Below are positions 1 through 64,000 of a stretch of DNA of 64,000 nucleotides, piece by piece. The first letter of the stretch is position 1. Each line of letters starts with the position of its first letter. The notes under the pieces were generated by a model, which had not been told where the DNA came from, ran no database searches, and saw only the letters and a program-made list of their open reading frames with translations. The position numbers and the translations under genes are program-made. Origin of the DNA: Rhizobium sp. BT03 (lineage in GTDB: Bacteria > Pseudomonadota > Alphaproteobacteria > Rhizobiales > Rhizobiaceae); assembly GCF_030053155.1 (NCBI RefSeq), contig NZ_CP125640.1, positions 4,190,001-4,254,000 of the forward strand. Reading direction: 5' to 3'.

Positions 1-932
1 ATCCGACCTTCAATGATACGGGCCAGAACGATCTCAGCGGCGAAAATTTCGCTTTGCTTGCTCTTCGTGCTCTTACCCTGCCCAGTTCGCATTTCACGTC
101 GTTCTATCCCGACAGCATCCTTGAACTGATAGTGGCCTATCCGTTGGCGTTCCGTATCTTTACCGCGTTGATGTCCGTACTCATCTACGGCAGCCTGTTC
201 GCGTTGGCGAACCGATGGCCGGCAATGATCGCGGCCGGGCTGGTGCTTTTGGGGCTCTCGCTGCTTTTTACGCTTGTCTATCCCGGCGGATACAGACATC
301 AGGCGCTCTGGCTGGTTTTCATGATTGCGATGACCGCCTTGACCACAGACTTCCAGCGTCAAGGGGCGGGCGTTGCCGCCATGAAGGCTGCCGGCGGCGG
401 CGTAAAGTTCGGGCGCCTGTGCTTCCTGATATTGCTGGCGCTGCAGGTCGTGTCCGGTATCGAAAAGGTCAATCGCGCCTTCGTGGCCGAAATACCCTTC
501 AGCAGGAGCAAGGATTTCGGCGCTTTCATGCAATCGCGCCCCGATCTCAAGGATGCGATCATCATGGCAGATCCCGACTATCTCGTCGAAGCCTTGCCTT
601 ATTATCTTTCCAATCGCACTTATCTGATGCGGGAGGAGCGCTTCGGCGCCATTGTGCGATATACCCGCAATGCGCGGCTTTCGCTAAGCCTTGCCGATGT
701 TCTCCAAACGGCGCGCCGGCTGCAACAGAGCGAGCATGTACCTGTTATCGTTCTTCTGTCGCAGCGGCTTGATCAGATTAATGCGCCCGTCTCCTTGCGT
801 GAGAGCTATGTCTGGCGGTTGTCGCTGACGCCGGATGAGATTGCAGCTTTCCTGAGCGCAACCGACCTCGTCAAACGTTTCGGGCCAGTCGTCGGCAGCG
901 ATGAGACCTACGACGTCTATGTGATGAAGTAA
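1..932 (+). CDS. Membrane protein, C-terminal part (5' end outside window)
   Basis: The reading frame is open from the left edge of the window, so the gene begins upstream; the first TTG at 54 has no special claim to be the start. The visible part has three hydrophobic segments in its first third, a fourth around the stretch beginning FGRLCFLILLALQ, and then a soluble C-terminal half of about 150 residues containing DPDYLVEALPYYLSNRTYL. This layout, membrane helices followed by a soluble tail, resembles polytopic glycosyltransferase-like or polysaccharide-related membrane proteins of rhizobia, but I do not recognise a catalytic motif. It ends in TAA at 930-932. Function unknown. Confidence 0.75.
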   Translation, partial: PTFNDTGQNDLSGENFALLALRALTLPSSHFTSFYPDSILELIVAYPLAFRIFTALMSVLIYGSLFALANRWPAMIAAGLVLLGLSLLFTLVYPGGYRHQALWLVFMIAMTALTTDFQRQGAGVAAMKAAGGGVKFGRLCFLILLALQVVSGIEKVNRAFVAEIPFSRSKDFGAFMQSRPDLKDAIIMADPDYLVEALPYYLSNRTYLMREERFGAIVRYTRNARLSLSLADVLQTARRLQQSEHVPVIVLLSQRLDQINAPVSLRESYVWRLSLTPDEIAAFLSATDLVKRFGPVVGSDETYDVYVMK

Positions 933-953
933 GCGAGCGGACTGCAGCCTCCC

Positions 954-1618
954 TCAGCCCTCGCGCTTCATCCGCTCCCGGCGCGCGAATTCGGCCTGCG
1001 AGGGCTCCGACATGGCGAAGCTGCCGGGTTTGACCTCGCCTGTGCGTTCGTAGACGCTCATGATGACGCCCGTGGTCGAAACCGAGTTGGCGGTGAGCTT
1101 CAGCGCCTCCGGTTTTGCGCCATGGCCGAACAGGCGCTTGCCGGGGCCGAGGATGAGAGGGAAGGTCAGCAGACGGAGTTCGTCGATCAGGTCGTGCGCC
1201 AGCAGGGTTGCAGGAGGCCGCTGCTGCCCTGGGTCAGAAGGTCGGGGCCGTCCTCCCGTTTCAGCCGGGCAATTTCGGCGACGGCATCGCTTCGCAGCGC
1301 AACGGAATTTTCCCAGGTGAGCGGCTCCTTCGAGTTGGTCGCGACGTATTATGTCGCGGCATTGAAGGCCTTGCCGATGGGGTCGTCTTCGCTGACATAG
1401 GGCCAGTGGGCGGCGAAGATCTCATAGGTGTTGCGACCGAGCAGCAGCGCGAAGGGATCGGTGAAGATCCCATCCATGAACTGGCCCATCGCCTCGTCCC
1501 AATAATTGACGGTCCAGCCGCCAAGGATGAAGCCGCCGGTCGGATCCTCCTCAGGCGCGCCGGGCGCCTGCATCACGCCATCCAGGCTCACAAAGGCTGC
1601 GCTCACAAGCTTTCTCAT
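954..1618 (-). pseudogene. Broken dihydrofolate-reductase-like (RibD C-terminal domain) protein
   Basis: The first 89 codons encode the start of a DHFR/RibD-C family protein (MRKLVSAAFVSLDGVMQAPG, later LLLGRNTYEIFAAHWP). An in-frame TAA at 1349-1351 interrupts it where relatives would be expected to have a sense codon such as Lys. The same frame then continues with good family sequence (YVATNSKEPLTWENSVAL, then GPDLLTQGSSGLLQ) to about position 1209. There a one-base loss shifts the frame, and the remaining part (LLAHDLIDELRLLTFPLILG, then FGHGAKPEALKL) follows in another frame, ending with TGA at 954. Two independent lesions make loss of function likely. These proteins are usually stand-alone reductases of unknown substrate. 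A sequencing error could explain one lesion but hardly both. Confidence 0.88.
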
Positions 1619-1755
1619 CTCTCGGCTCCACGGTTTGTGTGTTCAGAGCCAAGGACGGATGAGTGTGCGCCAATCCGACATTCTCCGCGTTGTTTTTAAA
1701 GCCTGTCGCGCAAAAAAAGCGAGGAGCGAAAGATCGCGACGCGCTTTAGCTTGAG

Positions 1756-2382
1756 TTAGCCGGTCAAAACCTTGGCGCTGTCGATAATGGCGATGCCATG
1801 GGCGCGCATCTCCTCGATCGCGGCGGCAACACCTTGGGGCGAGATGCCGCGGCTGGCATCCTCGATGAAGCGGACGCGCACATGGGGCATCATTTCCAGC
1901 GCGTCGAGCGCGGAGAACTTGACGCAATAATCGGTCGCGAGACCGCAGACATCGAGATCGGTGATGCCCTGATCCTCGAGGAAGTCGGAGAGGCCGGTGG
2001 AGGCATCCCGGTCATTATCGCGGAAGGCCGAATAGCTGTCGATCCGGGGATCTTCGCCCTTCTGCTGAATCAGATCGATCTCCGCCGATTTGAGCGCGGG
2101 ATGCAGTTCGGCATCGAGCGTGCCCTGGATACAGTGGTCCGGCCACATCATTTGCGGTTTGCCGGCGAGTTCGCCCATCTCGAAGGGAGCAGCACCCGGA
2201 TGGGTCGAGGCGAAGCTGCCGTGGCCCGGCGGATGCCAATCCTGCGAGGCGACGATCAGGTCGTATTTGCCGCTGTCGATCAGGCTGTTTGCGATGGGAA
2301 CCACCTTGTCGCCATCCGGTACCGGCAGATTGCCGCCCGGACAGAAGCCGTTCTGAATGTCGACGAGCAGCAGCGCTTTCAT
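1756..2382 (-). CDS. pncA: Nicotinamidase (pyrazinamidase/nicotinamidase)
   Basis: Isochorismatase-fold hydrolase that deamidates nicotinamide to nicotinate in NAD salvage. The 208-residue protein shows the expected catalytic triad: Asp8 in LLLVDIQNGF, Lys108 in LIQQKGED and Cys153 in CGLATDYCVKFSALDA. It also shows metal ligands Asp48 and His50 (SQDWHPPGHGSFAS) and His83 (WPDHCIQGT). Length matches the family. I chose the ATG at 2382 because GAAGGG lies about 9 bases upstream; a TTG nine bases earlier is in frame. It stands alone, on the same strand as the upstream DHFR-like pseudogene and the EF-hand gene but separated from both. Confidence 0.93.
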   Translation of the reverse strand: MKALLLVDIQNGFCPGGNLPVPDGDKVVPIANSLIDSGKYDLIVASQDWHPPGHGSFASTHPGAAPFEMGELAGKPQMMWPDHCIQGTLDAELHPALKSAEIDLIQQKGEDPRIDSYSAFRDNDRDASTGLSDFLEDQGITDLDVCGLATDYCVKFSALDALEMMPHVRVRFIEDASRGISPQGVAAAIEEMRAHGIAIIDSAKVLTG

Positions 2383-2630
2383 CAAGGCCAATCCCTTCGC
2401 TTATCTCAGTGTAAGATGCCAAGCATATTGAACGCATCAACTAGTGGATTTCCCGGGGCCGGCGCGCAAGTGTTAATTCTGGTACTAGCGGTAGTAACCA
2501 GCTGAAAAAGAATACGCTAATACAATCATTGCGAGATTCTGTGGCGGCTCTCGTGTCGAAATGGAGGGGAAAGCGGAAGACGCTTTGCGTCTGGCGGGTC
2601 GAGGCTCCCCCGGCGGAGCCCCGCGCCGAA

Positions 2631-3134
2631 CTATGCCGCGGTCACGCCGTCGGCTGTGGAATCATCCGCTGCGGCGGAAGCGCCATAGGTATTGCGGTGG
2701 GCTTGGAGGGCCGTCTGCATGTCGCTCAGGACTTTGGTGAGGAGCGGGTCGCTATCGCCTGACGCATTAATTTTGCTCGGATCGGCGGCGAGGAATTCGG
2801 ACTCGGTCAATTTGCCGTCGCCATTGCTATCCATCGCGGCAAAGACGCCCTTGGAGGTGTCGTCGCTCTGATCGCTGCCGTCGCTCTGATCGTCGCTGCC
2901 GTCGGTCTTCTGCAGGGACAGCATCAGCGACAGGATGTCGGCGGTGATCTTCTTGACGATATCGGCGCTGCCGTCATCGCTGTCGGCGGCGGTTGCAGCC
3001 GTGCCGGATGACGAGGACTGCGATGCGGCGGCGAGCTCATCCGGGGAAATGACGCCGTCGCCATTCTTGTCGAGGCCGGAAAGGGGAGACTGATACTGGG
3101 ATAATGTGCTGCCGAGAGATGAAACACTGGTCAC
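2631..3134 (-). CDS. EF-hand domain calcium-binding protein
   Basis: A 167-residue acidic, Ser/Asp-rich protein with two canonical EF-hand loops: DKNGDGVISPDE near residues 22-33 and DSNGDGKLTESE near 102-113. Both have acidic or Asn/Gly residues at loop positions 1, 3, 5 and a closing Glu at 12. Between them lies a low-complexity acidic linker rich in SDD/DQSD repeats. No signal peptide or membrane helix is obvious. Such small EF-hand proteins are frequent in Rhizobiales and are presumed to bind calcium; the partner is unknown. AAGGAGGTTCA lies just upstream of the ATG, supporting the start. Confidence 0.85.
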   Translation of the reverse strand: MTSVSSLGSTLSQYQSPLSGLDKNGDGVISPDELAAASQSSSSGTAATAADSDDGSADIVKKITADILSLMLSLQKTDGSDDQSDGSDQSDDTSKGVFAAMDSNGDGKLTESEFLAADPSKINASGDSDPLLTKVLSDMQTALQAHRNTYGASAAADDSTADGVTAA

Positions 3135-3409
3135 TTGAACCTCCTTCGAAAAGTTCGTCGTGAAGCCCGCCTTTCATGGACGGGCAGGTTCCGGGCTAAG
3201 CTGATTTGCGCAAAGCGTCAAAGCGACGTTTTGACACGTTAACTTTTCGGTTTACAAATATATCCTATTGAAATTATTGTATTTTTATAGGTGAATGGGC
3301 TCGGCCGAACGGGGTTCTGCTCCGGTCGCGGAAGCGAGATGCGAGGGCGATCTTGCTCCCGGCCGCGATTTCTGCCTTTCTTGCTCAGACGCAAGCCGGA
3401 AGCGAAACC

Positions 3410-3757
3410 ATGTCCGAGGCAGAGCCGAACGAGAAGATCGATGCGACGTTCCGCAACGGATCGCTGACGGCGACCGGGATCATCCTCGGTTTCTCTCTTA
3501 ATTTCATCAGCCTCTGGGTTTCCAATCCCAATGACTGGAGCCGCATCGATCTGCTGCCGATGTCGTTCCTGACCGTCGGCATCGCCATTCAGGTGAAGGT
3601 GTTTGCCGATCTTTTGGCGCGGGACTCGCTGCTTGCCGTCAAATATGACCGGTCGCGCCGGCTCTTCCTGATCGGATTGTCGATCGTGGCCGTCGGCATG
3701 GGCATCGCCCTGATGAACGATATCCTCGGTCTGGGAAGCATGCGAATGCTCGGGTGA
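3410..3757 (+). CDS. Small inner-membrane protein of unknown function
   Basis: A 115-residue protein with hydrophobic segments around LTATGIILGFSLNFISLWV, a middle helix in LLPMSFLTVGIAIQVKVFADL and a C-terminal helix FLIGLSIVAVGMGIALM. It begins with a short charged cytoplasmic stretch, MSEAEPNEKIDATF. The ATG at 3410 is preferred, with GGAAG ten bases upstream; an in-frame start at 3353 would add an unlikely N-terminus. Not a family I can name. It is convergent with the helicase gene, 27 bases away. Confidence 0.65.
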   Translation: MSEAEPNEKIDATFRNGSLTATGIILGFSLNFISLWVSNPNDWSRIDLLPMSFLTVGIAIQVKVFADLLARDSLLAVKYDRSRRLFLIGLSIVAVGMGIALMNDILGLGSMRMLG

Positions 3758-3784
3758 CGGTTCTCGCGTCGCGCCGGCGGATTG

Positions 3785-6262
3785 TCAGACGCGCTCGACG
3801 AACCCGTCCAGCACCCGCTTCTGCCCAGCCCGGTCGAACTCGATCGTCAGCTTGTTGCCTTCGATGCCGGTGATGTTGCCGTTGCCGAATTTCAAATGGA
3901 ACACGCGGTCGCCGAGGGTGAAGCGTGAAGGTTCCGACGAGGTGGATTTTGCCACCAGCTCGCCGTCGATCGTCCGTCCCTTCGGGCCGCTTTCGCCATA
4001 GCCGATACGTTCGACGGCGTGGCCGGAGCGGCTGCCCCAATTGTCGCGCGTGGCGTCGGTCTTGTTGGCCTGGGCGCGTTTCCAGCCGGGGGTGGAATAG
4101 GAATTGGCAAAGGGTTCTGATTTGTCGAAGCGGGACTGGCCGTAGCCGCCACGGCCATAGCCACCATAGCTCTGTTCCATTTCGGCGACCTCGACATGGG
4201 TCTCCGGCAGCTCGTCGAGGAAACGCGAGGGCAGGGTCGATTGCCAGAGGCCGTGAATGCGGCGGTTGGAGACGAACCAGATGTGGCAGCGGCGCTTGGC
4301 GCGGGTGATGCCGACATAGGCGAGGCGGCGTTCCTCCTCCAGGCCGGCGCGGCCGCTTTCATCGAGCGAGCGCTGATGCGGGAAGAGGCCTTCCTCCCAG
4401 CCCGGCAGGAAGACGGTGTCGAATTCCAGGCCCTTGGCCGAGTGCAGCGTCATGATCGAGACGGCATCGAGGTTCTCGTTGGTCTCGGCATCCATCACAA
4501 GAGAGACGTGCTCGAGAAAGCCGCGCATCGACTCGAAGCTTTCCATCGAGCGGATCAGTTCCTTGAGGTTCTCAAGGCGGCCGGGCGCTTCGGCGCTCTT
4601 GTCGTTCTTCCACATGTCGGTATAGCCGGACTCTTCGAGGATCTGCTCGGCGAGTTCGGTATGCGGTGTGTTTTCAAGCAGTTCCTGCCATCGGCGGAAA
4701 GATTGAATCACGTCGAAGAGGGCTTTGCGCGCCTTCGGCTTCAATTCGTCCGTTTCGATGATGTCGGCGGCTGCCGCAAGCATCGGGATATCGCGGGCTC
4801 GCGCATAATCGTGCAGGGCGCGCACCGTCGTATCGCCGAGACCGCGCTTCGGCGTGTTGATGATGCGCTCGAAGGCGAGGTCGTCGGAGGCTTGAGCGAC
4901 GAGGCGGAAATAGGCCATGGCATCGCGGATTTCGAGGCGCTCGTAGAAGCGCGGGCCGCCGATGACGCGGTAATTGAGACCGAGAGTGACGAAGCGGTCT
5001 TCGAATTCGCGCATCTGGAAGGAGGCGCGAACGAGGATCGCCATATCGTTGAGCAGATGCTTGCCGCGCTGAAGCTGCTCGATCTCCTCGCCGATGGCGC
5101 GGGCTTCCTCCTCCGAATCCCAGGAGGCGTGCACCTGCACCTTGACGTCCTCAGGATCGGAGCGGTCGGTGAACAGCGTCTTGCCAAGCCGCCCTTCATT
5201 ATGGGCGATCAGATGGGCGGCCGCTCCGAGGATATGTTCGGTCGAGCGGTAGTTGCGCTCGAGCTTGATGACCTTGGCGCCGGGGAAATCCTTCTCGAAG
5301 CGCAGGATGTTGTCGACCTCGGCGCCGCGCCAGCCATAGATCGACTGATCGTCGTCGCCGACGCAGCAGACGTTCTGCGGCTCGCCCTTGGTGCGCTGGG
5401 CAAGGAGCCGAAGCCACATATATTGCGCGGTGTTGGTGTCCTGGTACTCGTCGACGAGTATATAGCGGAAGCGGCCGTGATATTCCTTCAGGAGATCCGG
5501 GTTCTTGCGGAAGATCGCGATCGGATGCATCAGCAGGTCGCCGAAATCGCAGGCATTCAGCGTCGTCAGGCGCGCCTGATAGGCGAAATAGAGATCGCGG
5601 CCGCGGCCGTTGGCAAAGGCGCGGGCATCGCCCTCGGGGATATCGGCCGGGCCGAGCCCCTTGTTCTTCCAGGTGTCGATCATGCCGGCGAACTGCTTGG
5701 CCGGCCAGCGTTTGTCGTCGAGGCCTTCGGCCTGGATCAGTTGCTTGATCAGGCGGACGACGTCGTCGGTATCGAGAATGGTGAAATCGGAGCGCAGGCC
5801 GACGAGATCGCCGTGGCGGCGCAGAAGCTTGACGCCGATCGAGTGGAAGGTGCCGAGCCAGGGCATGCCTTCGACCGCGCCGCCGACGAGCAGCGCGATG
5901 CGCTCCTTCATCTCGCGGGCGGCCTTGTTGGTGAAGGTGACGGCGAGGATCTGCGAGGGGAAGGCGCGGCCGGTATTGAGGATATGGGCGATGCGGGTCG
6001 TCAGCACGCGCGTCTTGCCGGTGCCGGCGCCGGCAAGCACGAGGACCGGGCCTTCCAGAGTTTCGACGGCTTCGGTCTGCTCGGGGTTCAGCCCGGCGAG
6101 ATAATCCGGCCGGCTGCCACCGTCGCGGGCCGCCATGGCGCGGGCGGCAATACCGCCGCCGGCGGGCACTCTTCCGGCGGGTGCGGCGGGTGGCTGCGGC
6201 TTGCGCGCCATCTCGGCCGGCTCTTCGTCGAAGAAGGGAATATCGTCGAAACTATTGCTCAT
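3785..6262 (-). CDS. uvrD: ATP-dependent DNA helicase UvrD/PcrA type
   Basis: Superfamily 1A 3'-5' DNA helicase of 825 residues, acting in nucleotide excision and mismatch repair and in removing proteins from DNA. Motifs seen in order: Walker A LAGAGTGKTR near residue 80, motif Ia VTFTNKAAREM, motif II ILVDEYQDTN, motif III VGDDDQSIYGWRGA, motif IV LERNYRST, motif V MTLHSAKGLEFD and motif VI AYVGITRAK. An N-terminal Pro/Gly-rich extension of about 50 residues precedes the helicase core. A Gly/Tyr-rich linker leads to a C-terminal Tudor-like domain (DRVFHLKFGNGNITGIEGNK) as in PcrA, where it contacts RNA polymerase. Single gene, monocistronic. Confidence 0.95.
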   Translation of the reverse strand: MSNSFDDIPFFDEEPAEMARKPQPPAAPAGRVPAGGGIAARAMAARDGGSRPDYLAGLNPEQTEAVETLEGPVLVLAGAGTGKTRVLTTRIAHILNTGRAFPSQILAVTFTNKAAREMKERIALLVGGAVEGMPWLGTFHSIGVKLLRRHGDLVGLRSDFTILDTDDVVRLIKQLIQAEGLDDKRWPAKQFAGMIDTWKNKGLGPADIPEGDARAFANGRGRDLYFAYQARLTTLNACDFGDLLMHPIAIFRKNPDLLKEYHGRFRYILVDEYQDTNTAQYMWLRLLAQRTKGEPQNVCCVGDDDQSIYGWRGAEVDNILRFEKDFPGAKVIKLERNYRSTEHILGAAAHLIAHNEGRLGKTLFTDRSDPEDVKVQVHASWDSEEEARAIGEEIEQLQRGKHLLNDMAILVRASFQMREFEDRFVTLGLNYRVIGGPRFYERLEIRDAMAYFRLVAQASDDLAFERIINTPKRGLGDTTVRALHDYARARDIPMLAAAADIIETDELKPKARKALFDVIQSFRRWQELLENTPHTELAEQILEESGYTDMWKNDKSAEAPGRLENLKELIRSMESFESMRGFLEHVSLVMDAETNENLDAVSIMTLHSAKGLEFDTVFLPGWEEGLFPHQRSLDESGRAGLEEERRLAYVGITRAKRRCHIWFVSNRRIHGLWQSTLPSRFLDELPETHVEVAEMEQSYGGYGRGGYGQSRFDKSEPFANSYSTPGWKRAQANKTDATRDNWGSRSGHAVERIGYGESGPKGRTIDGELVAKSTSSEPSRFTLGDRVFHLKFGNGNITGIEGNKLTIEFDRAGQKRVLDGFVERV

Positions 6263-6371
6263 GGCGCGTAATGTAGTGATTCGGGAAGGAAAGACCAGAA
6301 AAGATGTTCTGCTTTCATTCCCGGGCCGCCGCTATCCCAAGGGGTTTGCGCATGGCGGCAGGGCTGCTGGA

Positions 6372-6726
6372 TAGAGCCTTTCCTGGTTAGATTGAAGCAT
6401 TCTGTTGGCTCAAACGGAGTCGGATGGTCGACCGGCCGGCGCGCGTCGTAGCCCAGCTCTACGGCCAAGCCGGCCGGTCGATCAGCCGGCCCGTTTCAGC
6501 CAACCCTCCCGCAGATTTGCCAAGCAAATCTGCAAGACTCTAAAGCGCCGGCCGCACTGATCGCTTCGCCGCGGCGAAGCGGTGTGGCCGGAGGGCCGGG
6601 CATCTTTCCGCCAGTATCAGAGGCGATCGGCTCGGCCGTACCTGGGGTATGCCCGTCGCCAATCGCCTCTGCCCTGACGAAAACCTGCTCCGGCAGAATG
6701 CTTCAATCTAACCAGGAAAGGCTCTA
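6372..6726. mobile_element. MITE-like element with 33-bp perfect terminal inverted repeats
   Basis: Positions 6372-6404 and 6694-6726 are exact reverse complements over 33 bases (left arm begins TAGAGCCTTTCCTGG). The outermost dinucleotide is TA on both ends, compatible with a TA target duplication as made by IS630/mariner-type transposases, with the element proper then 6374-6724. The 289-base interior has no credible ORF but contains several nested hairpins: GGTCGACCGGCCGGC at 6426 with its complement near 6470, GCAGATTTGCCAAGCAAATC near 6511, and GAGGCGATCGGC near 6620 with GCCAATCGCCTC near 6657. It fills most of the 582-base gap between uvrD and the VOC gene. Non-autonomous mobility is inferred. 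Confidence 0.75.
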
Positions 6727-6844
6727 GGACAGCGGCGACACGACGGAAAAATTTCAGCCGCACTCTGTCGGAAGCCGCGCAGGCGGGGCGTCCTTGGATC
6801 ATCGGACAGTGGTCCGGATCCACCGTCAGCAAGGAGGCTGCATC

Positions 6845-7321
6845 ATGACGAAGGTCGTTTCAAATCTCTGGTTCGCGGAGCACGCGCGCGAAGCCGTCGA
6901 ATTCTATGTGTCCATTATCCCGGATTCCAGCATCGGCCGCACCACCATCCTTCCGGCGGAAACGCCGAGCGGGCCCCCCGGCAGCGTCGAGCTGATCGAG
7001 TTCACGCTCGGCGACCAGGCCTTCCTGGCGATGAAGGCCGGCCCGCTCGATAGTTTCAACCATTCCTTCTCGATCGCGATTCTGCTGGAAAACCAGGCCG
7101 AGATCGATCGGATATGGGACGCATTCCTCGCCAATGGCGGCACGCCGGAGGCCTGCGGCTGGCTGAAGGACCGCTGGGGCCTATCCTGGCAGATCGTGCC
7201 GCGCATGCTTGCCGAGATGGTCGCCGACGACGACCGCGAGCGGGCAAGGCGCGTGACCGAGGTGATGCTCGGCATGGTCAAGATCGATGTCGCTGCGCTG
7301 GAGAAGGCATTCAACGGCTGA
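6845..7321 (+). CDS. VOC family protein (PhnB / 3-demethylubiquinone methyltransferase-like)
   Basis: A 158-residue vicinal-oxygen-chelate fold protein of the PhnB-like subgroup: VVSNLWFAEHAREAVEFYVS at the start, VELIEFTLGDQAFLAMKAGP in the middle, and the typical WGLSWQIVPRMLAEMV near residue 110. Members are often annotated as glyoxalase/bleomycin-resistance or 3-demethylubiquinone methyltransferase-like, but the enzymatic role of this subgroup is not established. The start at 6845 is fixed by a perfect AAGGAGG eight bases upstream. It sits just downstream of the MITE-like element, so its promoter must lie in or right after that element. Confidence 0.85.
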   Translation: MTKVVSNLWFAEHAREAVEFYVSIIPDSSIGRTTILPAETPSGPPGSVELIEFTLGDQAFLAMKAGPLDSFNHSFSIAILLENQAEIDRIWDAFLANGGTPEACGWLKDRWGLSWQIVPRMLAEMVADDDRERARRVTEVMLGMVKIDVAALEKAFNG

Positions 7322-7357
7322 TTTGCGCCCGCGGGCGGATGATCGAACGATGGACTG

Positions 7358-7379
7358 ACGGCCGGGATGCGGCCGTTTC
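7358..7379 (+). terminator. Possible weak intrinsic terminator after VOC gene
   Basis: Stem ACGGCCG / CGGCCGT with a five-base loop followed by TT and CC. The T tract is short, so termination is plausible but not certain. The remaining intergenic sequence to 7730 holds the prkA promoter region and nothing else that I recognise. Confidence 0.4.
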
Positions 7380-7662
7380 CATCGTGTCAGGCGGGGATCG
7401 GCACATGCCGTCCCAGCATCGACTCTGAGCAGATCTGGCTGCCAATCGTCGATTTTTCCGGAACTCGAATCACGGGCGACATTGCACACCCTTTTCATCT
7501 TTCTGTCACGTCGCGAAATGTGCTGATACCGCAAGGGTGCTTTTTTCAACTATAATGAGAAACAGTTTCGTAGAGTAAAAATAACCGGTGAATGCACGTT
7601 TTTGTGCGTTGCAAGAAATAGCCGGTGAGCGTCGAATATACCTACGAAATTATTGATTCTTA

Positions 7663-7688
7663 GGAACGCCGTAGCCATCTCGATGGTT
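7663..7688 (+). promoter_or_regulatory. Candidate EcfG/RpoE2-type general stress promoter of prkA operon
   Basis: GGAAC at 7663-7667, then 19 bases, then TT at 7687-7688. The consensus reported for the rhizobial general-stress sigma factor RpoE2/EcfG is GGAAC-N18/19-TT. Transcription would start around 7694, some 37 bases upstream of the prkA ATG. A match of this size can arise by chance, but position and the stress-related operon fit. Confidence 0.55.
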
Positions 7689-7730
7689 ATACGGCTTAGA
7701 GCCTGCGGCATAAACCTTAATGGAGGTCCC

Positions 7731-9674
7731 ATGCTGAGTGAATCCGTATTCGATGCGTTTACGCGCAGTTACGAAGCGCGCCGCGAAACCGACCTGTCGG
7801 TGCAGGAATATCTCGATCTCTGCAAAAAGGACCCGATCGCCTATGCCAATGCGACCGAGCGCCTGCTCGCCGCCATAGGCGAGCCGCAGATGGTCGACAC
7901 CGCCAGGGACGCGCGCCTCGGCCGGATCTTCATGAACAGGACCATCCGGATCTATCCTGCCTTTGCCGGCTTCCATGGCATGGAGGAAACGATCGAGCGC
8001 ATCGTTTCCTTCTTCCGGCATGCCGCGCAGGGGCTGGAGGAGCGTAAGCAGATCCTCTATCTCCTCGGCCCGGTCGGCGGCGGCAAGTCGTCCTTGGCGG
8101 AGCGGCTGAAGCTCTTGATGGAGGTTCATCCGATCTATGTCTTGAAGGCGGGCGACGAGATCAGCCCTGTTTTCGAAAGCCCGCTCAATCTCTTCGATCC
8201 GGAGACGATGGGGTCGCTCCTGCAGGAGCAATATGGCATTCCCGCGCGGCGTCTGAACGGGTTGATGAGCCCGTGGTGCCTGAAGCGCCTCGACGACTTC
8301 GGCGGCGACATTTCCCGCTTCCGTGTGATCAGGATACAGCCTTCGCGGTTGCGCCAGATCGCCATCGCCAAGACCGAGCCCGGTGACGAGAACAATCAGG
8401 ATATTTCGTCGCTGGTCGGCAAGGTCGATATCCGCAAGCTCGAAACCTATTCCCAGAACGATCCTGATGCCTACAGCTATTCGGGCGGGCTCAACCGCGC
8501 CAATCAGGGCGTGCTTGAATTCGTCGAAATGTTCAAGGCGCCGATCAAGATGCTGCATCCGCTGCTGACGGCGACGCAGGAGGGCAACTATATCGGCTCC
8601 GAGAATATCGGCGCCATACCCTTCTCGGGCATCGTGCTGGCGCATTCGAACGAAGCGGAGTGGCAGACCTTCAAGGCCAACAAGAACAACGAGGCCTTCA
8701 TCGACCGCATCTGCGTGATCAAGGTGCCCTATTGCCTGCGCGTGACGGAAGAGCAGAAGATCTACGAAAAGCTGATCGAGGGATCGGAGCTTGCGGATAC
8801 GCCCTGCGCCCCGGCAACGCTCGAAATGCTTGCCCGCTTCTCGGTGCTGTCCCGTCTGCGCAAGCATGAGAACTCGACGTTCTTCTCGAAGATGCGCACC
8901 TATGACGGCGAGAGCCTCAAGGAGACCGATCCGCGCGCCCGCAGTGTCCAGGAATACCGGGATGCCGCCGGCATCGACGAGGGCATGGATGGAATATCGA
9001 CCCGCTTCGCCTTCAAAGTGCTCGCTTCGACCTTCAATCACGATACCACCGACATCGGCGCCGATCCGGTTCATCTGATGTATGTGCTGGAACAGGCGAT
9101 CCGCCGCGAGCAGTTTTCCGACGATGTCGAGAAGCGCTATCTGGAGTTCATCAAGGCCGATCTTGCGCCTCGTTACGCAGAGTTCATTGGCAATGAGATT
9201 CAGAAGGCTTATCTTGAGTCCTATGCGGATTACGGGCAGAACCTGTTCGACCGCTACGTTGATTATGCCGATGCATGGATCGAAGACGTTGACTTCAAGG
9301 ATCCCGATACCGGCCAGCTTCTCGACCGCGAGCTCCTCAATCAGGAACTGACGAAGATCGAAAAGCCGGCGGGCATTGCCAATCCGAAGGATTTCCGCAA
9401 CGAAATCGTCAAGTTTTCGTTGCGGTCGCGGGCAGCCAACGGCGGAAAAAATCCGTCATGGACGAGTTACGAGAAAATCCGGGAAGTGATCGAAAAGCGA
9501 ATGTTTTCGCAGGTCGAGGATCTTCTGCCGGTCATTTCCTTCGGATCGAAGAAGGATTCGGAAACAGAGAAGAAGCATAGCGAATTCGTCTCGCGCATGG
9601 CCGCGCGAGGTTACACGGAGCGGCAGGTTCGGCGCCTTGTCGAATGGTACATGCGCGTCAAACAGGCAAGTTAA
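7731..9674 (+). CDS. prkA: PrkA family serine protein kinase
   Basis: A 647-residue homologue of PrkA (YeaG of E. coli, about 644 residues), a cytoplasmic AAA+/kinase-like protein linked to stationary phase, nitrogen starvation and, in Bacillus, sporulation. An N-terminal AAA-type domain has Walker A GPVGGGKSS near residues 113-121 and a sensor-like segment GIVLAHSNEAEWQTF. The C-terminal PrkA domain follows (PRYAEFIGNEIQKAYLESY). The start ATG at 7731 is preceded by TGGAGGTCCC; in-frame codons further upstream are unlikely starts. It is the first gene of a three-gene operon with the yeaH-like and spoVR-like genes (12-base gap, then 4-base overlap). Confidence 0.95.
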   Translation: MLSESVFDAFTRSYEARRETDLSVQEYLDLCKKDPIAYANATERLLAAIGEPQMVDTARDARLGRIFMNRTIRIYPAFAGFHGMEETIERIVSFFRHAAQGLEERKQILYLLGPVGGGKSSLAERLKLLMEVHPIYVLKAGDEISPVFESPLNLFDPETMGSLLQEQYGIPARRLNGLMSPWCLKRLDDFGGDISRFRVIRIQPSRLRQIAIAKTEPGDENNQDISSLVGKVDIRKLETYSQNDPDAYSYSGGLNRANQGVLEFVEMFKAPIKMLHPLLTATQEGNYIGSENIGAIPFSGIVLAHSNEAEWQTFKANKNNEAFIDRICVIKVPYCLRVTEEQKIYEKLIEGSELADTPCAPATLEMLARFSVLSRLRKHENSTFFSKMRTYDGESLKETDPRARSVQEYRDAAGIDEGMDGISTRFAFKVLASTFNHDTTDIGADPVHLMYVLEQAIRREQFSDDVEKRYLEFIKADLAPRYAEFIGNEIQKAYLESYADYGQNLFDRYVDYADAWIEDVDFKDPDTGQLLDRELLNQELTKIEKPAGIANPKDFRNEIVKFSLRSRAANGGKNPSWTSYEKIREVIEKRMFSQVEDLLPVISFGSKKDSETEKKHSEFVSRMAARGYTERQVRRLVEWYMRVKQAS

Positions 9675-9686
9675 TGCGGAGCCATT

Positions 9687-10961
9687 ATGCACATTGTCGA
9701 CCGGCGGTTAAATCCGCGCGGTAAAAGTCTGGAAAATCGGCAGCGGTTCCTTCGACGCATGAAGGGCGCCGTGCAGCAGGCGGTGAAACGTTCTCTGCAA
9801 AACCGAAACATTCGGGATGTGCTCGACGGCGGGGAGATCAGCCTGCCGATCGATGGAATGGCCGAACCGAGCCTGCGCAGAGGTGAGGGCGGCATCAGTG
9901 ATCACATCCTGCCGGGCAACAGGGCCTTCGTCGAAGGAGACATCCTGCCACGCCCGCCAAGCGGCAGAGGCGGAAAACCAAAGGATGCCGGCGAGGGTGA
10001 CGGCGAGGACGGCTTCCGTTTCGTGCTGACGCGCGAGGAATTCCTCGACGTGTTCCTGGACGATCTGGAACTGCCCGACCTTGCCAAGCGGCGCCTGGCC
10101 GAAACCGAAGAGGAAACGCCGTTCCGGGCCGGCTATTCCGTATCCGGATCGCCGTCCAACATTGCCGTCGGCCGCACGACGCGGCTGGCGATGATGCGTC
10201 GCGTCGCGCTTCACCGCCCGCGCCGCGAAGAGATCGAAGCCCTGCAGCGGCAGATCGACGAATGCGAAGACGACGAGAGCCGGCTGGCGCTCGAGGCGAA
10301 ACTCAAATCCCTGACGGAAAAAAGCCGGCGCATCCCCTATATCGATCCGCTCGACGTGCGTTACCGCCGTTTCGAAAACGAGCCGAAGCCCGTGGCCAAG
10401 GCCGTGATGTTCTGCCTGATGGACGTCTCCGGCTCGATGTCGGAACATATGAAGGACCTTGCGAAACGGTTCTACCTGCTGCTCTACCTTTTCCTGTCGA
10501 AGCGCTACAAAAAGGTTGAGATCGTCTTCATCCGCCATACCGACAGGGCTGAGGAAGTCGACGAGGAAACCTTCTTCTACGGCCCGGCGACCGGCGGCAC
10601 GCTGGTTTCCAGCGCCCTTGCGGCTATGCGCGGGATCATAGCGGCGCGTTTCGATCCGGCGGAGTGGAACATCTATGGCGCCCAGGCCTCGGACGGTGAC
10701 AATGCCCATTCGGACGGAAACCTGAGCGGACAGCTGCTGCGCGAGATTTTGCCGCTGTGCCAGTACTTCGCCTATATCGAGGTTGGCGAAGAAGGCGGCG
10801 ACTCGTCGGTATCGCGTTCACCGCTGTGGATGCTCTATGACGGGATCCGCTCCGAGCTGCTGCCGCTTTCGATGCGCAAGGTCTGCCGGCGAAACGAAAT
10901 ATTCCCGGTTTTCCATGATCTCTTCCAGAAACGTGACGCACAGTCGAGGGTGACGCCATGA
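9687..10961 (+). CDS. YeaH/YhbH family protein (DUF444)
   Basis: A 424-residue DUF444 protein, matching E. coli YeaH (427). The N-terminal half is basic and disordered (MHIVDRRLNPRGKSLENRQR; GEGGISDHILPGN). The C-terminal half is von Willebrand A-like, with a MIDAS-type motif LMDVSGSMSEH (Asp246, Ser248, Ser250). In other bacteria the prkA-yeaH-spoVR genes are nearly always adjacent and co-regulated, and PrkA/YeaG and YeaH act together in starvation survival. YeaH is thought to be a partner or substrate of the kinase, but its biochemical role is unproven. The last 4 bases overlap the start of the next gene. Confidence 0.93.
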   Translation: MHIVDRRLNPRGKSLENRQRFLRRMKGAVQQAVKRSLQNRNIRDVLDGGEISLPIDGMAEPSLRRGEGGISDHILPGNRAFVEGDILPRPPSGRGGKPKDAGEGDGEDGFRFVLTREEFLDVFLDDLELPDLAKRRLAETEEETPFRAGYSVSGSPSNIAVGRTTRLAMMRRVALHRPRREEIEALQRQIDECEDDESRLALEAKLKSLTEKSRRIPYIDPLDVRYRRFENEPKPVAKAVMFCLMDVSGSMSEHMKDLAKRFYLLLYLFLSKRYKKVEIVFIRHTDRAEEVDEETFFYGPATGGTLVSSALAAMRGIIAARFDPAEWNIYGAQASDGDNAHSDGNLSGQLLREILPLCQYFAYIEVGEEGGDSSVSRSPLWMLYDGIRSELLPLSMRKVCRRNEIFPVFHDLFQKRDAQSRVTP

Positions 10962-12508
10962 CTATGACGATGAGGCCCAGAGAACGGCTGTTGTTCGAGG
11001 GGGCCGACTGGGATTTTTCAACACTCCAGCGCATCCACGACGCCTGCGAGGACATCGCGCTTAACGAGCTTGGCCTCGACGTCTATCCGAACCAGATCGA
11101 AGTCATCACCTCGGAGCAGATGCTAGATGCCTATTCCTCGACCGGCATGCCGCTCTTTTACCGCCATTGGTCCTTCGGCAAACACTTCGCGCATCACGAA
11201 GCCTTCTACCGCCGCGGCATGCGCGACCTCGCCTATGAGATCGTCATCAACAGCTCTCCCTGCATCTCCTACCTGATGGAAGAGAATACGGCGACGATGC
11301 AGACGCTCGTCACCGCGCATGCGGCCTTCGGCCACAACCACTTCTTCAAGAACAATTACCTTTTCAAACTCTGGACCGATGCAGAGGGCATCCTCGATTA
11401 CCTCGATTTCGCCAAGGGTTATATCACCCGCTGCGAAGAGCGTTACGGCGAGACCGCCGTCGAGCGGACGCTGGATGCGGCGCATGCGCTGATGTCGCAC
11501 GGGGTGCATCGTTATGCGGGCAAGACCACCATCGACCTTCGCCAAGAGGAGAAACGGCAGCAGGAGCGCCGCGCCCACGAGGAGCAGATGTTCAACGATC
11601 TGTGGCGCACGGTTCCCGTCGGCAAGGCCAAAAAGACGAACGACGGCGGCCTGGAAAAGCGCCGCGCCGCACTTGGCCTTCCGCAGGACAACATCCTTTA
11701 TTTTCTCGAAAAAACCGCGCCGCGGCTGCAGCCATGGCAGCGCGAGATCATTCGCATCGTCCGCCATGTCGCCCAATATTTCCATCCCCAGCGGCAGACC
11801 AAGGTGATGAACGAGGGAACCGCCACCTTCGTCCATTACCAGATCATGAACCGGCTTCACGAGCGGGGGCAGATCAGCGATGGAAACTTCCTCGAATTCT
11901 TGAAGTCGCACTCCAATGTCGTGTTCCAGCCGAGCTACGACGACCGCCGGTTCTCGGGCTTCAACCCCTATGCGCTCGGCTTTGCGATGATGCAGGATAT
12001 CGAGAGGATCGTGACGAAGCCGACGGAAGAAGACCGCGCATGGTTTCCCGATATCGCCGGACGGGGCGATGCGATGGCGATCCTGCGCGACATCTGGGCC
12101 AATTACCGGGACGAGAGTTTCATCAGCCAATTCCTCAGCCCGAACCTGATCCGCCAGTTGCGGCTGTTCCATCTCTACGATGATCCGGAACAGACCGAAG
12201 GCATTCTGGTTTCGGCGATCCACAATGAGCGCGGATACCTGCGCATCCGCCGCCAGCTTTCCCGCGAATACGATATCGGCTGGACCGATCCGGCAATCGA
12301 TATCGTCGATGTCGACCTCGCCGGCGACCGCCGCCTGCTGCTGCAGCATATTATGATGAATGGCAGCTATCTTCAGGAAGCCGACACGAGGCTTGTGCTG
12401 CAGCATCTTGCCGATCTCTGGGGCTACGACGTGTTGCTTCAGGAAATCGATGGTTCGAATACCGTGGCGAGAGAGCACACGGCGAGCCCCCGCAAGATCG
12501 TTCAATGA
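10958..12508 (+). CDS. SpoVR family protein
   Basis: A 516-residue SpoVR/YcgB protein (E. coli YcgB about 510). Family signatures visible: MPLFYRHWSFGKHF near residue 65, YEIVINSSPCISYLMEENT, AHAAFGHNHFFKNN, and a C-terminal segment with FVHYQIMNRLHERGQISDG and NPYALGFAMMQDIERI. SpoVR is needed for spore cortex formation in Bacillus, but the family is widespread in non-sporulating bacteria, always near prkA and yeaH; the molecular function is unknown. The start overlaps the yeaH-like stop (ATGA type), indicating translational coupling. An imperfect 13-bp hairpin at 12536-12570 follows, without a T tract. Confidence 0.94.
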   Translation: MTMTMRPRERLLFEGADWDFSTLQRIHDACEDIALNELGLDVYPNQIEVITSEQMLDAYSSTGMPLFYRHWSFGKHFAHHEAFYRRGMRDLAYEIVINSSPCISYLMEENTATMQTLVTAHAAFGHNHFFKNNYLFKLWTDAEGILDYLDFAKGYITRCEERYGETAVERTLDAAHALMSHGVHRYAGKTTIDLRQEEKRQQERRAHEEQMFNDLWRTVPVGKAKKTNDGGLEKRRAALGLPQDNILYFLEKTAPRLQPWQREIIRIVRHVAQYFHPQRQTKVMNEGTATFVHYQIMNRLHERGQISDGNFLEFLKSHSNVVFQPSYDDRRFSGFNPYALGFAMMQDIERIVTKPTEEDRAWFPDIAGRGDAMAILRDIWANYRDESFISQFLSPNLIRQLRLFHLYDDPEQTEGILVSAIHNERGYLRIRRQLSREYDIGWTDPAIDIVDVDLAGDRRLLLQHIMMNGSYLQEADTRLVLQHLADLWGYDVLLQEIDGSNTVAREHTASPRKIVQ

Positions 12509-12676
12509 TCGTCGCTATGTCTCCGAGCCGCATTTGTTGCCGTCGATAGTGTGCAATTATCGATGGCAACGAAGACAAAGGCTTAGTAACCTGCCGCCGC
12601 TGCAATCGCCCATCACTCACCCGCATTCACGTTTGCAGCGAGCGTCCGGGAGCGAATAGCGCGGAGACAAGAGATT

Positions 12677-13576
12677 ATGAGTGAAACGCGGCGCAAGCTG
12701 ACGACGATCTTCTGTGCTGACGTGCAGGACTATACCCGGCTGATGGGGACTGACGAGGAGGGGACGCTTGCGGCGCTGAAGCGCTGCCGGGAGGCGATGG
12801 GGCGCCTGATCGAAAGCCATGGCGGCCGCGTCATCAATACCTGGGGCGATGGGCTGATCGCCGATTTCCCGAGCGTGGTCGAGGCGGTGCGCGCGGCCGT
12901 CGACACCCAGAACGAACTGGCCGGTTTCAATGCCCGCCGCCCGGAAGACGGCCGCATGCTGTTCCGCATCGGCATCAATCTCGGCGATGTGATCGTCGAA
13001 GGCGACGACATCTACGGCGACGGCGTCAACATCGCCGCGCGGCTGCAGGCCTCGGCTTCGGCCGGCGGCATCGTCATATCGAGCACCGTCTACGATCAGG
13101 TCCGCAACAAGGTCGCTGTCGGTTTCGAGTTTCTCGGGCCGCTGATGGTGAAGAACGTCGATGAAGGCGTGCCGAGCTATGCGGTAAAGATCGGCGATGA
13201 GGCGCCGCCTCCCCAACGACCAAGCCCCTCGCGGCCGCAGCCGGCGGCTGAGATCGCCGAAGCAAGACCCGCGCCTGCCGGACGCAGGCTGTTCGCTGTG
13301 CTCGGCGTCATCGCGGCTGTGCTGATCGGTATCAATCTTCTATCGTGGCAGGGCGTTTTCTGGGCGCGCTTTCCGGTGCTTGCGCTCGCCGTCGTCGCCG
13401 CCTTCGCCTGGAATCGCAGCCAGATCCTGTTCAACCGGAAGGCCACCTCGCTGGCGATCGTGGCGCTCGGCATGGTCGGCATCAACCTCTTCACCTGGAC
13501 GGGGCAGTTCTGGGCGGTGTGGCCGATACTGGGGATTGCGGCCGTCATGGGCTTGCGATGGTCGATGCGCCGGTAA
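12677..13576 (+). CDS. Class III adenylate/guanylate cyclase, membrane-anchored
   Basis: A 299-residue protein. Residues about 5-165 form a class III nucleotidyl cyclase domain: metal-binding Asp in TIFCADVQDYTRLM, the second Asp in NTWGDGLIADFP, and the transition-state region GDDIYGDGVNIAARL. After a Pro-rich linker, the C-terminal 90 residues contain hydrophobic segments (LFAVLGVIAAVLIGINLLSW and two or three further helices). This gives an N-terminal cytosolic catalytic domain with a C-terminal membrane part, a common rhizobial layout. Most such enzymes make cAMP from ATP. GGAG lies 12 bases before the ATG. Rhizobia typically carry many paralogues; the signal sensed here is unknown. Confidence 0.9.
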   Translation: MSETRRKLTTIFCADVQDYTRLMGTDEEGTLAALKRCREAMGRLIESHGGRVINTWGDGLIADFPSVVEAVRAAVDTQNELAGFNARRPEDGRMLFRIGINLGDVIVEGDDIYGDGVNIAARLQASASAGGIVISSTVYDQVRNKVAVGFEFLGPLMVKNVDEGVPSYAVKIGDEAPPPQRPSPSRPQPAAEIAEARPAPAGRRLFAVLGVIAAVLIGINLLSWQGVFWARFPVLALAVVAAFAWNRSQILFNRKATSLAIVALGMVGINLFTWTGQFWAVWPILGIAAVMGLRWSMRR

Positions 13577-13816
13577 ATCGACGATCCCGGCTGGTTTTTT
13601 CAGGGGCGTCGAAGACGTTTGCGAGGTTCGCTCAAGCAAAAGTGAGCGGTCGGGTTATTCCCATTCTTTGCTGATATTACAAATCGGTAATGCCGGCTGC
13701 TTATGCTTGCCGGTAAACTGTAAACGCGCGATATTGTCGCATCAGACGGGATGTTGATCCCGCGGCGCCTCTTTCGACCGACCCTGGTCCAACCTCGAGT
13801 CCCTCTGGAGACGTGA

Positions 13817-15040
13817 ATGGCCTTTTGGAAGCAGTTGATACTTTCTCTCATCGTCATTGTTGCCGGCTTTGCCGCGTGGGTTTTCTTTGTGCCCGGCGCC
13901 GGCGAAATGATGCGCGATGCAGGTATTCCAGAGAACCTCGTTTCCAGGATCGCGCCGAAGGCTGAGGAGACGGGGGATACCCGGGCGCAAGGCCAGCAGC
14001 GTGGCGAGGGGCAGGGAGAGGGCCAAGGACAGGGCCAGGGACAGGGACAGAACCGCCGCAATGGCGGTGGGCGCAACGGCGCCATTCTTGTCGCGACGCA
14101 GGCCGTCGTCCAGGGCGTCGTCAACGACCGGCTGAACGCCATCGGCACCGGTGACGCGATCCGCTCGGTCGCGGTCACGCCGCAGGCCTCGGGTACGATC
14201 CGCGAAATCCTCATCAAGTCGGGCGACAGGGTGAAGGCCGGCCAGGTGCTGGCCAAGCTCGACAGCGAGGAGCAGGTGATCGCCCGCGGCCAGGCCGATG
14301 TGGCGGTCAAGGCGGCCGTCGAGAAATCCAATCTCTATCACAACATCAAATCCAGCGTGTCGCGCATGGATGTCTTCGATTCCGAAATCGCCGAGCAGGG
14401 CGCGCGGCTGCAGTTGCAGGCCGCCGAGCTCAATCTCGCACGGCGCAACATTATTGCGCCGATCGACGGCATCGTCGGCATCGTGCCGGTCAATATCGGC
14501 GATAACGTCACGACGAGCATCCCGATCGTCACGCTCGACGACCGTTCGGAAATCCTCGTCGACTTCTGGGTGCCTGAGCGCTTCTCCAACACGGTGTCGG
14601 TCGGTCAGCCGGTGGAGGCGATGTCGGTCGCCAAGCCGGGACAGATGTTTACCGGCGTGGTCGAGGCCGTCGACAACCGCATCGACGCGGCAAGCCGTAC
14701 GCTTCGATTGCGGGCCCGCATCGACAACTCTTCCGACGAGCTGCGCGCCGGCATGTCCTTCAGCGTCAGCATGAAATTCCCCGGTGATAAATATCCGGCC
14801 GTCGATCCGCAGTCAGTGCAGTGGGATTCGCAAGGGTCCTTCGTCTGGCTGGTGACCGACGACAAGTCGCATAAGGTGCGGGTCAGCGTCGTGCAGCGCA
14901 ACCCGGATTTTGTGCTCGTCAAAGCCGACCTCAAGGACGGCGACAAGATCGTGACGCAGGGCCTGCAGCGCGTGCGTGAGGGCGGGGCGGTGCGGGTTTC
15001 AGCCGATGTCGCCGCGAATGCGGAGGTCGCCACGCAATGA
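13817..15040 (+). CDS. RND efflux periplasmic adaptor (membrane fusion) subunit
   Basis: A 407-residue HlyD/AcrA-type adaptor. An uncleaved N-terminal membrane anchor (residues about 6-25) is followed by a Gln/Gly-rich low-complexity linker of about 25 residues made of GQ repeats. The biotinyl-lipoyl-like half-motifs follow (GTIREILIKSGDRVKAGQVLAKLD and later ARRNIIAPIDGIVGIV), with the alpha-hairpin between them, then the beta-barrel (LDDRSEILVDFWVPE) and membrane-proximal domains. It links the inner-membrane pump to an outer-membrane channel. GGAG lies upstream of the ATG, and its stop overlaps the start of the permease gene by 4 bases. No TolC-like gene is adjacent. Confidence 0.93.
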   Translation: MAFWKQLILSLIVIVAGFAAWVFFVPGAGEMMRDAGIPENLVSRIAPKAEETGDTRAQGQQRGEGQGEGQGQGQGQGQNRRNGGGRNGAILVATQAVVQGVVNDRLNAIGTGDAIRSVAVTPQASGTIREILIKSGDRVKAGQVLAKLDSEEQVIARGQADVAVKAAVEKSNLYHNIKSSVSRMDVFDSEIAEQGARLQLQAAELNLARRNIIAPIDGIVGIVPVNIGDNVTTSIPIVTLDDRSEILVDFWVPERFSNTVSVGQPVEAMSVAKPGQMFTGVVEAVDNRIDAASRTLRLRARIDNSSDELRAGMSFSVSMKFPGDKYPAVDPQSVQWDSQGSFVWLVTDDKSHKVRVSVVQRNPDFVLVKADLKDGDKIVTQGLQRVREGGAVRVSADVAANAEVATQ

Positions 15041-18000
15041 ATGTGACCGAGATTCATCAGGACAGGACCTCGGGCAAGCAGAGCTTCACCGCGCTTTTCG
15101 TTCGCCGGCCGATCCTGGCGCTGGTGTTCAACACGCTGATGGTGGTCGCCGGCCTTGCGGCTTATGTCGGCGTCGAGGTGCGTGAACTGCCGGATGTCGA
15201 CCGTCCCGTCGTCACCGTGCGCACCACTTTCGACGGCGCATCGCCGCAGACGATCGACCAGGAACTGACCAAGGTGATCGAGGGCGCGGTTGCGCGCGTC
15301 AGCGGGCTGAAATCGATCTCCTCGACTTCTTCCTTCGGCCAGAGCCGGGTGACGCTCGAATTCTCGGATACGATCGATCTCGCTGTCGCCGCCAACGACG
15401 TGCGCGACGCGATCGGCCGCATCACCCAGAACCTGCCCGATGAAGCGGATGCGCCGCAGATCGTCAAGGCGGATTCGGATTCCTCGGCGATCATGCGCCT
15501 TGCCGTCACCTCCACCAATCTCAACATGGACGACCTGACGCAGCTCGTCGAAAACGAGGTGATCGATCGCCTCGCCTCCGTCGACGGCGTCGCCGACGTC
15601 GAGGAATATGGCGACCAGGAGAAGGTCTTCCGCGTCGATGTCGATCAGGGGGCGCTGGCGAGCCGCGGACTGACCATCGGCGATCTGACCAAGGCGCTCG
15701 ACAATGCCGCCCTCGACGTGCCGGCGGGATCGCTGAAGAGCAATACGCAGGATATCGTGGTGCGCGCCACCGCCAACCTGCAGACGCCGGCGGATTTTTC
15801 CAACGTCATGCTGCAAGACCGCGTCCGGCTCGGTGACGTCGCGACGGTGACGCTCGGCCCACGCGACGGCGAAACGGCGCTGCGCTCGAACGGCAAGCCG
15901 GGCATCGGCCTCGGCATCATCCGCCAGGCGCAATCCAACACGCTGAATATCTCGACCGGCATCAAGGCCGCCGTCGAGCAATTGTCGAAGACGCTGCCCG
16001 AGGGCACGACGATCGCGATCACCAGCGACGACGCCGTCTTCATCCAGGGCGCGATCCACGAGGTGGTGCTGGCGCTGGTGCTCGCTGCCGTCATCGTCAC
16101 CGCCGTCATCTATCTCTTCCTGCGCGACTGGCGGGCGACGCTGATCCCGGCGGTCAGCATGCCGGTGGCGCTGATCGGCACGCTGGCTGCGATCTATATG
16201 GTCGGCTTCTCGATCAACATCCTGACGCTGCTGGCGATCGTGCTGGCGACCGGCCTCGTCGTCGACGACGCGATCGTGGTGCTTGAAAATATCGTGCGGC
16301 GGCGTGCCGAAGGCATGGGGCCGCGAGCGGCCGCCGTGCTTGGAACGCGCGAGGTGTTCTTCGCGGTTGTCGCCACGACCGCGACGCTTGCGGCCGTGTT
16401 CATCCCGCTTTCCTTCCTTCCGGGACAGGTCGGCGGCCTCTTCCGTGAATTCGGCTTCGTGCTCGCGTTCTCCGTCGGCCTGTCGTCGATCGTGGCGCTG
16501 ACGCTCTGCCCGATGCTGGCCTCGCGCATGCTGACGAAGCCGATGATCGAAGATCACGGCGCGCTCGGCCGTCTGGGCGGGGCGCTCGCCCGGCTCTACA
16601 AATGGGCGCTGCACGGCTGCCTCAACGCCCCCTTCGTCGTCCTCCTGTTCTCGGTGATCTTTGCCGGCGCGGCACTCGTCGCCTTCTCGAGCGTCAGAAG
16701 CGAACTGACGCCGGAAGAGGACCGGTCGATGGTGATGATGCGGCTGACGACGCCGCAGGGATCAAGCCTCGAATACACCCGCGACAAGATGCAGCTCGTC
16801 GAGGAAAATCTGCAGCCGCTCGTCGACAGCGGCGACATCCGCAACGTCTTCTCGATCTCCGGCCAGGGCGGTTCGCTGAATAGCGGCTTCATGGTGCTGA
16901 CGCTTGCGCCCTGGGGAGAGCGCCACAGGACGCAGGCGGAGATCGTGGGCGACATCAATCAGGCGGCAGCAAGGGTGCCGGCACTGCGCGGCAATGCCAT
17001 CTCCTCCAACAGCCTGCGCATCCGCGGCGCCGGCAGCGGCGTGCAGATGGCGCTGATCGGCAACGATCATGAGGCGCTGACGGCGGCGGCGGCCAAGCTG
17101 GTCCAGGCACTCGACGCCACCGGCCGGTACGATACGCCGCGCCTGACCAACGAGCCCAGCCAGGCGCAGGTGTCGGTGGCGATCGACCGCGAGCGTGCCT
17201 CGGATCTCGGCATCGACATAACGGGGCTTTCGACGGCGATCCAGTCGCTGCTCGAAGGGCGCTCGGTGGTCGACGTCTTTGTCGACGGCGAGTCCTATCC
17301 CGTGCTTCTGACCTCGACGACGCGGCCGATCGACGATCCGACCGACCTCGAAAACGTGTTCCTGAAAACCGGCGACGGCAAGATCGTGCCGATGTCGGTT
17401 ATTGCCACGATGAAGGAAGGTTCGGTCGCGCCGCAGCTGAACCGCGAACAGCAGCTCGCCTCCGTCGCGATCACCGCCGGCCTGAAGGGCGGCATGTCGC
17501 TCGGCGACGCGGTCAAGCAGGTGACGGAGCTTGCGCAGCCGCTGCTGCCGGCCGGCGCACGCCTGCTGCCGCTTGCCGAAGCCGCGACGCTGGAGGAGAA
17601 TTCGAGCGGCATGGCGCTGACCTTCGGCTTTGCCATCGTCATCATCTTCCTGGTGCTGGCGGCGCAGTTCGAAAGCGTGCTGTCCTCGCTGATCATCATG
17701 TCGACGGTGCCGCTCGGCCTTGCCTGCGCCGTCTTTGCGCTCATCATCACCGGCTCCAGCCTCAATATCTACAGCCAGATCGGACTGGTGCTGTTGGTCG
17801 GCGTCATGGCGAAGAACGGCATTCTGATCGTCGAATTCGCCAATCAGCTGCGCGACCGGGGCGAGGACGTGCGCTCGTCGATCGAAAAGGCCTGCGCCTT
17901 GCGCCTTCGCCCTGTCATGATGACGATGATCGCCACCATCCTTGGCGGCGTGCCGCTGGTCTTTGCCCATGGCGCCGGCGCCGAAGCGCGCGTCGCGCTC

Positions 18001-18192
18001 GGCTGGGTGATCGTCGGCGGCCTCGGCTTCGCGACGCTGGTGACGCTGTTCATCACGCCGGTCGCCTATCTGCTGCTCGCCCGCTTCGGCAAACCGCACG
18101 CCCATGAAGAAGCGCGGCTGCACGAGGAGATGGCGGTCGCCACGCGGCCCCGCGCCGCACCCGACGAGGAACAGCTGCAGGCCGCCGAATAG
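15037..18192 (+). CDS. RND multidrug efflux permease (AcrB/HAE1-like)
   Basis: A 1051-residue inner-membrane proton-driven exporter with the usual twelve-helix, two-loop duplication. TM1 is FVRRPILALVFNTLMVVAG; the TM4 region carries the proton-relay motif (LATGLVVDDAIVVLENIVRR, with adjacent Asp residues as in AcrB). The second half has the matching GVMAKNGILIVEFANQLRDRG. Two large periplasmic loops lie between TM1-2 and TM7-8. Length matches AcrB (1049). It forms an operon with the adaptor (ATGA overlap). Substrates cannot be read from the sequence; they could be drugs, flavonoids or other plant compounds. Confidence 0.95.
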   Translation: MNVTEIHQDRTSGKQSFTALFVRRPILALVFNTLMVVAGLAAYVGVEVRELPDVDRPVVTVRTTFDGASPQTIDQELTKVIEGAVARVSGLKSISSTSSFGQSRVTLEFSDTIDLAVAANDVRDAIGRITQNLPDEADAPQIVKADSDSSAIMRLAVTSTNLNMDDLTQLVENEVIDRLASVDGVADVEEYGDQEKVFRVDVDQGALASRGLTIGDLTKALDNAALDVPAGSLKSNTQDIVVRATANLQTPADFSNVMLQDRVRLGDVATVTLGPRDGETALRSNGKPGIGLGIIRQAQSNTLNISTGIKAAVEQLSKTLPEGTTIAITSDDAVFIQGAIHEVVLALVLAAVIVTAVIYLFLRDWRATLIPAVSMPVALIGTLAAIYMVGFSINILTLLAIVLATGLVVDDAIVVLENIVRRRAEGMGPRAAAVLGTREVFFAVVATTATLAAVFIPLSFLPGQVGGLFREFGFVLAFSVGLSSIVALTLCPMLASRMLTKPMIEDHGALGRLGGALARLYKWALHGCLNAPFVVLLFSVIFAGAALVAFSSVRSELTPEEDRSMVMMRLTTPQGSSLEYTRDKMQLVEENLQPLVDSGDIRNVFSISGQGGSLNSGFMVLTLAPWGERHRTQAEIVGDINQAAARVPALRGNAISSNSLRIRGAGSGVQMALIGNDHEALTAAAAKLVQALDATGRYDTPRLTNEPSQAQVSVAIDRERASDLGIDITGLSTAIQSLLEGRSVVDVFVDGESYPVLLTSTTRPIDDPTDLENVFLKTGDGKIVPMSVIATMKEGSVAPQLNREQQLASVAITAGLKGGMSLGDAVKQVTELAQPLLPAGARLLPLAEAATLEENSSGMALTFGFAIVIIFLVLAAQFESVLSSLIIMSTVPLGLACAVFALIITGSSLNIYSQIGLVLLVGVMAKNGILIVEFANQLRDRGEDVRSSIEKACALRLRPVMMTMIATILGGVPLVFAHGAGAEARVALGWVIVGGLGFATLVTLFITPVAYLLLARFGKPHAHEEARLHEEMAVATRPRAAPDEEQLQAAE

Positions 18193-18211
18193 GCCTCCAT
18201 CCGAACTGAAG

Positions 18212-18244
18212 ACGCCGCCGGATCGCCATTCGGCGGCGTTCTTA
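18212..18244 (+). terminator. Hairpin terminator of RND operon
   Basis: Perfect 9-bp stem ACGCCGCCG / CGGCGGCGT with a ten-base loop, followed by TCTT, starting 19 bases after the permease stop. The T tract is interrupted, so strength is uncertain. Confidence 0.55.
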
Positions 18245-18467
18245 TGGTGTATCAAACCTTTTGAAATAAGATAAATTACTTCTGAAGTTTAGCCGTTTGT
18301 TAAGCATAAACGGCAATGATCGTGACCAGCAACCGGCTGGTCTTCTTCGTTTCTTGAAGGCCGCAACGCGCTGGAACCCCAGCGACCCCGGACATGAATG
18401 TCCGCGCGGCAACGGTTCATTTCTTTGTGCAGTTTGCGTCCTGTTTGCGTTTTGGAGTGTAGTTCCC

Positions 18468-19466
18468 GTGAGTATTTATCAGCGCGTCTCCGTGGACGCG
18501 GCGCTTCATGTGCTGCGCGATATCAACCGCAACATGACGGTTACGCAAAACCACATCACGACCGGAATGCGTGTCGCGAAAGCCGCCGACAATGGCGTCT
18601 ACTGGTCGGTCGCCACCACCGCGCGCACCGACAACAAGGCTGTGTCGGCGATCCAGGATGCACTCGGCATGGCGGCGGCGACGATGGGCACAGCCTATAC
18701 CGGCGTCGAAAACGTCATCGACGTCGTCTCCGAGATCAAGGCCAAGCTGGTTGCCGCGACCGAAGACGGCGTTGACAAGGACAAGGTCAACGAAGAGATC
18801 AAACAGCTGCAGGAGCAACTGCGCAGCGTTTCGGAATCGGCGACCTTCAACAGCGACAATTGGGTGATCCTCAACAACGACGCGACGCCGACGCAGCCGC
18901 GCCAAATCCCGGCCTCCTTCATCCGCAATGCGGACGGCACGGTCTCGGTCGGCATGCTGAGCTATCATATCGACAACACGCCGGTGGGGGCGACGAGCTC
19001 CAAGGACGCGCGCTATTTGATCGACGATCGCGCCACCGGTTCTGGCGAATACGGTGTGCTGACCTCGTCCTATTTCGCCACCGAACTCGGCGCCTCGCAG
19101 AATTATGTGCTGATGGAAAGCAAGAACGGCACCACCACCGGGCAGGTGGTGATCTCGCTTTCGGACGCCACGACGCAGGGGCAGATCGGCGAAATGATCA
19201 GTGTCGTCGATGCCGCGCTGACGCAGCTGACGACGGTCGGTTCGGCCTTCGGCGCGCTGGAGAAACGTATCAACCTGCAGAACGATTTCGCCATGAAACT
19301 GCACGACAACAACACCGCCGGAATCGGCCGGCTCGTCGATGCCGACATGGAGGAAGAGTCGAGCAGGCTCAAGGCGCTGCAGACGCAGCAGCAGCTCGGC
19401 CTGCAATCGCTGAACATCGCCAATGCCACTTATGATACGGTCAGGCAGTTGTTCCAGAATTTCTAA
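18468..19466 (+). CDS. Flagellin family protein (isolated copy)
   Basis: A 332-residue protein with conserved flagellin ends. The N-terminal D0/D1 region has ALHVLRDINRNMTVTQNHI, VAKAADNGVYWSVATTARTD and QDALGMAAATMGTAYTGVE. The C-terminal helix ends RLKALQTQQQLGLQSLNIAN followed by ATYDTVRQLFQNF. The central variable domain is short. The GTG at 18468 is the likely start (TTTGGAG ten bases upstream); an in-frame ATG far upstream would add 57 residues unlike any flagellin. No other flagellar gene is in the window, so this is a dispersed copy, as known for some flagellins of R. leguminosarum (flaE, flaH or flaG types). It might be a minor filament subunit. Confidence 0.9.
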   Translation: MSIYQRVSVDAALHVLRDINRNMTVTQNHITTGMRVAKAADNGVYWSVATTARTDNKAVSAIQDALGMAAATMGTAYTGVENVIDVVSEIKAKLVAATEDGVDKDKVNEEIKQLQEQLRSVSESATFNSDNWVILNNDATPTQPRQIPASFIRNADGTVSVGMLSYHIDNTPVGATSSKDARYLIDDRATGSGEYGVLTSSYFATELGASQNYVLMESKNGTTTGQVVISLSDATTQGQIGEMISVVDAALTQLTTVGSAFGALEKRINLQNDFAMKLHDNNTAGIGRLVDADMEEESSRLKALQTQQQLGLQSLNIANATYDTVRQLFQNF

Positions 19467-19484
19467 GGATGTGAGCCGCCACCC

Positions 19485-19531
19485 GCCCTCGTGGTTCGAG
19501 ACGGCCCTGCGGGCCTCCTCACCATGAGGGC
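19485..19531. repeat. Short rhizobial-type intergenic palindrome
   Basis: GCCCTCGTGGT at 19485-19495 faces ACCATGAGGGC at 19521-19531 (one mismatch), enclosing a GGCCCTGCGGGCC core. It lies immediately after the flagellin stop and could act as a terminator or be one of the dispersed palindromic repeats typical of rhizobial intergenic DNA. The 90 bases between it and the insertion sequence hold no gene. Confidence 0.55.
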
Positions 19532-19621
19532 TGGTTGTCGCGCCCTGCGGCTAGGTTATCAGCGGCAGGGCGCTGCGCTCTGATTGGGCAAGCCGCAACC
19601 TCTCTCCGGCCTCATCCTGAG

Positions 19622-21158
19622 AGCTTGTGAAGCTTTTGAATCTTGTGCGTTTCAGGCCAGTGTTGGCTGGTCTTGGCTGGCCGATGCCATCGAGCGTTAG
19701 CCGATTACGCGGTGCGTTTTGATGGTCGCGTGTTGGCGTCAGGGTGATTGCCCTGGTTTAGCCATTGGCAAGCCGATGGCCTTGCAGGATATTGTTGGTG
19801 AGTGCGTAGCAGAGCACGACGGCCTGGACCTTTTCGATGCCGCGCACCGTCAATTGTCGCAGATTCCAGTTGCGCCAGCGGGCATGGATGCATTCGCAGA
19901 TCGAGCGGGGTTTGTACTGAGCCTTGCCCGTCTCGCTTCCCATGCGGGTCCGCCAGGTTGACACACCCGCACCGTCGCCGCGCCGCGGCAAGAAGGGATC
20001 GGTTCCGTGTTTGGACTGCGTGGGCGGACAAAAGACCTCGACCCCTTCGCCGTGCGCCCACTCGATATCTTCAGCGCTGCAAAAGCCGCCATCGGCGAGA
20101 TAGCGGCGCGGCAGATGGCCGCTCAGCGCGCGCAACCGCTCCAGCATCGGCCGCATGAGGCCGCGATCGGAGCCGGCATTGGTCACCTCGAGCCCGACCA
20201 CGAACTGCTCGCCGGCGGTGCTCGCAACCTGCACATTATAAGCCGGACGGAAGCCGCCGTCGGCCATCTTCATCACCCGCGCCTGCGCATCCGTGCTGGA
20301 GGCGCGCGGCTCCTTCGGCTTTTTGCCATTGCCGCGCTTTTCTTCGCGCGCTTGGCGATGGCGCTGAATCTCGTCAAGAGCGGCCTTGGCTGCTCTGAGC
20401 CGCTCGCCGCGCTCACGCGCCGCTCGTTGCCTGGCAGCCTCGATGCGCCGAGTGCTGGCATCCGAACGCGCATCGACCTCGCGCTTGAGCTGATCCACAA
20501 CCGCCTCGGCAATGGAAAGATGCCGATCAAGCGTCGCCTTGCGGCCGAACGAGGCGGCACCCGCGCTCGCCCGGACCCGCACGCCATCCTGCGCCAAATT
20601 ATCGAAAGCGACGAGGCCGGCATCGGCAAGCGCCGCCAGATGCTCGGCCAGCAGCCGGTCGAGCAGATCGGCGCAACCAACCCGAAAATCCGACAGCGTG
20701 TGATAGTTCACCGAGACGCCGCCGCACAGCCAGCGATAGACGTCGTGGCTCCCGCACAGCCGTTCCAGCGCCCGCGCACTGCCGACGCCATCGCTGCTGG
20801 CATAGAGCCACAGCGCCAGCAAAAGCCGTGGCGAAATCGGCGGATGGCCCGGCCGCTGCTCACGCGCTTTGATCCGATCTTCAAGCGCGCTCAGATCCAG
20901 TCCCTCGACATAGCTCCAAATCACGCGCACCGCGTGATCCTGGCCGATCAAGCTGTCGATATCCACGGCACGCAACTCGATCTGATCGCGCACCGGCTCG
21001 CGCATGCGCGCCGCCCCGCGCCCCGCCTGAGCACTGCGCTGCGATCCATGCACCGGCAATCCTTCGAACAGCTCGTCGCTCACCATCATCCCCCAAGCAA
21101 ATCAACCACCCAACAGAATCACAATCCCATCGACACCGCCACAAAACATTCACAGGCT
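19622..21158 (-). mobile_element. IS1182-like insertion sequence, apparently intact
   Basis: The element is 1537 bp. Imperfect terminal inverted repeats: left end AGCTTGTGAAGCTTTTG at 19622 and the reverse complement of the right end AGCCTGTGAATGTTTTG (14 of 17 identical). It is flanked by the direct repeat CTGAG at 19617-19621 and 21159-21163, which reads as the target duplication. Removing the element restores a continuous palindrome-type repeat (CCTCATCCTGAG joined to GGCGCCCCGCAGGGG). It contains one full-length transposase gene on the minus strand. IS family placement is by transposase architecture. Confidence 0.82.
19758..21089 (-). CDS. IS1182-family transposase (DDE, IS5 superfamily-like)
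   Basis: A 443-residue transposase. The N-terminal DUF772-type domain contains HPPISPRLLLALWLYASSDG and GGVSVNYHTLSDFRVGCADL. The catalytic part has a first Asp in NLAQDGVRVRASAG, MADGGFRPAYNVQVAST, a second Asp in RYLADGGFCSAEDIEWAHGE, and a C-terminal Glu region YKPRSICECIHARWRNWNL. A basic Arg/Lys-rich insertion of about 70 residues (residues roughly 195-265) separates the first two blocks, as in IS1182 members. No frameshift or internal stop, so it is possibly active. It ends 136 bases inside the left end of the element. Confidence 0.9.
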   Translation of the reverse strand: MMVSDELFEGLPVHGSQRSAQAGRGAARMREPVRDQIELRAVDIDSLIGQDHAVRVIWSYVEGLDLSALEDRIKAREQRPGHPPISPRLLLALWLYASSDGVGSARALERLCGSHDVYRWLCGGVSVNYHTLSDFRVGCADLLDRLLAEHLAALADAGLVAFDNLAQDGVRVRASAGAASFGRKATLDRHLSIAEAVVDQLKREVDARSDASTRRIEAARQRAARERGERLRAAKAALDEIQRHRQAREEKRGNGKKPKEPRASSTDAQARVMKMADGGFRPAYNVQVASTAGEQFVVGLEVTNAGSDRGLMRPMLERLRALSGHLPRRYLADGGFCSAEDIEWAHGEGVEVFCPPTQSKHGTDPFLPRRGDGAGVSTWRTRMGSETGKAQYKPRSICECIHARWRNWNLRQLTVRGIEKVQAVVLCYALTNNILQGHRLANG

Positions 21159-21362
21159 CTGAGGCGCCCCGCAGGGGCCTCGAAGGACGGGGCCGGGCAC
21201 TGACGCGTGGTCGATCCATTAAAACTGGTGATATCAGCGCATTCCCGCAACATGGCTCCTATTTCGGCGCCTGAAATTCCCTTATCACGAGAACATCTTC
21301 ATTTTCTTGCCGCAATCCTTGCCATTTGCTCGTATCAGCTTCGAACGGAGACCATCCTGTCC

Positions 21363-22028
21363 ATGATCAAGAAATTCGTACTTTTGGCTGTCGCAGCAAG
21401 CTATCTCAGCGCCTGCACGACGACCGATCCCTATACCGGTGAACAGAAGGTTTCCAATACGGCGGGTGGCGCAGCACTTGGCGCGCTTGGCGGCGCTCTG
21501 GTCGGCGTGGCTGTCGGCGGCGGCGGCCACGGCAAGCGCAACGCAGCGCTGATCGGCGCCGGCGTCGGTGCGCTCGCCGGCGGCGCGATCGGCAATTACA
21601 TGGATCAGCAGGAATCCGAGCTTCGCGCCCAGCTCGAAGGCACCGGTATTTCGGTAACCCGCAACGGCGACAACATCATTCTCAACATGCCGTCGAACAT
21701 CACCTTCGACGTTGACCAGGATGCGGTGAAGCCGGGCTTCTATCCGACGCTGAATTCGGTGGCGATCGTGCTGCGCAAGTTCAACCGCACGCTGATCGAC
21801 GTCAACGGCCATACGGATTCGACCGGCAGCCTGCAGCACAATCAGGACCTGTCGCAGCGCCGCGCGCTTTCGGTCGCCGATTATCTCGGCGGCCAGGGCA
21901 TCGACCAGCGCCGCGTCTCGGCCGTCGGCTTCGGCCCGTCGCAGCCGGTTGCCTCCAATGCCAGCGAGGCCGGCCGCGCCCAGAACCGTCGCGTCGAAAT
22001 CCAGATCGCGCCGATCACACAGGGCTGA
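21363..22028 (+). CDS. OmpA-family outer-membrane lipoprotein with glycine zipper
   Basis: A 221-residue lipoprotein. The signal peptide MIKKFVLLAVAASYLSAC ends in a lipobox (LSAC) with Cys18 as the acylation site. A glycine-zipper segment follows (GGAALGALGGALVG and GAGVGALAGGAIGNYM). The C-terminal OmpA peptidoglycan-binding domain shows ITFDVDQDAVKPGF, DVNGHTDSTGS, QRRALSVADYL and NRRVEIQI. This resembles YiaD. It anchors the outer membrane to peptidoglycan. The ATG at 21363 is chosen because it gives the lipoprotein signal; GGAG lies 14 bases upstream. A strong terminator follows at 22051. Confidence 0.93.
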   Translation: MIKKFVLLAVAASYLSACTTTDPYTGEQKVSNTAGGAALGALGGALVGVAVGGGGHGKRNAALIGAGVGALAGGAIGNYMDQQESELRAQLEGTGISVTRNGDNIILNMPSNITFDVDQDAVKPGFYPTLNSVAIVLRKFNRTLIDVNGHTDSTGSLQHNQDLSQRRALSVADYLGGQGIDQRRVSAVGFGPSQPVASNASEAGRAQNRRVEIQIAPITQG

Positions 22029-22050
22029 GGCAGACTTTCCGTCTTTGAAG

Positions 22051-22076
22051 CGGCCGGGCTATGCCCGGCCGTTTTT
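22051..22076 (+). terminator. Intrinsic terminator after OmpA-like lipoprotein gene
   Basis: Perfect 9-bp stem CGGCCGGGC / GCCCGGCCG with a 3-base loop followed by TTTTTG. It also abuts the stop of the convergent gene at 22078. Confidence 0.85.
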
Positions 22077-22077
22077 G

Positions 22078-22485
22078 TTACTGCTGCATCGCCGCGCCCT
22101 TGGTGATCTTGTCGACGATCTTCTTTTCGGCGCGCAGCGCGATCCCGACCACCCTGGCATCATCGGGCGCATATTCGGAAAAGACGGCGCGGTTGGCGGC
22201 GTCGTGGCCGGTTGCGAACATTTCCTCGATGAAGAGCGAGGCGGTGACATCGCGTTCCAGCGCGCGTCGGTGGATGGCTGACATCGTTGCCTCGTCGGCG
22301 GAAAGCACGATGATCGGCTGGATCGATAGCGGATTGTAGAGATTGCCCACGCGATCCTTGTAGGGCTCGCCGATGATTTCGGGATGGCCGCCGGCGATGC
22401 CGGTCATCAGGAAGGCGGTGACGTTCAGCTTCTGCCAGCCGGCAAGATTGTTTCGCAGGACGACGGCAATTTTGGTATCAAACAT
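22078..22485 (-). CDS. DUF2000 domain-containing protein
   Basis: A 135-residue protein of the DUF2000 family (IAVVLRNNLAGWQKLNVTAF at the start, GNLYNPLSIQPIIVL in the middle, then LSADEATMSAIHRRALER). The fold resembles peptidyl-tRNA hydrolase PTH2, but function is unknown. I prefer the ATG at 22485 with GAGGTG upstream; a GTG at 22500 is in frame. It is divergent from the AraC-type regulator at 22526 with only 40 bases between them, so the two may share control; such proteins are often neighbours of AraC regulators. Confidence 0.8.
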   Translation of the reverse strand: MFDTKIAVVLRNNLAGWQKLNVTAFLMTGIAGGHPEIIGEPYKDRVGNLYNPLSIQPIIVLSADEATMSAIHRRALERDVTASLFIEEMFATGHDAANRAVFSEYAPDDARVVGIALRAEKKIVDKITKGAAMQQ

Positions 22486-22525
22486 CGGACAGTCTTTCAC
22501 CTCGGGTTAGGGAGTCTCGGGCGCG

Positions 22526-23437
22526 TTGAGCCAGGATCTACATCCGCAGGCCCTCGAAGGTCTTGAACGTTTGTGCGCGGGACCTGCCGGCAACGCCATC
22601 CTGGCGGCGCCGGCTTTTCCCGGTATCGAGCGCATCGAGGCGCAGTTTTCAGGCAATGCCTTCGAGCCGCACCGACACGACACCTATGCGCTCGGCGTGA
22701 CGCTGAAGGGTGTGCAGACGTTCGGCTATCGCGGCGAGCGGCGCTTCAGCCTGCCGGGCCAGGTGATCGTGCTGCATCCCGATGAGGAGCATGACGGCGG
22801 GGCCGGGACCGAGGACGGGCTGCACTACCGCATGCTCTACCTGGAGCCGTCGCTGCTGCTCGAATGCCTGGAGGCCGATGGTGTCGGTCTGCCTTTCGTC
22901 GACCAGCCCGTCATCGGCGATCCGGCGCTGGCGGCTGTGCTGCTCGCCGCCCTCGGCGAGCTCGACCGCGAGTTGGACGAGCTTTTCGTCGACGATTTCC
23001 TGTCGCAGGTGGCGGGCGGGCTGTCCAAGCATGCGCTGCTGCCGCGCCGGCCGCTCGGCAGCGTCGCCTGGCGGCAGGCGCGGGCGGCGCGGGATTATCT
23101 TGAGGCGCATACGACCCGCGCAGTACGCTCCGGCGAGCTGGAAGCGGTGACGGGGCTCGACCGTTTCGCGCTGTCGCGGCATTTCCGGGCGGCCTTCGCC
23201 ACCAGCCCGCACCGCTATCTGCTGATGCGGCGGCTGCAGCGGGCCTGCACCATGGTCGGCGCGGGAGAGGGGATTTCGGACGCGGCGGCTGCGACCGGCT
23301 TTGCCGACCAGAGCCATCTCAACCGGCATTTCAAGAAGGCTTACGGCATGACGCCCGGCCAGTGGGCGGCGCTCGCCCATAACCCTGCGCGGCGCTTTAT
23401 ACGGGATTTTCCGCAAGGCCGGAGCGACGGGCGATGA
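22526..23437 (+). CDS. AraC family transcriptional regulator
   Basis: A 303-residue regulator with an N-terminal AraC-type cupin sensor domain (FEPHRHDTYALGVTLKGVQTF, then VIVLHPDEEHDGGAG). The C-terminal double helix-turn-helix region runs over roughly residues 190-290 (DRFALSRHFRAAFATSPHRYL, then ISDAAAATGFADQSHLNRHF and MTPGQWAAL). The start is probably the TTG at 22526 with GGGAG 11-12 bases upstream. It overlaps the convergent AbrB-type gene by 41 bases. Its likely targets are the divergent DUF2000 gene and possibly itself; the effector is unknown. Confidence 0.88.
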   Translation: MSQDLHPQALEGLERLCAGPAGNAILAAPAFPGIERIEAQFSGNAFEPHRHDTYALGVTLKGVQTFGYRGERRFSLPGQVIVLHPDEEHDGGAGTEDGLHYRMLYLEPSLLLECLEADGVGLPFVDQPVIGDPALAAVLLAALGELDRELDELFVDDFLSQVAGGLSKHALLPRRPLGSVAWRQARAARDYLEAHTTRAVRSGELEAVTGLDRFALSRHFRAAFATSPHRYLLMRRLQRACTMVGAGEGISDAAAATGFADQSHLNRHFKKAYGMTPGQWAALAHNPARRFIRDFPQGRSDGR

Positions 23438-24500
23438 AGCGGGCGAGCGCCGGGCCGATCATCAGAATGACAAGGAAACGGCCGGTCTGCATCGCCATGA
23501 CGAAGGGCACGTCGACATCGCTGGAGGCGGCGATGATGGCGACGGAATCGGCGCCGCCCGGGCTGGTGGCGAGATAGGCCGTCAGCGGGTCGATGCCGGC
23601 GAAGATATGAAGCGCAGCCGCCATGCAGCCGCAGAGCGCCATCAGCAGCACGATGCAGGCTGACACCCGCGGCAGGGCGCGTGCCACATGCTCAAGGATC
23701 GAGCGGGTGAAACGCAGACCGATGCTCCAGCCGACAAGCGCATAGGCGATGGCGAGCAGCCACATCGGCAACTCGATCTTCAGAAAGCCGATGCCCTGCA
23801 GGAAGGCGCCGAGAAAGAGCGGCACGATGATCGTGCCGCCCTGAATGCGCAGGCGGCGGACGCCATAGGCACAGATGGCGGCAAAGGCGGTGGTCGCCGC
23901 GAAGGCCGGCCAGTCGACCGCGGGAAAAAGGATGAGCGGCGGCGGCTCGGCGCCGTCGGCCGCCACCCAAAGGCGCGAGATCACCGAAGCGCCGACGGCG
24001 ACGAAGACGACGCGCAGATATTGCATGAAGGCGACGAGGCGGGCATCGGCGCCATAGGCCTCCGACATGATGACCATGGCCGACGCCCCGCCCGGCGAGG
24101 AGCCCCAGACGGCGGTGGTTCCAGGCAGTACCTGCCAGCGTGTCAGCAGCCAGCCGAGACCGGTGGCGATGGCGATGACCGAGAAGATGAAAAGCAGGAA
24201 GAGCGGCGCGTCCTTCGCCATCGTGCCGAGAATGTCGGGGGTGATGGTGCGCGCCATCATCAGGCCGACTAGGACCTGGCCGAATTGCAGCGGCCAGGCG
24301 GGCACGCGAAGCTTTCCCTTGCCGACGGTGAGCGCCAGCACGATGGCCGCGGCCATCGGTCCGATCAGCAGCGAGGCGGGCAGGGCAAAGAGTTCGAGGA
24401 AGACGACGAGAGCGGTCGAAAGCGCCAGCAGCAGGGCCCATTTCGGCAGGCCGGCATCCCGCAGCAGGCGGCGTGCGTCGCTGAATGGCATGATCCCCAT
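23397..24500 (-). CDS. AbrB family membrane protein (putative ammonia monooxygenase family)
   Basis: A polytopic inner-membrane protein of about 367 residues with the duplicated AbrB/AmoA-like domain. First repeat: LPASLLIGPMAAAIVLALTV and GLMMARTITPDILG. Second repeat: VPLFLGAFLQGIGFLKIELP. The family loop WGSSPGGASAMVIMSEAYGAD recurs as LATSPGGADSVAIIAASSDVD. The name ammonia monooxygenase is historical; these are likely transporters or regulators of unknown substrate. Start 24500 (MGIMPFSD) or the ATG at 24491 (better spaced from AGGAAAG) are both possible. The 184 bases up to the LysR gene end hold no gene. Confidence 0.82.
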   Translation of the reverse strand: MGIMPFSDARRLLRDAGLPKWALLLALSTALVVFLELFALPASLLIGPMAAAIVLALTVGKGKLRVPAWPLQFGQVLVGLMMARTITPDILGTMAKDAPLFLLFIFSVIAIATGLGWLLTRWQVLPGTTAVWGSSPGGASAMVIMSEAYGADARLVAFMQYLRVVFVAVGASVISRLWVAADGAEPPPLILFPAVDWPAFAATTAFAAICAYGVRRLRIQGGTIIVPLFLGAFLQGIGFLKIELPMWLLAIAYALVGWSIGLRFTRSILEHVARALPRVSACIVLLMALCGCMAAALHIFAGIDPLTAYLATSPGGADSVAIIAASSDVDVPFVMAMQTGRFLVILMIGPALARFIARRSGLAENPV

Positions 24501-24684
24501 ATCTTTCCTGGCCGGTGCCAAGCCCTGAGGCTGAAAATGGGAGGAAGCTCCGGCATGTCGAAGAGAGGCCGGCTGCAAGGACCGGCTGGCGCGGGTTCGG
24601 TATAGGCAGCGGCAATGGCGGCGGTCAATTGCGAAATCTGGCTCTTCGGCGGCCCGGATTGCGAATTCGATTCAAGCGGCGGCT

Positions 24685-25608
24685 TTAAACCATTGTATTC
24701 ATGGATGAGAGACGCACATGGCCTGCGAGGAAATCGAGCAAGGCGCGCACGCGCGCCGGCAACGGGCCGCCCTGGCCCATATAGAGGGCGTAGAATTCTT
24801 CGAGATCGCCGGGATTGGCTTCTTCGAGCACGGGCACCAGCCGGCCGGCATCGATATCGGCACGCACGGTGAAGGCGGCAAGCCGGGCGAGACCGGCACC
24901 GGACAGCGCCAGATGCCGCATGGCTTCGCCATCTCCCACCTGCACGCCGGGCGTGATCGGGACCGTTACCGTCTCGCCGTCTTCGCGCAGCGGCCAGCCC
25001 TCGACGGCGCGGGCGTAGGAAAAGCCGATGCGGCAGTGGCGGCGGAGATCGGCGACCGTGCGTGGCTCGCCGTGACGCCTGAGATAGTCGGGCGAGGCGA
25101 CGATGATCTTGCCGGTGGCGCCAAGCTTGCGGGCAATCAGGCTGGAGCTCTTCAAGGGGCCGGCGCGGATCGCGACGTCGGCGCGCTCCTCCATCAGGTC
25201 GACGATCGCGTCGGTATGAGAAATATCCAGCGTCACGGCGGGATGAAGCGCCATGAAGGCCGGCACGAGCGGCGCCAGCACATGGTTGCCGAAGGAGCCG
25301 CTGGTGTTGACGCGGATGCGGCCCGAGGCCTGTTCGCCTGATGAGGCCTGGCGCTCGGCCTCGGCGATATCGGCAAGGATGGCGATGCTGCGCTCGTAAA
25401 AGGCGCAACCCTCAGGCGTCAGCTGCAGCTTCCGCGTCGAACGATTGACGAGGCGTGCGCCGAGGCGTTTCTCCAGGCGGGCGACGAGCTTGCTGACGGC
25501 CGACGGCGTCATGCGCCGCGCCATGGCGGCCGCGGAAAATCCGCCGCGCTCGACGACGCTGACGAAGACCTCCATTTCGCCGGAGCGGTTGATGTCCTGA
25601 CGGCTCAT
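24685..25608 (-). CDS. LysR family transcriptional regulator
   Basis: A 307-residue LysR regulator. The N-terminal winged helix-turn-helix is MEVFVSVVERGGFSAAAMAR followed by MTPSAVSKLVARLEKRLGAR. The substrate-binding domain begins near residue 92 (SGRIRVNTSGSFGNHVLAPL). It belongs to the subgroup typified by DhcR/CrgA-like repressors of oxidoreductase genes. It is divergent from the aldo/keto reductase at 25702 with a 93-base shared promoter region, so control of that gene is likely. Confidence 0.9.
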   Translation of the reverse strand: MSRQDINRSGEMEVFVSVVERGGFSAAAMARRMTPSAVSKLVARLEKRLGARLVNRSTRKLQLTPEGCAFYERSIAILADIAEAERQASSGEQASGRIRVNTSGSFGNHVLAPLVPAFMALHPAVTLDISHTDAIVDLMEERADVAIRAGPLKSSSLIARKLGATGKIIVASPDYLRRHGEPRTVADLRRHCRIGFSYARAVEGWPLREDGETVTVPITPGVQVGDGEAMRHLALSGAGLARLAAFTVRADIDAGRLVPVLEEANPGDLEEFYALYMGQGGPLPARVRALLDFLAGHVRLSSMNTMV

Positions 25609-25701
25609 GATGAATTCAAGTCATAAATGATTTGCTGACAGGCAATCTATATCACCGGGTTGCCGAGGTCTATCTCAGACGAAAACGAAGGAGACAGATC
25701 C

Positions 25702-26736
25702 ATGGACTACAGAAATCTCGGCGCATCCGGCCTCAGAGTGCCGGTGTTGAGCTTCGGCGCCGGCACCTTCGGCGGCAGCGGTCCGCTGTTCGGCGCCTGG
25801 GGCAATACCGATGCGCAAGAGGCGCGGCGGTTGGTCGACATCTGCCTCGAAGCCGGCGTCAATCTCTTCGACACCGCCGACGTCTATTCGGCCGGCGCTT
25901 CCGAAGAGGTGCTCGGCCAGGCGATCCGCGGCCGGCGCGACGCCGTGCTGATCTCGACGAAGACGGCGCTGCCTACGGGCGAGGGGCCGCAGGACTGGGG
26001 AACGTCGCGGGCGCGGCTGATCCGCGCCACCGAGGCAGCGCTCAGCCGGCTCGGGACCGATTATATCGACCTCCTGCAGCTTCACGCCTTCGATGCCTCG
26101 ACGCCGGTCGAGGAGGTGCTGTCGACGCTCGACGGGCTCGTTTCCTCAGGCAAGATCCGCTATGTCGGCGTTTCCAACTTTGCCGGCTGGGAGCTGATGA
26201 AGTCGCTCGCCGCCGCCGAACGCCACGGCTATCCGCGTTATGTCGCTCATCAGGTCTATTATTCGCTGGCCGGGCGCGATTACGAATGGGAGCTGATGCC
26301 GCTCGGCGCCGACCAGGGCGTCGGCGCTCTCGTCTGGAGCCCGCTCGCCTGGGGACGGCTGACCGGCAAGATCCGCCGCGGCCAGCCGCTGCCTGCGGCA
26401 AGCCGGCTGCACGAAACGGCGCAATACGGCCCGCCTGTCGACGACGAGAAGCTGTTCGACATCGTCGCGGTGCTGGACGCCATTGCGGAGGAAACCGGCC
26501 GGACGGTGCCGCAGATCGCCATCAACTGGCTGCTTGGCCGGCCGACGGTCTCGAGCGTCATCATCGGCGCACGCAACGAGGAGCAGCTCAGGCAGAACCT
26601 CGGCGCGGTCGGCTGGAGCCTTTCGAAGGACGAGATCGCAAGGCTCGACGCCGTCAGCGCCGTGACGGCGCCCTATCCCTATTTCCCCTATCGGCGGCAG
26701 GAGGGTTTTGCGCGGCTCAACCCACCGATCGTCTGA
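25702..26736 (+). CDS. Aldo/keto reductase
   Basis: A 344-residue NADPH-dependent oxidoreductase with a TIM-barrel fold. The catalytic tetrad is visible: Asp in LFDTADVYSAG with the Tyr, Lys in LISTKTALPTG and His in DYIDLLQLHAFD. The cofactor-binding end is SSVIIGARNEEQLRQNLGAV. It resembles the AKR11/YakC-like group. The ATG at 25702 follows AAGGAGACAGATCC; an earlier in-frame start is less likely. It is divergent from LysR. The natural substrate is unknown. Confidence 0.92.
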   Translation: MDYRNLGASGLRVPVLSFGAGTFGGSGPLFGAWGNTDAQEARRLVDICLEAGVNLFDTADVYSAGASEEVLGQAIRGRRDAVLISTKTALPTGEGPQDWGTSRARLIRATEAALSRLGTDYIDLLQLHAFDASTPVEEVLSTLDGLVSSGKIRYVGVSNFAGWELMKSLAAAERHGYPRYVAHQVYYSLAGRDYEWELMPLGADQGVGALVWSPLAWGRLTGKIRRGQPLPAASRLHETAQYGPPVDDEKLFDIVAVLDAIAEETGRTVPQIAINWLLGRPTVSSVIIGARNEEQLRQNLGAVGWSLSKDEIARLDAVSAVTAPYPYFPYRRQEGFARLNPPIV

Positions 26737-26858
26737 GGCGCCGGAGACAGCGGACTTGCGTGTGGCAATGGGTCTATAACAAGAGGGGAATGAAATCTTC
26801 CGGCAATCTTAACTGGACAGCCGCTTTGACTTGCCCCATACCCAGCCTGCTGGATAAT

Positions 26859-26905
26859 TCCTTAAATCGGAATCGATTTAAGGATGAAATTATGCAGTAA
26901 TTTTA
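26859..26905. repeat. Two adjacent AT-rich palindromes in the promoter region of the FAD dehydrogenase
   Basis: TCCTTAAATCG at 26859-26869 pairs perfectly with CGATTTAAGGA at 26874-26884 around a GAAT loop. It is followed at once by AAATTA-TGCAG-TAATTT (26887-26903). The region is strikingly AT-rich in a GC-rich genome and lies 100-145 bases upstream of the next start. It could be a regulator site or one of the short palindromes common in Rhizobium intergenic DNA. Confidence 0.55.
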
Positions 26906-27003
26906 AAGGTCTACAGCGGCCTTCGCGTGTCTGAACAGATGCGCGGCGCTGTAGCCTGCAGGACATGATGTGGTTTCTGCGAAATGGCAGGGAGATCAAA
27001 GGG

Positions 27004-28416
27004 ATGGCGCTGAAGGACGCGAAGGCCGGCACACGCAACGAGGCGGGGATATCAGCCGTGCTCGGCATTCTCAAACAGACCTTCGGCGAGCGCTTCCAGA
27101 CCGGCCAATCCTTCCGTGAACAGCATGCCCACACGACCACCTACATCCCGCCGCAGCTGCCTGATGGTGTGCTCTTCGCCGAGAGCGCCGAGGATGTGAA
27201 GGCGGCGGTCAGGCTATGTGCGACCCACAAGGTGCCGGTGATCGGCTTCGGTGTCGGCACCTCGCTGGAGGGCCAGGTCAATGCCGCCAATGGCGGTATT
27301 TCGATCGATTTCAGCCGTATGAACCGGGTGCTCGAAGTCAATCCGGAGGATCTCGACTGCACCGTCGAGCCGGGTGTGACGCGCGAGGCGCTGAACATCC
27401 ACCTGCGTGATACCGGCCTGTTCTTCCCGATCGATCCCGGCGCCAATGCTTCCATCGGCGGCATGGCCTCGACGCGGGCCTCCGGCACCAATGCCGTGCG
27501 CTACGGAACGATGAAGGACAATGTGCTTGCCGTCACAGCCGTCACCGCCAATGGCGAGGAGATCCGCACGGCCCGGCGCGCCCGCAAATCTTCCGCCGGC
27601 TACGACCTGACGCGGCTCTTCGTCGGCGCCGAGGGCACGCTTGGCATCCTGACTTCGGTGACGCTGCGCCTGCAGGCGATCCCGCAGAAGATCGCCGGCG
27701 GCGCCTGCGCCTTTCCGAGTGTCAAGGCCGCTTGCGACGCCGTCATCATGACGATCCAGATGGGTATTCCCGTGGCCCGCATCGAGCTGCTCGATACGGT
27801 GCAGATGCGGGCCTGCAATGCCTATTCCAAGCTTTCCTATGCCGAAAGCCCGACACTCTTCCTCGAATTCCACGGCACCGACGAGACGGTGCCGCTGCAA
27901 TCGGCAGCCTTTGGCGAGATCGCGGCGGAATGCGGCGGCGGCGAATTCCTGTGGACCGCCAACGCCGAGGAGCGGACCAAGCTCTGGAAGGCGCGCCACG
28001 ATGCCTATTGGTCCGCAAGGGCGCTGGCGCCCGGGCTTGCCGCACTTTCGACCGATGTTTGTGTTCCGATATCGCGGCTTGCCGATTGTGTTTCGCAAAC
28101 GCAGGCCGATATCGAGGCGCATGGACTGCTCGGCCCGATCGTCGGCCATGCCGGCGACGGGAACTTTCATGTGCTGCTGTTGTTCGATGACAAAAGCGCC
28201 GAAGACATCGCCAAGGCCGAGAGCTTCGTGCAGCGGCTCAATCGGCGGGCGCTCGACATGGACGGGACATGCACCGGCGAACACGGAATCGGGCAGGGCA
28301 AGATGGCGTTCCTCGAACAGGAGCTGGGGGGCACGGTGGATCTGATGCGACAGGTGAAACAGGCGCTCGATCCGGACGATATCTTCAATCCCGGCAAGAT
28401 TTTCCACCAGGGCTGA
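27004..28416 (+). CDS. FAD-linked oxidase (GlcD/D-lactate dehydrogenase type)
   Basis: A 470-residue flavoprotein of the VAO/PCMH family. The FAD-binding domain includes KVPVIGFGVGTSLEGQVNAA, DPGANASIGGMASTRASGTN and RLFVGAEGTLGILTSVTL. The FAD_oxidase_C domain ends with GPIVGHAGDGNFHVLLLFDD and CTGEHGIGQGKMAFLEQELG. Closest in layout to glycolate oxidase subunit D and D-lactate dehydrogenase (cytochrome). The start MALKD at 27004 has GGGAG upstream; an ATG at 26965 is in frame. No glcE/glcF follow, so a single-subunit D-2-hydroxyacid dehydrogenase is more likely. Confidence 0.9.
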   Translation: MALKDAKAGTRNEAGISAVLGILKQTFGERFQTGQSFREQHAHTTTYIPPQLPDGVLFAESAEDVKAAVRLCATHKVPVIGFGVGTSLEGQVNAANGGISIDFSRMNRVLEVNPEDLDCTVEPGVTREALNIHLRDTGLFFPIDPGANASIGGMASTRASGTNAVRYGTMKDNVLAVTAVTANGEEIRTARRARKSSAGYDLTRLFVGAEGTLGILTSVTLRLQAIPQKIAGGACAFPSVKAACDAVIMTIQMGIPVARIELLDTVQMRACNAYSKLSYAESPTLFLEFHGTDETVPLQSAAFGEIAAECGGGEFLWTANAEERTKLWKARHDAYWSARALAPGLAALSTDVCVPISRLADCVSQTQADIEAHGLLGPIVGHAGDGNFHVLLLFDDKSAEDIAKAESFVQRLNRRALDMDGTCTGEHGIGQGKMAFLEQELGGTVDLMRQVKQALDPDDIFNPGKIFHQG

Positions 28417-28505
28417 AAACGGAATATTCTCATGAACTTGGGCCTTGCCCCCGGCATGAATAGCGCTAGTGTCGGCAACAGTATCCCGAATGGAGAATTC
28501 TTGCA

Positions 28506-31500
28506 TTGGTAGGCCGGTTCCTCGTCTTTCTGGGGGGAGTGATCGTCGTAGCGCTGTTTGTGGCGCTGCTTGCGCCGCTGTTCATCGACTGGACGGATTT
28601 CCGCAAGAATTTCGAGGATCAGGCAAGCCGCATCATCGGCAAGAAAGTCACCGTCTACGGCACGGTGGATGCGCGGTTGCTGCCGTTTCCGTCGGTGACG
28701 CTGCACGACGTGCGCGTCGGCCAGGAAGCGGACGGCACGCCGATCGTCAAGGTCGAGCAGTTCTCCATGGATGCGGAGCTTGCGCCTTTCCTGTCGGGCG
28801 AGGCGCTGATTTTCGACATGCGCGTCGTCAATCCGAAGGTGCGCCTGAGATTGCTCAAGGACGGCACGCTCGACTGGATGCGCGGCAGCCACGCCGAAAT
28901 ACCGGCGAAAACCGTCGTTCTCGAAAACGTGCATGTCAATGGCGGCGAAGTCGAGTTCATCGACGACCAGTCGGGCCGCTCCCGCCGGATCACAGGCCTC
29001 AATGCGGAAATGTCGGCCAAGTCGCTGGCCGGCCCCTGGCGTATCGAGGGCGATGCGGCGCTTGACGGCGAGCACGGCAGCTTTGTGATATCGAGCAGCC
29101 AGCCGGACGAGAAGGGCGTGCTGCGCATGCGCACGAAGCTTTCGCCGGACAAACAGCCTGTCAGCGTCGATCTCGACGGCGAATTGAAGCTCGTCGACAG
29201 CAAGCCGAACTATCAGGGCCAGCTTTCGGCGGCGATCGAAAACCGCAACAGCGCCAGGCCCGCCAACAAGAAAGAGCAGCCGCCCCGCGTCAAGGGCCGC
29301 TTCGAGCTTACCAACGAACGCATCCGCATTCCCGAATACCGAATGGAGATCGGCCCGACGGACGATCCCTATGTCATCACCGGCGAGGCGACGCTCGATA
29401 CCGGCAATGCGCCGGAATTCCTGTTGACCGCCGACGGGCAGCAGATCGACGTCAACCGCATCGGCAATCAGGGCGCGGCCGGCAAGACGACGCGCGATGC
29501 GGCGGTCTCGGCACGCCAGCGGCTGAGCTCGCTGATCGATGTCATCCGGCAGGTGCCGATCCCGCAGGTGCCTGGAAAGGCGAGTGTCAAGCTGCCGGCG
29601 ATCGTCGCCGGCGATACGACGCTGCGCGACGTGCAGCTGGAGTTGGAGCCAGCCGGTACCGGCTGGATGATCGACAGCGCCACCGGCACGCTGCCGGGGC
29701 GCACGCAGGTGGAAGGCAAGGGCAAGCTCCTGCTGCAGGGCGAAGCCTCGTTCAACGGCCAGATCGTGGTGGCCTCCAGCCAGCCGACGGGGCTTGCCTC
29801 CTGGCTTGCCGGCTCGGTCGATCCGGCCATCCGGCAATTGCGGCAGGCCGGCTTTTCCGCCAATGTCAGCCTGACACCCGAATTGCAGCGTTTCGAAAAT
29901 CTCGAGATCGCCATGGGACCGGCGACGCTGAAGGGCAGGCTGGAGCGGCAGGCGATCTCCGGCCAGACACCGACGCTGTCGGTGGCACTGAACGGCGATA
30001 CGCTCGATCTCGATGCGCTGCAGGCGCTGAGCGGGCTGATGACCGGCCAGGATGCCGGCGACAGCGTGCTCGACCACAAGATCGCCGCCCAGCTCAAGGC
30101 CGATAAGTTCACCGCTTTCGGCGTCGATGCCGAGAATGTCGAGACCACTTTCACGATCGCCGACGGGGCGCTTGCCGTCGACCGGCTGTCGATCAAGAAT
30201 ATCGCAGGCGCCGAACTGACGGCGACGGGCAGGGCGGAAGGCTCGCTGCTCGACTATAAGGGCGCCGGCGAGATCACCTTCAAATCGGCCGATCCCGGCG
30301 GCTTTTTCACCATGCTGCGCGAGCACCTGCCGCATCACCCGGTGCTCGACCGGCTGGTGCGAAATGCCGGCTGGTACGGCAATACGGCGCTGCGCGGCGC
30401 GCTGACGCTCGGCGGCGACGAGGGCGATGCGCTGACGGTGACGCTTGCCGGTGTTGCGAACGGCAGCCGCGTCAATCTCGATTACCGCATGTCCGACCTG
30501 CTGGCCCTGACCGGCAACGGCACGACGAGCCTCGAGGCGACGCTCGAAAATGCCGTGCCGTCCATCCTGTTCGGCCAGGCCGGGCTCGATCCGCTGCCGG
30601 TCGATGTCGGCGCCAACGGCCGCCTGACGCTGAAGGTGAAGGCATCGGGCAACGATCCCGCCGATGCCGCGCTGACCTTTGCCACCGACCGGACCTCGTT
30701 TACCGCCAACGGCAAGGTCGATGTCCGGCCGGAGACTTTCATGAACGGCCAGATCGCGCTTTCGCTCGACAGCGCCGATATCGATCCCTATCTCATCATG
30801 AACGGGATCGCCCTGCCGCAGACGGGAACCGGGCTGCCGTTCGGCCTGCAGGTCAATGCCGGCGTCGACAGCGACAAGATCGTCTTGTCCGATCTCAAGG
30901 GCCATGCGGCCGACAACGAGTTTTCAGGCGCGCTGAGCTTCGACCGGAAGGCTGCGAAGACGACGGCGAGCGGCGAACTGACGCTCTCCAAGGCGGATGC
31001 CGGCTGGCTTGGCGAGGCGGTGTTCGGGCAGATCGTCGATCCCGCCAATGGCGCGCTGACGACGGCGCCGCTCGGGCTGCCCGTCTTCAAGGATCTCGAC
31101 GTCAACGTGAAACTGACGGCCAAGCAGTTCTGGCCAGGCCTGCCGGAAACGGCGGTCACCGACTTCACAAGCAACGTCGTCTACAAGGGCGACGAGCTGC
31201 AGCTCAACGACATGGCCGGCAGCTGGGACGGCGGGAAGCTCTCCGGCAATCTGCTGTTCACCAATGCCGACGGCACCGGCTTCCTGCAGACGAAGCTTGC
31301 GCTTGCCGATTCCGATCTTGCCGGCGTCGTCTGGCTGCGCGACGGCGCACCGATTGCCAACGGCAAATTCGGATTGTCGCTGTCGATGGAAGCCTCGGGC
31401 AAGACCATCGGCGAGATCGCCAGTTCGCTGAACGGTTCGGGCGAACTGAGGCTCGGAGATAGCAGCATACGCGGGCTGAACCTCGCCATCTTACCGCCGC

Positions 31501-32210
31501 TGCTTGCCGCGACCGACACGATGCAGGAGCAGATCAATGCCGGCAAGGTGCATCCGATCGTTGAGACGCTGCTCAGCAACGGAGAGGCGAAGCTGCCGCC
31601 GCTCGGCATCCCCTTCAATATCGCCGATGGGACGTTGCGCGTGCAGAATGTCGCCGTCGCCAACGATCTCGCCCGCATCACCGCCGATGCGCAGATCGCG
31701 CTGCCGGAGGAACGGATCAGCGCGACGTTGGGCGTCGGGCTCATTCCGGGCACGGAAGCGCTGTCCGGCGCGGAGCCGGCGCTCAGGCTGAATTTTTCCG
31801 GCATGCTGCCGTCGCCCGGCAAGACGATGGATGTGACCGATATCACCAGCTATCTGTCGCTACGCGCCTTTGAGCGCGAGCGCCGGCGCGTCGAGCGGCT
31901 GCAAGCGATCGTACTCGAAAAGCAGCGGCTGCGCCGCGAGGCGGCCCTCTATCGGTTCAACGACGCCGAGCGCGTCAGGGCGGCCGAAATCGAAAAGCAA
32001 CGGCAGGCGGAGGAAGAGCGGCTGCGCGCATTGGCGCAGGCAGCGGCCGCGCAGAAGGCGCTCGCCGAAGCGGAGGCGGCACGCGCGGCCGAGGCCAAAG
32101 CCAAGGCGGATGCGCAGGCGAGGGCTGCCGCCGAGGCGGAAGCGGCGCGGCGCAGCGGGCCGCCCGGTTCGCTCAATTTCGACCAGGTGCCGGGCGTTCA
32201 GGCGCAATGA
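28506..32210 (+). CDS. AsmA family protein, large
   Basis: A 1234-residue inner-membrane-anchored periplasmic protein. The N-terminal signal anchor FLVFLGGVIVVALFVALLAP leads into the AsmA N-domain (WTDFRKNFEDQASRIIGKKV, GTVDARLLPFPSVTLHDVRV). Long repetitive beta-rich sequence follows, as in AsmA/TamB-type bridges implicated in lipid transport to the outer membrane. The AsmA_2 C-domain is around residues 940-1110. The last 110 residues form a charged Ala/Glu/Arg coiled coil and end with GSLNFDQVPGVQAQ, unusual at the end of such a protein. The start is a TTG at 28506 with TGGAG 12 bases upstream. Monocistronic. Confidence 0.9.
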   Translation: MVGRFLVFLGGVIVVALFVALLAPLFIDWTDFRKNFEDQASRIIGKKVTVYGTVDARLLPFPSVTLHDVRVGQEADGTPIVKVEQFSMDAELAPFLSGEALIFDMRVVNPKVRLRLLKDGTLDWMRGSHAEIPAKTVVLENVHVNGGEVEFIDDQSGRSRRITGLNAEMSAKSLAGPWRIEGDAALDGEHGSFVISSSQPDEKGVLRMRTKLSPDKQPVSVDLDGELKLVDSKPNYQGQLSAAIENRNSARPANKKEQPPRVKGRFELTNERIRIPEYRMEIGPTDDPYVITGEATLDTGNAPEFLLTADGQQIDVNRIGNQGAAGKTTRDAAVSARQRLSSLIDVIRQVPIPQVPGKASVKLPAIVAGDTTLRDVQLELEPAGTGWMIDSATGTLPGRTQVEGKGKLLLQGEASFNGQIVVASSQPTGLASWLAGSVDPAIRQLRQAGFSANVSLTPELQRFENLEIAMGPATLKGRLERQAISGQTPTLSVALNGDTLDLDALQALSGLMTGQDAGDSVLDHKIAAQLKADKFTAFGVDAENVETTFTIADGALAVDRLSIKNIAGAELTATGRAEGSLLDYKGAGEITFKSADPGGFFTMLREHLPHHPVLDRLVRNAGWYGNTALRGALTLGGDEGDALTVTLAGVANGSRVNLDYRMSDLLALTGNGTTSLEATLENAVPSILFGQAGLDPLPVDVGANGRLTLKVKASGNDPADAALTFATDRTSFTANGKVDVRPETFMNGQIALSLDSADIDPYLIMNGIALPQTGTGLPFGLQVNAGVDSDKIVLSDLKGHAADNEFSGALSFDRKAAKTTASGELTLSKADAGWLGEAVFGQIVDPANGALTTAPLGLPVFKDLDVNVKLTAKQFWPGLPETAVTDFTSNVVYKGDELQLNDMAGSWDGGKLSGNLLFTNADGTGFLQTKLALADSDLAGVVWLRDGAPIANGKFGLSLSMEASGKTIGEIASSLNGSGELRLGDSSIRGLNLAILPPLLAATDTMQEQINAGKVHPIVETLLSNGEAKLPPLGIPFNIADGTLRVQNVAVANDLARITADAQIALPEERISATLGVGLIPGTEALSGAEPALRLNFSGMLPSPGKTMDVTDITSYLSLRAFERERRRVERLQAIVLEKQRLRREAALYRFNDAERVRAAEIEKQRQAEEERLRALAQAAAAQKALAEAEAARAAEAKAKADAQARAAAEAEAARRSGPPGSLNFDQVPGVQAQ

Positions 32211-32265
32211 ATATGCGCGGGATTTGATTGCAGCGCGCGGCGTGAATCGAGTCCGATTGAAGGAA

Positions 32266-32484
32266 TTATGCCGCAGCGCCGGCTTTCGCCCAGGCGAGCA
32301 CATGCAGCCGGAGTGCCGAGGACAGGTTGCTGTCCGGCGGCCGATGATCATCGATCTCCGAAATCAGCGCGGCCAATGCCATGGAGCGGCCTGCGGCGAT
32401 CGTTTTCAGCTCAGCCCAGAACTCGTCTTCGAGGGAAAAACTGGTGCGATGGCCGTGCAATGTCGCCGAATGCTTGCGGATCAT
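32266..32484 (-). CDS. Ribbon-helix-helix domain protein
   Basis: A 72-residue protein of the RHH_4 type common in alphaproteobacteria: HSATLHGHRTSFSLEDEFWA forms the strand and first helix, ALAALISEIDDHRPPDSNLS the second, and SALRLHVLAWAKAGAAA ends it. Presumed DNA-binding dimer; targets unknown. It follows the DUF4169 gene on the same strand (102-base gap), and the order sspB, DUF4169, RHH suggests a conserved neighbourhood. Confidence 0.85.
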   Translation of the reverse strand: MIRKHSATLHGHRTSFSLEDEFWAELKTIAAGRSMALAALISEIDDHRPPDSNLSSALRLHVLAWAKAGAAA

Positions 32485-32586
32485 GAAGCGGCGTCTCGGT
32501 TGGGCTTTCGCGGATTGATTCAGTAAAACCGCATAAGTGGCTGATCTTGGAATCGATTCCGGCTCTTCAAGCTCTGCGTGAAAGTG

Positions 32587-32781
32587 TCAGGCTCCGTCGT
32601 CATCCGTCTCGATCCGGCCGGCGCGATGGGCCTTGTCGGCCTTCTCGTTCAGACTGCGGGTGAGCTGCTTTTCGGCCTTGGTGCGACCGAAGGAAATGCG
32701 GTTCTGCTCGGCCTGCGCCTCCTTTTCGGAGCGGGCCTGCTGCTTGCGGAATTGGCGCAGATTGACGATTTCGGCGCTCAT
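32587..32781 (-). CDS. DUF4169 family small protein
   Basis: A 64-residue, highly charged protein: MSAEIVNLRQFRKQQARSEK, then QNRISFGRTKAEKQLTRSLN. This is the signature of DUF4169, found across Rhizobiales and related orders. Almost entirely helical and basic; function unknown. It starts 50 bases downstream of the sspB stop, beyond an intrinsic terminator. Confidence 0.85.
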   Translation of the reverse strand: MSAEIVNLRQFRKQQARSEKEAQAEQNRISFGRTKAEKQLTRSLNEKADKAHRAGRIETDDDGA

Positions 32782-32800
32782 GCGGGGCCTGAATCCTTAT

Positions 32801-32826
32801 GAAAAAGGGAGGCCAAGCCTCCCTTT
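32801..32826 (-). terminator. Intrinsic terminator of sspB
   Basis: Reading on the minus strand, AAAGGGAGGC / GCCTCCCTTT form a perfect 10-bp stem with a 3-base loop, followed by TTTTT-type sequence (A tract at 32802-32806 on plus). It lies 5 bases after the sspB stop and before the DUF4169 start. Confidence 0.8.
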
Positions 32827-32830
32827 GAAA

Positions 32831-33346
32831 TCACTGCTTCTTGCGGAAGGAGTCGAGCGAGACGACCGAGCCCGGCTTCTTCTCTTCGCCATCGCCGGGT
32901 TTGGCGCCCGCAGCCTCATCCGGCTTTGCTGCCGCGTCGACGGGATAGGCGGTGATCTCGCCGGACGGCAACTCCTCGCCATCGGCGAGCGGCACATCGA
33001 ATTCGAGCTCGAAATTGACGGAGGGATCGTAAAAGCCGCGGATCGCGTTGAACGGGATGACCAGCTTCTCAGGAACGTCGGAGAAGGAAAGGCCGATCTC
33101 GAAATGCGTCTCGGTGATCTTCAGGTCCCAAAACTGATGCTGGATGACAATGGTCATCTGCTCGGGATATTTCGACTTCAGGTGCTGGGAGATGCGTACG
33201 CCGGCAGCACCCGTGAGGAAGGTGATGAAGAAGTGATGGTCGCCGGGCAGACGGCCCGTCGCTCCGACTTCCGCCAAAACCTTGCGGATGACGCCGCGAA
33301 GTGCATCCTGTGCCAGAATGTCGTAGCGGATATGATCCTGCCCCAT
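32831..33346 (-). CDS. sspB: SspB-like ClpXP adaptor for SsrA-tagged proteins
   Basis: A 171-residue alphaproteobacterial SspB. The N-terminal barrel domain (MGQDHIRYDILAQDALRGVI; PGDHHFFITFLTGAAGVRIS; EIGLSFSDVPEKLVIPFNAI) binds the SsrA tag. A flexible Ala/Pro/Gly linker leads to the C-terminal ClpX-binding tail VVSLDSFRKKQ. It delivers tmRNA-tagged proteins to ClpXP. It lies immediately downstream of, and on the same strand as, the tmRNA gene (131 bases from the tmRNA 3' region to its ATG). Confidence 0.93.
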   Translation of the reverse strand: MGQDHIRYDILAQDALRGVIRKVLAEVGATGRLPGDHHFFITFLTGAAGVRISQHLKSKYPEQMTIVIQHQFWDLKITETHFEIGLSFSDVPEKLVIPFNAIRGFYDPSVNFELEFDVPLADGEELPSGEITAYPVDAAAKPDEAAGAKPGDGEEKKPGSVVSLDSFRKKQ

Positions 33347-33477
33347 GCTTTTCCTGTCTTTCGTCGGTTCGGAAGTCTTTTCACAAGGTTATATGCCACG
33401 TCCGGGCGCCTTGGGAAAGACCGGAGCCGAGTCACGTTTTTCAGCAGCATACATGATTTCGGCGGCAGGGAGAAGGT

Positions 33478-33800
33478 GAAGGCTTCTGTTGCCAGGTGCC
33501 TTCGGACCCCGCCTAGAGGTGCGAACCACTAGGACTTGATTTGAAGTGTCACACTGCGATTAAGCAGCGAGACGAGCTTCCGCATAGTTGTCGTTTGCAA
33601 CTACAATTTTAGCCCGATAACGGCGGTACAATGCCGAGCAAAAAGACGATCTTTACACCCTTGTCGATCCTGTTTCGCCCCCATCAAAAGCCGGCCTTCG
33701 TGGCCGCCGGTTTTTGGTGGAGGCGCCGGGTACCGCCCCCGGGTCCAATAGGCTTATTACACCGCTCGTTTATCGCCATAGCCGGCCCGAAAGCCGGCAG
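33478..33800 (-). ncRNA. ssrA: Permuted two-piece tmRNA (SsrA)
   Basis: On the minus strand the order is acceptor piece, loop, coding piece. The acceptor piece ends CGCCTCCACCA, with the CCA end at 33715 and a T-arm CCGGG...CCCGG before it. The coding piece begins GGGGGCG at 33682. These ends pair as a 7-bp acceptor stem with a G3-U70 wobble and A73, the alanine identity elements. The tag reading frame at 33598-33560 encodes ANDNYAEARLAA and a TAA stop. The spacer between the two pieces is 32 bases and forms a GC-rich hairpin. The outer limits are estimated from hairpins (GAAGGC...GCCTTC at the 3' side, GCCGGC...GCCGGC at the 5' side). Apparent ORFs across it on the plus strand are spurious. 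It directly precedes sspB. Confidence 0.95.
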
Positions 33801-33949
33801 GGTTGATATAGTGGTTTCCTCAGCCCAAGGAAAGGGCCAACGTCATAAAAGCGTTTATGGACCGCATCAGAAACATTGGGAAAATACTCGCCGGTGATTG
33901 GTTTCCTGCTGCTTGAGGCTTAAATTGGCCGAAACGGAATCAGCGCGCC

Positions 33950-34744
33950 ATGAAGCAATATCTCGATCTCCTGAACCATGTGATGGAAAAGGGCTCCGAC
34001 CGGGGCGACCGCACCGGCACCGGCACGCGTTCGGTCTTCGGCTACCAGATGCGCTTCGACCTGCAGGAAGGCTTCCCTGTGCTGACCACGAAGAAGCTGC
34101 ATCTGCGGTCGATCATTCACGAACTTTTATGGTTCCTGAAGGGCGAGACGAATATCCGCTATCTCAAGGAGAACGGCGTTTCCATCTGGGACGAATGGGC
34201 CGACGAAAACGGCGATCTCGGCCCGGTCTACGGCGCTCAGTGGCGCTCCTGGCCGGCGCCGGATGGCGGCCATATCGACCAGATCGCCAATCTCGTCAAA
34301 GGCATCGTCAACAACCCGAATTCGCGCCGCCACATCGTCTCGGCCTGGAATCCGGCCGAGGTCGACGAGATGGCGCTGCCGCCCTGCCATTGCCTGTTCC
34401 AGTTCTACGTGGCCGATGGCAAGCTTTCCTGCCAGCTCTATCAGCGCTCGGCCGACATCTTCCTCGGCGTGCCGTTCAACATCGCCTCCTATGCGCTTTT
34501 GACGATGATGGTGGCTGAGGTAACCGGGCTGAAGCCTGGCGATTTCGTCCACACGCTGGGCGACGCCCATCTTTACCACAACCATTTCGACCAGGCGAAG
34601 CTGCAACTGGCGCGCCGGCCGAAGCCGCTTCCCTTCATGCGCATCAATCCCGATGTGAATGACATATTCGGCTTCACCTTCGACGATTTCGAGCTGATCG
34701 GCTACGAGGCCGATGCCAGCATCAAGGCGCCGATCGCCGTCTGA
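33950..34744 (+). CDS. thyA: Thymidylate synthase
   Basis: A 264-residue enzyme, the same length as E. coli ThyA. It converts dUMP to dTMP with methylene-tetrahydrofolate. The catalytic Cys146 lies in [14 protein letters not shown]; the phosphate-binding Arg is in [14 protein letters not shown]; dUMP and folate contacts lie in [20 protein letters not shown] and [11 protein letters not shown]. It is followed after 13 bases by folA, the classic operon that regenerates tetrahydrofolate from the dihydrofolate made here. Confidence 0.98.
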
Positions 34745-34757
34745 TCCGGGACATCCC

Positions 34758-35276
34758 ATGGCCGATATTCGCAGGACCATTTTCGCCGCCGTTGCCCGCA
34801 ACGGCATTATCGGCCGCGACGGCGACATGCCCTGGCGGCTGTCGAGCGATCTCAAGCGCTTCAAGGCGCTGACATTGGGCAAGCCTGTGGTGATGGGCCG
34901 CAAGACCTATGAATCGATCGGCAAGCCGCTGCCGGGGCGGCCGAACGTCGTCATCTCCAGGCAGGCGGCGATAGACCATCCCGATGTCTCCATGGCGCAT
35001 TCGCTGCCGGAAGCGATGACGGCGGCCGAGTGGCTGGCGCGCGAAACCGGTGTCGACGAGGTCTGCATTATCGGCGGCGGGCAGGTCTATGCCCAGGCGA
35101 TCGGCCTGGCCGATCGGATGTGCATCACCCATGTCGAGGTCGATCTCGACGGAGACGCATCGTTCCCTGCGATCGATCCCGACATCTGGCAGGCAGGGGA
35201 GCCTATCGCAGTTCCGGCCGGCGAGAAGGACAGTTATCCCACGCGCTATGTCATCTATGAGCGCCGCCACGCCTGA
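34758..35276 (+). CDS. folA: Dihydrofolate reductase
   Basis: A 172-residue NADPH-dependent reductase of dihydrofolate. Motifs: VARNGIIGRDGDMPWRLSSD (substrate pocket, with the acidic residue in SSDLKRFK), PVVMGRKTYESIGKPLPGRP (NADPH phosphate binding) and EVCIIGGGQVYAQAIGLADR. Start chosen at 34758 (ATG after GGGACATCCC) because it lies just after the thyA stop; an in-frame start inside thyA is unlikely. Same operon as thyA. Confidence 0.96.
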   Translation: MADIRRTIFAAVARNGIIGRDGDMPWRLSSDLKRFKALTLGKPVVMGRKTYESIGKPLPGRPNVVISRQAAIDHPDVSMAHSLPEAMTAAEWLARETGVDEVCIIGGGQVYAQAIGLADRMCITHVEVDLDGDASFPAIDPDIWQAGEPIAVPAGEKDSYPTRYVIYERRHA

Positions 35277-35322
35277 AAATGAACTATTTTCCAATTAAAT
35301 TGACCAAGTTTCTCACGTTGCG

Positions 35323-35351
35323 TTGAAAGCCGATGCGGCGATACCTATAAC
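35323..35351 (+). promoter_or_regulatory. Likely promoter of hflK-hflC
   Basis: TTGAAA at 35323-35328, a 17-base spacer and TATAAC at 35346-35351. Start of transcription would fall near 35358, about 68 bases before the hflK ATG. It resembles a housekeeping promoter; the GTTGAAA -35 is also reminiscent of heat-shock promoters, but the -10 is not. Confidence 0.55.
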
Positions 35352-35425
35352 GGTCACCAACGCATCCACCGGTCAGCCCCCACGGTTCCGGATGCGTGGA
35401 AGACTTAACGAACAACGAGGTTTTG

Positions 35426-36511
35426 ATGCCCTGGAGCAATCAGAATGGCGGCGGCGGCCCTTGGGGCGGCGGCGGCGGTAATAATCAGGGACCATGGGGC
35501 CAGGGGCCGAACCGCCCGCGGGGCGGTGGCAGCGGCAAGGGCGGACCGCCCGATCTGGAAGATATCATCCGGCGCGGCCAGGACCAGCTGCGCAACATCG
35601 TTCCCGGCGGTTTCAACGGCGGCGTGGCGGTGATCGTCGCGGCGGTCGTCGCCATTTTCTGGCTGATCCAGTGCGTCTACGTGGTGCAGCCGGACGAACG
35701 TGGCGTCGAGCTGCGCTTCGGCAAGCCGAAGGACGAGATCTCGATGCCCGGCCTGCATTTCCATCTCTGGCCGATGGAATCCGTCGAGACGGTCAAGGTG
35801 ACCGTGCAACAGCTGAATATCGGGGCGACGTCTGCATCGTCCTCGAACGGCCTGATGCTGTCCAGCGACAAGAGCGTCATCAATGTGCAGTTCGCCGTGT
35901 TCTATACGGTCAGCGATCCAAAGGCCTATCTCTTCAACGTCGAAAATCCGGCAGAGACCCTGCAGCAGGTTTCCGACAGCGCCATGCGCGAAATCGTCGG
36001 GCGTCGTCCGGCGCAGGACGCCTTCCGCAGCAATCGGCAGCCGATCGAAGTGGATGTGCTCAATATCGTCCAGGATACGATGAACCGCTACGGCGCGGGC
36101 GTGACCGTGACCGGCGTGACGATCCAGAACGTGGCGCCGCCGCGCGAAGTCGCCGATGCCTTCGAAGAAGTGCAGCGTGCCGGCCGTGACCGCGACAGCA
36201 CGATCGAAGATGCCAACCGCTACACGAACCAGAAGCTCGGCCAGGCGCGAGGCGATGCGGCGCGAATCCGTGAAGATGCGGCCGCTTACAAGGACCGTGT
36301 CGTCAAGGAGGCGGAAGGTGAGGCGCAGCGTTTCACCGCGATCAACGACGAATATTCGAAGGCTCCCGAAGTGACCCGTAAGCGGCTGTTCATCGAAACG
36401 ATGGAACAGGTCTTGAAGAGCTCGAAGAAGGTGATCATCGACGAGAAGCAGGGTGTGTTGCCCTATCTGCCGCTCAATGAGCTCGGCAAGCCGGCGCAGC
36501 AGGGAGGTTGA
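35426..36511 (+). CDS. hflK: FtsH protease regulator HflK
   Basis: A 361-residue SPFH/band 7 membrane protein that with HflC forms a periplasmic cage around FtsH and modulates its proteolysis. A Gly/Asn/Pro-rich N-terminus of about 45 residues (starting MPWSNQNGGG) precedes one membrane helix (VAVIVAAVVAIFWLIQCVYV). The SPFH domain follows (VVQPDERGVELRFGKP; MRFD-type end IQNVAPPREVADAFEEVQRA) and a helical C-terminus. Start MPWSN at 35426 is typical of HflK; an in-frame ATG 30 bases earlier is less likely. hflC starts 3 bases after the stop. Confidence 0.95.
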   Translation: MPWSNQNGGGGPWGGGGGNNQGPWGQGPNRPRGGGSGKGGPPDLEDIIRRGQDQLRNIVPGGFNGGVAVIVAAVVAIFWLIQCVYVVQPDERGVELRFGKPKDEISMPGLHFHLWPMESVETVKVTVQQLNIGATSASSSNGLMLSSDKSVINVQFAVFYTVSDPKAYLFNVENPAETLQQVSDSAMREIVGRRPAQDAFRSNRQPIEVDVLNIVQDTMNRYGAGVTVTGVTIQNVAPPREVADAFEEVQRAGRDRDSTIEDANRYTNQKLGQARGDAARIREDAAAYKDRVVKEAEGEAQRFTAINDEYSKAPEVTRKRLFIETMEQVLKSSKKVIIDEKQGVLPYLPLNELGKPAQQGG

Positions 36512-36514
36512 ACC

Positions 36515-37474
36515 ATGACATCGAACAGACTTCCCATCATTCTCATCATCCTCGCCATCGTGCTGGTCGGGCTTTATTCGTCGATCTTCGTGGTGAATGC
36601 ACGCGAGCAGGCGATCGTCGTCCGCTTCGGCCAGATCCAGTCGGTCAAGACCGAACCCGGCATCTATTTCAAGCTGCCCTTCGGCTTCATGGATGCCGAC
36701 CGCGTCCAGCTGGTCGAAAAGCAGGCGCTGAGGCTCGATCTCGACAATATCCGCGTTCAGGTTCAGGACGGCCAGACCTTCGACGTCGATGCCTTCGTGA
36801 TCTACAATATCTCGGATGTTCGCCGCTTCCGCGAAACGGTGTCGGGTGACCGCGAGGCCGCCGAAGCGCGGTTGAGGGCGCAGCTCGATTCATCGCTTCG
36901 CCGCGTCTACGGCCTGCGCGACTACAATGCCGCGCTCTCGGAAGAGCGTGTCGCGATGATGCTGGAGATCCGGGACGACCTGCGCACGGATGCCGAAAAT
37001 CTCGGCCTGCATATTGACGATGTTCGCATCCGCCGCACCGATCTCTCTCCCGAGGTTGCGCCCAACACCTATAACGCCATGCGCTCGGAACGCCTGGCCG
37101 AAGCCGAGCGTATCCGCGCGGAGGGTAATGAAGAAGGCCAGCGGCGCCGGGCCGTCGCCGACCGCCAGGTCGTCGAGTTCACCGCGGGCGCCCAGCGCGA
37201 CGCGGAAATCCTGCGCGGTCAAGGCGATGCGGAACGCAACCGCGTCTTCGCCGACGCCTTCAGCAAGGATCCGGCTTTCTTCGAGTTCTATCGCTCGATG
37301 GCTGCCTACTCCTCTGCGCTTTCGTCGCAGGATACGACGCTGGTGTTGTCGCCGAATACGGAATTCTTCCGCTATTTCGACAATGCCGCCGGCACCCTGC
37401 AAGCGCCGACAAATCCGGCCTCATCAGTTCCCGGTGCGGCTGCTCCCGCAGCACCCGCCCAGCCGGCGAACTGA
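36515..37474 (+). CDS. hflC: FtsH protease regulator HflC
   Basis: A 319-residue SPFH protein, the partner of HflK. The N-terminal membrane anchor is LPIILIILAIVLVGLYSSIF followed by VVNAREQAIVVRFGQIQSVK; the SPFH core includes FKLPFGFMDADRVQLVEKQA and the Ala/Glu/Arg-rich helix with AEAERIRAEGNEEGQRRRAV. The C-terminus is Pro/Ala rich. It is translated from a start 3 bases after the hflK stop, preceded by GGGAGG in the end of hflK. A strong terminator follows, separating the pair from degP. Confidence 0.95.
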   Translation: MTSNRLPIILIILAIVLVGLYSSIFVVNAREQAIVVRFGQIQSVKTEPGIYFKLPFGFMDADRVQLVEKQALRLDLDNIRVQVQDGQTFDVDAFVIYNISDVRRFRETVSGDREAAEARLRAQLDSSLRRVYGLRDYNAALSEERVAMMLEIRDDLRTDAENLGLHIDDVRIRRTDLSPEVAPNTYNAMRSERLAEAERIRAEGNEEGQRRRAVADRQVVEFTAGAQRDAEILRGQGDAERNRVFADAFSKDPAFFEFYRSMAAYSSALSSQDTTLVLSPNTEFFRYFDNAAGTLQAPTNPASSVPGAAAPAAPAQPAN

Positions 37475-37510
37475 CGGCAAGGGATGCCGCTCGCATCCCC
37501 GACAATCCTG

Positions 37511-37542
37511 AAAGGGCCGGCCCGAGTGCCGGCCCTTTTTTC
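37511..37542 (+). terminator. Intrinsic terminator after hflC
   Basis: 11-bp stem AAAGGGCCGGC / GCCGGCCCTTT with a 7-base loop followed by a T run (CCCTTTTTTCG). It lies 37 bases after the hflC stop. Confidence 0.88.
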
Positions 37543-37682
37543 GTGGAAAAGTCGAGGTAATCAGGCTTTTGCGAGGGTAAGTCATATTGCACGGGGATTT
37601 CGCGAAAAGGTGATTTCGCCCTCCATCATTCCGCCTTATGCTGGTGCTCAATGTGCGCATTTACCCCTTATGAGGAAGCTTG

Positions 37683-39419
37683 ATGGCCCCCACGAATCGC
37701 TCGCCCTTCAGACGAACGCTCGCGCTTATGGCCAGCGCTGCAATTCTTGCGCATGCCGGCATGAACGGGGTTGCCTATGCGCAAACCGCGCCTGAAACGA
37801 CAGCGCCAGCAGTTGTCGCACCCGCTCCGGCTACTCCGGAAGCAACTGCTCCTGCGCCCACGCCGCCTGCAGCCGCTGCACCGCAGCCGGCTGCGCCAAT
37901 TCAAGCCGGAGTGCCGAACAACGGTCCGGCGTCGGTCGCGGATCTCGCCGAGGGGCTGCTCGACGCCGTGGTCAATATCTCGACCTCGCAGAACGTGAAG
38001 GACGACGAGGGCGTCGGTCCGGCGCCGCGCGCGCCCGACGGCTCGCCTTTCCAGGAATTCTTCAACGACTTCTTCGACAAGAAACAGGGCAATAAGGGCG
38101 GCAACCACAATGTCAGCTCGCTCGGCTCCGGCTTCGTCATCGACCCGACCGGCTATATCGTCACCAACAACCATGTGATCGAGGGCGCCGACGATATTGA
38201 AGTCAACTTCGCCAATGGTTCGAAGCTCAAGGCAAAGCTGATCGGCACGGATACGAAGACCGACCTTTCGGTGCTGAAGGTGGAGCCGAAGACTCCGCTG
38301 AAATCGGTGAAATTCGGCGATTCCAGCACGATGCGCATCGGCGACTGGGTGATGGCGATCGGCAATCCGTTCGGCTTCGGCGGTTCGGTGACGGTCGGCA
38401 TCATTTCCGGGCGCGGCCGCAATATCAATGCCGGCCCCTATGACAATTTCATCCAGACGGATGCGGCAATCAACAAAGGCAATTCCGGCGGCCCGCTCTT
38501 CAACATGAAGGGTGAGGTGATCGGCATCAACACGGCGATCATTTCGCCGAGCGGCGGCTCGATCGGCATCGGCTTCTCGGTGCCCTCCGAGCTTGCCTCC
38601 GGCGTCGTCGATCAATTGCGCGAATATGGCGAGACGCGGCGCGGCTGGCTCGGCGTGCGCATCCAGCCGGTGACCGACGATATTGCCGACAGCCTCGGGC
38701 TCGACAGTGCCAAGGGCGCGCTGGTCGCCGGCGTCATCAAGGGCGGCCCCGTCGATGACGGTTCGATCAAGGCGGGCGACGTCATTTTGAAATTCGACGG
38801 CAAGACCGTCAGCGAAATGCGCGATCTGCCGCGCGTCGTGGCGGAAAGCACGGTCGGCAAGGAAGTCGACGTGGTGGTGCTGCGCGACGGCAAGGAGCAG
38901 ACCGTCAAGGTCAAGCTTGGCCGGCTCGAGGACAGCGATCAGGCGGCGGCATCCGGCGATGCGGCGCCCGACGGTTCGCAGGATGACGGCGTGATCACCC
39001 CCGATCCCGACGAGAACAACGATATGGACCAGCCGGATTCGGGCGATCAGGCCCAGCCTGCGCCGGGTGCACCGGCGCCGGACCAACATCAGGGCCAGGT
39101 GTCACCGGATGCATCAACGCCGAAGAATGTGCTCGGCCTGTCGCTGTCGCTTTTGAGCGCCGAGACGCGCAAGGCTTTCGGCATTGCCGAGAGCGTCGAC
39201 GGTGTGGTCGTGACGGAGGTGACGCCCGGCTCCGCCTCGGCCGAAAAAGGGCTGAAGCCCGGCGACGTGATCGTCGAGGTGGCGCAGGAGTTCATGAAGT
39301 CGCCGGACGCGGTCGCCGCGAAGGTGAAGTCGCTGAAACAGGAAGGCCGCCGCAACGCCCAGCTGATGATCGCATCGGCGAATGGCGATCTGCGGTTCGT
39401 GGCGGTGCCGATGGAATAG
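37683..39419 (+). CDS. degP: Periplasmic serine endoprotease DegP/HtrA (Do family)
   Basis: A 578-residue Do-type protease/chaperone for misfolded envelope proteins. Signal peptide (residues 1 to about 33, ending GVAYAQ) and a long Ala/Pro-rich linker precede the trypsin-like domain. The catalytic triad is His164 (VTNNHVIEGADD), Asp194 (TKTDLSVLKV) and Ser268 (INKGNSGGPLF). Two PDZ domains follow (RRGWLGVRIQPVTDDI and LGLSLSLLSAETRKAFGI), separated by an unusually long Asp/Pro/Gln-rich linker of about 60 residues. ATG at 37683 with GAGGAAG upstream. It follows hflKC, another proteostasis unit, but behind its own terminator. Confidence 0.95.
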   Translation: MAPTNRSPFRRTLALMASAAILAHAGMNGVAYAQTAPETTAPAVVAPAPATPEATAPAPTPPAAAAPQPAAPIQAGVPNNGPASVADLAEGLLDAVVNISTSQNVKDDEGVGPAPRAPDGSPFQEFFNDFFDKKQGNKGGNHNVSSLGSGFVIDPTGYIVTNNHVIEGADDIEVNFANGSKLKAKLIGTDTKTDLSVLKVEPKTPLKSVKFGDSSTMRIGDWVMAIGNPFGFGGSVTVGIISGRGRNINAGPYDNFIQTDAAINKGNSGGPLFNMKGEVIGINTAIISPSGGSIGIGFSVPSELASGVVDQLREYGETRRGWLGVRIQPVTDDIADSLGLDSAKGALVAGVIKGGPVDDGSIKAGDVILKFDGKTVSEMRDLPRVVAESTVGKEVDVVVLRDGKEQTVKVKLGRLEDSDQAAASGDAAPDGSQDDGVITPDPDENNDMDQPDSGDQAQPAPGAPAPDQHQGQVSPDASTPKNVLGLSLSLLSAETRKAFGIAESVDGVVVTEVTPGSASAEKGLKPGDVIVEVAQEFMKSPDAVAAKVKSLKQEGRRNAQLMIASANGDLRFVAVPME

Positions 39420-39518
39420 GTGAATTGCGGCGGTGATTTGATTGGCCGCTGCGGTTTCTACCCCTCGTTCCCGTGACAAGCGCTGGAACAAGGAAGGAGA
39501 GGGCGTGCCGTGTGGTAC

Positions 39519-39687
39519 CCCCCTCTGCCCTGCCGGGCATCTCCCCCACAAGGAGGGAGATCGCAAGCGGCTTGCGCCCCCTGCCTATCTACCGTTTCGT
39601 CGTGCTGGACGCTGATTATTTGGGGAAGCGGGTGCGCCCAGCCGATCTCCCCACCTGTGGGGGAGATGCCCGGCAGGGCAGAGGGGG
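39519..39687. repeat. 169-bp intergenic element with 29-bp perfect inverted ends
   Basis: Positions 39519-39547 and 39659-39687 are exact reverse complements (CCCCCTCTGCCCTGCCGGGC...). The 111-base interior contains a further GGGAGA/TCTCCC-type pairing but no ORF. It fills the 316-base gap between degP and serB. It resembles the palindromic intergenic mosaic repeats described in rhizobia (RIME-like). Being between convergent genes, it could also serve as a bidirectional terminator. Confidence 0.8.
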
Positions 39688-39735
39688 CGGCCACGGACAC
39701 GCGGGTGAAGGCGGAGAGTGTGTGCCGTGTCGGCT

Positions 39736-40626
39736 TCAACCCGTTACAAAATCCGTCTTCCGATAGCCCTGGATGTAGAGCAGCGCCGTCAGGTCGCCGT
39801 GGTTGATGCGCATCTGCGCCTCGGCGGCGACGGCGGGCTTGGCGTGGAGGGCGACGCCGGCGCCGGCGAGGTGAAGCATGCCAAGGTCGTTGGCGCCGTC
39901 GCCGACGGCGATCGCGTCGTCAGGCGAAATGCCGAGGCGAGCCGAAATCTCGTTCAGCGCGTCGACCTTCGCCTGCTTGCCGAGGATCGGTTCGGCGACG
40001 AAGCCGGAGAGGATGCCGCCATCTTCGAGCAGCGTGTTGGCGCGGTTCTCATCGAAGCCGAGGGTGGCGGCGATGCGGCTGGTGAAGACGGTGAAGCCGC
40101 CGGAGACGAGGGCGGTGTAATGGCCTTTCGACTTCATGGTGGCGATCAGTTCCGGGCCGCCCGCCGTCAGCGTGATGCGCTTGGCGATCACTTCGTCGAC
40201 GACCGATATCGGCAGGCCCTTCAACAGGGCGACGCGTTCACGCAAAGCGGGCTCGAAAGCGATCTCGCCGTTCATGGCGCGGGCGGTAATGGTCGCCACC
40301 TTCTCCTTCAGGCCGACTTCGGCGGCAAGTTCGTCGATGCATTCCTGGCCGATCATCGTCGAATCCATGTCGGCGATCAGCAGTTTCTTCCGGCGGCTCT
40401 CCTGCTCCTGGACGACGAGGTCGATCGGCGCGCCTGATATGACGGCAAGAATAGTGGTCTCGGCCGCTTGCGCATCCGTGCCGTCACGCAACGCGATGTC
40501 GCAGGCGATGCCGTCGGCCAGCCAGTAGAGGCCGGAAGCGTTCACCGCTTCTGCCGCCTGTTCGGCGATCTTGGGTGTCAGCACGGGATTTGACGGATTG
40601 GCAACAAGCGTGGCAACGAGAGCCAT
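39736..40626 (-). CDS. serB: Phosphoserine phosphatase
   Basis: A 296-residue HAD phosphatase catalysing the last step of serine synthesis. HAD motif I LLIADMDSTMIGQECIDE has nucleophile Asp86 and Asp88; motif II is TLTAGGPELIATMKSKG with VSGGFTVFTSRIA; motif IV is DAIAVGDGANDLGMLHLAG. The N-terminal 80 residues form the ACT-like extension usual in SerB. ATG at 40626 with AGAAGG nine bases upstream. The start codon overlaps the start codon of divergent miaA. Confidence 0.96.
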   Translation of the reverse strand: MALVATLVANPSNPVLTPKIAEQAAEAVNASGLYWLADGIACDIALRDGTDAQAAETTILAVISGAPIDLVVQEQESRRKKLLIADMDSTMIGQECIDELAAEVGLKEKVATITARAMNGEIAFEPALRERVALLKGLPISVVDEVIAKRITLTAGGPELIATMKSKGHYTALVSGGFTVFTSRIAATLGFDENRANTLLEDGGILSGFVAEPILGKQAKVDALNEISARLGISPDDAIAVGDGANDLGMLHLAGAGVALHAKPAVAAEAQMRINHGDLTALLYIQGYRKTDFVTG

Positions 40627-41521
40627 GATGGAAAACCTTCTGAGCACAGTGAACGCGATCCTGATAACCGGGCCGACGGCCAGCGGCAAGTCCGCGCTCG
40701 CCGTCGAATTGGCCAAGCGCCATGACGGCGCGGTCGTCAACGCTGACAGCATGCAAGTCTACGATACGCTGCGGGTGCTGACCGCGCGCCCGTCGGAAGA
40801 GGAGATGCAGGGTGTGCCGCATCATCTATACGGCCATGTGCCGGCGGGTGCGGCCTATTCCACCGGCAGCTGGCTGCGCGATGTCTCGGCGCTGCTGCCG
40901 GCGCTCAGGGCCGCGGGCCGGCTGCCGGTCTTCGTCGGCGGCACCGGGCTTTATTTCAAGGCGCTGACCGGCGGCCTCTCCGATATGCCCGAGATACCCG
41001 AGGCGCTGCGGGAGGAACTGAGGGCGCGGCTGCTGGAGGAAGGGCCGGAGAGGCTCCATGCCGAGCTCGCCGAGGCTGATCCCGCCATGGCGGCCAGTCT
41101 TAACCGCCAGGACGGGCAGCGCATCGTCCGGGCGCTTGAAGTGATCAAGGCGACGGGACGGTCGATAGCCGAATTCCAGGGTCGGTCGGGACCGGTGGTG
41201 ATCGACGCTGCACAGGCTCGCAAGATCGTCGTGCTGCCGGATCGGGCGGTGCTGCATCAGCGCATCAACGGGCGTTTCGAAAAGATGCTGCGCCAAGGCG
41301 CGGAAGATGAGGTGAGGGCGCTGCTTGCGCTCGACCTGCCCGCCGAGGCGCCTGTGATGAAGGCGATCGGGGTATCGCAGATCGCGGCGATGCTGAAGGC
41401 CGGGATGACGCGCGACGAGGTGCTGGAGAAGGGTGCTGCGGCGACGCGGCAATATGCCAAGCGGCAAATGACATGGTTCCGCAACCAGATGGATGACAGC
41501 TGGGAACGGCTGGCAGTCTAG
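40625..41521 (+). CDS. miaA: tRNA dimethylallyltransferase
   Basis: A 298-residue enzyme that transfers the dimethylallyl group to A37 of UNN-reading tRNAs. P-loop LITGPTASGKSALAVELAKR; family motifs NADSMQVYDTLRVLTARPS, VPHHLYGHV, PVFVGGTGLYFKALTGGLSD and the C-terminal ATRQYAKRQMTWFRNQ. Starts at 40625 or 40628 (two consecutive ATGs). The first ATG overlaps the serB start codon on the other strand, so the promoter must lie within the serB coding region. Confidence 0.95.
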   Translation: MMENLLSTVNAILITGPTASGKSALAVELAKRHDGAVVNADSMQVYDTLRVLTARPSEEEMQGVPHHLYGHVPAGAAYSTGSWLRDVSALLPALRAAGRLPVFVGGTGLYFKALTGGLSDMPEIPEALREELRARLLEEGPERLHAELAEADPAMAASLNRQDGQRIVRALEVIKATGRSIAEFQGRSGPVVIDAAQARKIVVLPDRAVLHQRINGRFEKMLRQGAEDEVRALLALDLPAEAPVMKAIGVSQIAAMLKAGMTRDEVLEKGAAATRQYAKRQMTWFRNQMDDSWERLAV

Positions 41522-41550
41522 CTTCGGCGGCGGCCACCCACTCCGAAGAT

Positions 41551-43020
41551 CTACAGGTTCAGCAGTTTGACGAGTTCGCCAACCGCCGCCTGCAGCTGGT
41601 CCGGCAGAAATCCGCCGAAGCCCAGCATCAGGCCGGGGCGCGCCGGCTGCGCGGCATACATCGGGGAGATCGCGCGCACCGCAAGGCCGGCCGATAGGGC
41701 GCGGGCTGCGAGCTGCACGTCGTCGGTCCCCTCGGGCAGCCACAGAAGAATGTGCATGCCCTGGTCGCTCGGCTGAATGCGGCAGCTGTCGGGCAAGGCC
41801 CCCTCGAGGCTTGCGAGCAGGATTGCGCGGCGTTCGGCATAGAGGCCGCGGATGCGGCGGATATGGGCTTCGAAATAGCCTTCCCTCATATAGGCCGCCA
41901 GGACGTGCTGCTCTGCGGTCGGCGAGTGCCGGTCGAGAATGGCGCGGGCACCGGCGAAGGCTTCCGCGAGCGGAGCAGGGGCGACGACATAGCCGAGGCG
42001 CAGCGATGGAAAGAGCACCTTGCTGAAGGTGCCGAGATAGACGACGCGAGAGGGACGCAAGCCCTGCATCGAGGGGAAGGGGTGTCCGGCATAACGCAGC
42101 TCGCTGTCGTAATCGTCTTCGACGATCCAGGCGCGGTTTTGATCGGCCCAGGCGATGAGAGCGTTGCGGCGCGCCATGCTGAGCGGCATGCCGACCGGAT
42201 ATTGATGCGAAGGGGTGACGAAGGCGGCGCGCGCCTGCGGGCAGAGTTCGAGGCCGCGTTCCACGTTCATTCCCTGTGCATCGACCGGGATGCGATGCGT
42301 CCCTACGCCGAGATCGTCGAGCACGGCCGTGAGCCCGGGATAGGCCGGATCCTCAGCCCATACCGGATCGTCCCGCGATAGCAGGACACGCCCCGCCAGG
42401 TGGAGGCCCTGCTGGGTGCCCGACGTGACGATCACCTGTTCCGGTTCGCAGTGAACGGCCCGTGCACGGCGGACGTGGTCGGCTATGGCGACCCGCAGCT
42501 CGTACAGTCCCATGGGATCTTGATAGCTCGCGGGGGCTGCCGGTTTCGACGCGCGCACGCGATTGCCGAGGCGGCGCCAGTTGTCGTCGGGCGCGATGCC
42601 GGAAGCCGGGACGGCGATGGCGAAGGGAATGGGCGGGTGAGGGGTGAGCGCGCGGGCGATCGATATCAGCCGGGCCGCCGGGAGAGGCAGATCGATGGTA
42701 TCGGCGCCCGGCGGCGCTGCCGGTGCGGGCGGAAACGCCGGCGTCGCGTCCACCAGGGCCGAGGCAACACGGGTTCCGGCCCCGACCTTCGCTTCGAGAT
42801 AACCTTCGGCGGTCAGTTGATCGAACACCCCGACGACGGTGCCGCGGGCGATCTTCAAGGACGCAGCAAGGGTGCGCGTCGAAGGGAGGCGCTCGCCCGG
42901 CCTGAGTTCTGCGCTCGAGATCGCGCTGCGCAGGGCCTGGGCAAGTTGGCGGCCGACATCGGCCGTTCGGTCGATGGCTTTGAGCGATGGGATCTCGATG
43001 GCACTGCGCCGCTTGGACAT
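41551..43020 (-). CDS. MocR/GntR-type PLP-dependent transcriptional regulator
   Basis: About 489 residues. The N-terminal GntR winged helix is DVGRQLAQALRSAISSAELR then GERLPSTRTLAASLKIARGT. The type I aminotransferase-like domain includes VIVTSGTQQGLHLAGRVLLS, VWAEDPAYPGLTAVLDDLG and the PLP-Lys region RVVYLGTFSKVLFPSLRLGY. The family usually binds PLP and an amino-acid-derived effector and regulates a divergent gene. Several ATGs (43071, 43035, 43020) are in frame; MSKRRSAIEI at 43020 looks most natural, but no clear ribosome site decides it. Divergent from the LysE-type exporter. Confidence 0.9.
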   Translation of the reverse strand: MSKRRSAIEIPSLKAIDRTADVGRQLAQALRSAISSAELRPGERLPSTRTLAASLKIARGTVVGVFDQLTAEGYLEAKVGAGTRVASALVDATPAFPPAPAAPPGADTIDLPLPAARLISIARALTPHPPIPFAIAVPASGIAPDDNWRRLGNRVRASKPAAPASYQDPMGLYELRVAIADHVRRARAVHCEPEQVIVTSGTQQGLHLAGRVLLSRDDPVWAEDPAYPGLTAVLDDLGVGTHRIPVDAQGMNVERGLELCPQARAAFVTPSHQYPVGMPLSMARRNALIAWADQNRAWIVEDDYDSELRYAGHPFPSMQGLRPSRVVYLGTFSKVLFPSLRLGYVVAPAPLAEAFAGARAILDRHSPTAEQHVLAAYMREGYFEAHIRRIRGLYAERRAILLASLEGALPDSCRIQPSDQGMHILLWLPEGTDDVQLAARALSAGLAVRAISPMYAAQPARPGLMLGFGGFLPDQLQAAVGELVKLLNL

Positions 43021-43093
43021 GGCAAAATGGCCCATGAAAATTCTTGAAAATGGCGCTTCATGATGGACCAATTTTCGAGGAGAAGGAAGCGAA

Positions 43094-43732
43094 GTGGATG
43101 TTTCCGGAAAGAAAGAAATGCAGGATCTTCTCGTCGTCTACATCGCCTATGTCATCGCGGCAGGCAGTCCCGGGCCAAGCAACATGGCCATCATGAATGT
43201 AGCGATGCGCCAAGGGCGGCGGCCGGCCTTGGCGCTTGCCGCCGGGGTGATAACGATGTCGACATGCTGGGGGCTGATCGCGGTCACGGGCATCTCGACA
43301 CTGCTTGTCCGCTATGCTCACGCGCTGCTGGTCCTCAAGATCGCAGGCGGCGTATACCTCCTCTGGCTCGCCTGGAAAGCGGCCCGCTCGGCCGCCGCCC
43401 CGGATGCGCCGGCGGGTGAACTCGCCCGGCCTGCTGCGGAGCTCGGCGTGCTCTATCGCCGCGGGATCCTGATGCATCTCGGAAACCCGAAGGCGGTTCT
43501 GGCCTGGGTCGCGATCATGTCGCTCGGTCTCAAGCCTGGCGCCTCGCCCGAGACGGCCGTCACGGCGTTCGGCGGCTGCGTGCTTCTCGGGATCTCGATA
43601 TTTTCCGGTTATGCCGTGCTGTTTTCGACGGCGCCGATGGTGCGCGGCTACGCGCGGGCGCGCCGCTGGATCGAGGGAAGCCTCGCCGTTTTCTTCGCGG
43701 GCGCCGGATCGCGCCTGCTGTTCTCCCATTGA
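43094..43732 (+). CDS. LysE/RhtB family amino-acid exporter
   Basis: A 212-residue six-helix inner-membrane exporter: YVIAAGSPGPSNMAIMNVAM is the family signature near the N-terminus, followed by VITMSTCWGLIAVTGISTLL and LLVLKIAGGVYLLWLAWKAA; the later repeat is ILMHLGNPKAVLAWVAIMSL. Start is a GTG at 43094 behind GGAGAAGGAAGCGAA. It is divergent from the MocR regulator and 22 bases upstream of the DapA-like gene, so the three form one regulatory unit. Substrate unknown. Confidence 0.88.
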   Translation: MDVSGKKEMQDLLVVYIAYVIAAGSPGPSNMAIMNVAMRQGRRPALALAAGVITMSTCWGLIAVTGISTLLVRYAHALLVLKIAGGVYLLWLAWKAARSAAAPDAPAGELARPAAELGVLYRRGILMHLGNPKAVLAWVAIMSLGLKPGASPETAVTAFGGCVLLGISIFSGYAVLFSTAPMVRGYARARRWIEGSLAVFFAGAGSRLLFSH

Positions 43733-43754
43733 CCGCTTTTCTCAGGATCGCATC

Positions 43755-44669
43755 ATGTTTTCAGTGTCTCCGTTTCATGGCCTTTCGGCTTTTCCGCCAA
43801 CCCCCGTCGACATGGATGGCCGGGTGAACACCGAGGCCCTTTGCCGCCTTCTCGAGCCTTTGCGTGATGCGGGCGTCGCCTCTATCGGTCTTCTCGGCAG
43901 CACCGGGATCTATGCCTACCTCACGCGCGAGGAACGGTTGCGGGCCGTCAGGGCGGCGGTCGAATGCGTTAAAGGGCGTATTCCCATCGTCGTCGGTGTT
44001 GGCGCTCTCCGGACAGATCACGCCTGTGACCTTGCGAGGGATGCCGAAATGGCCGGCGCGGATGCGCTTCTGCTGGCGCCGGTCGCCTACACGCCTTTGA
44101 CCCAGGAGGAAGCCTTCCAGCATTTCCTGGCGGTCGCGAAGGCGGCGGCGCTGCCGCTCTGCATCTATAACAATCCCGGCACGACTCACTTCACCTTCAG
44201 CCGCGAGCTTCTGCAGCGCCTCTCCGATATCGAGACGATCAAGGCGGTGAAGATGCCTCTGCCGGCCGACGGCGATGTGCGAGGGGAACTCGCGGCATTG
44301 CGTGGAAAGACCGATCTCGCGATCGGCTATAGCGGCGACTGGGGCGCGGCCGAAGCGCTGCTCTCAGGCGCCGATGCCTGGTACAGCGTCGTCGGCGGCT
44401 TGCTGCCGCGCACGGCCCTTGCCTTGACCAAGGCGGCGACGGCAGGCGACGGCGATGAGACGCGCAGGCTCAATGGGCTGCTTGAGCCGCTTTGGACGAT
44501 GTTCAAGGAATTCGGAAGCATCCGTGTGGTCTATGCCCTCGCCGAGCATCTTTTGCTGGCCCAAGCAGAGCTGCCGCGGCCTCTCTTGCCACTTGGGCCG
44601 ACGGAGCGGCAGCGTGTGCTCGAGGTTGCCGAGCCGCTCACAGCTCTGGAGCGTCAATCCTTGTTGTAG
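43755..44669 (+). CDS. Dihydrodipicolinate synthase (DapA/NAL) family lyase
   Basis: A 304-residue TIM-barrel class I aldolase. The family motif GLLGSTGIYAYLTREERL matches the GTTGE region of DapA in shape; VGVGALRTDHACDLARDAEM follows; the active-site Tyr is in LCIYNNPGTTHF and the Schiff-base Lys in IKAVKMPLP. Pyruvate is the probable donor; the acceptor aldehyde is unknown, and the GSTGIY variant and the MP after the Lys argue against true DapA. In an operon with the LysE exporter. Its last 16 bases overlap the convergent HerA-like gene. Confidence 0.88.
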   Translation: MFSVSPFHGLSAFPPTPVDMDGRVNTEALCRLLEPLRDAGVASIGLLGSTGIYAYLTREERLRAVRAAVECVKGRIPIVVGVGALRTDHACDLARDAEMAGADALLLAPVAYTPLTQEEAFQHFLAVAKAAALPLCIYNNPGTTHFTFSRELLQRLSDIETIKAVKMPLPADGDVRGELAALRGKTDLAIGYSGDWGAAEALLSGADAWYSVVGGLLPRTALALTKAATAGDGDETRRLNGLLEPLWTMFKEFGSIRVVYALAEHLLLAQAELPRPLLPLGPTERQRVLEVAEPLTALERQSLL

Positions 44670-46678
44670 AGGCTGCTCAGCGGTTTTTTCAGGATGCTTT
44701 CGCGTAGCGACGTGCCGGGCTCGCGGCGGGTGACCGCGGGCTGATCCGTTGGCGGTGCCGGCCGGGGAAAGACCGGTTCTTCGCGGCGCATCTCGCGGCG
44801 GAGCGCGTCCAGCCGGGGGTCGATCGCCGGCGGCGCGGCGGGGTCGAGCCGCGGCGCCTGCGGCAGCAACTCGCGCCGGTAGGATTCGAGCGGGGCGGAT
44901 GACGGTACAGGCGAGGCATAGGGCTTATCGTCGATATCCTCGTCCTTCGCGTCAACCTCGTCGGGGGCTGCCGCTGATGCGGCATAGCTCTGCTGGAAAT
45001 TCGAAATGTCGGGTCCGACGGTCACCGCCCGCATGCGGGTGACGATCTTGCGCAGATCGACCGTATCCGGATCTTCCTCGCTGTGCTTGCTGTTGGCGCT
45101 GGCGGCCTTCGGCAGCAGGCTTTCGTCGACGCGGGAAAAGCGCATGCGCATCGGCACGCTGATCGCCTCGCCGAAGGCGATCGCCTCGCCATTGCCGATC
45201 GAGGAGATGAAGCTCGTCGTCGAGATCGACGAGTTCGGGATGGCCGAGCGGATGATTTCCTGGTCGCGGTCGTTGGCCAGGCGCATGGCAAACAGCGTCG
45301 AGCACTGCGACAGGATCGTCTGGTCGAGTTCACCCGGCCGCTGGGTGATGATGCCGAGCGAGACGCCGTATTTCCGGCCCTCCTTGGCGATGCGGGCGAT
45401 CGCCTGGCGCGTCGGCACGAAGCCGAGGCTGGGATCGGAGGGGATATAGCGGTGGGCTTCCTCGCAAACGACGAGCATATGGATGGCGCCTTCGCTCCAC
45501 AGCGCCACCTCGAAGGCCATGCGGCAGAGCACGGAGGCGACCGAATTGACCACTTCGGAGGGGATGCCGGCCAGCTGGAAGGTGCAGATCGGCCGGTTTT
45601 CGCCGGGAATGCGGAAAATCTGCGCGATGGTCTCGGTGATCGTGTCGCTGATCGTGTTGTTGGAGAACATGAAGTGATAGCGCGGATCGTTGATCGCGGC
45701 GATGAGGCGCATCTTCAGCGACCGCAGGAAAGGCTTTTCCGTGCGGCCTTCGAGGCGGCCGATGCGCTCGTCGATCAGCGCCAGCAGATCGGCCATGCGG
45801 TAGGGAACTGGTGTGTCCGCAGTGATCGAGCTCTTTTCCGTGGTGCGGCGCACCAGCGAGTTGTCGCTGCCGCGGAAGGCGCGCTTGGCCTCGGGCAGGA
45901 TATCGCGCAGCATGTCGAGTTCTTCCGGCACCGGCGGGCGGCCGCGAAAGACGACTTCGGCGAATTCCTCCAGCCGCATCAGCCAGAAGGGCAGGTCGAG
46001 CGTGTCGGTATCGATGGTGACGGCGTGCTTGGGAAAGGCGGCGGCGAATTCGTTGTGCGGATCGAGGATCAGCACGCGCAGCTTCGGGTTCGCCGCGATC
46101 GCCTTGTGCAACAGCAGCGACACGGCCGTCGATTTGCCGACGCCGGTGGAGCCGACGACGGCGAAATGCTTGGAGAGCATCGAGGGGATGTGGATCGCCG
46201 CATCGATGCTTTCGTCCTGCGTGAGTTTGCCGATGACGGCGGTCGTGCCTTCTCCGGCATCGTAGATGCGCATCAGGTCGGCGGCGCGGATGCGATGGGC
46301 GATGGCGCCGAGATAGGGATAACGCGAAATGCCGGTGGAGAATTCCTCGCGCCCGTCCTCGTCGACACGGACTTCGCCGAGGAGTTCGGTCTCGATCTTG
46401 AAATTATTGTCCTCGCCTTCGCCCCAGGCATGGCTGCCGGTGTTCATCTGATAGACGAGGGCAACGACGCGGTTGCGGCCGACGCTGATCGAAATCAGCC
46501 GGCCGACGGACCAGAGTTCGGTAAGATCGGTGCCGCCTTCTTCGGCGACGGCGGCAATCGTCGCCCGGGATCCGCTGCACGCAACGACGCGGCCGAGAAA
46601 GCGATTTCCCGGCGCATGGCCGTCGCGGCGATCGTGCTCGCCTGCCTTGCCAGACACGCGCAAGTCGTTGTTGAGCAA
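44654..46678 (-). CDS. HerA-like ATPase (DUF87)
   Basis: A 674-residue ATPase. The N-terminal HAS-barrel (GNRFLGRVVACSGSRATIAA, LISISVGRNRVVALVYQ) is followed by the FtsK/HerA core with Walker A AVVGSTGVGKSTAVSLLL (residues 176-183) and Walker B region HMLVVCEEAHRYIPSD; GIITQRPGELDQTILSQC carries the sensor. HerA works with NurA in archaeal end resection; bacterial copies are less understood. No NurA-like nuclease is adjacent. A Pro-rich disordered C-terminus of about 120 residues is unusual. The start is a TTG at 46678 with GGGAG eight bases upstream. Confidence 0.87.
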   Translation of the reverse strand: MLNNDLRVSGKAGEHDRRDGHAPGNRFLGRVVACSGSRATIAAVAEEGGTDLTELWSVGRLISISVGRNRVVALVYQMNTGSHAWGEGEDNNFKIETELLGEVRVDEDGREEFSTGISRYPYLGAIAHRIRAADLMRIYDAGEGTTAVIGKLTQDESIDAAIHIPSMLSKHFAVVGSTGVGKSTAVSLLLHKAIAANPKLRVLILDPHNEFAAAFPKHAVTIDTDTLDLPFWLMRLEEFAEVVFRGRPPVPEELDMLRDILPEAKRAFRGSDNSLVRRTTEKSSITADTPVPYRMADLLALIDERIGRLEGRTEKPFLRSLKMRLIAAINDPRYHFMFSNNTISDTITETIAQIFRIPGENRPICTFQLAGIPSEVVNSVASVLCRMAFEVALWSEGAIHMLVVCEEAHRYIPSDPSLGFVPTRQAIARIAKEGRKYGVSLGIITQRPGELDQTILSQCSTLFAMRLANDRDQEIIRSAIPNSSISTTSFISSIGNGEAIAFGEAISVPMRMRFSRVDESLLPKAASANSKHSEEDPDTVDLRKIVTRMRAVTVGPDISNFQQSYAASAAAPDEVDAKDEDIDDKPYASPVPSSAPLESYRRELLPQAPRLDPAAPPAIDPRLDALRREMRREEPVFPRPAPPTDQPAVTRREPGTSLRESILKKPLSSLYNKD

Positions 46679-46791
46679 AGGGCTACTCCCTGCAATGGGG
46701 CATAATAATAAAGTCCATCCTTTAACAAATCCTTCAAACCATGGTTTTTAGAGGGTAAAGGGGCGCGGATGGATTTTTATTGCGGCATGCG

Positions 46792-46820
46792 TTGACGCTG
46801 CGAAATTTTCTGTCTATCAC
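46792..46820 (+). promoter_or_regulatory. ilvB promoter
   Basis: TTGACG at 46792-46797, a 17-base spacer, and TATCAC at 46815-46820. The predicted start of transcription is near 46827, one or two bases before the leader-peptide ATG. Confidence 0.7.
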
Positions 46821-46828
46821 TGCCGACC

Positions 46829-46885
46829 ATGAAAATCGCAACGGCTCTTATCGTGGTGGGAAAGCGCATGGGCAGGATGGTGTAA
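46829..46885 (+). CDS. ilvL: ilvB leader peptide
   Basis: An 18-codon open frame, MKIATALIVVGKRMGRMV, with the branched-chain residues I, L, I, V, V clustered at codons 3-10 and V at the end. It lies directly in front of nested hairpins and a terminator upstream of ilvB, the arrangement of ribosome-mediated attenuation. Translation stalling at the Ile/Leu/Val codons under starvation would prevent terminator formation. There is almost no sequence between the predicted transcript start and the ATG, so it may be translated as a leaderless message. Confidence 0.82.
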   Translation: MKIATALIVVGKRMGRMV

Positions 46886-46942
46886 CCATCCGGCGGTAGC
46901 CACCCATGCGCTAGATGACAGGCTCCTCAGGGGCCTTTTTTT
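46864..46942 (+). promoter_or_regulatory. ilvB attenuator (nested hairpins and terminator)
   Basis: Hairpin 1 pairs GCGCATGGG (46864-46872) with CCCATGCGC (46903-46911) and nests GGATGG/CCATCC (46875-46880 with 46886-46891), overlapping the end of the leader peptide. The terminator AGGCTCC-TCA-GGGGCCT followed by seven T occupies 46920-46942. Which hairpin is the antiterminator cannot be settled by eye. Confidence 0.82.
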
Positions 46943-47002
46943 ATGCCCGAAATTCGGGCTTCCGGCCACAAACGCAAATCCCAGCATAAACGGAACAGAC
47001 AG

Positions 47003-48793
47003 ATGAGCACGGACAATCAGGCGGCAGGCAATCGGATGACGGGAGCGGAGATCGTTCTCAAGGCGCTGAAGGACAACGGCGTCGAACATATCTTCGGCTA
47101 TCCCGGCGGCGCGGTCCTGCCGATCTATGACGAGATCTTCCAGCAGGAAGAGGTCAAGCACATCCTCGTCCGTCACGAGCAGGGGGCAGGCCATGCGGCC
47201 GAAGGCTACGCTCGCTCCACCGGCAAAGTCGGCGTCATGCTGGTCACCTCGGGTCCGGGCGCCACCAATGCGGTCACGCCGCTGCAGGACGCGCTGATGG
47301 ATTCGGTCCCGCTCGTCTGCCTGACCGGCCAGGTTCCGACCCCGCTGATCGGCTCCGACGCCTTCCAGGAATGCGATACGGTCGGCATCACCCGGCCCTG
47401 CACCAAGCACAACTGGCTGGTCAAGGACGTCAACCAGCTCGCCGCCGTCATTCACGAGGCCTTCCGCATCGCCCAGTCCGGCCGTCCGGGCCCAGTCGTC
47501 GTCGATATTCCGAAAGACGTGCAGTTTGCGACAGGCACCTATACGCCGCCCGCCGATTACACGATCCAGAAGAGCTATCAGCCGAAGATCCAGGGCGACC
47601 TCAACCAGATCCATGCAGCGATCGAGCTGATGGCGACTGCGCGCCGTCCGATCATCTATTCCGGCGGCGGCGTCATCAATTCCGGCCCCGAGGCCTCCAA
47701 GCTGCTGCGCGAGCTGGTCGAACTCACCGGCTTCCCGATCACCTCGACGCTGATGGGGCTCGGCGCCTATCCGGCTTCGGGCAAGAACTGGCTGAAGATG
47801 CTCGGCATGCACGGTTCCTACGAAGCCAACATGGCGATGCATGACTGCGACGTCATGGTCTGCATCGGCGCCCGCTTCGACGACCGCATCACCGGCCGCC
47901 TCAATGCCTTTTCGCCGAATTCGAAGAAGATCCATATCGATATCGATCCCTCTTCGATCAACAAGAACGTCCGTGTCGATATCGGCATCCGCGGCGATGT
48001 CGGCCATGTCCTCGAAGATATGGTCCGCCTGTGGCGGGCGTTGCCGAAGAAGCCGGAGAAGAACCGTCTCGAAGAATGGTGGACCGATATCGCCCGCTGG
48101 CGTGCGCGCAACTCCTTTGCCTATACGAGGAGCAATGAGGTCATCATGCCGCAATATGCGCTGGAGCGGCTCTATGCGCATACCAAGGACCGCGATACCT
48201 ACATCACCACCGAAGTCGGCCAGCATCAGATGTGGGCGGCGCAGTTCTTCGGCTTCGAACAGCCGAACCGCTGGATGACCTCAGGCGGCCTCGGCACGAT
48301 GGGCTACGGCCTGCCGGCGGCCCTCGGCGTCCAGATCGCCCATCCCGACAGCCTCGTCATCGACATTGCCGGCGACGCCTCGATCCAGATGTGCATTCAG
48401 GAAATGTCGGCGGCGATCCAGCACGATGCGCCGATCAAGATATTCATCATGAACAACCAGTATATGGGCATGGTGCGCCAGTGGCAGCAATTGCTGCACG
48501 GCAACCGCCTGTCGAACTCCTATACCGAGGCGATGCCCGATTTCGTCAAGCTGGCGGAAGCCTATGGCGCCGTCGGCCTGCGCTGCGAAAAGCCCGATGA
48601 ACTCGACGATGCTATTGTTGAGATGATCGAGGTCAGGAAGCCGGTGATCTTCGATTGCCGGGTCGCCAATCTCGCCAACTGCTTCCCGATGATCCCCTCA
48701 GGCAAGGCGCATAACGAAATGCTGCTGCCTGATGAAGCCACCGACGAAGCGGTCGCCAATGCGATCGACGCCAAGGGCCGCGCGCTCGTCTGA
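47003..48793 (+). CDS. ilvB: Acetolactate synthase large (catalytic) subunit
   Basis: A 596-residue thiamine-diphosphate enzyme, first step of valine, leucine and isoleucine synthesis. The catalytic Glu59 is in ILVRHEQGAGHAAEGYARST; FAD and substrate regions are TSGPGATNAVTPLQDALMDS and GLGAYPASGKNWLKMLGMHG; the ThDP-metal motif is IDIAGDASIQMCIQEMSA with IKIFIMNNQYMGMV. The ATG at 47003 is chosen; an upstream ATG at 46943 falls inside the attenuator. Controlled by the leader at 46829. ilvH follows after 83 bases. Confidence 0.97.
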   Translation: MSTDNQAAGNRMTGAEIVLKALKDNGVEHIFGYPGGAVLPIYDEIFQQEEVKHILVRHEQGAGHAAEGYARSTGKVGVMLVTSGPGATNAVTPLQDALMDSVPLVCLTGQVPTPLIGSDAFQECDTVGITRPCTKHNWLVKDVNQLAAVIHEAFRIAQSGRPGPVVVDIPKDVQFATGTYTPPADYTIQKSYQPKIQGDLNQIHAAIELMATARRPIIYSGGGVINSGPEASKLLRELVELTGFPITSTLMGLGAYPASGKNWLKMLGMHGSYEANMAMHDCDVMVCIGARFDDRITGRLNAFSPNSKKIHIDIDPSSINKNVRVDIGIRGDVGHVLEDMVRLWRALPKKPEKNRLEEWWTDIARWRARNSFAYTRSNEVIMPQYALERLYAHTKDRDTYITTEVGQHQMWAAQFFGFEQPNRWMTSGGLGTMGYGLPAALGVQIAHPDSLVIDIAGDASIQMCIQEMSAAIQHDAPIKIFIMNNQYMGMVRQWQQLLHGNRLSNSYTEAMPDFVKLAEAYGAVGLRCEKPDELDDAIVEMIEVRKPVIFDCRVANLANCFPMIPSGKAHNEMLLPDEATDEAVANAIDAKGRALV

Positions 48794-48806
48794 CATTTTT
48801 AATTTG

Positions 48807-48852
48807 CGCATAATCCTTTCCGAAAATCGTTTTCGATTTTCGGGGTTATGCG
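48807..48852. repeat. Long hairpin between ilvB and ilvH
   Basis: CGCATAATCC...CCGAAAATCG-TTTT-CGATTTTCGG...GGTTATGCG: an inner perfect 10-bp stem (48820-48829 with 48834-48843) and an outer nearly perfect arm, separated by TTT. It starts 14 bases after the ilvB stop and ends 24 bases before the ilvH ATG. It could modulate mRNA stability and the ratio of large to small subunit, or be a dispersed rhizobial palindrome. Confidence 0.7.
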
Positions 48853-48876
48853 ACAGGGAAGAGGAAACTCAAGACC

Positions 48877-49449
48877 ATGAACGCACACCTACAGCCCACG
48901 GGCTCCGCCTACTTCATCTCACCGGAAACGGCGGCGATCGAAAGCCACACGCTTTCCATTCTCGTCGACAACGAACCGGGTGTTCTTGCTCGGGTCATCG
49001 GCCTGTTTTCCGGCCGCGGCTACAATATCGAGAGCCTCACCGTCTCCGAGACCGAGCATCAGGCGCATCTTTCCCGCATCACCATCGTCACGCGCGGCAC
49101 ACCGCACGTGCTGGAGCAGATCAAGGCGCAGCTCGAGCGCATCGTGCCGGTGCACCGCGTCGTCGATCTGACGGTGCGCGCCCGCGAACTCGGCCAGGAG
49201 CGGCCGATCGAGCGCGAGGTGGCGCTGGTCAAGGTGGTCGGCGAGGGCGAGATGCGCGCCGAGACGCTGCGCCTTGCCGATGCTTTCCATGCCAAGGTAG
49301 TGGATGCGACGATCGATCACTTCATTCTGGAGATCACCGGCAAGTCCTCGAAGATCGACCAGTTCGTGGCGATCATGAAACCGCTCGGCCTCATCGAGGT
49401 CTGCCGCACCGGCATTGCTGCGATGAACCGCGGCGCGCAGGGGATGTGA
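48877..49449 (+). CDS. ilvH: Acetolactate synthase small (regulatory) subunit
   Basis: A 190-residue regulatory subunit that confers valine feedback inhibition and raises catalytic rate. The N-terminal ACT domain is HTLSILVDNEPGVLARVIGL then FSGRGYNIESLTVSETEHQA; the C-terminal domain starts near residue 105 (EREVALVKVVGEGEMRAETL) and ends IGLI-type VCRTGIAAMNRGAQ. AGAGGAAAC precedes the ATG. Second gene of the ilvBH operon. Confidence 0.97.
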   Translation: MNAHLQPTGSAYFISPETAAIESHTLSILVDNEPGVLARVIGLFSGRGYNIESLTVSETEHQAHLSRITIVTRGTPHVLEQIKAQLERIVPVHRVVDLTVRARELGQERPIEREVALVKVVGEGEMRAETLRLADAFHAKVVDATIDHFILEITGKSSKIDQFVAIMKPLGLIEVCRTGIAAMNRGAQGM

Positions 49450-49518
49450 GGCTGCTATAAGCTTGGCCCTTCGAGGTTATCCTCGGCTGGCAAGGGACGG
49501 AGACGGCGTGGCAAATCT

Positions 49519-49712
49519 CTTCTCCCCTCGAGGAGAAGGTGCCGGCAGGCGGATGAGGGGCCACACGGAATATCCCTTCCGTGATAGTTCGTTCCCCGCA
49601 TCGCAACGTTGCGCCCCAATGTGGTCTACGCTTGTATGAGGATCATTTGAAAGGCTGGCGTCACCGGCCCCCTCATCCGCCCTTCGGGCACCTTCTCCCC
49701 GCTGGGGAGAAG
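49519..49712. repeat. Pair of inverted palindromic repeat units
   Basis: Unit 1 at 49519-49560 (CTTCTCCCCTCGAGGAGAAG then GTGCCGGCAGGCGGATGAGG) faces an inverted copy at 49669-49712 (CCCCTCATCCGCCCTTCGGG then CACCTTCTCCCCGCTGGGG). Each unit contains its own internal hairpin. The pair fills most of the 324-base gap between ilvH and the convergent aldo/keto reductase. A related pair is found at 53238-53430, so this is a dispersed repeat family. Confidence 0.82.
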
Positions 49713-49773
49713 GGGGAATCGATAGGTCGCGGCGTATAGCTGATAGACGTGGAGCAGTTCGAGCCGCTGGATA

Positions 49774-50634
49774 TCACAGCATCTCCAGCGGCTTTTTCCT
49801 TGCCGGCGGTGGGAAGGCGGCGTCCAATGCCTGCCAGTCGTCATCGGTGATCTCAAGCGAGACGCAGTCGCGATTCTCAGCCGCGCGTGCGGCATTCGAT
49901 GTCTTCGGGATGACGATGACGCTGTCGCGTTCCAGGAGGAAGGCCAGCGCCAGCTGCGCGGGCGTTGCCTGATAGGCCTTGGCGATGCGGATCAGTTCGG
50001 GATGGTGGAGGATATGTCCCTGCTCGATCGGCGAATAGGCCATGACGGGAATGCCGCGGTTCTGGCACCAGGGCAGGAGATCATATTCGATGCCGCGGCG
50101 GGAGAGATTGTAGAGCACCTGGTTGGCCGCGACATTGGCGCCGTCGGGAACCCTGAGCAGTTCCTCCATGTCGTCGGTATCGAAATTGGAGACGCCCCAG
50201 GCGGCGATCTTGCCTGACGCTTTCAGCATTTCGAAGGCGGCGACGGTCTCGGCCAGTGGATAGTTGCCGCGCCAGTGCAGGAGATAGAGATCGATGCGGT
50301 CGGTGCCGAGCCGTTCCAGGCTGCGCTCGCAGGCTTCGACCGTGCCTTTCAGGCTGGCGTTCCAGGGATAGACCTTGCTTACGAGGAAGACCTCTTCGCG
50401 CCGTCCCCTGATCGCCTGGCCGACGATCTCCTCGGCGCCGCCGTCGCCATACATTTCGGCGGTGTCGATCAGCGTCATGCCGAGATCGATGCCCGCCTTG
50501 AGGCTTTCGATCTCCATCCTGGCATGGCCGGCATCCTCGCCCATGGCCCAGGTTCCCTGGCCGAGCGCCGGCACTTTCGTGCCGCTCGGGAATTTGACAG
50601 AGGGGATAGGGTCGTCCTGCATGATTTTTTCCAT
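49774..50634 (-). CDS. Aldo/keto reductase
   Basis: A 286-residue NADPH-dependent oxidoreductase with an AKR TIM barrel: Asp/Tyr in [20 protein letters not shown], Lys in [14 protein letters not shown] and His in [15 protein letters not shown]. The phosphate-binding end is [20 protein letters not shown]. It resembles the YeaE/MsrA-like small AKR group rather than the longer protein at 25702. The ATG at 50634 or the one at 50622 (GGAA upstream) could be used. Convergent with ilvH across the repeat region. Substrate unknown. Confidence 0.9.
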
Positions 50635-50772
50635 TTTTCAGGAGATTGCGCAGCGCTTCTATCTTTCAACCAATCCTGTCACCATGACAATGATGTAATG
50701 GCATCGTCCGTTTAGGACAGCTATGCTGACCTAAATAGAGTGCGCCGAAAGAGCCGCGCTTCGGGAGGTCGC

Positions 50773-51366
50773 ATGCCGCTGGATACGTTTTTCGCCCTTG
50801 TTCTCTTTGCCTTCACGACGTCGACCACGCCGGGGCCGAACAATATGATGCTCTTCGCCTCGGGCGTGAATTTCGGCTTCCGCAGGACGATCCCGCATAT
50901 GTTCGGCATCGGCGCCGGCTTCTTCTCGCTGCTGATCGGCGTCGGCCTCGGGCTCGGGGCGCTGCTGCACACGTTGCCGCTGGTCTATACGGTGCTGAAG
51001 TTCGCCGGTGGCGCCTATCTCGTCTGGATCGCCTGGAAGATCGCCTCCTCGCGTTCGCTGAGCGAAGGCAAGAGCAGTACGGCGCCGATGTCCTTCGTCT
51101 CGGCGGCGGCCTTCCAGTGGGTCAATCCGAAAGCCTGGGTGATGGCGGTCACGGCGATGGCGACCTATACCAATCCCGAACTCTACCTTGCCAGCGTGCT
51201 CATCGTCGGCCTGGCTTTCGCGGTGGTCAACGTGCCGAGCGTTTCCACATGGGCGGGCTTCGGCTCGGCGCTCAGGGAATGGCTTTCCGATCCGGTGCGG
51301 CTGAAATGGTTCAACATCAGCATGGCGGTGCTTCTGGTGGCGAGCCTTTGGCCGATGCTAAAATAA
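50773..51366 (+). CDS. LysE/RhtB family exporter
   Basis: A 197-residue six-helix exporter: FAFTTSTTPGPNNMMLFASG is the family signature, then FGFRRTIPHMFGIGAGFFSL and VLKFAGGAYLVWIAWKIASS; FQWVNPKAWVMAVTAMATYT marks the second half. ATG at 50773 with GGGAGG upstream. It resembles the RhtB/cysteine-exporter side of the family more than the protein at 43094. The last 9 bases overlap the convergent DUF2269 gene. Confidence 0.88.
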   Translation: MPLDTFFALVLFAFTTSTTPGPNNMMLFASGVNFGFRRTIPHMFGIGAGFFSLLIGVGLGLGALLHTLPLVYTVLKFAGGAYLVWIAWKIASSRSLSEGKSSTAPMSFVSAAAFQWVNPKAWVMAVTAMATYTNPELYLASVLIVGLAFAVVNVPSVSTWAGFGSALREWLSDPVRLKWFNISMAVLLVASLWPMLK

Positions 51367-51834
51367 GGCGATCGACGGTTTCGTCAGCATCAGCCAGAAA
51401 ATGCCGATGACGGAGAAGAAGGCCGGAAAGCCGAAAGCGAACCAGATGCGGTAGAGGCTGAAATAGGCGGGCGGCAGGGCGCTTGCCGAGGCTGCCGCAG
51501 TACGGGCGAGATCGCGCAGGCGGATCTGGATCCAGACGACCGGCAGCCAGAACAGGCCGGTGACGACGTAAAGCAGCAGCGACAGCGCGATCCAGCCCTC
51601 CGACAGGTCCCAGCCGATCGAGCGGGCAAGGAGATAGCCTGTCATAGGCTGAAAAATGGCGGCGGTGGCCGTGAAGATCGTATCGGCGATGACCACGGTT
51701 CCGGCGACATGGGCGATCAGGACGGGATCGCGCGTGCGATGCGCCATCACCATGAAGAAGGCGATGCCGGCGCCGGTGCCGAAGAGCACGGTCGCGCCGA
51801 TGACATGGGCAAGCAGCAGCCATTCCTCGAGCAT
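51358..51834 (-). CDS. DUF2269 family membrane protein
   Basis: A 158-residue membrane protein with four helices: MLEEWLLLAHVIGATVLFGT, then VAGTVVIADTIFTATAAIFQ, EGWIALSLLLYVVTGLFWLP and WFAFGFPAFFSVIGIFWLML. This is the DUF2269 (predicted integral membrane) family; function unknown. Its start codon overlaps the stop of the NAD-binding/DoxX-like gene, indicating one transcript and likely a common job. Confidence 0.85.
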   Translation of the reverse strand: MLEEWLLLAHVIGATVLFGTGAGIAFFMVMAHRTRDPVLIAHVAGTVVIADTIFTATAAIFQPMTGYLLARSIGWDLSEGWIALSLLLYVVTGLFWLPVVWIQIRLRDLARTAAASASALPPAYFSLYRIWFAFGFPAFFSVIGIFWLMLTKPSIALF

Positions 51835-53108
51835 CAGCGTTCATCCAGGGTGGCAAGGGCGGTCAGCGTCAGCAGGATCGATGGCAGCACTTTGACAAGA
51901 ACGCCGAGCGGATCGAGCCAGAGCGTCGGTTCGAGCAGGCTTGCGCCGATGAGATAGGCGAAGGAGACGGCCAGCATGCCGAGAAGGGCGCGTTTGGCGA
52001 GTGGACGCACAAGCACGGCGGCGCCGAGTGCGGCGTCGATCAGGCAGGTCGCAAGCGTCAGCGCCGTGGCCGTGGCCTCCGGCATGAACGGCAGGAAGTG
52101 GGCGGATGTTTTCGTGAGCGCCAGCAGCGGGATGAGGCCGGAGAGCAGCCAGAAGGCGGAGAGGCCTGATATGACGAGCGGCTTCAGGAGATAGAGCCGG
52201 GCAAACCAGAGATCCTGCACGCCGGAGGGATTGGCCGAGAGTGTCGCCGTTGCGGATGTCGCGGTTAGGCCGCTTTCTCCTTTCGCGCTTCGGATGCCTT
52301 CCGACATCACAGTCATCGCCGTCGAGCGCAGCGGCGAACGCCAGCCGAGCAGCCCTGCCATATCGGCAAGCCACGTCACGGGCTTCGCAAGCCATGGGGC
52401 AAGGGAAAAGACGCGGGCGGGCGGCAGGCCCAGCCATTGCCGGTGAAGGCTGACGAGATCGGCGAGCGTCAGAACCTCGTCGGCGGCAAGATCGATATCA
52501 CCCCGGAGGCCGCCTGCGACCGCCCGCGATACGGCTTCCGCCACATCGTCCACCGACAGCGTTTCGATCGGGCTTTCGGCATGGACGAGCGGCAGCGCCA
52601 GGGGGAGGGCGGCAAGCGCCCGGAGCAGCGACGAGCCGCCATGGGCATTGCGGCCGAGAACGAGGGCTGGGCGCAGGATGAGATGAGGCAGGCCGCTTGT
52701 CGCCAGCGCCTCGTCGGCCCGGCGCTTGGTGGCGAGGAAGGGCAGTTCGCCCGCCGCCCCGGTGGTCCGTGCCGATATCTGCACGATCAGAGGCTGGGAC
52801 ATGCGTTTGGCGGCGGCATAGAGAGCCAGCATTGCCTCGGCTTGCGTGGCGGCCAGATCGTCCGCCGGCCCGTCCTGCAGCGCGCCGGCGCAATTGACGA
52901 CAACCTGCTGGTCTTTGAGGATCTCGTCCCAGTCCTCAGGCTTCGTTATGCGGGAGAGATCGGTACGCCGCCAGTCGATCGCCGGCTGTTTCAGCCGGGC
53001 ACGCGTGGGATTGCGGCCGAGCCCGGTCACGGCATGCCCATCGGCGACGAGGCGGGCCGCGACGACGGAGCCTATGAAGCCGGTTGCGCCGAGAATCAGA
53101 ATGTTCAT
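51834..53108 (-). CDS. NAD(P)-binding (SDR/NmrA-like) protein fused to a DoxX-like membrane domain
   Basis: A 424-residue two-domain protein. The N-terminal Rossmann domain begins MNILILGATGFIGSVVAARL (dinucleotide-binding GATGFIG) and runs to about residue 230. The C-terminal part from about residue 280 has four hydrophobic helices (PLVISGLSAFWLLSGLIPLL; ATALTLATCLIDAALGAAVL; LLGMLAVSFAYLIGASLLEP) of the DoxX-like type. Such fusions are known in alphaproteobacteria and called epimerase or nucleoside-diphosphate-sugar-like proteins, without proven function. Co-transcribed with the DUF2269 gene (1-base overlap). Confidence 0.85.
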   Translation of the reverse strand: MNILILGATGFIGSVVAARLVADGHAVTGLGRNPTRARLKQPAIDWRRTDLSRITKPEDWDEILKDQQVVVNCAGALQDGPADDLAATQAEAMLALYAAAKRMSQPLIVQISARTTGAAGELPFLATKRRADEALATSGLPHLILRPALVLGRNAHGGSSLLRALAALPLALPLVHAESPIETLSVDDVAEAVSRAVAGGLRGDIDLAADEVLTLADLVSLHRQWLGLPPARVFSLAPWLAKPVTWLADMAGLLGWRSPLRSTAMTVMSEGIRSAKGESGLTATSATATLSANPSGVQDLWFARLYLLKPLVISGLSAFWLLSGLIPLLALTKTSAHFLPFMPEATATALTLATCLIDAALGAAVLVRPLAKRALLGMLAVSFAYLIGASLLEPTLWLDPLGVLVKVLPSILLTLTALATLDER

Positions 53109-53237
53109 GGCGGGAGATTAGCGGAAAAGATCAGGGCGCATAGAAGGGCTTGGCGGGGTTGTGGTGTGTGGTAGAAAGAGCGGTGAATATTTCCACGAAG
53201 GATGCTTTGAGGGAGAGCGAGGCCTCGCCTCATCCCC

Positions 53238-53430
53238 CTTCTCCCCATCGGGGAGAAGATGCCGGCAGGCAGATGAGGGGGTGAGCGGCGAAGCCGCGAA
53301 TGCACGGAGCGCAAGCGGAGGGCAACAATGACGGGCGTGCCGTGCGGCCCCCTCATCCGACCCTTCGGGCCACCGACCGGGGTTGAGCCGCTGGGCTCAA
53401 CCCGTGCTTCGGACCCCCGCTGGGGAGAAG
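53238..53430. repeat. Second pair of inverted palindromic units, one carrying a nested insertion
   Basis: Unit at 53238-53280 (CTTCTCCCCATCGGGGAGAA then GATGCCGGCAGGCAGATGAG) faces an inverted copy at 53349-53430. The second copy is interrupted near 53374-53413 by about 40 bases that contain their own hairpin (GGGTTGAGC at 53380 with GCTCAACCC at 53395). It lies in the 406-base gap upstream of the nitrile hydratase operon; no gene is apparent in that gap. Confidence 0.78.
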
Positions 53431-53514
53431 AGGGTGCAAGGGGCTGGCCTTACCCATCCTTCGGCCGCGTGAGAGCAAGTGGGGCGCCTATCCGCGTTCC
53501 GGGAGGATATTGCG

Positions 53515-54162
53515 ATGCACGACGACCACGACCAAAATGACGACCACGCTCACCACCACCATGACCACGACAACCACTATTCCGACATGCAAGCCCGCGT
53601 CAAAGCGCTGGAAACGCTGCTGACGGAGAAAGGGTTGATCGACCCTGATGCGATCGATGCGATCGTCGAGACCTATGAGACGAAGGTGGGGCCGAGGAAC
53701 GGCGCGCATGTCGTCGCGAAAGCCTGGAGCGATCCTGATTTCGCCGACTGGCTCAGGCGCGATGCGACGGCGGCGATCGCAAGCCTCGGTTATACCGGCC
53801 GGCAGGGCGAGCATATGCGGGCCGTCTTCAACACCGCCGAGACCCATAATCTGATCGTCTGCACGCTCTGCTCCTGTTATCCCTGGTCGGTGCTCGGGCT
53901 ACCGCCGGTCTGGTACAAGGCGCCGGCCTATCGCTCGCGGGCGGTCATAGATCCGCGTGGCGTGCTCGCCGAATTCGGGCTGACCCTGCCGGAGGAGAAG
54001 AAGATCCGTGTCTGGGATTCGACGGCGGAGTTGCGTTATCTCGTCATCCCAGAGCGGCCGGACGGTACGGACGGAATGGACGAAACCGCACTGGCCGGCC
54101 TCGTCAGCCGCGATGCGATGATCGGCACGGCGGTCGCCGGCAGCCCGGAGGCTCTATCATGA
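53515..54162 (+). CDS. nthA: Nitrile hydratase alpha subunit, cobalt type
   Basis: A 215-residue metal-binding subunit of nitrile hydratase, which hydrates nitriles to amides. The metal centre is [10 protein letters not shown] (Cys116, Cys119, Ser120, Cys121); Thr after the first Cys marks the cobalt type, whereas iron enzymes have Ser. The remainder ([40 protein letters not shown]) is typical. The N-terminus is unusual: about 20 residues rich in His and Asp ([20 protein letters not shown]). Start at 53515 follows GGGAGG. It overlaps nthB by 4 bases. Confidence 0.95.
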
Positions 54163-54818
54163 ACGGACCGCACGATCTCGGCGGGCAGATGGGTTTCGGG
54201 CCTGTCGCGCCCGAAAAGGACGAGCCCTATTTCCATGCCGAATGGGAAAAGCGGGCGCTCGGCATCACGCTGTCCTGCGGCGCTTTCGGCGCCTGGACGA
54301 TCGATGAAAGCCGGCATGCCCGCGAAAACATTCCGCCGGCCGATTATCTCGCCGCTAGCTATTACGAGATCTGGATCCGCGGCGTCGAGACGCTGCTCGC
54401 ACGCCACGGTTTTGCCACGCGCGAGGAGCTGCTCTCCGGGCGAAAGCTGCAGACAGGCACGGTGCCGAAGCGGGTGCTGAAGGCGGAGATGGTGCCGAGC
54501 GCGCTGGCGAAAGGCGGGCCTTGCGATCGTCCTGTCGAAACCGCCCCGCGCTTTGCGGTCGGCGAGACGGTAAGGACGAAGAATTTCAATCCGGCCACCC
54601 ATACACGGCTGCCGCGTTATGCGCGCGCCAAGACGGGCGTCGTCGAGGCGGTGCAAGGGGCCTTCGTCTTCCCCGACGACAATGCGCATGGCCGAGGCGA
54701 AAATCCGCAATGGCTCTATACCGTCGTTTTCGACGGCGGCGCGATCTGGGGCGAGGGCGCGGACCCGTCGCTGACGGTCTCCATCGATGCGTGGGAGAGT
54801 TATCTTGAGCATTTGTGA
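54159..54818 (+). CDS. nthB: Nitrile hydratase beta subunit
   Basis: A 219-residue beta subunit: [20 protein letters not shown] is the family start; [20 protein letters not shown] and [17 protein letters not shown] follow; the C-terminal SH3-like barrel includes [20 protein letters not shown] and [20 protein letters not shown]. It packs against the alpha subunit to form the active site. ATGA overlap with nthA, and its end overlaps the accessory gene. Confidence 0.95.
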
Positions 54819-55176
54819 GACGCCGTCGCAGCTGGCGCAATCACCAGGATTGCCGAGGTCGCCGGAGGGGGAACCGGTTTTTCCCGAGCCTTGGGCGGCG
54901 GACGCTTTCGCCATGACGGTGCATCTGCATGAAAAGGGGCTGTTCGCCTGGAGCGAATGGGCCGAAGCCCTGTCTAAGGAATTGCATAAGCCCGGTCGTG
55001 CCGAAGATGGCAGCGACTATTTCGGCTGCTGGGTGGCGGCCCTTTCCGAACTGCTCGTCAGCCGCGGCATAGCGGATGCATCTGTCATCCTCGACCTGCA
55101 GCAGAGCTGGCAGCGCGCCGCGGAAGCCACGCCGCACGGGCAGCCGATCGAACTTAGCAACGATCCGCTGCGCTGA
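54805..55176 (+). CDS. Nitrile hydratase accessory protein (P14K-type activator)
   Basis: About 123 residues, similar to the small third gene of cobalt nitrile hydratase operons, which escorts the alpha subunit for cobalt loading and cysteine oxidation. Family features: EPVFPEPWAADAFAMTVHLH, then FAWSEWAEALSKELHK and YFGCWVAALSELLVSRG. The probable start is TTG at 54805 with GGGAG eight bases upstream, overlapping nthB by 14 bases; an ATG at 54787 is also in frame. No amidase or cobalt transporter gene is adjacent. Confidence 0.87.
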   Translation: MSICETPSQLAQSPGLPRSPEGEPVFPEPWAADAFAMTVHLHEKGLFAWSEWAEALSKELHKPGRAEDGSDYFGCWVAALSELLVSRGIADASVILDLQQSWQRAAEATPHGQPIELSNDPLR

Positions 55177-55179
55177 TTT

Positions 55180-55962
55180 TCACGAGGGAAATTGCCTATA
55201 GCATTCCTCGGCCACACTACGCAGCGTTTCACGCGTGATTTCGCCGGTGACGGCGTAGCCGAGTTCGCCATCGATCCAGTAGAAGGTTTCGAGATTGCCC
55301 GATGAGGCGAAGCGGAAACTCGTCGTGCGGTTTTCCGTGTTGCGGCCGACGATGACCGTCAGGCGCTCGCCGGCCTGGTTCTCGTACATGAACATGGCGC
55401 CCGGCCTGTCATCGACCGGCAGCAGGCGGCCGCCGACCAGCTTGAAGCCGAGCGGCTGCAGGTTCGGGATCTTCAGGTTCTGGATGGCGAGGCGCTTGCC
55501 GAGCCAGGTGGCGAGATGTGCCTCCTCGTCGGCGAAGACCTCGACCGGGTGGCGAACCTCGGCGGCATAGACCATGAACGCGGTCTCGGCCTGCTTCGGC
55601 AGGGTTTCGGAACCGGCAAGCTGCAGCTCCGGCCTTTCCAGCAGTGCCGGGCCGTAGTGGCCGCTGACGGCGCCGAGCGCGAAGACGACGAGGGCCGCGG
55701 CGGCGATCGCCGGGCGTCTCCACCCCGATGAAACGGTGCGCGGGGGTGATAGGAGCAGGATGTCGGTGTCCTTCGCCTGCTCATATCCTGAAAACAGCGA
55801 CCGGATACCGCTATTCTGCGCCTGCCATTCGGCGACCAGCGCCGCCTCGTCGGGATTGTCGGCAAGATAGGCTTCGACGCGGGCGCGCGCTGTTTCCGGC
55901 AACTGGCCGTCGGCATAGGCGTGGAGATCGGCTTCGGTGACGATCGGGTTGGTCTCGTTCAT
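55180..55962 (-). CDS. Transmembrane anti-sigma factor
   Basis: A 260-residue anti-sigma factor family protein: the N-terminal cytosolic domain (TEADLHAYADGQLPETARAR, VEAYLADNPDEAALVAEWQA) is the zinc-less COG5662 type; one membrane helix at about 83-101 (RPAIAAAALVVFALGAVSG); the periplasmic part is beta-rich and ends YAVTGEITRETLRSVAEECY. It should hold the cognate ECF sigma factor at the membrane. Its start overlaps the sigma gene stop by 4 bases. Convergent with the nitrile hydratase operon, 3 bases apart. Confidence 0.9.
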   Translation of the reverse strand: MNETNPIVTEADLHAYADGQLPETARARVEAYLADNPDEAALVAEWQAQNSGIRSLFSGYEQAKDTDILLLSPPRTVSSGWRRPAIAAAALVVFALGAVSGHYGPALLERPELQLAGSETLPKQAETAFMVYAAEVRHPVEVFADEEAHLATWLGKRLAIQNLKIPNLQPLGFKLVGGRLLPVDDRPGAMFMYENQAGERLTVIVGRNTENRTTSFRFASSGNLETFYWIDGELGYAVTGEITRETLRSVAEECYRQFPS

Positions 55963-56474
55963 TTCGGTCTCCGAAGCGTAATGACGTTGTCGGCTTTCAG
56001 CCGCTCGGCGACGCGCTGGCGGGCGCGCGACAGCCGGGACATGACGGTGCCGATGGGGATATCGAGGGCGGCGGCAACCTCGCCGTAGGTGTATCCCTCG
56101 ATGACCACGAGCATCAGGACGGCGCGATGCTCCTGCGAAAGACTGTTCAACGCATCGTCGAGCCGGGCACGCGCCAGCGGATCGGCCGGCGGTTCGGGGG
56201 TGACGATACCCTCGGCGGCGTCGAGTTCGACCAGGCCGTCGCGCGCCTTGCCGCGCCGGCCGTTGCGGTAGAGATTGGTCATGATGGTGAGGACCCAGCC
56301 GCGCAGATTGAGGCCGCGCCATTGGCCGCGGCGCGCCAGTACCTTCTCGACGCAATCCTGGAGCAGATCCTCGCCATCGGCATCCGAGCGCGTCAGGCTG
56401 CGCGAATAGCGCCTGAGCGAGGGGAGGAGGGCCAGGATCTGGCCCTCGAAACTTTCAGGTGCGGGTGTCTTCAC
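55959..56474 (-). CDS. ECF-family RNA polymerase sigma factor
   Basis: A 171-residue sigma-70 family protein of the extracytoplasmic-function class. Region 2: ILALLPSLRRYSRSLTRSDA, DGEDLLQDCVEKVLARR and NLRGWVLTIMTNLYRNGRR. Region 4: ALNSLSQEHRAVLMLVVIEG, then YTYGEVAAALDIPIGTVMSR. It is followed by its membrane anti-sigma factor (4-base overlap) and preceded by a small periplasmic protein gene (21-base gap) and an ECF-type promoter, consistent with autoregulation. Confidence 0.94.
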   Translation of the reverse strand: MKTPAPESFEGQILALLPSLRRYSRSLTRSDADGEDLLQDCVEKVLARRGQWRGLNLRGWVLTIMTNLYRNGRRGKARDGLVELDAAEGIVTPEPPADPLARARLDDALNSLSQEHRAVLMLVVIEGYTYGEVAAALDIPIGTVMSRLSRARQRVAERLKADNVITLRRPK

Positions 56475-56495
56475 GCCAGCTCTCTTGTCATGAAA

Positions 56496-56876
56496 TCAGG
56501 GCTTGGCAAGGTCCCAGTTGCCGCCGACGCCATCGCCGGTGATGTCGCCCGCCTTCTTGTCCTTGACCCAGTAATAGAGCGGCATGCCGTCCTTGGCCCA
56601 TTGCTTCGTGCCATCCTTACGATCGATGATCGAATATGCACCATCGGCCTTGGCATCGGAAGCGGCCATCAGCGGCGGCCAGTTCTTGGCGCAGTCGTCG
56701 TTGCAGTTGGAAACGCCCTTGGCGTCCTTTTTGAAGGTGTAGAGTGTCATGCCGTTTTCGCCGGCAAGAACCTTGCCCTTGGCGGATTCGACTTCCTTGA
56801 CAGGAGCGGCTGCGAAAGCAGCGGTCGCGGCGAGGGCGGCGGCGGCCACGACGGACAGGAATTTCACGGATGTCAT
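56496..56876 (-). CDS. Secreted protein with repeated YxFxxD motif (COG4315 type)
   Basis: A 126-residue periplasmic protein: signal peptide MTSVKFLSVVAAAALAATAA ending AFA, then two copies of the Yx[FWY]xxD motif (MTLYTFKKDAKG and MPLYYWVKDKKAG) that define this family. A Cys pair in SNCNDDCAKNWPPL lies between. Often called lipoprotein, but there is no lipobox here. Role unknown; possibly an envelope-stress or redox function. The ATG at 56876 follows AAGGAGAG. First gene of the ECF sigma operon. Confidence 0.88.
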   Translation of the reverse strand: MTSVKFLSVVAAAALAATAAFAAAPVKEVESAKGKVLAGENGMTLYTFKKDAKGVSNCNDDCAKNWPPLMAASDAKADGAYSIIDRKDGTKQWAKDGMPLYYWVKDKKAGDITGDGVGGNWDLAKP

Positions 56877-56922
56877 GATGTCTCTCCTTGAGAATTGGGC
56901 ACGCAATTTCGCGATACCTGAG

Positions 56923-56953
56923 ATGAGACACGGGACGCGGCGGTTTTATTCCC
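56923..56953 (-). promoter_or_regulatory. Candidate ECF sigma promoter
   Basis: On the minus strand, GGGAATAAAAC at 56953-56943 and CGTGTCTCAT at 56932-56923, separated by about 10 bases between the written boxes (about 15 from the end of the GGGAAT core). GGAATAAA-type -35 boxes are known for some alphaproteobacterial ECF groups. It is 47-77 bases upstream of the first gene of the ECF sigma operon. Confidence 0.6.
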
Positions 56954-57059
56954 GACGCATGGAAAGTTTTATGGCAGGAGGCGTGCGGGAGCCTATGCCG
57001 ACATTCCGAAGGCAGGGCGAAGGCCGGTTTGCGCGATCATTTACATCCCGCCGATTTGT

Positions 57060-57074
57060 GGATAGTGTATATCC
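57060..57074. promoter_or_regulatory. Predicted Rrf2 operator (autoregulation site)
   Basis: GGATA-GTGTA-TATCC inverted repeat, 40 bases upstream of the Rrf2 ATG. The same GGATA-N5-TATCC pattern occurs twice at 60970-61003, upstream of the AhpD-like operon. Confidence 0.62.
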
Positions 57075-57114
57075 TTAATTCCGTTCGCAGAACCAGTATC
57101 ACGCGAGTTGCTGA

Positions 57115-57603
57115 ATGATCCTGAAAAGCCAGGTCGAGTGGGCGCTCCATTGTTGCGCCATTCTCGCGGGCCTGCCCGAGGGCAGGTATCTCTCCACCAA
57201 GGCGCTCGCCGAGCTTCATGGACTGCCGAAGGAATATCTTTCCAAGGCGCTGCAGAGCCTGTCGCAGGCATCGCTGGTCGATACCACGCTCGGCCCGAGC
57301 GGCGGTTACAGACTTGCCAGACCCTCGTCCGAGATCAATTTCCTCGACATCGTCGAGGCGGTCGAGGGCAAGGCGCGCAGCTTCACCTGCACGAACATCC
57401 GTGAGAACAATCCCTGCCGGCCGGCCGGCTATTGCGACAGCAAGCCCTGCGCGGTCGCCCGCGTCATGTGGGAAGCCGACGAGGCCTGGCGCAATACGCT
57501 GCGGCGCGTTCGCCTCTCCGATCTGGTCGGCACCCTGTCCGAGGAGGTTCCGCCCGATATCTGGCGGGACACGTTTGAATGGGTGCTGAAGCGCGCCGGC
57601 TGA
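57115..57603 (+). CDS. Rrf2 family transcriptional regulator
   Basis: A 162-residue Rrf2 protein. The winged helix has MILKSQVEWALHCCAILAGL, LSTKALAELHGLPKEYLSKA and GPSGGYRLARPSSEINFLDI. The region after it carries four cysteines, Cys92, Cys101, Cys107 and Cys112 (in TCTNIRENNPCRPAGYCDSK plus PC), consistent with a metal, Fe-S or thiol switch as in IscR/NsrR, though the spacing differs from IscR. It likely represses itself and the AhpD-like operon through GGATA-N5-TATCC sites. No good ribosome site; start is by homology. Confidence 0.9.
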   Translation: MILKSQVEWALHCCAILAGLPEGRYLSTKALAELHGLPKEYLSKALQSLSQASLVDTTLGPSGGYRLARPSSEINFLDIVEAVEGKARSFTCTNIRENNPCRPAGYCDSKPCAVARVMWEADEAWRNTLRRVRLSDLVGTLSEEVPPDIWRDTFEWVLKRAG

Positions 57604-57616
57604 GAGGTGCGAAATC

Positions 57617-59098
57617 CTACGCCCTGAAAATGGTCCTGATGGTCTTCAGGATGGCATGGGCGCTGCGGATCTGTTCCGGGGGCAGGGCGGCGCCGTCGCG
57701 GAAGCGTTCGGCGCGGCCGGCGAGATGTTCGGCGATTTCTTCGGCGAGCGCCGGGCGTTCGGAAAGCAGCGGTGCGAAGGCTTCCTGGTCGATTTCATAG
57801 GCCGTCACCGGCGTCAGCGCTTCAAGGGTGCAGACTTCCTGCATGCCGGCGAGCAGGCCGGTCTCGCCGAAGAAATCGCCGGGCGCCAGCCGTCCGCGTT
57901 CCTCGTCCGCATGCCGGGCGGCGATGATGCCGGCGCGCACCATCATCAGCGAGGGCAGCATTTCGCCCTCGCGCACGATGATATCGCCTTTGCGGAACTG
58001 CCGGGCAGCGGTGGTTTCGGCGAGCTTTGCCTTTTCCTCCGCCGTCAGCGTCGCAAAGACCGGAATGGCTTCGATCAGGGCAAGCGGCGTCACGCGCGGC
58101 GGCTGGGCGTTTTCCTCGGTCGGCAGGTCGGCGGCAAGGATCCTGGCCGAGGGCGGAACGGCGATCAGCAGGCCGGCGGATTTGCAGTGGCGATAGACGA
58201 GATCGAGCACCTCGTTTCGCGCCGGCACACGCTGGCTGGGGCTCGTCACCCGGAATTGCAGCTCGACTTCGAGCGCGGTGGCATCAAGCCCTTTCAGGGC
58301 GACCACCGGCGGCGGGTCGCGCACGATCGAATTGCAGCTCGTCAGCGCGGTCAGCATGACCTGGCGGATCGAGGCCGGCATGCGCGTCGGGGCGATGCGG
58401 ATGGTGAGGATCAGCAGATGGGTCTCGTCCGGCCGGCTGACATTGGTCAGGCCGAGCTTGGCGAGAAAGCTGTTCGGCAGCACGACGATATTGTTGCCGG
58501 GGGTCAGGATGTGCGTTGCGCGCCAGTTGCTCTCGACGACGCGCCCTTCCGTGCCGTCGCTCAAAAGGATCCAGTCGCCGATGACATAGGGCCGGCCGAG
58601 GGTCAGCGCGATGCCGGAGAAGACGTCGGCGAGCGTGTTCTGCAGCGCGAGACCGAGAATGATGGCGACGACGCCCGATGTGGCGACTAGGGTTCCGATC
58701 GGCACGCCGAAGACGAAGGCGAGGATCGAAAGCATCATGCCGATATAGACGATGCCGATGACGAGATCCTGGAGCAGGCGGGCCTCGCGCGGGCTGCCCT
58801 CCAGCACCAGGTAGAGCCTGATGAAGCCGATGACGGCCCATGCCAGGTGAACCCACCAGAGCGATTTGGCGAGGATGACGAGCAGGGCCTGAGGGTCCTG
58901 CGTCTCATATCCCTGGAAGCGGTGGGGTTCGATGCCGCTGCCGACGAGGATCAGCGTCATCACGGCAAAGAAGAGGATCTGCACCACCAGCCGCGTCGTC
59001 GGGCGCTGGCTGGAGAGGAAGTACCAGACGACGATGCCGGCGAAGCCAACCGTGATGAGCGATATCAGAGGCTTGCCGAAGAGCGCGTCGTAGATCAT
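57617..59098 (-). CDS. Mechanosensitive channel MscS family with cyclic-nucleotide-binding domain
   Basis: A 493-residue inner-membrane channel. Four membrane helices in the first 180 residues, the pore-lining one being GTLVATSGVVAIILGLALQN then TLADVFSGIALTLGRPYVIG. The MscS beta domain follows (WILLSDGTEGRVVESNWRAT). The C-terminal cNMP-binding fold is ATLTAEEKAKLAETTAARQF, IIVREGEMLPSLMMVRAGII and LAPGDFFGETGLLAGMQEVC. In related bCNG channels, cyclic nucleotides rather than tension gate the pore. The window also encodes a class III cyclase. Confidence 0.92.
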   Translation of the reverse strand: MIYDALFGKPLISLITVGFAGIVVWYFLSSQRPTTRLVVQILFFAVMTLILVGSGIEPHRFQGYETQDPQALLVILAKSLWWVHLAWAVIGFIRLYLVLEGSPREARLLQDLVIGIVYIGMMLSILAFVFGVPIGTLVATSGVVAIILGLALQNTLADVFSGIALTLGRPYVIGDWILLSDGTEGRVVESNWRATHILTPGNNIVVLPNSFLAKLGLTNVSRPDETHLLILTIRIAPTRMPASIRQVMLTALTSCNSIVRDPPPVVALKGLDATALEVELQFRVTSPSQRVPARNEVLDLVYRHCKSAGLLIAVPPSARILAADLPTEENAQPPRVTPLALIEAIPVFATLTAEEKAKLAETTAARQFRKGDIIVREGEMLPSLMMVRAGIIAARHADEERGRLAPGDFFGETGLLAGMQEVCTLEALTPVTAYEIDQEAFAPLLSERPALAEEIAEHLAGRAERFRDGAALPPEQIRSAHAILKTIRTIFRA

Positions 59099-59194
59099 CT
59101 CACTCTTTCTCCGGGAAGGGCGGGTGGCACATGATTGAGCATGTCGGCCAGCTGCGCAAGCTTCGAGCCCGCGCGGCCGGCCTTCGGCGGATCG

Positions 59195-59611
59195 TCAGTT
59201 CTGCAGCGGGAACGTCAGCTCTTTCTGTTCGGTGTCGACGACGAAGACGGCGAGCAGGCGGGCGGGCTGCGTGTCGCTGCCATTGGCGCTGACGCCGTGG
59301 CGGTCGCCCGGCATTTCCGAGAAGCTTTCTCCGGCCTGATAGGTCTTGACCGGACCGTCATTGACCTGGCTGCGGATCGATCCCTCAAGCACGGTGGCGT
59401 AGATGAAGGCCGAGTCGGGATGGGTGTGGCCTTCGGAGAAGCCGCCGGGGCCGTATTCGACCAGCACGCCCTTGATGCTCTTGCCCGGCACGTTCGGCAG
59501 TTCGTGTTCATAGACGAGCGTCACCTTGGCGGACTTGCTGCTGTCGTGGGCTGAAACGCCGGTGGCTGCCAGAAAGGCGAGGGCGGCGGCGAGGAATGAT
59601 GACTTGATCAT
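59195..59611 (-). CDS. Periplasmic cupin-domain protein
   Basis: A 138-residue single-domain cupin with a signal peptide (MIKSSFLAAALAFLAATGVS then AHD). The metal-binding motifs are GGFSEGHTHPDSAFIYATVL and AGESFSEMPGDRHGVSAN (His, His, Glu-like, His). Start ATG at 59611 preceded by AGGAG. Third gene of the operon AhpD-like, NmrA-like, cupin (35-base gap). Substrate unknown; the family includes quercetin dioxygenase-like and regulatory proteins. Confidence 0.87.
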   Translation of the reverse strand: MIKSSFLAAALAFLAATGVSAHDSSKSAKVTLVYEHELPNVPGKSIKGVLVEYGPGGFSEGHTHPDSAFIYATVLEGSIRSQVNDGPVKTYQAGESFSEMPGDRHGVSANGSDTQPARLLAVFVVDTEQKELTFPLQN

Positions 59612-59646
59612 GGCAATCTCCTTATTGCCTGGGGTGAGAGGGGCGA

Positions 59647-60402
59647 TCATTTCGGCCGGGCGGATGTGGCGAACCACTGTTCGAAGGTGATGGAACCGAG
59701 GCGCGGATCGTCGTCGGAAACGAGCGACTGGTCGTTGAGCCTGGCGCCGAAATATCTCGCCTCGGCATCGGCCTCGACGGTCCTCGGATCTTCCATCGCC
59801 CTGAGATAGCGGGCGACGAGCTCGCTGAGGCGGACCCGTTCCGGGCCTGATATTTCGATCGTCTTGTTGGCCGGGGCCGAAAGCGCCACGTCGGCCATGG
59901 CGTCGGCGACGTCGTCGGAAGCGATCGGCTGCACATAGGCGGGCGACAGGCGAACCGTCTGGCCGACCGTGCCGGACTGGGCGATGCCGTTCAGGAATTC
60001 CATAAACTGCGTCGAATGTACGATGGTATAGGGAATGCCCGATGCCCTGATCAGCTGTTCCTGGGCGAGCTTGCCGCGGAAATAACCGCTTTCCTGCAGC
60101 CGCTCAGTGCCCACGACGGAAAGCGCGATATGGTGCTTCACGTCGGCGGCCTTTTCGGCGGCGAGAAGATTGCGCCCCGACGTCTCGAAGAATTCGAGCA
60201 CCGCCTTGTCCTCGAAGGAGGGCGAATTGGCGAGGTCGAGCACGACGTCGGCGCCCTTCAGCGCTTCTGCCAATCCTTCCCCGGTGATCGTGTTGACGCC
60301 GGAGTTCGGCGAGGCGGCGATCACTTCATGTCCGCGTTTGCGCAGGCGCTCGACAGTTTTCGAACCGATGAGGCCGGTTCCGCCGATGACGACGATTTTC
60401 AT
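59647..60402 (-). CDS. NmrA/SDR-like NAD(P)-binding protein
   Basis: A 251-residue atypical SDR: MKIVVIGGTGLIGSKTVERL with the dinucleotide-binding GGTGLIG; VVLDLANSPSFEDKAVLEFF and HHIALSVVGTERLQESGYFR follow. No canonical YxxxK is evident, so it may sense or bind NAD(P)H rather than catalyse. ATG at 60402 is the first residue of the Rossmann motif with CGGAGATCC upstream. Second gene of the operon under the predicted Rrf2 sites. Confidence 0.88.
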   Translation of the reverse strand: MKIVVIGGTGLIGSKTVERLRKRGHEVIAASPNSGVNTITGEGLAEALKGADVVLDLANSPSFEDKAVLEFFETSGRNLLAAEKAADVKHHIALSVVGTERLQESGYFRGKLAQEQLIRASGIPYTIVHSTQFMEFLNGIAQSGTVGQTVRLSPAYVQPIASDDVADAMADVALSAPANKTIEISGPERVRLSELVARYLRAMEDPRTVEADAEARYFGARLNDQSLVSDDDPRLGSITFEQWFATSARPK

Positions 60403-60470
60403 AACGGATCTCCGTTCGCTGCCGGGTTTCGGCAGTGCCAAAAGTGAATCTTCTCAATGAATTGTAATGG

Positions 60471-60950
60471 TTAGTTCAGGCCAGCCTTATCGAGGCCATA
60501 GGCCTTGTCGGCCGAACCGGGGACGGTCTTGAAGCCGACATTGACGCGGTTCCAGGCATTGATGGCCATGACGACGAAGGTCAGGTCGGAGATTTCCTTT
60601 TCGGAAAGCTGGCCGCGAACCCGTTCATAGATCTCGTCGGGAATGCCGCCTTCGGGAAGTTTCGTCAGCGCTTCGGTCCAGGCAAGGGCGGCGCGCTCGC
60701 GGGGAACGAAGAGGTTCGATTCCCGCCAGATGGCGATATGATGGAGACGCAGTTCCGTCTCGCCGTGGATCTTTGCCTGCTTCACATGCATATCCAGGCA
60801 AAAGCCGCATCCGTTGATCTGCGAAGCGCGGATTTCGATCAGGGCCTGGAGCTTCTCGTCGATCACGCTGCTGCGCAATGCCATGCTGAATTCCATGAAC
60901 TTCTTGAAAAGCTCGGGGGACTGCTGGGCGTAGTTCAATCGCTGGGTCAC
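60471..60950 (-). CDS. Carboxymuconolactone decarboxylase / AhpD-like alkylhydroperoxidase
   Basis: A 159-residue CMD-fold protein with the AhpD-type active site IRASQINGCGFCLDMHVKQA (Cys48, Cys51, His55). This motif supports peroxide reduction coupled to thiols; true decarboxylases lack the CxxC. Start: GTG at 60950, because AAGGAG lies six bases upstream; a TTG at 60965 would have no such site. First gene of the operon; two GGATA-N5-TATCC sites lie 20-53 bases upstream. Divergent from a LysR gene. Confidence 0.9.
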   Translation of the reverse strand: MTQRLNYAQQSPELFKKFMEFSMALRSSVIDEKLQALIEIRASQINGCGFCLDMHVKQAKIHGETELRLHHIAIWRESNLFVPRERAALAWTEALTKLPEGGIPDEIYERVRGQLSEKEISDLTFVVMAINAWNRVNVGFKTVPGSADKAYGLDKAGLN

Positions 60951-60969
60951 GTCTGTCTCCTTCAATTAA

Positions 60970-61003
60970 GGATATTATGTATCCTTATGGATAAAATGTA
61001 TCC
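60970..61003. promoter_or_regulatory. Two predicted Rrf2 operators upstream of AhpD-like operon
   Basis: GGATA-TTATG-TATCC at 60970-60984 and GGATA-AAATG-TATCC at 60989-61003, 19 bases centre to centre. Both match the site before the Rrf2 gene at 57060. The flanks are also alike (AATTAAGGATA and TATCCTTAATT). They could also affect the divergent LysR gene at 61082. Confidence 0.68.
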
Positions 61004-61081
61004 GTAATTGCTGGACTGTAAAGCCATTCTCGCTTAGTCTGCCCGCATAAAGCCTATGCGCAAAAGTATGAGGGGGCAGGG

Positions 61082-61987
61082 ATGGATATCGTTTCGGCAT
61101 TGCGAACCTTCCAGCGCGTCGTGGAGACGGGGTCCTTCTCGGCAGCGGCGCACGATCTCGACGTGACGCAGCCGGCGGTCTCGCGGCAGGTCGCGGCGCT
61201 CGAAGGCCATTTCAACACGCGCCTCCTGCACCGTACGACGAGCGGCCTGTCGCTGACGGCGGAGGGAGAGCGGATGCTGCCGATGGCGCTCCGGATCCTC
61301 GAAGCGGTGGAGGAGCTCGGCGATGCCGCCGGCTCGGAGGGCGCCATGGCCTCCGGCAAGGTCAGGCTCAGCGTTCCCGCACCGCTCGGCCTCTATCTCA
61401 GCGAGCGGCTCGGTGATCTGCTTGCCGCCCATCCGAAACTCTCGGTCGAACTGCTCTTCAGGGAACAAAGCTCCGATATGATCGAGGAGCGCCTCGACCT
61501 CGAAGTACGTCTCGGCTCGGTCGCCGACAGCAGCCTCGTCTGCCGCCGGATCGGCTGGACGACCGCCTTCCTCGTCGCGTCTCCCGCCTATCTCGCGCGC
61601 AAGGCCGCCCCGCGCACGCCCCGGGATATCAAGGACCATGAATGCCTGTGCTACAACAGGGCAGGCGAGGCCAACAGCTGGTCCTTCTCGAACGGCTCGG
61701 AAGACATATCGGTCCGGATTTCGCCGCGGCTGACCGCTTGCAATGCGGTGGCCATTCACCGGGCGGCCCTTGCCGGAGCGGGTCTTGCAGTGCTCTCGCA
61801 CATCATCGCCAGGCCTGATATCGCCTGCGGCCGCCTGATCCCCGTGATGGAGAACTACCAGCCGAGCCGCCTGCCGGTCACCGTCGTCTACCCCTCGCGG
61901 CGCAACATGCCGCTGCGCGTCAAGACGGTGCTGGATTTTCTCATCGGCGCCATGGCGCAGGACCCGTCCATGTGCGCGAGCGGCTGA
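61082..61987 (+). CDS. LysR family transcriptional regulator
   Basis: A 301-residue LysR regulator: winged helix MDIVSALRTFQRVVETGSFS, AAAHDLDVTQPAVSRQVAAL then EGHFNTRLLHRTTSGLSL; the substrate-binding domain begins near residue 92 (GKVRLSVPAPLGLYLSERLG). ATG at 61082 preceded by GAGGGGGCAGGG. Divergent from the AhpD-like operon (131 bases between starts), so it could share the region holding the GGATA-N5-TATCC sites. Confidence 0.9.
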   Translation: MDIVSALRTFQRVVETGSFSAAAHDLDVTQPAVSRQVAALEGHFNTRLLHRTTSGLSLTAEGERMLPMALRILEAVEELGDAAGSEGAMASGKVRLSVPAPLGLYLSERLGDLLAAHPKLSVELLFREQSSDMIEERLDLEVRLGSVADSSLVCRRIGWTTAFLVASPAYLARKAAPRTPRDIKDHECLCYNRAGEANSWSFSNGSEDISVRISPRLTACNAVAIHRAALAGAGLAVLSHIIARPDIACGRLIPVMENYQPSRLPVTVVYPSRRNMPLRVKTVLDFLIGAMAQDPSMCASG

Positions 61988-62042
61988 GCCTGCGCCGGAA
62001 GGCCCGATTAAATTGCCTTCGCATTGAGGCGGATGGATTGGC

Positions 62043-62768
62043 CTATTGCCCGACTCGCGTATCGAGTGGAGAAGCAACTTGAGCCTTGTTGCGCATCGCG
62101 GTCAGCGAGGTCAGCAGCCTGTCGCGCTCATAGCCTCTGTACCAGTCGGCGCTGTCTCGGCGCACTTCGACGGTGTCGTGCACAAGCTCGGCGGCGAATT
62201 TGCCGTCTCCGTCGAGAGTGAAAATAAACGGAATACCAGGACCGAGATGTTTGGCGGCATCCGTCAGGTCGAGCACATCCATGCCATTCGCATATTGCTG
62301 ATCGATGTGAAGCACGACGAAATTGTCCGCCACATAGGCGTTAAGCCGTTCGGCGCTTTTTGAGATATCGGAAGGCGGACGTTCGTAAAGTGTTGCGGTA
62401 TGGCTGGGTACAGGCTGGCTCGGGCTGCCAAAGCGATAGGTGAACTTATCCGTCTCGCCATGAATATAGGCGTCGAAGACGTGGCACCATATGCACCATT
62501 CAGCACCGTAGGAGACCAGCACGGTTTTGTGCTCCGCAACTGCCTTCGCCATCGCCATCCGATAAATCTCGACCTGATCAGAACACTGATCATAAAGCGT
62601 GGCACCTCCATCCCGGCACGTTTCACTTGTCTCCCTTGGAAAAGTTTCGATGGGTTTTCGCGCGAAAGAGGGTTCAGCGGCAACCAACGCAGCGGCAATC
62701 CCGATCGCGCCAACCAGGGCAGCGCACGCAAAGGCAGTCTTCTTTAGGGATATCATGCTATTCTTCAT
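62043..62768 (-). CDS. Periplasmic thioredoxin-fold protein with CxxC
   Basis: About 241 residues. A signal peptide (SLKKTAFACAALVGAIGIAA then ALVAAEPSFA) precedes a thioredoxin-like domain with the active-site type motif GAEWCIWCHVFDAYI (CIWC), YVADNFVVLHIDQQYANGMD and GIPFIFTLDGDGKFAAELVH (cis-Pro loop). Two further Cys sit before it (CRDGGATLYDQC). It resembles thioredoxin_7/DsbD-gamma-like proteins; a redox role in the envelope is inferred. The start is 62768 or 62756. Confidence 0.8.
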   Translation of the reverse strand: MKNSMISLKKTAFACAALVGAIGIAAALVAAEPSFARKPIETFPRETSETCRDGGATLYDQCSDQVEIYRMAMAKAVAEHKTVLVSYGAEWCIWCHVFDAYIHGETDKFTYRFGSPSQPVPSHTATLYERPPSDISKSAERLNAYVADNFVVLHIDQQYANGMDVLDLTDAAKHLGPGIPFIFTLDGDGKFAAELVHDTVEVRRDSADWYRGYERDRLLTSLTAMRNKAQVASPLDTRVGQ

Positions 62769-62928
62769 CACAACCGTGGGGAGATTTCTTTGCAGGATTT
62801 TGCAATGCTTGTCACTGGTGCCACCTTGGATGACGTTAATGAAGTAGGTCATTCCTCCGTCAATCCGGTCGTTCCGCGTTAGTTTCCGCCTTGCCTAACG
62901 GCTGCGAATCCTGCCAAGTCGTCCGATC

Positions 62929-64000
62929 ATGCAATTTGCGCCGCAACAAGACGAAGCCCTCAAGGCTGTTTCGAGATGGCTGAACGAAGGGCGCTCGCCG
63001 CTCTTTCGCCTGTTCGGCTATGCCGGAACGGGCAAGACGACGCTTGCCCGGCATTTCGCCGAGAATGTCGACGGCGACGTGCTGTTTGCCGCCTTCACCG
63101 GCAAGGCGGCGCAAGTGCTGCGTTCGCGCGGCGCCTCCAACGCCAAGACGATCCATTCGCTGATCTACCGACCGCGCGGCGAGGAGGCGGTGGAGGACGA
63201 AGAAACCGGCAAGACCTCGATCGCACCGATGTTTTCGATCAACCGGCAAAGCCCGGTCGCCAAGGCGGCGCTGATCATCGTCGACGAATGCTCGATGGTG
63301 GACGAGGCGCTCGGCAAGGATCTGATGAGCTTCGGCACGCCGATCCTGGTGCTCGGCGATCCCGGCCAGCTGCCGCCCGTCAGTGGTGGCGGTTACTTCA
63401 CCAATCAGGATCCGGATTACCTGCTCACCGATATCCACCGGCAGGCGCGCGACAATCCGATCATCAAGCTCGCCATGCAGGTGCGCGAGGGCAACGAGAT
63501 CATGTATGGTGACTACGGCACCGCCAAGGTGATCTCGAAGAACGAGGTAACGCAGCAACTGGTGCTCGATGCCGACCAGGTGCTGGTCGGCACCAACAGG
63601 ACGCGGCGGCGCTACAATCAGCGTCTGCGCGAGCTGAAAGGCTTCAATGCCGAATATCCGCAGACCGGCGACAAACTCGTCTGCCTCCGCAACGATCCGG
63701 CCAAAGGCCTGCTCAACGGCTCGCTCTGGCAGGTGATGACCTCGTCCAAGGAAACGACGAAGCCCGGCATCAACCTGCTGGTCCGGCCGGAGGACGACGA
63801 CATGGATCGGGGGGCTGCCAAGATCAAGCTCCTGAAACAGGCCTTCGAGGATGTCGAAGGCGAGATTCCCTGGAACACCCGCAAGCGCTACGACGAGTTC
63901 GACTACGGCTACGCGCTGACCGTCCACAAGGCCCAGGGCTCGCAATGGAACGACGTCGTGCTCTTCGACGAGAGCTGGGCTTTTCGCGATACGCGGGAGC
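62929..64000 (+). CDS. RecD-like ATP-dependent DNA helicase (3' end outside window)
   Basis: The frame is open from ATG at 62929 to the window edge, 357 residues visible. SF1B helicase motifs: FRLFGYAGTGKTTLARHFAE (Walker A), FAAFTGKAAQVLRSRGASNA, ALIIVDECSMVDEALGKDLM (Walker B), LVLGDPGQLPPVSGGGYF and, near the end, YGYALTVHKAQGSQWNDVVL (motif V). It resembles RecD2/ExoV-alpha-like 5'-3' helicases acting alone; neither recB nor recC is near. A minus-strand ORF at 62860-63945 is a shadow of it. Confidence 0.9.
   Translation, partial: MQFAPQQDEALKAVSRWLNEGRSPLFRLFGYAGTGKTTLARHFAENVDGDVLFAAFTGKAAQVLRSRGASNAKTIHSLIYRPRGEEAVEDEETGKTSIAPMFSINRQSPVAKAALIIVDECSMVDEALGKDLMSFGTPILVLGDPGQLPPVSGGGYFTNQDPDYLLTDIHRQARDNPIIKLAMQVREGNEIMYGDYGTAKVISKNEVTQQLVLDADQVLVGTNRTRRRYNQRLRELKGFNAEYPQTGDKLVCLRNDPAKGLLNGSLWQVMTSSKETTKPGINLLVRPEDDDMDRGAAKIKLLKQAFEDVEGEIPWNTRKRYDEFDYGYALTVHKAQGSQWNDVVLFDESWAFRDTRE

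What the first reader, a model, noticed from the sequence alone, without database searches (positions are those of the whole stretch)
57060..61003. Undescribed small Rrf2 regulon: GGATA-N5-TATCC upstream of an Rrf2 gene and twice upstream of an AhpD-like/NmrA-like/cupin operon
Three 15-bp inverted repeats with the same arms and a 5-base spacer appear at 57060-57074, 60970-60984 and 60989-61003. I noticed no others in the promoter regions I read. One precedes the four-cysteine Rrf2 regulator; the other two precede a thiol peroxidase-like gene followed by a NAD(P)-binding protein and a periplasmic cupin. Together with the adjacent CxxC thioredoxin-fold protein (62043) this looks like a redox or electrophile response unit controlled by a cysteine-bearing sensor.
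Basis: partly seen in the sequence, partly recalled or inferred. Interest (0 to 1): 0.78.

Follow-up and report, generated by a model that had tools for sequence, protein, structure and literature searches.

The report
Rhizobial RsrR-type redox repressor and operators
Three identical-armed DNA repeats in a Rhizobium chromosome are the likely binding sites of a nearby iron-sulfur redox repressor related to Streptomyces RsrR, which appears to switch only its own gene and one small detoxification-like operon.

Summary
Three exact GGATA-N5-TATCC sites lie where stated (0.026 expected in the window). The genome has 10 such sites. With extended arms, only these three fit within 2 mismatches; a fourth, at a paralogous rrf2-CMD operon, has different flanks.

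The regulator is an RsrR-type Rrf2 protein. S. venezuelae RsrR is its best match by sequence and fold, and it keeps the RsrR cluster ligands (E8, H12, C92, C112) and W9.

Ten rhizobial genomes, this one included, keep a site at rrf2; nine of them keep a 19-bp-register pair at the CMD promoter. In a sample of 151 genomes, the one with CMD but no close RsrR-type gene has no site.

Likely mechanism: the oxidised [2Fe-2S] repressor blocks both promoters; reduction or cluster loss releases them. A divergent LysR probably co-regulates. The thioredoxin-fold gene is not part of the unit.

Binding, cluster and signal are inferred. Novelty is modest: a very compact new member of the RsrR kind, with its own flanks, pairing and an extra cysteine (C101).

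The parts
57060..57074 (.). Operator O1 of rrf2: GGATAGTGTATATCC, extended TGTGGATA-N5-TATCCTTA; overlaps the predicted -10 of rrf2
   Evidence: Exact match; a site at <=1 mismatch upstream of 12 of 14 orthologous rrf2 genes, own included; alignment of 10 promoters
60970..60984 (.). Operator O2a of the CMD operon: GGATATTATGTATCC, perfect TAAGGATA-N5-TATCCTTA; about +5 to +19 of the predicted transcript
60989..61003 (.). Operator O2b: GGATAAAATGTATCC, exactly 19 bp from O2a; covers the predicted -10 of the CMD operon
57115..57603 (+). RsrR-type Rrf2 repressor, 162 aa; E8, W9, H12, C92, C112 plus C101, C107
   Evidence: Pfam Rrf2; RsrR best PDB match; fold search; ligand conservation
60471..60950 (-). 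AhpD-like carboxymuconolactone decarboxylase-family gene (GTG start at 60950 chosen by eye), first gene of the target operon
   Evidence: Pfam CMD, NCBIfam ahpD_dom; PDB relative Atu0492 2gmy
59647..60402 (-). NmrA/NAD(P)-binding gene, relative of the NmrA gene beside actinobacterial rsrR
   Evidence: a relative divergent from rsrR in 80 of 80 actinobacterial loci examined, median 44% identity
59195..59611 (-). Exported-looking cupin, third gene
   Evidence: Pfam Cupin_2; found in 7 of 9 orthologous loci (not in L044, L046); signal peptide judged by eye
60995..61023 (-). Predicted CMD promoter: -35 CTTTAC (61023-61018), 17 bp, -10 TACATT (61000-60995)
   Evidence: CTTTAC in 10 of 10 aligned promoters, 71-77 bp before the start codon
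57040..57068 (+). Predicted rrf2 promoter: TTTACA, 17 bp, TAGTGT (read by eye)
   Evidence: TTTAC ahead of the site in 8 of 10 aligned promoters, not in L046 and L047
61082..61987 (+). Divergent LysR-type regulator, probable co-regulator
   Evidence: Pfam; beside the operon in 6 of 9 orthologous loci
61046..61058 (.). CATA-N5-TATG palindrome, candidate LysR box about 64 bp upstream of the predicted CMD transcript start
   Evidence: In 6 of 7 promoters with the LysR beside them (not L048) and 0 of 3 without

Best explanation
The gene at 57115 encodes a homodimeric RsrR-type [2Fe-2S] repressor. It binds an inverted repeat TTAAGGATA-N5-TATCCTTAA that overlaps the -10 of two promoters: its own (one site) and that of the CMD-NmrA-cupin operon (two dimers side by side, 19-bp register).

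With the oxidised cluster it blocks RNA polymerase at both. When the cluster is reduced or lost, the sites are vacated and the operon is made, probably to clear reactive quinones, peroxides or related electrophiles or to restore redox balance. The divergent LysR probably acts as activator from about -64.

Shown by sequence: the sites, their conservation, their linkage to the regulator, the ligand residues, the overlap with predicted promoters. Inferred: binding, cluster type, direction of the switch, substrate, operon transcript.
For: RsrR is the top PDB match (124 bits; the best non-RsrR entry 38.5 bits) and takes the first 11 ranks of the fold search. E8, H12, C92 and C112 are identical in all 137 homologues for which a locus was returned and aligned (14 orthologues own included, 43 other Pseudomonadota, 80 actinobacterial); W9 in 14 of 14, 4 of 43 and 80 of 80. 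PMC9218516 (passages) names E8, H12, C90, C110 as the RsrR ligands and W9 as the switch.

Published EMSA probes of the nmrA-rsrR promoter hold GGATA-N5-TGTCC twice, and both sites are reported bound strongly (PMC5015018 passages). In 80 of 80 actinobacterial rsrR promoters examined (the best 80 of 410 found) a relaxed core is present, against 2 of 80 for the reversed control.

Sites at <=1 mismatch lie upstream of 12 of 14 orthologous rrf2 genes; reversed and 4- or 6-bp-spacer controls 0 of 14 each. Nine of 9 related loci have a site by the CMD gene at <=1 mismatch and 8 of 9 have the pair, each 19 bp apart.

Natural control: of 11 family genomes with the CMD orthologue (151 searched), the 10 with the regulator have sites; G027, without a close RsrR-type gene, has none. 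An NmrA relative is beside rsrR across phyla.
Against: No binding, expression or cluster data exist for this protein. Of the 43 other pseudomonadotal homologues, 13 lack a site at <=1 mismatch; nine of these 13 (L076-L084) keep the ligands but have no such site anywhere in their loci. The relaxed core used for Actinobacteria is found in only 19 of those 43 (reversed control 0 of 43). Flanking bases differ from the actinobacterial operator (TTAA against GAGT). The 137 homologues are best-scoring hits, so their ligand identity is partly a matter of selection. The co-occurrence control rests on one genome, whose NmrA-CMD order is also different. The signal is inferred from RsrR; the enzymes' substrates are unknown.
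Confidence: 0.8

Rival explanations
1. The protein works as a cysteine thiol switch (as in SifR/HypR-type Rrf2 proteins): modification or disulfide formation among C92, C101, C107, C112 releases DNA, without an Fe-S cluster.
For: Four cysteines in the loop, C101 and C107 invariant in the 120 best-listed homologues (of 1360 found); an NAD(P)H quinone reductase (YwnB) is a target of the thiol sensor SifR (PMC9218516 passages).
Against: E8, W9 and H12 have no obvious role in a thiol switch yet are invariant in the 14 orthologues; RsrR is the closest structure; the SifR operator is TGTAA-N9-TTACA, unlike this one; HypR and CymR NCBIfam cut-offs are far from met.
Confidence: 0.12
2. The cluster is not RsrR-like but a NsrR/RirA-like [4Fe-4S] held by C92, C101, C107 (C-x8-C-x5-C) and sensing iron or NO; the unit is an iron or NO response.
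For: C-x8-C-x5-C resembles the three-cysteine pattern of RirA and NsrR (spacings recalled); C101 is invariant in the 120 best-listed homologues and absent from the 120 best-listed actinobacterial ones.
Against: C112, E8 and H12 would have no clear role although invariant; RirA scores 42.9 against a cut-off of 193 and NsrR 43.5 against 182; the operator has the RsrR core.
Confidence: 0.12
3. The sites belong to the LysR regulator rather than Rrf2.
For: The pair lies between the LysR gene and the CMD operon.
Against: The pair persists in L046, L047 and L049, which have no such LysR beside it; a single site lies at rrf2, away from LysR; a separate CATA-N5-TATG palindrome goes with the LysR.
Confidence: 0.02
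4. The sites are chance palindromes.
For: Five of 10 genomic copies lie inside ORFs.
Against: Sites at rrf2 in 10 of 10 and by CMD in 10 of 10 orthologous rhizobial loci (own included) at <=1 mismatch, the pair at a fixed 19-bp register in 9 of 10, promoter placement, spacer controls at 0 of 14.
Confidence: 0.01

Closest known systems
RsrR of Streptomyces venezuelae (Sven6563) and its NmrA target sven6562
   Same: Best sequence and fold match; ligands E8, H12, two Cys and W9; operator core GGATA-N5-T(A/G)TCC; predicted autoregulation; an NmrA gene as main target; two adjacent operators
   Different: NmrA is not divergent from rrf2 but second in a CMD-NmrA-cupin operon; flanks TTAA instead of GAGT; pair register 19 instead of 27-29 bp; extra C101; two predicted promoters rather than the 117 ChIP-seq peaks reported for RsrR
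SifR/YwnA-YwnB quinone-sensing Rrf2 systems
   Same: Rrf2 repressor controlling a NAD(P)-binding reductase (PMC9218516 passages)
   Different: Thiol sensor and TGTAA-N9-TTACA operator
RirA/NsrR/IscR
   Same: Rrf2 domain; cysteines in the same loop (recalled)
   Different: Curated family cut-offs not met; RsrR far closer by sequence and fold
Atu0492, PA0269 and related CMD-family proteins (PDB 2gmy, 2o4d)
   Same: Same family as the first operon gene (134.6 and 131.9 bits)
   Different: Deposited as hypothetical proteins; their regulation was not examined here

Membership tests
RsrR | Rrf2 winged-helix domain | tested here: met
   Pfam Rrf2 111 bits, AlphaFold model and Foldseek
RsrR | Cluster ligands Glu8, His12 and two Cys 20 residues apart, and Trp9 | tested here: met
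   E8, W9, H12, C92, C112; all 14 orthologues agree
RsrR | Closest solved structure is RsrR | tested here: met
RsrR | 11-3-11 inverted-repeat operator with core GGATA-N5-T(A/G)TCC | tested here: met
   Core within one base of the published probes; outer flanks differ
RsrR | Control of an NmrA-type gene | tested here: inconclusive
   An NmrA gene lies behind the operator pair; that it is transcribed with CMD and regulated is inferred from gene order
RsrR | NmrA gene divergent from rsrR | tested here: not met
   Divergent in 80 of 80 actinobacterial loci examined, not in the window or L041-L049
RsrR | Bound [2Fe-2S] cluster with redox-dependent DNA binding | not testable with these tools
   Needs purified protein
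RirA | NCBIfam RirA equivalog cut-off | tested here: not met
   42.9 against 193 bits
NsrR | NCBIfam NsrR equivalog cut-off | tested here: not met
   43.5 against 182 bits
IscR | NCBIfam IscR equivalog cut-off | tested here: not met
   36.3 against 207.55 bits
SifR/HypR thiol sensors | TGTAA-N9-TTACA operator | tested here: not met
   The conserved operator is TTAAGGATA-N5-TATCCTTAA; HypR model 22.1 against 180 bits
AhpD | CxxC-x3-H with catalytic Glu 12 residues before the first Cys (motif recalled) | tested here: inconclusive
   CGFC-LDM-H present; position -12 is Ala, nearest Glu at -9 (sequence); domain model ahpD_dom passes its cut-off

The most novel reading that the evidence does not exclude
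The rhizobial branch is a hybrid sensor. It keeps the RsrR Glu-His-Cys2 ligand set and adds an invariant C101 that, with C92 and C107, gives a RirA/NsrR-like three-cysteine pattern in the same loop. It could therefore exchange ligands or hold either a [2Fe-2S] or a [4Fe-4S] cluster, and read redox state and iron or NO with one protein acting on just two promoters.
Probability: 0.15. Interest if true: 0.7.

Novelty: new member of a known kind. Interest (0 to 1): 0.5.

Why it matters
In S. venezuelae, RsrR occupies 117 ChIP-seq sites, yet only the divergent NmrA gene clearly changes in its absence (PMC5015018 passages), so its purpose is unclear. A rhizobial relative with three strong sites at two predicted promoters, and with an NmrA gene as the shared neighbour across phyla, isolates the core function and makes it directly testable. 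It also gives a natural series of operators: the same core, three flank types, and pair registers of 16, 19 and 27-29 bp.

Tried and rejected
Inexact motif matches in the window: at chance level. Weak genome-wide sites with 3 mismatches to the extended motif: fewer in all than in the control. Thioredoxin-fold gene as a member: no match in the 20 loci L041-L060, single copy in the genome. MscS gene between cupin and rrf2: not found in L046-L048, not core. Second NmrA-cupin pair on contig C2 (L175, 74% and 76% identity): no site at <=2 mismatches, so not in the regulon. The site upstream of the LysR-type gene in L009: left as probably unrelated; its NodD identity is my recollection, and NCBIfam gave only LysR-type models below their cut-offs. 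An alignment put no cysteine opposite C107 in actinobacterial RsrR; the larger alignment places one there in 120 of 120, so only C101 is claimed as added. C101 is not wholly private: 3 of 43 other pseudomonadotal homologues also have a cysteine there. The JACS 2020 paper on RsrR was not held. A plasmid search showed relatives on 109 plasmid records but was not taken further.

Papers: searches for Rrf2 with carboxymuconolactone decarboxylase and NmrA (none), RsrR with Rrf2, Rrf2 with carboxymuconolactone (one listing, by title unrelated), Rrf2 with AhpD, ywnA/ywnB, alkylhydroperoxidase, Rhizobium/RsrR terms, RsrR/NmrA and the motif letters (20 of 12,484 listed) showed no description of this rhizobial unit in their titles and abstract starts. 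Passages were read only in PMC5015018, PMC9338935 (one section whole), PMC9218516, PMC8204329 and PMC4344238. Most subscription papers are not held.
Full report
Observation. The three sites are exact and at the stated coordinates. Random expectation for exact matches is 0.026 in the window and 2.8 in the genome; the genome holds 10, the reversed pattern 2. Of the seven outside the window, one precedes a second rrf2-CMD pair (L002), one precedes a LysR-type gene (L009) and five lie inside long ORFs. Extended arms separate signal from chance: TAAGGATA-N5-TATCCTTA at up to 2 mismatches occurs only at the three window sites (the control is given only for up to 3 mismatches, 11 against 6), and ATCATGGATA-N5-TATCCATGAT at up to 3 mismatches only at the paralogue (control 0).

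Identity of the regulator. The Rrf2 protein (57115-57603) passes the Rrf2 superfamily model but not the equivalog cut-offs for RirA, NsrR, IscR, CymR and HypR. Its best solved relative is S. venezuelae RsrR, 124 bits; the best non-RsrR entry has 38.5 bits. An AlphaFold2 model (mean pLDDT 89.9) matches RsrR chains in the first 11 ranks. PMC9218516 (passages) states that the RsrR [2Fe-2S] cluster is held by E8, H12, C90 and C110, with W9 as the switch residue. The window protein has E8, W9, H12, C92 and C112. The four ligands are identical in all 137 homologues for which a locus was returned (14 orthologues own included, 43 other Pseudomonadota with the paralogue, 80 actinobacterial). These are the better-scoring hits, not all hits. 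W9 is kept in 14 of 14, 4 of 43 and 80 of 80. C101 is present in the 120 best-listed homologues (of 1360), absent from the 120 best-listed actinobacterial ones (of 3018) in the alignment, and present in 3 of the 43 other pseudomonadotal ones. C107 has a counterpart in Actinobacteria, although one search aligned it differently.

Identity of the operator. PMC5015018 (passages) describes an 11-3-11 inverted repeat for RsrR; its EMSA probes of the nmrA-rsrR promoter contain GGATACCCGATGTCC and GGATAGTCTGTGTCC. Upstream of 80 actinobacterial rsrR genes (the best 80 of 410 found), a relaxed core GGAY-N7-RTCC occurs in 80 of 80, 71 of them with two copies at a register of 27 (55), 28 (15) or 29 (1); the reversed control occurs in 2 of 80. 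The same relaxed core is found in 12 of 14 orthologous and only 19 of 43 other pseudomonadotal promoters (control 0 and 0). The two orthologues without a site at rrf2 (L063, L064) have a 19-bp pair in front of a CMD gene that precedes rrf2; in L063 the second copy has 2 mismatches. The flanks differ by branch: TTAA for the window type, CATGAT for the paralogue type, GAGT in Actinobacteria. Sixteen of the 56 rrf2 loci L011-L040 and L061-L086 have pairs at a 16-bp register at <=2 mismatches, none of them in the window type. Against universality, nine distant homologues (L076-L084) keep the ligands but have no site at <=1 mismatch.

The unit. In nine related genomes (L041-L049) the CMD gene sits behind the sites in 9 of 9, NmrA in 8 of 9, cupin in 7 of 9, LysR in 6 of 9. 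All nine have a site at <=1 mismatch by CMD and eight have the pair, each 19 bp apart; in L044 the second copy is degenerate. The -35 CTTTAC is present in 10 of 10 CMD promoters including the window; a -10-like hexamer 17 bp further lies inside the upstream operator copy. The rrf2 operator lies over its own predicted -10; TTTAC precedes it in 8 of 10. This placement argues for repression by blocking RNA polymerase.

Natural control. In a sample of 151 family genomes, 11 have the CMD orthologue at E <= 1e-50. Ten of them are the ten with the regulator at 73% identity or more. The eleventh, G027, keeps CMD (71%) and NmrA (68%), in another order, but has no close RsrR-type gene (best hit 36% over 90 residues, E 5.7e-10) and no site at <=2 mismatches in 3.5 kb or at <=1 in 14 kb. 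It is one case, but it is what the model predicts.

Shared neighbour. A relative of the window's NmrA protein is divergent from rsrR in 80 of 80 actinobacterial loci examined, at a median 44% identity over a median 98% of its length. The NmrA-type gene is thus the common companion of RsrR in both phyla; CMD and cupin are the rhizobial additions. The paralogue in the same genome sits before its own CMD gene with type B flanks.

LysR. A divergent LysR gene lies upstream. A CATA-N5-TATG palindrome is present in 6 of 7 promoters with the LysR beside them (not L048) and in 0 of 3 without it. Its centre is about 64 bp upstream of the predicted start, the usual place for a LysR activator site (recalled). 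The operon is probably under double control.

Mechanism. In RsrR the oxidised cluster binds DNA tightly, the reduced one weakly and the apoprotein not at all (PMC5015018 passages). By analogy the rhizobial protein represses when its cluster is present and oxidised, and releases both promoters on reduction or loss of the cluster. The products would fit a clean-up of reactive compounds: an AhpD-like protein with CxxC-x3-H, an NAD(P)-binding protein, and an exported-looking cupin. YwnB, an NAD(P)-binding target of the Rrf2 repressor SifR, is a quinone reductase (PMC9218516 passages). The true substrate is unknown.

Novelty. No paper describing this rhizobial unit appeared in the listings, but the regulator type and operator core have been known since 2016. 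I file it as a new member of a known kind, with distinctive features: two predicted promoters only, the 19-bp paired operator, its own flanks, and C101.

Noticed in passing
61046-61058: CATA-N5-TATG palindrome that goes with the divergent LysR gene across relatives; candidate LysR operator about 64 bp upstream of the predicted CMD transcript start.
   Followed up: partly
L002 1501-2519 (genome C1:2056723): Second RsrR-type rrf2 with its own operator (CATGAT-type flanks) directly followed by a CMD gene; lacks W9 and the two middle loop cysteines.
   Followed up: yes
L022, L028, L030-L037, L039, L069, L071-L074: Sixteen type B loci have paired operators with a 16-bp register, sharing an arm (<=2 mismatches).
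   Followed up: partly
L009 1501-1515 (genome C4:191571): Exact GGATA-N5-TATCC about 20 bp upstream of a LysR-type gene that looks like nodD (recalled, not confirmed).
   Followed up: partly
L175 997-2238 (genome C2): Second NmrA-cupin pair, 74-76% identical to the window's pair, without an operator at <=2 mismatches in the 3.7-kb locus.
   Followed up: yes
62043-62774: Exported-looking thioredoxin-like protein with CIWC; single copy in the genome and not found beside the unit in relatives.
   Followed up: partly
L076-L084: Distant Pseudomonadota homologues keep E8, H12 and both ligand cysteines, have Tyr instead of W9 and no such operator; a possible separate RsrR branch with another DNA site.
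   Followed up: no
PLSDB plasmid records: Relatives of the window Rrf2 lie on 109 plasmid or megaplasmid records, mostly Agrobacterium, Rhizobium and Sinorhizobium/Ensifer.
   Followed up: no
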